This document shows positions 1 to 10,154 of a stretch of DNA of 10,154 nt, piece after piece. The DNA comes from Bacteroidota bacterium (lineage in GTDB: Bacteria > Bacteroidota > Bacteroidia > Bacteroidales > JADFUO01). The notes below the pieces were generated by a model, which worked only from the letters and a program-made list of their open reading frames with translations, was not told the origin of the DNA and did not search any database. Each line of letters begins with the position of its first letter. The first letter of the stretch is position 1. The stretch is from the NCBI GenBank assembly GCA_015222115.1, contig JADFUO010000082.1, positions 1 to 10,154 of the forward strand. The letters are read 5' to 3'. The position numbers were made by a program, and so were the translations under genes.

Positions 1-2
1 AT

Positions 3-59
3 TGTAGTATTACCATGCTTATCGCTAAAGGAGGTTATCAGCTAAAGAAAATGAAATAG
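3..59 (+). CDS. 3' end of an unidentified upstream gene (partial)
   Basis: The reading frame starting at base 3 stays open from the window edge to a TAG stop at 57-59 and encodes 18 residues ending in MLIAKGGYQLKKMK. The stop lies 15 bp before a strong hairpin terminator at 75-106, which is the main reason to take this frame as the true gene end. A second frame, from base 1 to the TAA at 43-45, is also open and cannot be fully excluded. Nothing in this short tail identifies the protein. The gene would be convergent with the protease gene that ends at 248. Confidence 0.45.
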   Translation, partial: CSITMLIAKGGYQLKKMK

Positions 60-74
60 TTGATAAAGTTCAAT

Positions 75-106
75 AAAAAAAGCAATGGTTAACCACTGCT
101 TTTTTT
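75..106. terminator. Intrinsic terminator, probably bidirectional
   Basis: This is a 32-bp near-perfect palindrome centred between 90 and 91. Its outer arms are a run of seven A and a run of seven T, and the GC-containing stem is GCA-A-TGG / CCA-C-TGC with a single A/C mismatch at 85/96 around a TTAA centre. On the plus strand the stem is followed by the U-tract at 100-106, as expected just after the stop at 57-59. Symmetry means it could also stop transcription on the minus strand. Confidence 0.75.
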
Positions 107-146
107 ATTGTTAATATGATAATAAAAATATAATTAATATAATCAA

Positions 147-186
147 AAACACCTCAAAACCAAAATGCATTTGATTTGAGGTGTTT
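147..186. terminator. Hairpin terminator downstream of the protease gene
   Basis: A perfect 12-bp inverted repeat (AAACACCTCAAA at 147-158 and TTTGAGGTGTTT at 175-186) encloses a 16-nt loop that contains a smaller ATGCAT-centred palindrome. On the minus strand the stem lies about 60 nt past the protease stop codon and ends in GTTTTTG, giving a U-rich tail. On the plus strand it is followed by a TTTTT run at 190-194. It probably ends the lipoprotein-protease transcript and backs up the terminator at 75-106. Confidence 0.65.
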
Positions 187-209
187 AACTTTTTGTAGAT
201 TAATATAAT

Positions 210-227
210 TCTGTGTTCTCTGTGATT
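210..227. repeat. Two-unit 9-bp tandem repeat (TCTGTGTTC / TCTGTGATT)
   Basis: Two adjacent 9-bp units sit in the short non-coding stretch between the protease stop and its terminator. They share the TCTGTG core and differ at two positions. The same core (AATCTGTGG) occurs in the repeat mosaic at 8510-8527, so this is probably another instance of the same class of intergenic sequence. No function can be assigned. Confidence 0.4.
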
Positions 228-247
228 AAGAGTTTAGCTGTATTTCA

Positions 248-3200
248 CTACTCAACCACAATTCTTTTCACAAACGTTCCTGTATTTGTTTTGAAATAAA
301 GTAAATAAATACCTGTAGTAAGTTGTGACACATCCAGGGAAAACTTTTTACTCCCCACATTTCTATTGATAATAATTTGGCCACGGTTATTCAACATCTG
401 AAGATCAGTAACCGTTTCAATTGCATCAACAAATATTATATCAGTTGCAGGATTTGGATAGATGCTTATTTGATCAGCAGTATTTTCTTCAATTCCTACA
501 TTCCAGTTGACCGTAACAGTATTTGACGGGACAGATTCACCCTCGTCGTAATAGGCAGTTACATAGTAGTTATAATTACCAAATCCAGGCAATATATCTC
601 CATAATAAGGTATTGCAGAATTGCCAAGCAACGTCCCGTTCCTGTATATTTTATAGTATGAAAATCCTTTGGTATCTTTTGCTTTCTTAGTAACCCTGCT
701 ATTCGGTTTTCCTGATTCAAGAATCACCGACTTGTTCACCGGGTTATATGTATCCGGTTTAATGTATTCATTGACAATTACACCATCCTTGGTAGTACTG
801 ATCAGGGCCTCATGACCTCCCATGTAATAATATTCCCATGTACCCATTTCTGTGAATCCACCTGTATGATTACCAAAATACAAGGTGCCATTGTATGAAC
901 TTTCGTCAACGCCTACGTAGGGCCCATCGGCATTTGTATTATAAGTTGCCACCATGAATGAAGGTTCATTGATGCTTATATCATTCACATTCCAGGTGAT
1001 CCAGTTGTTGGAAACGCCGTTTGTAGTATAGGGACCCTGCAATACATTGGATCCATTGCCGGATAATATATATACTTCCATTGGAGCGCTATAATTGCCG
1101 TGATTGGAGGTATAGAACCTAACTTCCTTTAATGTTACAGGATAGGTTGGTAAAGTAAACAACTGGGCGATTCCGGCTCCGCCGTTTGTTGACGCGAAAG
1201 AATTTTCAAAGCCATTGTCATGATAGTAAATCCATCCTGAGCCGCCTGCCGGAATCCAGTAAAGAGAAACTTTCTCGTTGTTATTGGTTGCGGCAAGATT
1301 TCCGGGTGGTAATAAAGACCCTCCTGAAACAGTTGCCTGAACGGGACCTGCCGCATTGGATTCCCCTTCGTTGTAAACCGCTGTTACATTATAATTGTAG
1401 GTGCCGTTAGGTAAGCCATTATCATCATAATAGGTATTTGTAACCACGGAACTGTTGATCTTATTTCCATCTCTGTAAATATTGTATCCAAGCAGCCCTC
1501 TCAATTTGTTAGCTTGGTTTTCAATAGGAAGTATAGTATTCACAATACTCTTTTGTATTCTAACAGTATTATTTGTGCCATTTGTTAGTGAAATTAACTC
1601 AGGCATGGTATTAAAATTCAGTTCTTCCCTGCTGCCGTCAGAATATTCAACTATAGCTCTTATAAGGTAAGCTTCAGGCCATGTAGTCCATGTTGAACCT
1701 GCTTCATATAAATCCCATGATCGGCCATTGTTCAGGTTTTCATCGTAACCCAGGTATACATCATCACTGATTGAACCGAAACCAACAACGAAATCTCCGG
1801 AGAAAGTAATATTAAAAGCGCTGATGTCCAGAACAAACCAATCTTCATCAACACCGGTACAGATTCTTTCATATACCGGGGTTGTACCCGGTTGTGAGCC
1901 CGCCCATCCAAACACTCTGGCATTAAAGGTTATGCTACTACCTTCTGTTGAGGTATAATATTTAATTGTCAAAACTTTACATGGGCCTGATGGTGACATG
2001 CGTGTGGCCATGGTATAACCAATATATTTATATCCTCCGGTTAATGTATTGTTATCATAGATAAGTTCTTCGGTACCGCCACCGCTAGGAGCAGTCCAGC
2101 TAATATGAACATTACTACCACTCACTGAAGCCTGAAGCTCTGTTGGTGGTTGAAGAGTTGATCCTCCCTGTACAGCAAGATATGCATTGACTCTGCCATA
2201 TCCCATCTCGTTGTTCCAGGTACTATAAGGATAATCCGGATTGTTTGAATAAGAATATCCGCCCACTTTTTCACAACTGTTATAGAGCTGGGTTTTAATC
2301 TGATGTTCGCTCCAGCCGGGATGGACAGATCCAATCAGGGCAACAACTCCTGCTGCAATCGGACAGGACATCGATGTTCCTGATAAGGATACAAAATCAC
2401 CAGTGGCATATCCCTGAGTACCTTCCCTGTCAAGTGTGTAACAGTCAACACCGGGAGCAATAATGTCGGTTGAATCACCATAATTAGAGAAATCTGCCCT
2501 GGTATCGTTTGAGTTTGAAGCTCCTACGCCTACTACATGAGGAAACAGGAGAGGATACGCAATTGCATTCACGGCATTATCGTTACCGGTTGAAGCCAGT
2601 ATAACTGCTCCAAGACCACTCCGGGGTTGGGTGCGCATGGCTTCGTATGCATCCTTTACAATATCATTATTAGCCCAAGAATGTATGCCAATGCTGTTAC
2701 TTACCGCAACAACACTGTAACTTGTGTTGGCAATGTGCTCTCCGGCTCTCTGTATCGTCCAGGAATCAGTGTTAAAGCTGCCACCATCGAAATCATAACC
2801 AATCCTTATAGGCAATACCTTACAGTTATAACCAACACTGGCAACACCATAATTATTATTGGTGATTGCCCCTATAAATCCGGCACATGGTGTTCCGTGA
2901 TTTTCATCAGGATGAGTGGCTGAAGGATCATTGTTGTCATTTACAGCACAATAAGGATCAACTAGTTTCCCTGAAAATTCAGCATGATTAAGATCATACC
3001 CGTGACCATCTACAACAGCAACAACAATATTTGATGAACCTGTTGTTATATCCCATGCTTCCGGAGCATCTATGTCGGCATCACTTGCCTGATTTAAGAA
3101 CCATTGATCAGTATAGTAAGGATCGTTAGGGATATGACCTGTCTGTCCCTTAAATATGAAGTTAGGCTGTGCATAGTTAATACCTTTATTCTTGCTCAAT

Positions 3201-3790
3201 AAACGGGATTGCTCAAAAACATCAGATCCGGCTTTCAACCGTACAACATAGGATTTAGATCGGACCAGGTCTATCACATCCAGTAATTTTCCATTAACCT
3301 GCCTGATGAATTCATTTGATTCCTTGTCATTCAGATCACCTTTCGTAATATTGAAAATCATAATGTTTTCAACACAGGCATAATCATTATCTTTAATCAG
3401 CAATGGATAAACTGATGCAACATACGGCAAAAGTTTTATTTTGCCTATCAGTATTTCGCATTCATCTATCGAAGTAATCCTTTCCTGATTAACGTAAAAA
3501 GTCATAGCTTTTTTTGAGTTAAAAACTATTTTTTCGCTAAGCGGTTGTAAAAGGTCACCCTCGGTTTTGCTTAACAACAGGATGATTGCATCAGCATCCG
3601 GCTTTTCATAAAAAGAAATGAAAAGTTTGCTGTAATCGGCTGATGGTGTTATTAGCTTTCCATCATCATAAAATGCAAATTTCCCTGTTTTGTTTTCAAT
3701 CAGTAATGATTGTCCTCTGAGGTTATGGTTCATAAAAACAAGCGTCAGAAATGCAACCATAACGGTAATAAAAATTGTAGATTTTTTCAT
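248..3790 (-). CDS. Secreted subtilisin-like (S8) serine protease with T9SS sorting domain
   Basis: This is an 1180-residue multidomain exoprotease. Residues 1-27 form a signal peptide (MKK, then a hydrophobic core). Residues 28-215 look like a propeptide ending in the YAQPNF segment typical of subtilisin prodomains. The S8 catalytic domain spans about 240-540 with the full set of catalytic residues: Asp261 in AVVDGHG, His298 in NHGTPCAG, the oxyanion Asn403 in ASTGN, and Ser473 in SGTSMSCP. Residues 547-822 and 826-1094 are two related units, each a fibronectin-III fold apparently split by a beta-sandwich insert. Residues 1107-1180 match a type A T9SS C-terminal domain (ISIYPNPATD start, GIYLLYF, end VKRIVVE), so the protein should cross the outer membrane by T9SS and be anchored or released. 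The start has no Shine-Dalgarno but an A-rich leader, as is usual in Bacteroidota. It follows the lipoprotein gene by 29 bp and is probably co-transcribed with it. Substrate unknown. Confidence 0.93.
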   Translation of the reverse strand: MKKSTIFITVMVAFLTLVFMNHNLRGQSLLIENKTGKFAFYDDGKLITPSADYSKLFISFYEKPDADAIILLLSKTEGDLLQPLSEKIVFNSKKAMTFYVNQERITSIDECEILIGKIKLLPYVASVYPLLIKDNDYACVENIMIFNITKGDLNDKESNEFIRQVNGKLLDVIDLVRSKSYVVRLKAGSDVFEQSRLLSKNKGINYAQPNFIFKGQTGHIPNDPYYTDQWFLNQASDADIDAPEAWDITTGSSNIVVAVVDGHGYDLNHAEFSGKLVDPYCAVNDNNDPSATHPDENHGTPCAGFIGAITNNNYGVASVGYNCKVLPIRIGYDFDGGSFNTDSWTIQRAGEHIANTSYSVVAVSNSIGIHSWANNDIVKDAYEAMRTQPRSGLGAVILASTGNDNAVNAIAYPLLFPHVVGVGASNSNDTRADFSNYGDSTDIIAPGVDCYTLDREGTQGYATGDFVSLSGTSMSCPIAAGVVALIGSVHPGWSEHQIKTQLYNSCEKVGGYSYSNNPDYPYSTWNNEMGYGRVNAYLAVQGGSTLQPPTELQASVSGSNVHISWTAPSGGGTEELIYDNNTLTGGYKYIGYTMATRMSPSGPCKVLTIKYYTSTEGSSITFNARVFGWAGSQPGTTPVYERICTGVDEDWFVLDISAFNITFSGDFVVGFGSISDDVYLGYDENLNNGRSWDLYEAGSTWTTWPEAYLIRAIVEYSDGSREELNFNTMPELISLTNGTNNTVRIQKSIVNTILPIENQANKLRGLLGYNIYRDGNKINSSVVTNTYYDDNGLPNGTYNYNVTAVYNEGESNAAGPVQATVSGGSLLPPGNLAATNNNEKVSLYWIPAGGSGWIYYHDNGFENSFASTNGGAGIAQLFTLPTYPVTLKEVRFYTSNHGNYSAPMEVYILSGNGSNVLQGPYTTNGVSNNWITWNVNDISINEPSFMVATYNTNADGPYVGVDESSYNGTLYFGNHTGGFTEMGTWEYYYMGGHEALISTTKDGVIVNEYIKPDTYNPVNKSVILESGKPNSRVTKKAKDTKGFSYYKIYRNGTLLGNSAIPYYGDILPGFGNYNYYVTAYYDEGESVPSNTVTVNWNVGIEENTADQISIYPNPATDIIFVDAIETVTDLQMLNNRGQIIINRNVGSKKFSLDVSQLTTGIYLLYFKTNTGTFVKRIVVE
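509..2152 (-). repeat. Duplicated FN3 + beta-sandwich units inside the protease gene
   Basis: Two protein-level repeats lie head to tail: unit 1 at 1325-2152 (residues 547-822) and unit 2 at 509-1315 (residues 826-1094). Each begins with FN3 strands A-B (PPTELQASVSGSNVHISW; PPGNLAATNNNEKVSLYW). Each then has about 190 residues of insert, and finally the remaining FN3 strands (YNIYRDG...NYNVTAVYNEGES; YKIYRNG...NYYVTAYYDEGES). The inserts share the order L-K-x-V/I-x-[FY]YTS, an aromatic Trp-rich strand, and V-G-x-D-E/Y-L-G-Y-D-E. The units have diverged, so the duplication is not recent. Confidence 0.7.
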
Positions 3791-3819
3791 TTTGTTTGTT
3801 TTTGTTGATTAAAATAAAT

Positions 3820-5214
3820 TTAGAAAACAATTGATATTTCCTTTTTTGGACCACCTGTACATTTTATGGTTATTATATCCCTTACACCTGCTTCTGCTCC
3901 GGGAACATATAAAGATATATCTGAATTTTCAGTAATTGTGGTAGTATATGAATTCATATATCCATCACTTCCAACAACACTTATTTTTACTTCGGTTCCC
4001 TCTGCCGAAGGACAAAGTATCAATGCCGATGCAACATAACCCTGACCTGGAGAAGGATCTTTAGGTACAGTTTTAAAATTTACTATTCTTAGTTGAGGAT
4101 TTAATGTTATGGTCCAAGAGTTAGATCCATGTTGATAATCCATCCAATTAGAAGTCTCACTTTTGATTCCGGGTACCTTAATATAAGCTTTCATTTTATA
4201 TTGTGCAGCTGGTTGATTACATATAGATGTAATTTTATCACAAAACCATGAATCAATACTAGTACCACCTCCGTAATCTTCATGAATGAAAGAACAATAT
4301 AACTCAGATGCTGTAAATGCTCCGGCACATACTGCCGTTATAGCTGCAGCAGATACTACATTCGGGAAAACTACTGAAATTTCCGCTGTTATTTTTACGC
4401 ATATTGCGGCTTTATCATAAAATGTCAACGCTGACTGTCCTGCACAGGCAATATTCAATAAAGATAAAAGCTTATCACATATTGGCTTCAGATTAACCGG
4501 CGGTAAACCAAACTGCGATGGGGTGTTAAGTTTATATTGTCCATTGCCTAAGTTTTTCATTATCCCATAGTGACCATCCAATATATCATTTGGATCAAAT
4601 CTTAAATTGATATTTGCATTTAAAACTAAATAATCACATTGTTTAAGCGTAAAATTGACACTGCCTTTTGTTTCTTTCAAATCCTTATTATAAACCTCTT
4701 CATTATATGCAGGAGTAACAGAAAATTGAGATTTTTTATCTTTTCGAATATTGGTAAAATAATTTTCAGATACAATGTCATTTTCTTTTAATGATTCCTT
4801 TAAATCAATTGGAATGCTTAGTTCTATATCTCCTTCCGGAGAAATAGCTTTTACCCGAATTTCATTTTCTGATAACCATTCAAGTTTAAAAACAACCCCG
4901 TTTGTTGCAAATATTTGTTTGGTTTTTCCTTCCTCATCTACTATAACAATGGTTTCTTTGGTTTCGCCGGGAGCAAGCACACTATATGCATCAAAGCTTA
5001 ATGCTTCACCTGTTTCTCTGTCTTTTTCTCCATAATAACATATAGTAACACCTTCTTGAGTTTCAACTTTTAATAATAATGGGTCGGTCGGATTTGTATA
5101 CAAAGTTAATTTTGGTGGAATTTTTAAGGGTTCCTCCGAAATATCATCTTTGGGACAACCCATAATTAATAGTATAATAGCTATTGCAAAAAACAATTGA
5201 ATAAATTTTTTCAT
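3820..5214 (-). CDS. Predicted surface-exposed lipoprotein of unknown function
   Basis: This 464-residue protein has no family I recognise. Residues 1-20 are a lipoprotein signal peptide with the lipobox LIMGC, giving a lipidated Cys20. The next residues, PKDD, fit the Bacteroidota lipoprotein export signature (Lys followed by acidic residues), which suggests placement on the outer face of the outer membrane. Residues about 36-140 and 372-464 look beta-rich and Ig-like. The centre (about 240-335) is probably helical, Ala-rich, and holds seven cysteines (246, 257, 272, 296, 307, 325, 332) that could form disulfides. The start is fixed by a clear GGAGGT Shine-Dalgarno 4 bp upstream of the ATG. 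It is the first gene of a likely two-gene operon with the secreted protease and could be its partner, substrate or inhibitor, but only the context supports that. Confidence 0.85.
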   Translation of the reverse strand: MKKFIQLFFAIAIILLIMGCPKDDISEEPLKIPPKLTLYTNPTDPLLLKVETQEGVTICYYGEKDRETGEALSFDAYSVLAPGETKETIVIVDEEGKTKQIFATNGVVFKLEWLSENEIRVKAISPEGDIELSIPIDLKESLKENDIVSENYFTNIRKDKKSQFSVTPAYNEEVYNKDLKETKGSVNFTLKQCDYLVLNANINLRFDPNDILDGHYGIMKNLGNGQYKLNTPSQFGLPPVNLKPICDKLLSLLNIACAGQSALTFYDKAAICVKITAEISVVFPNVVSAAAITAVCAGAFTASELYCSFIHEDYGGGTSIDSWFCDKITSICNQPAAQYKMKAYIKVPGIKSETSNWMDYQHGSNSWTITLNPQLRIVNFKTVPKDPSPGQGYVASALILCPSAEGTEVKISVVGSDGYMNSYTTTITENSDISLYVPGAEAGVRDIITIKCTGGPKKEISIVF

Positions 5215-5218
5215 AATT

Positions 5219-5224
5219 ACCTCC
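5219..5224 (-). promoter_or_regulatory. Shine-Dalgarno of the lipoprotein gene
   Basis: On the minus strand the leader reads CGGAGGTAATT followed by ATG, a near-ideal Shine-Dalgarno with 4-5 nt spacing. It supports the ATG at 5214. It is notable because the other genes in this window have no comparable site. Confidence 0.75.
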
Positions 5225-5225
5225 G

Positions 5226-5504
5226 TTTTTAAATTATTAGTATTTTTCTTCGACTTTATAAAACAGTCTTATAATAAATTTATTCAAATATAATATCCGA
5301 AAAAGAAAAAATAACGGTAAATACATAAGTGGTGGGAACTAATTTGTATCCGGCAGTTTTGGAGCTAAATTCGTTATATCATTTCTGCTAATTTCAAAAA
5401 ACTCTCTTTTTCTCTCCTTTATAACTTTATAAGGTAAGCGTGGATTTTACCTTCATTAAAATCCCATTCAATAAATTTAATATTTTGTAACCCAAAGTAA
5501 ATTT
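5226..5504. other. AT-rich divergent intergenic region, no gene seen
   Basis: This stretch separates the minus-strand lipoprotein operon from the plus-strand PqqD operon. It holds the candidate -7 box at 5285-5292 and a small hairpin (AAGGTAA at 5431-5437 with TTACCTT at 5447-5453, 9-nt loop) of uncertain meaning. No open frame with a credible start and no RNA gene was recognised. The inverted-repeat element follows at 5505-5718. Confidence 0.6.
5285..5292 (-). promoter_or_regulatory. Candidate Bacteroidota -7 promoter box for the lipoprotein-protease operon
   Basis: Read on the minus strand this is TATATTTG, an exact match to the Bacteroidota sigma-ABfr -7 consensus TAnnTTTG. It lies about 71 bp upstream of the lipoprotein ATG, leaving a 5' UTR of roughly 60 nt. 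No convincing TTG -33 element was found at the usual spacing, so the call rests on the -7 box and its position alone. Confidence 0.4.
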
Positions 5505-5718
5505 TTATGGTTTAATATTGAGTCCACTCCGAAAAATCATTTATTTTGGACTAAAGTCCATAAATACCTAATAATCAATAGCCCCGTACGGGGTAAGTCA
5601 AATAATTGATATTATGGGCTTTGGCCCAAATACATCTTGATTAGTAGGCTTTTCGGAGTAAACTCAATACTGCCAATCAATCTTAAGAAATGTTAATTTT
5701 ATACTTTTTAAACCATAA
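5505..5718. mobile_element. Nested inverted-repeat element (MITE/REP-like), core 5516-5669
   Basis: The 154-bp core is bounded by 20-bp inverted repeats at 5516-5535 (TATTGAGTCCACTCCGAAAA) and 5650-5669, which match at 18 of 20 positions. Inside, CCTAATAATCAA (5567-5578) pairs with TTGATTAGTAGG (5637-5648) at 11 of 12. Three compact palindromes follow the same axis: TGGACT-AA-AGTCCA (5547-5560), CCCCGTACGGGG (5582-5593) and TGGGC-TTTG-GCCCA (5615-5628). A further perfect 11-bp pair, TTATGGTTTAA (5505-5515) and TTAAACCATAA (5708-5718), lies outside; the left copy abuts the core and the right is 38 bp away. There is no coding sequence and no evident target-site duplication. A non-autonomous element moved by a REP-associated or other transposase is the best explanation; a structured regulatory RNA is the alternative. 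Confidence 0.55.
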
Positions 5719-5768
5719 CAACGTTAACACATCTAACATAAAATCAATTTTTAAAAATCCGAAATTAT

Positions 5769-6032
5769 ATGATAAAAATTAAAAGCAACATAGCAATTAG
5801 TGATTCGGGATTTATTTTTAATCCGGCAAACGGTGAATCTTTTTCTGCAAATCCGATTGGAATTGAATTTTTTAACTTTATCAAACAGGGAAAACCTCAA
5901 GAAGATATTTTTGAAAATATGCTTGAAAAATATAATACTGATAAAAATACTTTAGAAAAGGATTATAGCGATTTTGTTCAAACTTTAAATCAATTTCAAT
6001 TACTTGACCAGGATGCAGAAAAGGAAGCTTAA
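5769..6032 (+). CDS. PqqD-like protein (RiPP recognition element fold)
   Basis: This 87-residue protein reads as a PqqD-family domain over its whole length. An N-terminal beta hairpin (IAISDSGFIFNPANGESFSAN) is followed by the characteristic N-x-x-G-x-x-[FI]-[FW] helix start (NPIGIEFFNFIKQGK), then the helix EDIFENMLEKYN. A C-terminal helix follows, ending DFVQTLNQFQLL. PqqD-type domains bind the leader peptide of ribosomal natural-product precursors and present it to modifying enzymes; some family members in Bacteroidota have other or unknown partners. It is the first gene of the plus-strand cluster and overlaps the ATP-grasp gene by 20 bp in a different frame, which implies translational coupling and a shared job. 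No HprK-related kinase or radical SAM gene lies next to it in this window. The start has no Shine-Dalgarno. Confidence 0.8.
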   Translation: MIKIKSNIAISDSGFIFNPANGESFSANPIGIEFFNFIKQGKPQEDIFENMLEKYNTDKNTLEKDYSDFVQTLNQFQLLDQDAEKEA

Positions 6033-7059
6033 CATTGCAGTTACGGGTCTGAATGCTATTGACAGTCCGGGTCCCGGTGTTGCGGTTATTCGTGCTTTAC
6101 GCGAAGCTAATTCATTTGATGTAAGAATCATCGGATTGGCATACGAATCACTTGAACCCGGAATATATATGCATCAACTGGTTGATAAAACTTATCAAAT
6201 ACCATATCCAACCGCCGGAATAGAAACTTTATTAGCCCGTCTGGAATATATACAATCACAAGAAAACCTTGATGTGATAATCCCGAATTTTGATGCAGAA
6301 CTTTATTCATTCATCAAGCTCAGTCCTAAGCTGAAAAAAATGGGAATCAATACATTTCTTCCCACAATAGAGCAATTTGAAGAACGGCAAAAAATAAACC
6401 TTCCTGAGTTCGGTGAAAAATATGATATCAGGGTACCGCACAGCACAGCAATTTATAATATAAGGGAAATATACGGACAGGCATCGGAATTTTCATATCC
6501 TTTATTAGTAAAAGGGAAATATTATGATGCTTCGGTTGCATACAATGCCGACCAGATGAAAACCTATTTCAATAAGATTTCAGCTAAATGGGGCTTACCG
6601 ATAATCATCCAGGAATTTATCCATGGCACCGAATATAATACAACGGGCTTGGGAGATGGCAAAGGCAATACTTATGCTTCGTTTCCAATGCGGAAACAAT
6701 ATATTACAGATAAAGGAAAAGCATGGGGTGGTATTTCAATTGCAGATAAAAAATTACTTGAACTTACAGAAAGTTTCATCAGTTCAACAAAATGGCGTGG
6801 GGTGTTTGAACTAGAATTTATGAAAAATCAGAAAAATGAATTTTATTTACTGGAGATTAATCCGAGAATACCGGCATGGATTTATTTAGCTGTGGGAGTT
6901 GGACAAAATATCCCGGAAGGACTTGTAAATCTTGCAATGGGAAATAAAATCAAACCATTCAAAGAATATAAAGTCGGGAAAATGTTTATCAGATATGCTT
7001 ATGATATGATTGTTGATATTTCGGAATTTGAGCAAATATCAACTTATGGTGAACTGTGA
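6013..7059 (+). CDS. ATP-grasp ligase (carbamoyl-phosphate-synthase-like fold)
   Basis: This 348-residue enzyme probably joins a carboxylate to an amine or thiol through an acyl-phosphate, using ATP and Mg. Residues 1-120 form the Rossmann-like pre-ATP-grasp domain (NIAVTGLNAIDSPGPGVAVIRAL, a glycine-rich loop). The ATP-grasp domain follows, with Lys167 in YPLLVKGK, the adenine-contact segment IIQEFIHGTE, and the metal ligands in FELEF (Glu266, Glu268) and LLEINPR (Glu281, Asn283, Arg285), all intact. I prefer the ATG at 6013 over a TTG at 6004 in the same frame; both overlap the PqqD-like gene. The neighbouring PqqD-like protein and PLP decarboxylase suggest amino-acid or peptide ligation. 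The acceptor and donor cannot be read from sequence. Confidence 0.85.
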   Translation: MQKRKLNIAVTGLNAIDSPGPGVAVIRALREANSFDVRIIGLAYESLEPGIYMHQLVDKTYQIPYPTAGIETLLARLEYIQSQENLDVIIPNFDAELYSFIKLSPKLKKMGINTFLPTIEQFEERQKINLPEFGEKYDIRVPHSTAIYNIREIYGQASEFSYPLLVKGKYYDASVAYNADQMKTYFNKISAKWGLPIIIQEFIHGTEYNTTGLGDGKGNTYASFPMRKQYITDKGKAWGGISIADKKLLELTESFISSTKWRGVFELEFMKNQKNEFYLLEINPRIPAWIYLAVGVGQNIPEGLVNLAMGNKIKPFKEYKVGKMFIRYAYDMIVDISEFEQISTYGEL

Positions 7060-7073
7060 CCTGATTAATCAGG
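7060..7073. promoter_or_regulatory. Perfect 14-bp palindrome between ATP-grasp and decarboxylase genes
   Basis: CCTGATTAATCAGG begins on the base after the ATP-grasp stop codon and lies 28 bp before the decarboxylase start. It has no U-tract and is too short to be a good terminator. It could be a dimeric regulator site or an mRNA processing or stability hairpin, or chance. No second copy was noticed in the window. Confidence 0.3.
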
Positions 7074-7101
7074 AAGAAACAATTAAATTAATTATAAAAA
7101 T

Positions 7102-8460
7102 ATGGAAAAACAAAGATATGAACGTCCGGTAATAATAAAGCTGGAAAGTAATATGCCGAACAAGTTCGGTCTTCGCACTGAATATAAACCAAAAACACAT
7201 ATTGATAATGTTTCAGTTAAAGACCTTATAAATGAGTATGGCTCTCCATTATTTGTAATATCAGAGAAAACCATACGATCAACTTATAAAAATGCAAAAA
7301 AAGCTTTTACAACAAGGTATCCGAAAGTGCAATTTGCATGGTCATACAAAACCAACTATTTAAGTGCTGTTTGTAATGTTTTTCATCAGGAAGGATCGTG
7401 GGCAGAAGTTGTTTCAGGTTTTGAATATGATAAAGCTATTAAAAACGGTGTTGATGGTAAAAAAATCATCTTTAACGGACCCGACAAAACCGAAAAAGAC
7501 CTGACCAAAGCAATTGAAAACGATTCTTTGATCCACATTGATCATTTGGATGAATTATACACAATTATTGAATTATCTGAAAAGTTGAACAAAAAACCTA
7601 AAGTTGCTATCAGGGTTAATATGGACACAGGCATATATCCTATGTGGGACCGTTTCGGATTTAATTATGAAAACGGACAGGCATGGGATGCTTTAAATAA
7701 AATAATGCGTTCAAAAAAACTTGATTTAGTCGGCTTGCATACACACATCGGAACATTTATGCTTTCACCGCAAGCTTATGGAACCGCTGCTTATAAACTT
7801 GCTGAACTTGCAATTGGTATTCAAAAGAAATACGACCACGAAATAAAATATATTGATATGGGCGGAGGTTTTGCTTCCAAAAACACTCTTAAAGGTGCAT
7901 ACTTACCCGGTGTTGATACCAGCCCGTCTTTTGATGATTTTTCAGAAGCTATTACAAGTGCATTGATAAACAGCGATTTCAAACCCGACAAATTACCTCT
8001 TCTGATACTTGAAACCGGCAGGGCTTTAATTGATGATGCGGGATTTTTACTTGGTACGGTCATCTCTAATAAACGTCTGTCGGACGGGAAAAGAACCACA
8101 ATTATTGATGTTGGAGTAAATATTTTATTCACTTCATTCTGGTACGACCATAAAGTAACACCTGCCCAGCCATTTACACAATATACTGAAGATACGGTTT
8201 TATATGGTCCTTTATGTATGAATATTGATGTAATCCGCGAGAACGCAAGCTTACCTCTTTTGAATAAAGGCGACAATATTGTTATTCATCAAGTAGGTGC
8301 TTATAATATGACTCAATGGATGCAGTTCATTACTTTAAGACCAAAAGTAGTGATGATAGATATGGACGGCAAAACTCATATTATCCGCGAGAACGAAAGT
8401 ATTGACAGCATAACCTCTTTTGAAAAAGTACCTGAGTATCTGAAAAAGTTTGAATTGTAA
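7102..8460 (+). CDS. PLP-dependent fold-type III decarboxylase (DAP/ornithine decarboxylase-like)
   Basis: This 452-residue enzyme belongs to the alanine-racemase-fold amino-acid decarboxylases. Its active-site set is complete: Lys83 in FAWSYKTNYL (PLP Schiff base), HTHIGT at 213-218, GGGF at 254-257 (phosphate loop), LETGR at 303-307, GPLCMNID at 369-376 with Cys372 and Asp376, and GAYNM at 399-403. The CMNID segment differs from the Cys-Glu-Ser motif of diaminopimelate decarboxylase, so the substrate is probably not free DAP. Residues 1-30 are an extra N-terminal tail containing YERPVIIKL, which resembles the Tyr-x-x-Pro leader motif bound by PqqD-like proteins. The gene starts 42 bp after the ATP-grasp gene and probably acts in the same pathway. 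Carrier-bound amino acids are a plausible substrate, as for BtrK in butirosin synthesis. Naming it lysA would overcall it. Confidence 0.85.
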   Translation: MEKQRYERPVIIKLESNMPNKFGLRTEYKPKTHIDNVSVKDLINEYGSPLFVISEKTIRSTYKNAKKAFTTRYPKVQFAWSYKTNYLSAVCNVFHQEGSWAEVVSGFEYDKAIKNGVDGKKIIFNGPDKTEKDLTKAIENDSLIHIDHLDELYTIIELSEKLNKKPKVAIRVNMDTGIYPMWDRFGFNYENGQAWDALNKIMRSKKLDLVGLHTHIGTFMLSPQAYGTAAYKLAELAIGIQKKYDHEIKYIDMGGGFASKNTLKGAYLPGVDTSPSFDDFSEAITSALINSDFKPDKLPLLILETGRALIDDAGFLLGTVISNKRLSDGKRTTIIDVGVNILFTSFWYDHKVTPAQPFTQYTEDTVLYGPLCMNIDVIRENASLPLLNKGDNIVIHQVGAYNMTQWMQFITLRPKVVMIDMDGKTHIIRENESIDSITSFEKVPEYLKKFEL

Positions 8461-8467
8461 TATTAAA

Positions 8468-8709
8468 ATGGTTGAATGGTTAAATTGTTGAATTAATAAA
8501 ATCTTTGAGAATCAGTGTAATCTGTGGCTATTATTGGTTGCGGGTTACGAGATACGGGTTGCGAGTTGCGGTATTAGATGGTTGAATAAAAGCAAATCAT
8601 CTCTGCTTCTTTGCGTCTCTGCGTTTAATACAATGGAAATACAGTTGAAATACAATAGAAATATAAGTAAGCATTTAACCATGAAACTTGAAACCTGAAA
8701 TCTGAAACT
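8468..8709. repeat. Mosaic of short tandem-repeat patches, periods 7-11 bp
   Basis: Nearly the whole gap between the decarboxylase and transporter genes consists of degenerate tandem repeats of changing period. There are 8-bp x3 (ATGGTTGA/ATGGTTAA/ATTGTTGA, 8468-8491), 9-bp x2 (AATCAGTGT/AATCTGTGG, 8510-8527) and 7-bp x5 (TGCGGGT, TACGAGA, TACGGGT, TGCGAGT, TGCGGTA, 8539-8573). Then come 8-bp x3 (TCTGCTTC/TTTGCGTC/TCTGCGTT, 8602-8625), 11-bp x3 (ATACAATGGAA/ATACAGTTGAA/ATACAATAGAA, 8628-8660) and 7-bp x4 (TGAAACT/TGAAACC/TGAAATC/TGAAACT, 8682-8709). The last patch ends 3 bp before the next start codon. No promoter or terminator was recognised here. Function unknown. Confidence 0.75.
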
Positions 8710-8712
8710 AAA

Positions 8713-10154
8713 ATGATAGCCAAACTAAAATACATATTCCCTCATTTCATCAATAGCATTTTAAACAGCTACTCGCAGGTATTTTTTTCAAATAGCTCAA
8801 AATTTGCAGTTATTTTAATTATTGTATCGTTTTTTGATCTTTTTGCCGGTATCAGCGGATTAATTGCGGTTATTGTTTCAAATACAGTTGCCTATCTGGT
8901 AGGTTTTAACCGCTTTAATATCAAGTCGGGATATTATGGATTTAATTCATTACTTGTCGGCTTGGGATTGGGTGTTTTTTACCAGCCCGGATTTGAATTT
9001 TTTGCTCTTTTGCTTTTTGTTTCCTTATTCACACTTTTTGTAACAATAATGCTTGAGGGAGTAATTGGGAAATACGGACTGCCTTATTTAAGTATTTCTT
9101 TCCTTATCGGGATATGGGTGATAACCCTTGCTTCACGCGAATTTACTTCTCTTACAATCAGCGACAGAGGTATTTATAACCTCAACGAAATGTATATGCT
9201 TGGCGGGTTTACAATGGTGAAAATTTATGAATGGTTCAATAACTTAAATCTCCACGAATCAATTACAATATATTTCAGGTCCTTAGGAGCTATATTTTTT
9301 CAGTATCATTTATTCGCCGGAATATTAATTGCAGTCGGAATTTTAATTTATTCAAGGATAGCTTTTTTATTATCTTTAGTTGGATTTTTTTCAGCATATT
9401 TATTTTATCAATTTATAGGTGCCGACATCGGGGAATTAAATTACTGTTACATCGGTTTCAACTATATACTCACAGCTATTGCAATCGGGGGATTTTTTAT
9501 TGTGCCGTCAAGATATTCTTTTCTCTGGGTTATCCTGTTAACCCCTTTAATTTCAATCATGATCACAAGCACAAGTGCCTTGTTTTCAATTCTTCAGTTG
9601 TCAATTTTTTCATTGCCATTTAATTTTATTGTTTTAATGTTTTTATACATACTGAAGTTTAGGGAGCGATTTTATAATAAACCTGAAATTGTTACTGTTC
9701 AGCAGTTTTCACCTGAAAAAAACCTGTATTCACAAACAAATTATAAAGAACGTTTCATAAACCCAAAGTACATTTCAATCTCCCTGCCTTTCTGGGGTGA
9801 ATGGAAAGTTACACAAGGACAGGATGATGAGATTACTCACAAAGATGACTGGAAACATGCCTGGGATTTTGAGATCACTGATGAAGAAAATTCAGCTTTT
9901 AAAAGAAGCGGAACAAAAAGAGAAGATTATTATTGTTATAACAAGCCAATAATTGCCCCTGCCGACGGCTGGGTTGAAGAAATTGTTGATGGTATTGACG
10001 ATAATAAAATCGGTGATGTGAACATGGAAAACAACTGGGGCAATACAATTGTGATAAAACATGCCGAGAAACTTTATTCAAAAGTGAGTCATATTAAAAA
10101 AGAAAGTTTTAAAGTTAAAAAAGGTGAGTTTATAAAAAAAGGTAAAATTATTTC
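8713..10154 (+). CDS. Urea-transporter-family membrane protein fused to an M23 peptidase domain (partial, 3' end missing)
   Basis: The frame is open from an ATG at 8713 to the window end (480 residues visible); an in-frame stop at 8689-8691 fixes this as the first possible start. Residues about 18-312 are hydrophobic and show the two homologous halves of SLC14/UT urea channels. Half one has SYSQVFFSNSSKFAVILI and SGYYGFNSLLVGLGLG (residues 19-90). Half two has SLGAIFFQYHLFAGILI and YIGFNYILTAIAIGGFF (residues 190-262). After a linker (316-350) comes an M23/LytM-like domain: HAWDF at 382-386, PIIAPADGWVEEI, GNTIVIKH, YSKVSHI, and VKKGEFIKKGKII. The terminal HxH zinc motif would lie past the window. 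M23 enzymes cut peptidoglycan peptides outside the cytoplasm, so the C-terminus should be periplasmic. It follows the decarboxylase by 252 bp; membership of the same operon is likely but not certain. Confidence 0.85.
   Translation, partial: MIAKLKYIFPHFINSILNSYSQVFFSNSSKFAVILIIVSFFDLFAGISGLIAVIVSNTVAYLVGFNRFNIKSGYYGFNSLLVGLGLGVFYQPGFEFFALLLFVSLFTLFVTIMLEGVIGKYGLPYLSISFLIGIWVITLASREFTSLTISDRGIYNLNEMYMLGGFTMVKIYEWFNNLNLHESITIYFRSLGAIFFQYHLFAGILIAVGILIYSRIAFLLSLVGFFSAYLFYQFIGADIGELNYCYIGFNYILTAIAIGGFFIVPSRYSFLWVILLTPLISIMITSTSALFSILQLSIFSLPFNFIVLMFLYILKFRERFYNKPEIVTVQQFSPEKNLYSQTNYKERFINPKYISISLPFWGEWKVTQGQDDEITHKDDWKHAWDFEITDEENSAFKRSGTKREDYYCYNKPIIAPADGWVEEIVDGIDDNKIGDVNMENNWGNTIVIKHAEKLYSKVSHIKKESFKVKKGEFIKKGKII

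Follow-up and report, generated by a model that had tools for sequence, protein, structure and literature searches.

The window (the whole stretch of DNA analysed) is an entire contig of 10,154 bases. Four ORFs were read in it, all on the + strand:

5769..6032, + strand: PqqD-like protein of 87 aa, most likely a discrete RRE; Pfam PqqD E 1.5e-9, closest solved chains the lasso RREs TbiB1, TfuB1 and PbaB1
6013..7059, + strand: ATP-grasp ligase, ATG start; Pfam ATP-grasp_3 and ATPgrasp_Ter above cut-off
7102..8460, + strand: fold-type III PLP decarboxylase (DC), 452 aa
8713..10154, + strand: fusion of a urea-channel-like protein with an M23 peptidase domain (UT/M23), 480 codons; the contig end cuts the ORF

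The sequence-only reading had described four same-strand genes with a 20-bp overlap between the first two, and we confirmed all the ORFs, with domains above the Pfam cut-offs. The PqqD-like and ATP-grasp genes share these 20 bp (ATG at 6013); a TTG at 6004 is a second open start for the ATP-grasp gene. Pfam bit scores were 38.5 for PqqD (cut-off 23.4), 27.5 for ATP-grasp_3 (23.2), 35.2 for ATPgrasp_Ter (29.1), 99.7 for Orn_Arg_deC_N (23.4) and 49.7 for Orn_DAP_Arg_deC (23.0) in DC, and 189.4 for UT (25) and 30.2 for Peptidase_M23 (28.7). A member of the PqqD-type peptide-binding family thus adjoins an ATP-grasp protein and a fold-type III decarboxylase, as had been claimed.

These four genes are the start of an operon conserved across Bacteroidota. 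The gene set is far from chance, since all 33 loci found through strong homologues of DC in other parts of the phylum hold the same four in the same order (PqqD, ATP-grasp, DC, UT/M23). This bears out the proposed co-occurrence across the phylum and contradicts the possibility that the homologues are rarely neighbours. Extra ORFs intervene among the cluster genes in two of the 33 (L162 and L165), and there are a few exceptions among nearer relatives: three loci have DC without an adjoining UT/M23 (L047, L052, L059), and L037/L091 (a single genome) and L167 have the ATP-grasp without an adjoining DC. Two TPR proteins usually come after UT/M23 in the operon. The ATP-grasp of the cluster is present in 154 of the 393 genomes of the order. 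Our literature search on this gene set found no described pathway, in line with the earlier statement that none was known. An apparent natural fusion of the ATP-grasp and the decarboxylase (a frame of 835-837 aa) was discarded as an artefact of a run of undetermined bases.

When solved chains were searched by profile with the PqqD-like protein, the first three ranks went to TbiB1 (4.6e-13), TfuB1 (1.1e-9) and PbaB1 (2.4e-5), and PqqD proteins and LppB came below these lasso RREs. Like the cluster protein, the lasso RREs (TbiB1, TfuB1/FusB1, PbaB1) and LppB belong to the PqqD family by sequence. Two residues of the RRE stand out:

5850..5852, + strand: RRE Asn28, equivalent of LppB N33, matched through PbaB1 G42
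5961..5963, + strand: RRE Asp65, equivalent of LppB D70, aligned with PbaB1 Q79; covaries with DC residue 6

In the available text of PMC13381572, N33 of LppB locks the bend that the leader makes at its Pro, D70 forms a hydrogen bond to the leader Tyr, D70A lowers complex formation, and PbaB1 Q79D is described as a mimic of LppB D70. The cluster RRE shares with LppB the Asn of the Pro kink and the Asp that would face Tyr. Over 220 loci, the Asn28 column is N in 219 with one gap, and residue 65 is D in 161. The PqqD-like protein is therefore most likely a discrete lasso-type RRE, and it is a predicted binder of a YxxP leader.

The candidate ligand lies at the start of the decarboxylase:

7102..7176, + strand: leader-like tail, DC residues 1-25, mostly of low pLDDT
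7117..7134, + strand: putative RRE-binding motif YERPVI, DC residues 6-11, by its conservation over 220 loci
7156..7170, + strand: second tail patch PNKFG, DC residues 19-23, with near-invariant Lys21

The first ~25 residues of DC are probably disordered, given that segments 1-3, 7-21 and 23-25 of the structure model have pLDDT < 50. All 34 strong DC rows in other genomes of the phylum align from query residue 1-4; among the matches listed, weaker LysA-type rows begin only at residue 14 or later. Two decarboxylases detached from the cluster retain the tail. For conservation, 238 loci were examined and 17 skipped (9 with DC out of range, 7 with PqqD out of range, 1 without ATP-grasp), and among the 221 kept one DC lacked its N-terminus, leaving 220 usable; this set holds some genomes twice (as handle and as named record), and 197 rows were left under 95% identity. 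The motif [YF]xxPx[ILV] is present in 220/220 loci: P9 in all of them, Y (178) or F (42) at residue 6, and I, L or V at residue 11 in 220/220. In the second patch, K21 is kept in 219/220 and G23 in 218/220. The motif falls inside the one published for lasso RREs, [Y/W]xxPx[L/V/I/F/A] (PMC13381572), except for F in place of Y/W in 42 loci. As with the lasso RREs, whose ligand motif [YW]xxPx[LVIFA] is near an N-terminus, the cluster has it near an N-terminus too; however, lasso RREs bind a short precursor, and the putative ligand here sits on a 450-aa enzyme.

The tail aromatic and RRE residue 65 switch together. The DC 6/RRE 65 pairs over the 220 loci were Y-D 161, Y-N 16, Y-H 1, F-Y 25, F-S 12, F-A 4 and F-H 1, that is, Tyr with Asp/Asn/His in 178 loci and Phe with Tyr/Ser/Ala/His in 42. 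This Phe-type subclass, with Tyr, Ser, Ala or His replacing Asp, sets the cluster apart from lasso RREs and LppB. By MI-APC, the pair ranked first of 37,800 inter-protein column pairs (z 18.3; the next was 10.8). In a first, smaller locus set, MI normalised by joint entropy had placed it at 93/37,800; we set this measure aside as uninformative, its top ranks being taken up by columns that hardly vary.

Such covariation might be a lineage effect without contact. In its favour, only 6 independent pairs rest on branches with strong support; they gave 5 agreements, 1 unchanged RRE residue and 0 oppositions in a phylogenetic sign test (p 0.0625). The tree test on the smaller set had provided only 2 independent pairs, both in agreement, and more loci were therefore fetched. 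Nevertheless, parsimony on the tree requires 10 changes for Y/F, 9 for Asp-or-Asn/other and 10 for the joint trait. Tree simulations never matched the observed agreement of Y/F with the RRE residue class, 219/220 loci: of 3000 runs, we retained the 1202 in which 20-70 tips carried the derived state, and not one came to 219; the highest value was 197. Moreover, the top-ranked column pair is the one at the published structural contact. We thus hold a pure lineage effect to be highly improbable. A single locus (1/220) pairs Tyr with His.

Taking covariation, sequence relatives and conservation together, we infer that the DC tail docks on the RRE. Our favoured reading, which we consider probable, is a discrete lasso-type RRE that takes the N-terminal tail of DC, encoded in the same cluster, as its ligand. 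The cleft of the RRE would receive the tail Tyr/Phe, Pro and Ile; Asn28 would lie where the tail kinks at Pro, and residue 65 opposite the aromatic side chain.

The earlier proposal was a separate peptide held by the PqqD-like protein, with a short precursor ORF to be sought in the flanks. We binned ORFs with a [YFW]xxPx[LVIFA] start in the 140 fetched loci, and the start of DC was the sole place where leader-like starts recurred (two adjoining bins with 115 and 18 of the 140 loci; 17 in the next bin). No recurrent short leader-bearing ORF other than DC was found among starts of this type in these loci; leader-like ORFs elsewhere scatter without recurrence, and a stand-alone precursor with such a start was rejected for these loci. 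The 6 window proteins and 5 downstream-operon proteins scanned contained no macrolactam synthetase or B2 protease domains. The idea of the PqqD-like protein as a holder stands as regards its peptide-binding type, and is revised as regards the ligand, which is most likely the DC tail rather than a separate carrier peptide. The RRE could still handle a precursor encoded elsewhere in the genome, with the DC tail as a mimic or regulator. The available text of PMC12710340 treats RREs as components of RiPP pathways, and our search covered the fetched loci and this start motif only. This is nonetheless very unlikely, with no recurrent leader-like ORF besides DC in 140 loci and an RRE residue that tracks DC residue 6 almost without exception.

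RREs serve to find RiPP pathways; if the RRE here is most likely reading a leader on an enzyme, an RRE need not imply a precursor peptide. RiPP recognition also reaches structured proteins in the nitrile-hydratase-like long leaders, where, according to the available text of PMC12455567, the structured part is the peptide's leader; here, the leader-like tail is on a predicted active enzyme. A common unexplained Bacteroidota operon is thereby made testable, with a likely partner, key residues and natural paired swaps in hand.

In the reading we favour, the RRE is probably also seated on the ATP-grasp protein, because their genes overlap, and the tail would thereby join ligase and decarboxylase. 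The gene overlap is the evidence for this putative contact; MI between the PqqD and ATP-grasp proteins gave no clear contact pair (best z 9.3). The ATP-grasp protein matches ATP-grasp_3 and PRK12767-type models, and its E266, E268, E281, N283 and R285 are invariant in 14 homologues. Its solved relatives by profile are all distant, the best being the CPSase large chain. Leader-like tails may be a general means of joining enzymes.

The chemistry can be approached from the decarboxylase active site:

7348..7350, + strand: DC Lys83, which we take by family knowledge to be the PLP-binding lysine; invariant in a DC alignment, K in 219/220 loci with 1 gap
8131..8133, + strand: DC Thr344, which aligns, as read by eye, with the substrate Arg of DAPDC and with T327 of FigC
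8215..8220, + strand: DC Cys372-Met373, the catalytic Cys followed by Met, equivalent to FigC C354-M355; DAPDC has an acidic residue there

Cys372 and Met373 are C and M in all 206 loci that have residues at these positions; the other 14 show gaps. Among decarboxylases, the N-citrylornithine decarboxylase FslC/FigC lies closest in sequence (256.7 bits) and shares first place in fold; DC scores below the NCBIfam FslC cut-off (244.3 vs 500). FigC has Met beside the catalytic Cys as in DC (M355 = Met373), and its T327 and Y331 correspond to T344 and Y348; in contrast, H357 and R387, the proposed citrate contacts, are replaced by Ile375 and Gln405, and the DC tail is unmatched by 7kh2, whose match starts at residue 28. 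FslC/FigC works with a NIS synthetase as a ligase and decarboxylase pair, as in the cluster, which has an ATP-grasp instead. The resemblance of the active site to N-citrylornithine decarboxylase suggests a conjugated amino acid as the DC substrate, narrowing by inference the substrate class. Since this site is FigC-like, the ATP-grasp would form an amide between the side-chain end of an amino acid and a partner, and DC would then strip the alpha-carboxylate from the conjugate, just as N-citrylornithine is turned into N-citrylputrescine.

We also weighed DC as a divergent diaminopimelate decarboxylase for lysine, in which case the operon would be a module for the wall or for lysine and the tail no more than a regulatory anchor. 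DAP decarboxylase contacts its substrate through an Arg and an acidic residue (available text of PMC7857480). DC has Thr344 and Met373 at these positions, and its NCBIfam lysA score is below the cut-off (215.6 vs 297.9). The sequence-only reading had named an only LysA acting on DAP as a refutation; DC is indeed the sole lysA-family match in the source genome, with no second one found at E <= 1 in this 83%-complete MAG, yet the low score and the absent DAPDC residues argue against that activity. A LysA above the NCBIfam cut-off is present in 18/62 genomes with a strong match to the cluster's ATP-grasp and in 47/87 without, uncorrected for phylogeny and with G003, whose ATP-grasp is present as no more than a short terminal piece, placed among the 87. 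A LysA-like role is kept as an alternative because canonical LysA is less frequent alongside the cluster's ATP-grasp; those 18 genomes have it as well, and we regard this role as quite unlikely.

Like the cluster, the butirosin system BtrJ/BtrK/BtrI pairs an ATP-grasp ligase with a decarboxylase of fold type III that acts on a conjugated amino acid, and BtrK is among the fold relatives of DC. The butirosin system works with an acyl carrier protein; no carrier domain was found in the 11 proteins scanned (6 from the window and 5 from the downstream operon). RiPP leaders are part of the molecule on which the RRE-bound enzyme acts. By this logic, DC might itself be the substrate: the RRE would show the tail to the ATP-grasp, Lys21 would be acylated, and the flexible arm would take the loaded amino acid into the DC active site. 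On this reading, which we judge unlikely, the ATP-grasp would load an amino acid on Lys21, the tail would swing the cargo, and the enzyme would have a BtrI-like carrier as part of its own chain. The near-invariant Lys21 within the low-confidence modelled tail and the kinship with BtrK favour it; on the other hand, the operon revealed no enzyme for releasing the cargo, and the PxKFG patch may merely bind the ATP-grasp. For the distal LppA leader, binding to some partner was suggested by the authors of PMC13381572. If true, acylation of the tail would place RiPP recognition logic on a catalytic protein, with a carrier fused to an enzyme.

Returning to the favoured ligation and decarboxylation, UT/M23 and the TPR proteins might have a transport role, moving the product or its substrate through the envelope, or a role at the wall. 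UT/M23 has the UT domain and the urea transporter fold; a search with the whole model gave no separate match to its C-terminal beta domain (residues ~540-737 of the model). Against NCBIfam urea_trans_yut (cut-off 274.6), both the truncated window copy (118) and the full-length L036 copy (116) score below. In one of the 33 phylum loci (L139), UT/M23 is divided between two ORFs.

The window is one entire contig of a 534-contig MAG that is 83% complete. At its end it carries four plus-strand genes, and the cluster described in the sequence-only reading holds. The features are:

248-3790, minus strand (opposite to the operon): 1180-aa subtilase carrying a Por secretion tail
3820-5214, minus strand (opposite to the operon): 464-aa ORF with no Pfam match over the cut-off
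5769-6032, plus strand: PqqD-like protein
6013-7059, plus strand: ATP-grasp
7102-8460, plus strand: fold-type III PLP decarboxylase (DC)
8713-10154, plus strand: urea-channel/M23 protein (UT/M23), cut by the contig end

The DC begins with a leader-like tail (residues 1-25). Solved FslC matches the DC only from residue 28, leaving the first ~28 residues uncovered, and the M. jannaschii LysA match starts at residue 34. Among the matches listed for the phylum, 34 strong ones to the DC, all from other genomes, begin at residues 1-4, and the weaker LysA-type ones (E <= 1e-30) at residue 14 or later. Across 220 loci, the tail consensus is K-x-x-[YF]-E-R-P-x-[ILV], then P-x-K-F-G, with P9 in 220/220, Lys21 in 219/220, Gly23 in 218/220, Glu7 in 213/220, and Lys3 in 209/220 (11 gaps). 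The AF2 model (65 sequences, mean pLDDT 89.8) gives pLDDT <50 at residues 1-3, 7-21, and 23-25, so the tail is probably disordered. A conserved motif within such a tail points to interaction. According to PMC13381572, discrete lasso RREs recognize [Y/W]xxPx[L/V/I/F/A]; the DC tail fits this motif, apart from Phe in 42/220.

The sequence of the PqqD-like protein identifies it as a lasso-type RRE. The solved chains that its profile matched first were TbiB1, TfuB1, and PbaB1, all discrete lasso-peptide RREs. Its N28 and D65 align with PbaB1 G42 and Q79 in the profile alignment, and PMC13381572 sets these two against N33 and D70 of LppB, where N33A almost abolished complex formation with the leader and D70A reduced it. 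N28 is conserved in 219/220 loci, with one gap.

DC residue 6 covaries with RRE residue 65. The pairs were Y-D (161), Y-N (16), and Y-H (1), and for the Phe type F-Y (25), F-S (12), F-A (4), and F-H (1); no locus combined Phe with Asp or Asn. Weighted MI with APC (197 rows) placed this residue pair first of 37,800 (z 18.3, next 10.8); in an earlier 138-row set it ranked first by MI and 93rd by entropy-normalised MI. The link was first spotted in loci L047 and L052, which the wider test sets contain. On a tree of ATP-grasp and DC without the tail, the traits at DC 6 and RRE 65 need 10 and 9 changes, and 10 jointly. Five of six pairs agreed in a strict independent-pair test, and one had no RRE-residue change (p 0.0625); six pairs are too few for this test to pass. 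The observed agreement of 219/220 was reached by none of the 1202 simulations retained from 3000 (20-70 derived tips; maximum 197).

In two genomes (G029 and G060), the DC and PqqD/ATP-grasp genes lie on separate contigs; the detached DCs keep YERPLI and YERPVI, respectively, and both RREs retain Asp. Three LysA-type homologues from cluster-bearing genomes showed no [YF]xxPx[ILV] start and no KxG patch; one starts with YxxP, with no hydrophobic residue after it. No short precursor ORF recurred among those sought: over 140 loci, leader-like ORF starts ([YFW]xxPx[LVIFA]) recurred only at the DC start (115 + 18 loci in adjoining 200-base bins; 17 in the next bin).

The sequence-only reading is likely correct in having the PqqD-like protein hold a protein, and the sequences suggest one that it did not foresee: the DC itself, likely held by a candidate leader on its tail. 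We found no description of the operon or of an enzyme-docking RRE in the literature searched, which covered subscription journals thinly.

Our gene-order survey included 20 regions from relatives, 80 named loci, and 60 further regions. The recurring order was PqqD, ATP-grasp, DC, and UT/M23 (mostly ~690-775 aa). Two further proteins usually come next, one of ~390-570 aa that starts with TPR and a TPR protein of ~205 aa. For the larger one, which was recognised in none of loci L145-L165, Pfam gives sub-cut-off TPR only; we would guess a beta-barrel for the remainder. As exceptions, some contigs end early, L047, L052, and L059 lack UT/M23 adjoining the DC, L037/L091 (same genome) and L167 lack a DC adjoining ATP-grasp, and several loci have additional ORFs separating DC from UT/M23. 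ATP-grasp was present at E <= 1e-50 in 154/393 genomes of the order, and a strong DC (>460 bits) in 34/395 phylum genomes, including the window's own. All four genes were present in 33/33 loci fetched from the other strong-DC genomes, which bears out the proposed co-occurrence across Bacteroidota.

Some loci showed further features. The UT/M23 of L056 has a well-predicted C-terminal beta domain (~residues 540-737), for which a whole-model search gave no matching rows. L273 (G068:C58) has a diverged ATP-grasp paralogue (33% identity) adjoining a weak TPR-profile match; the DC and PqqD profiles match nothing within the 5.5 kb fetched. Upstream of the operon, L061:3356-3955 and L103:9059-9658 encode a ~199-aa ORF that by eye seems to combine a metal-binding-type domain with an AraC-type HTH, and other loci also have upstream ORFs of such size. 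A second PqqD-like ORF with a similar core lies upstream of the cluster at L034:8533-8781 (G109). Finally, L162 (G272:C1) has a DC at both contig ends with equal score, probably because the contig is circular and its ends overlap.
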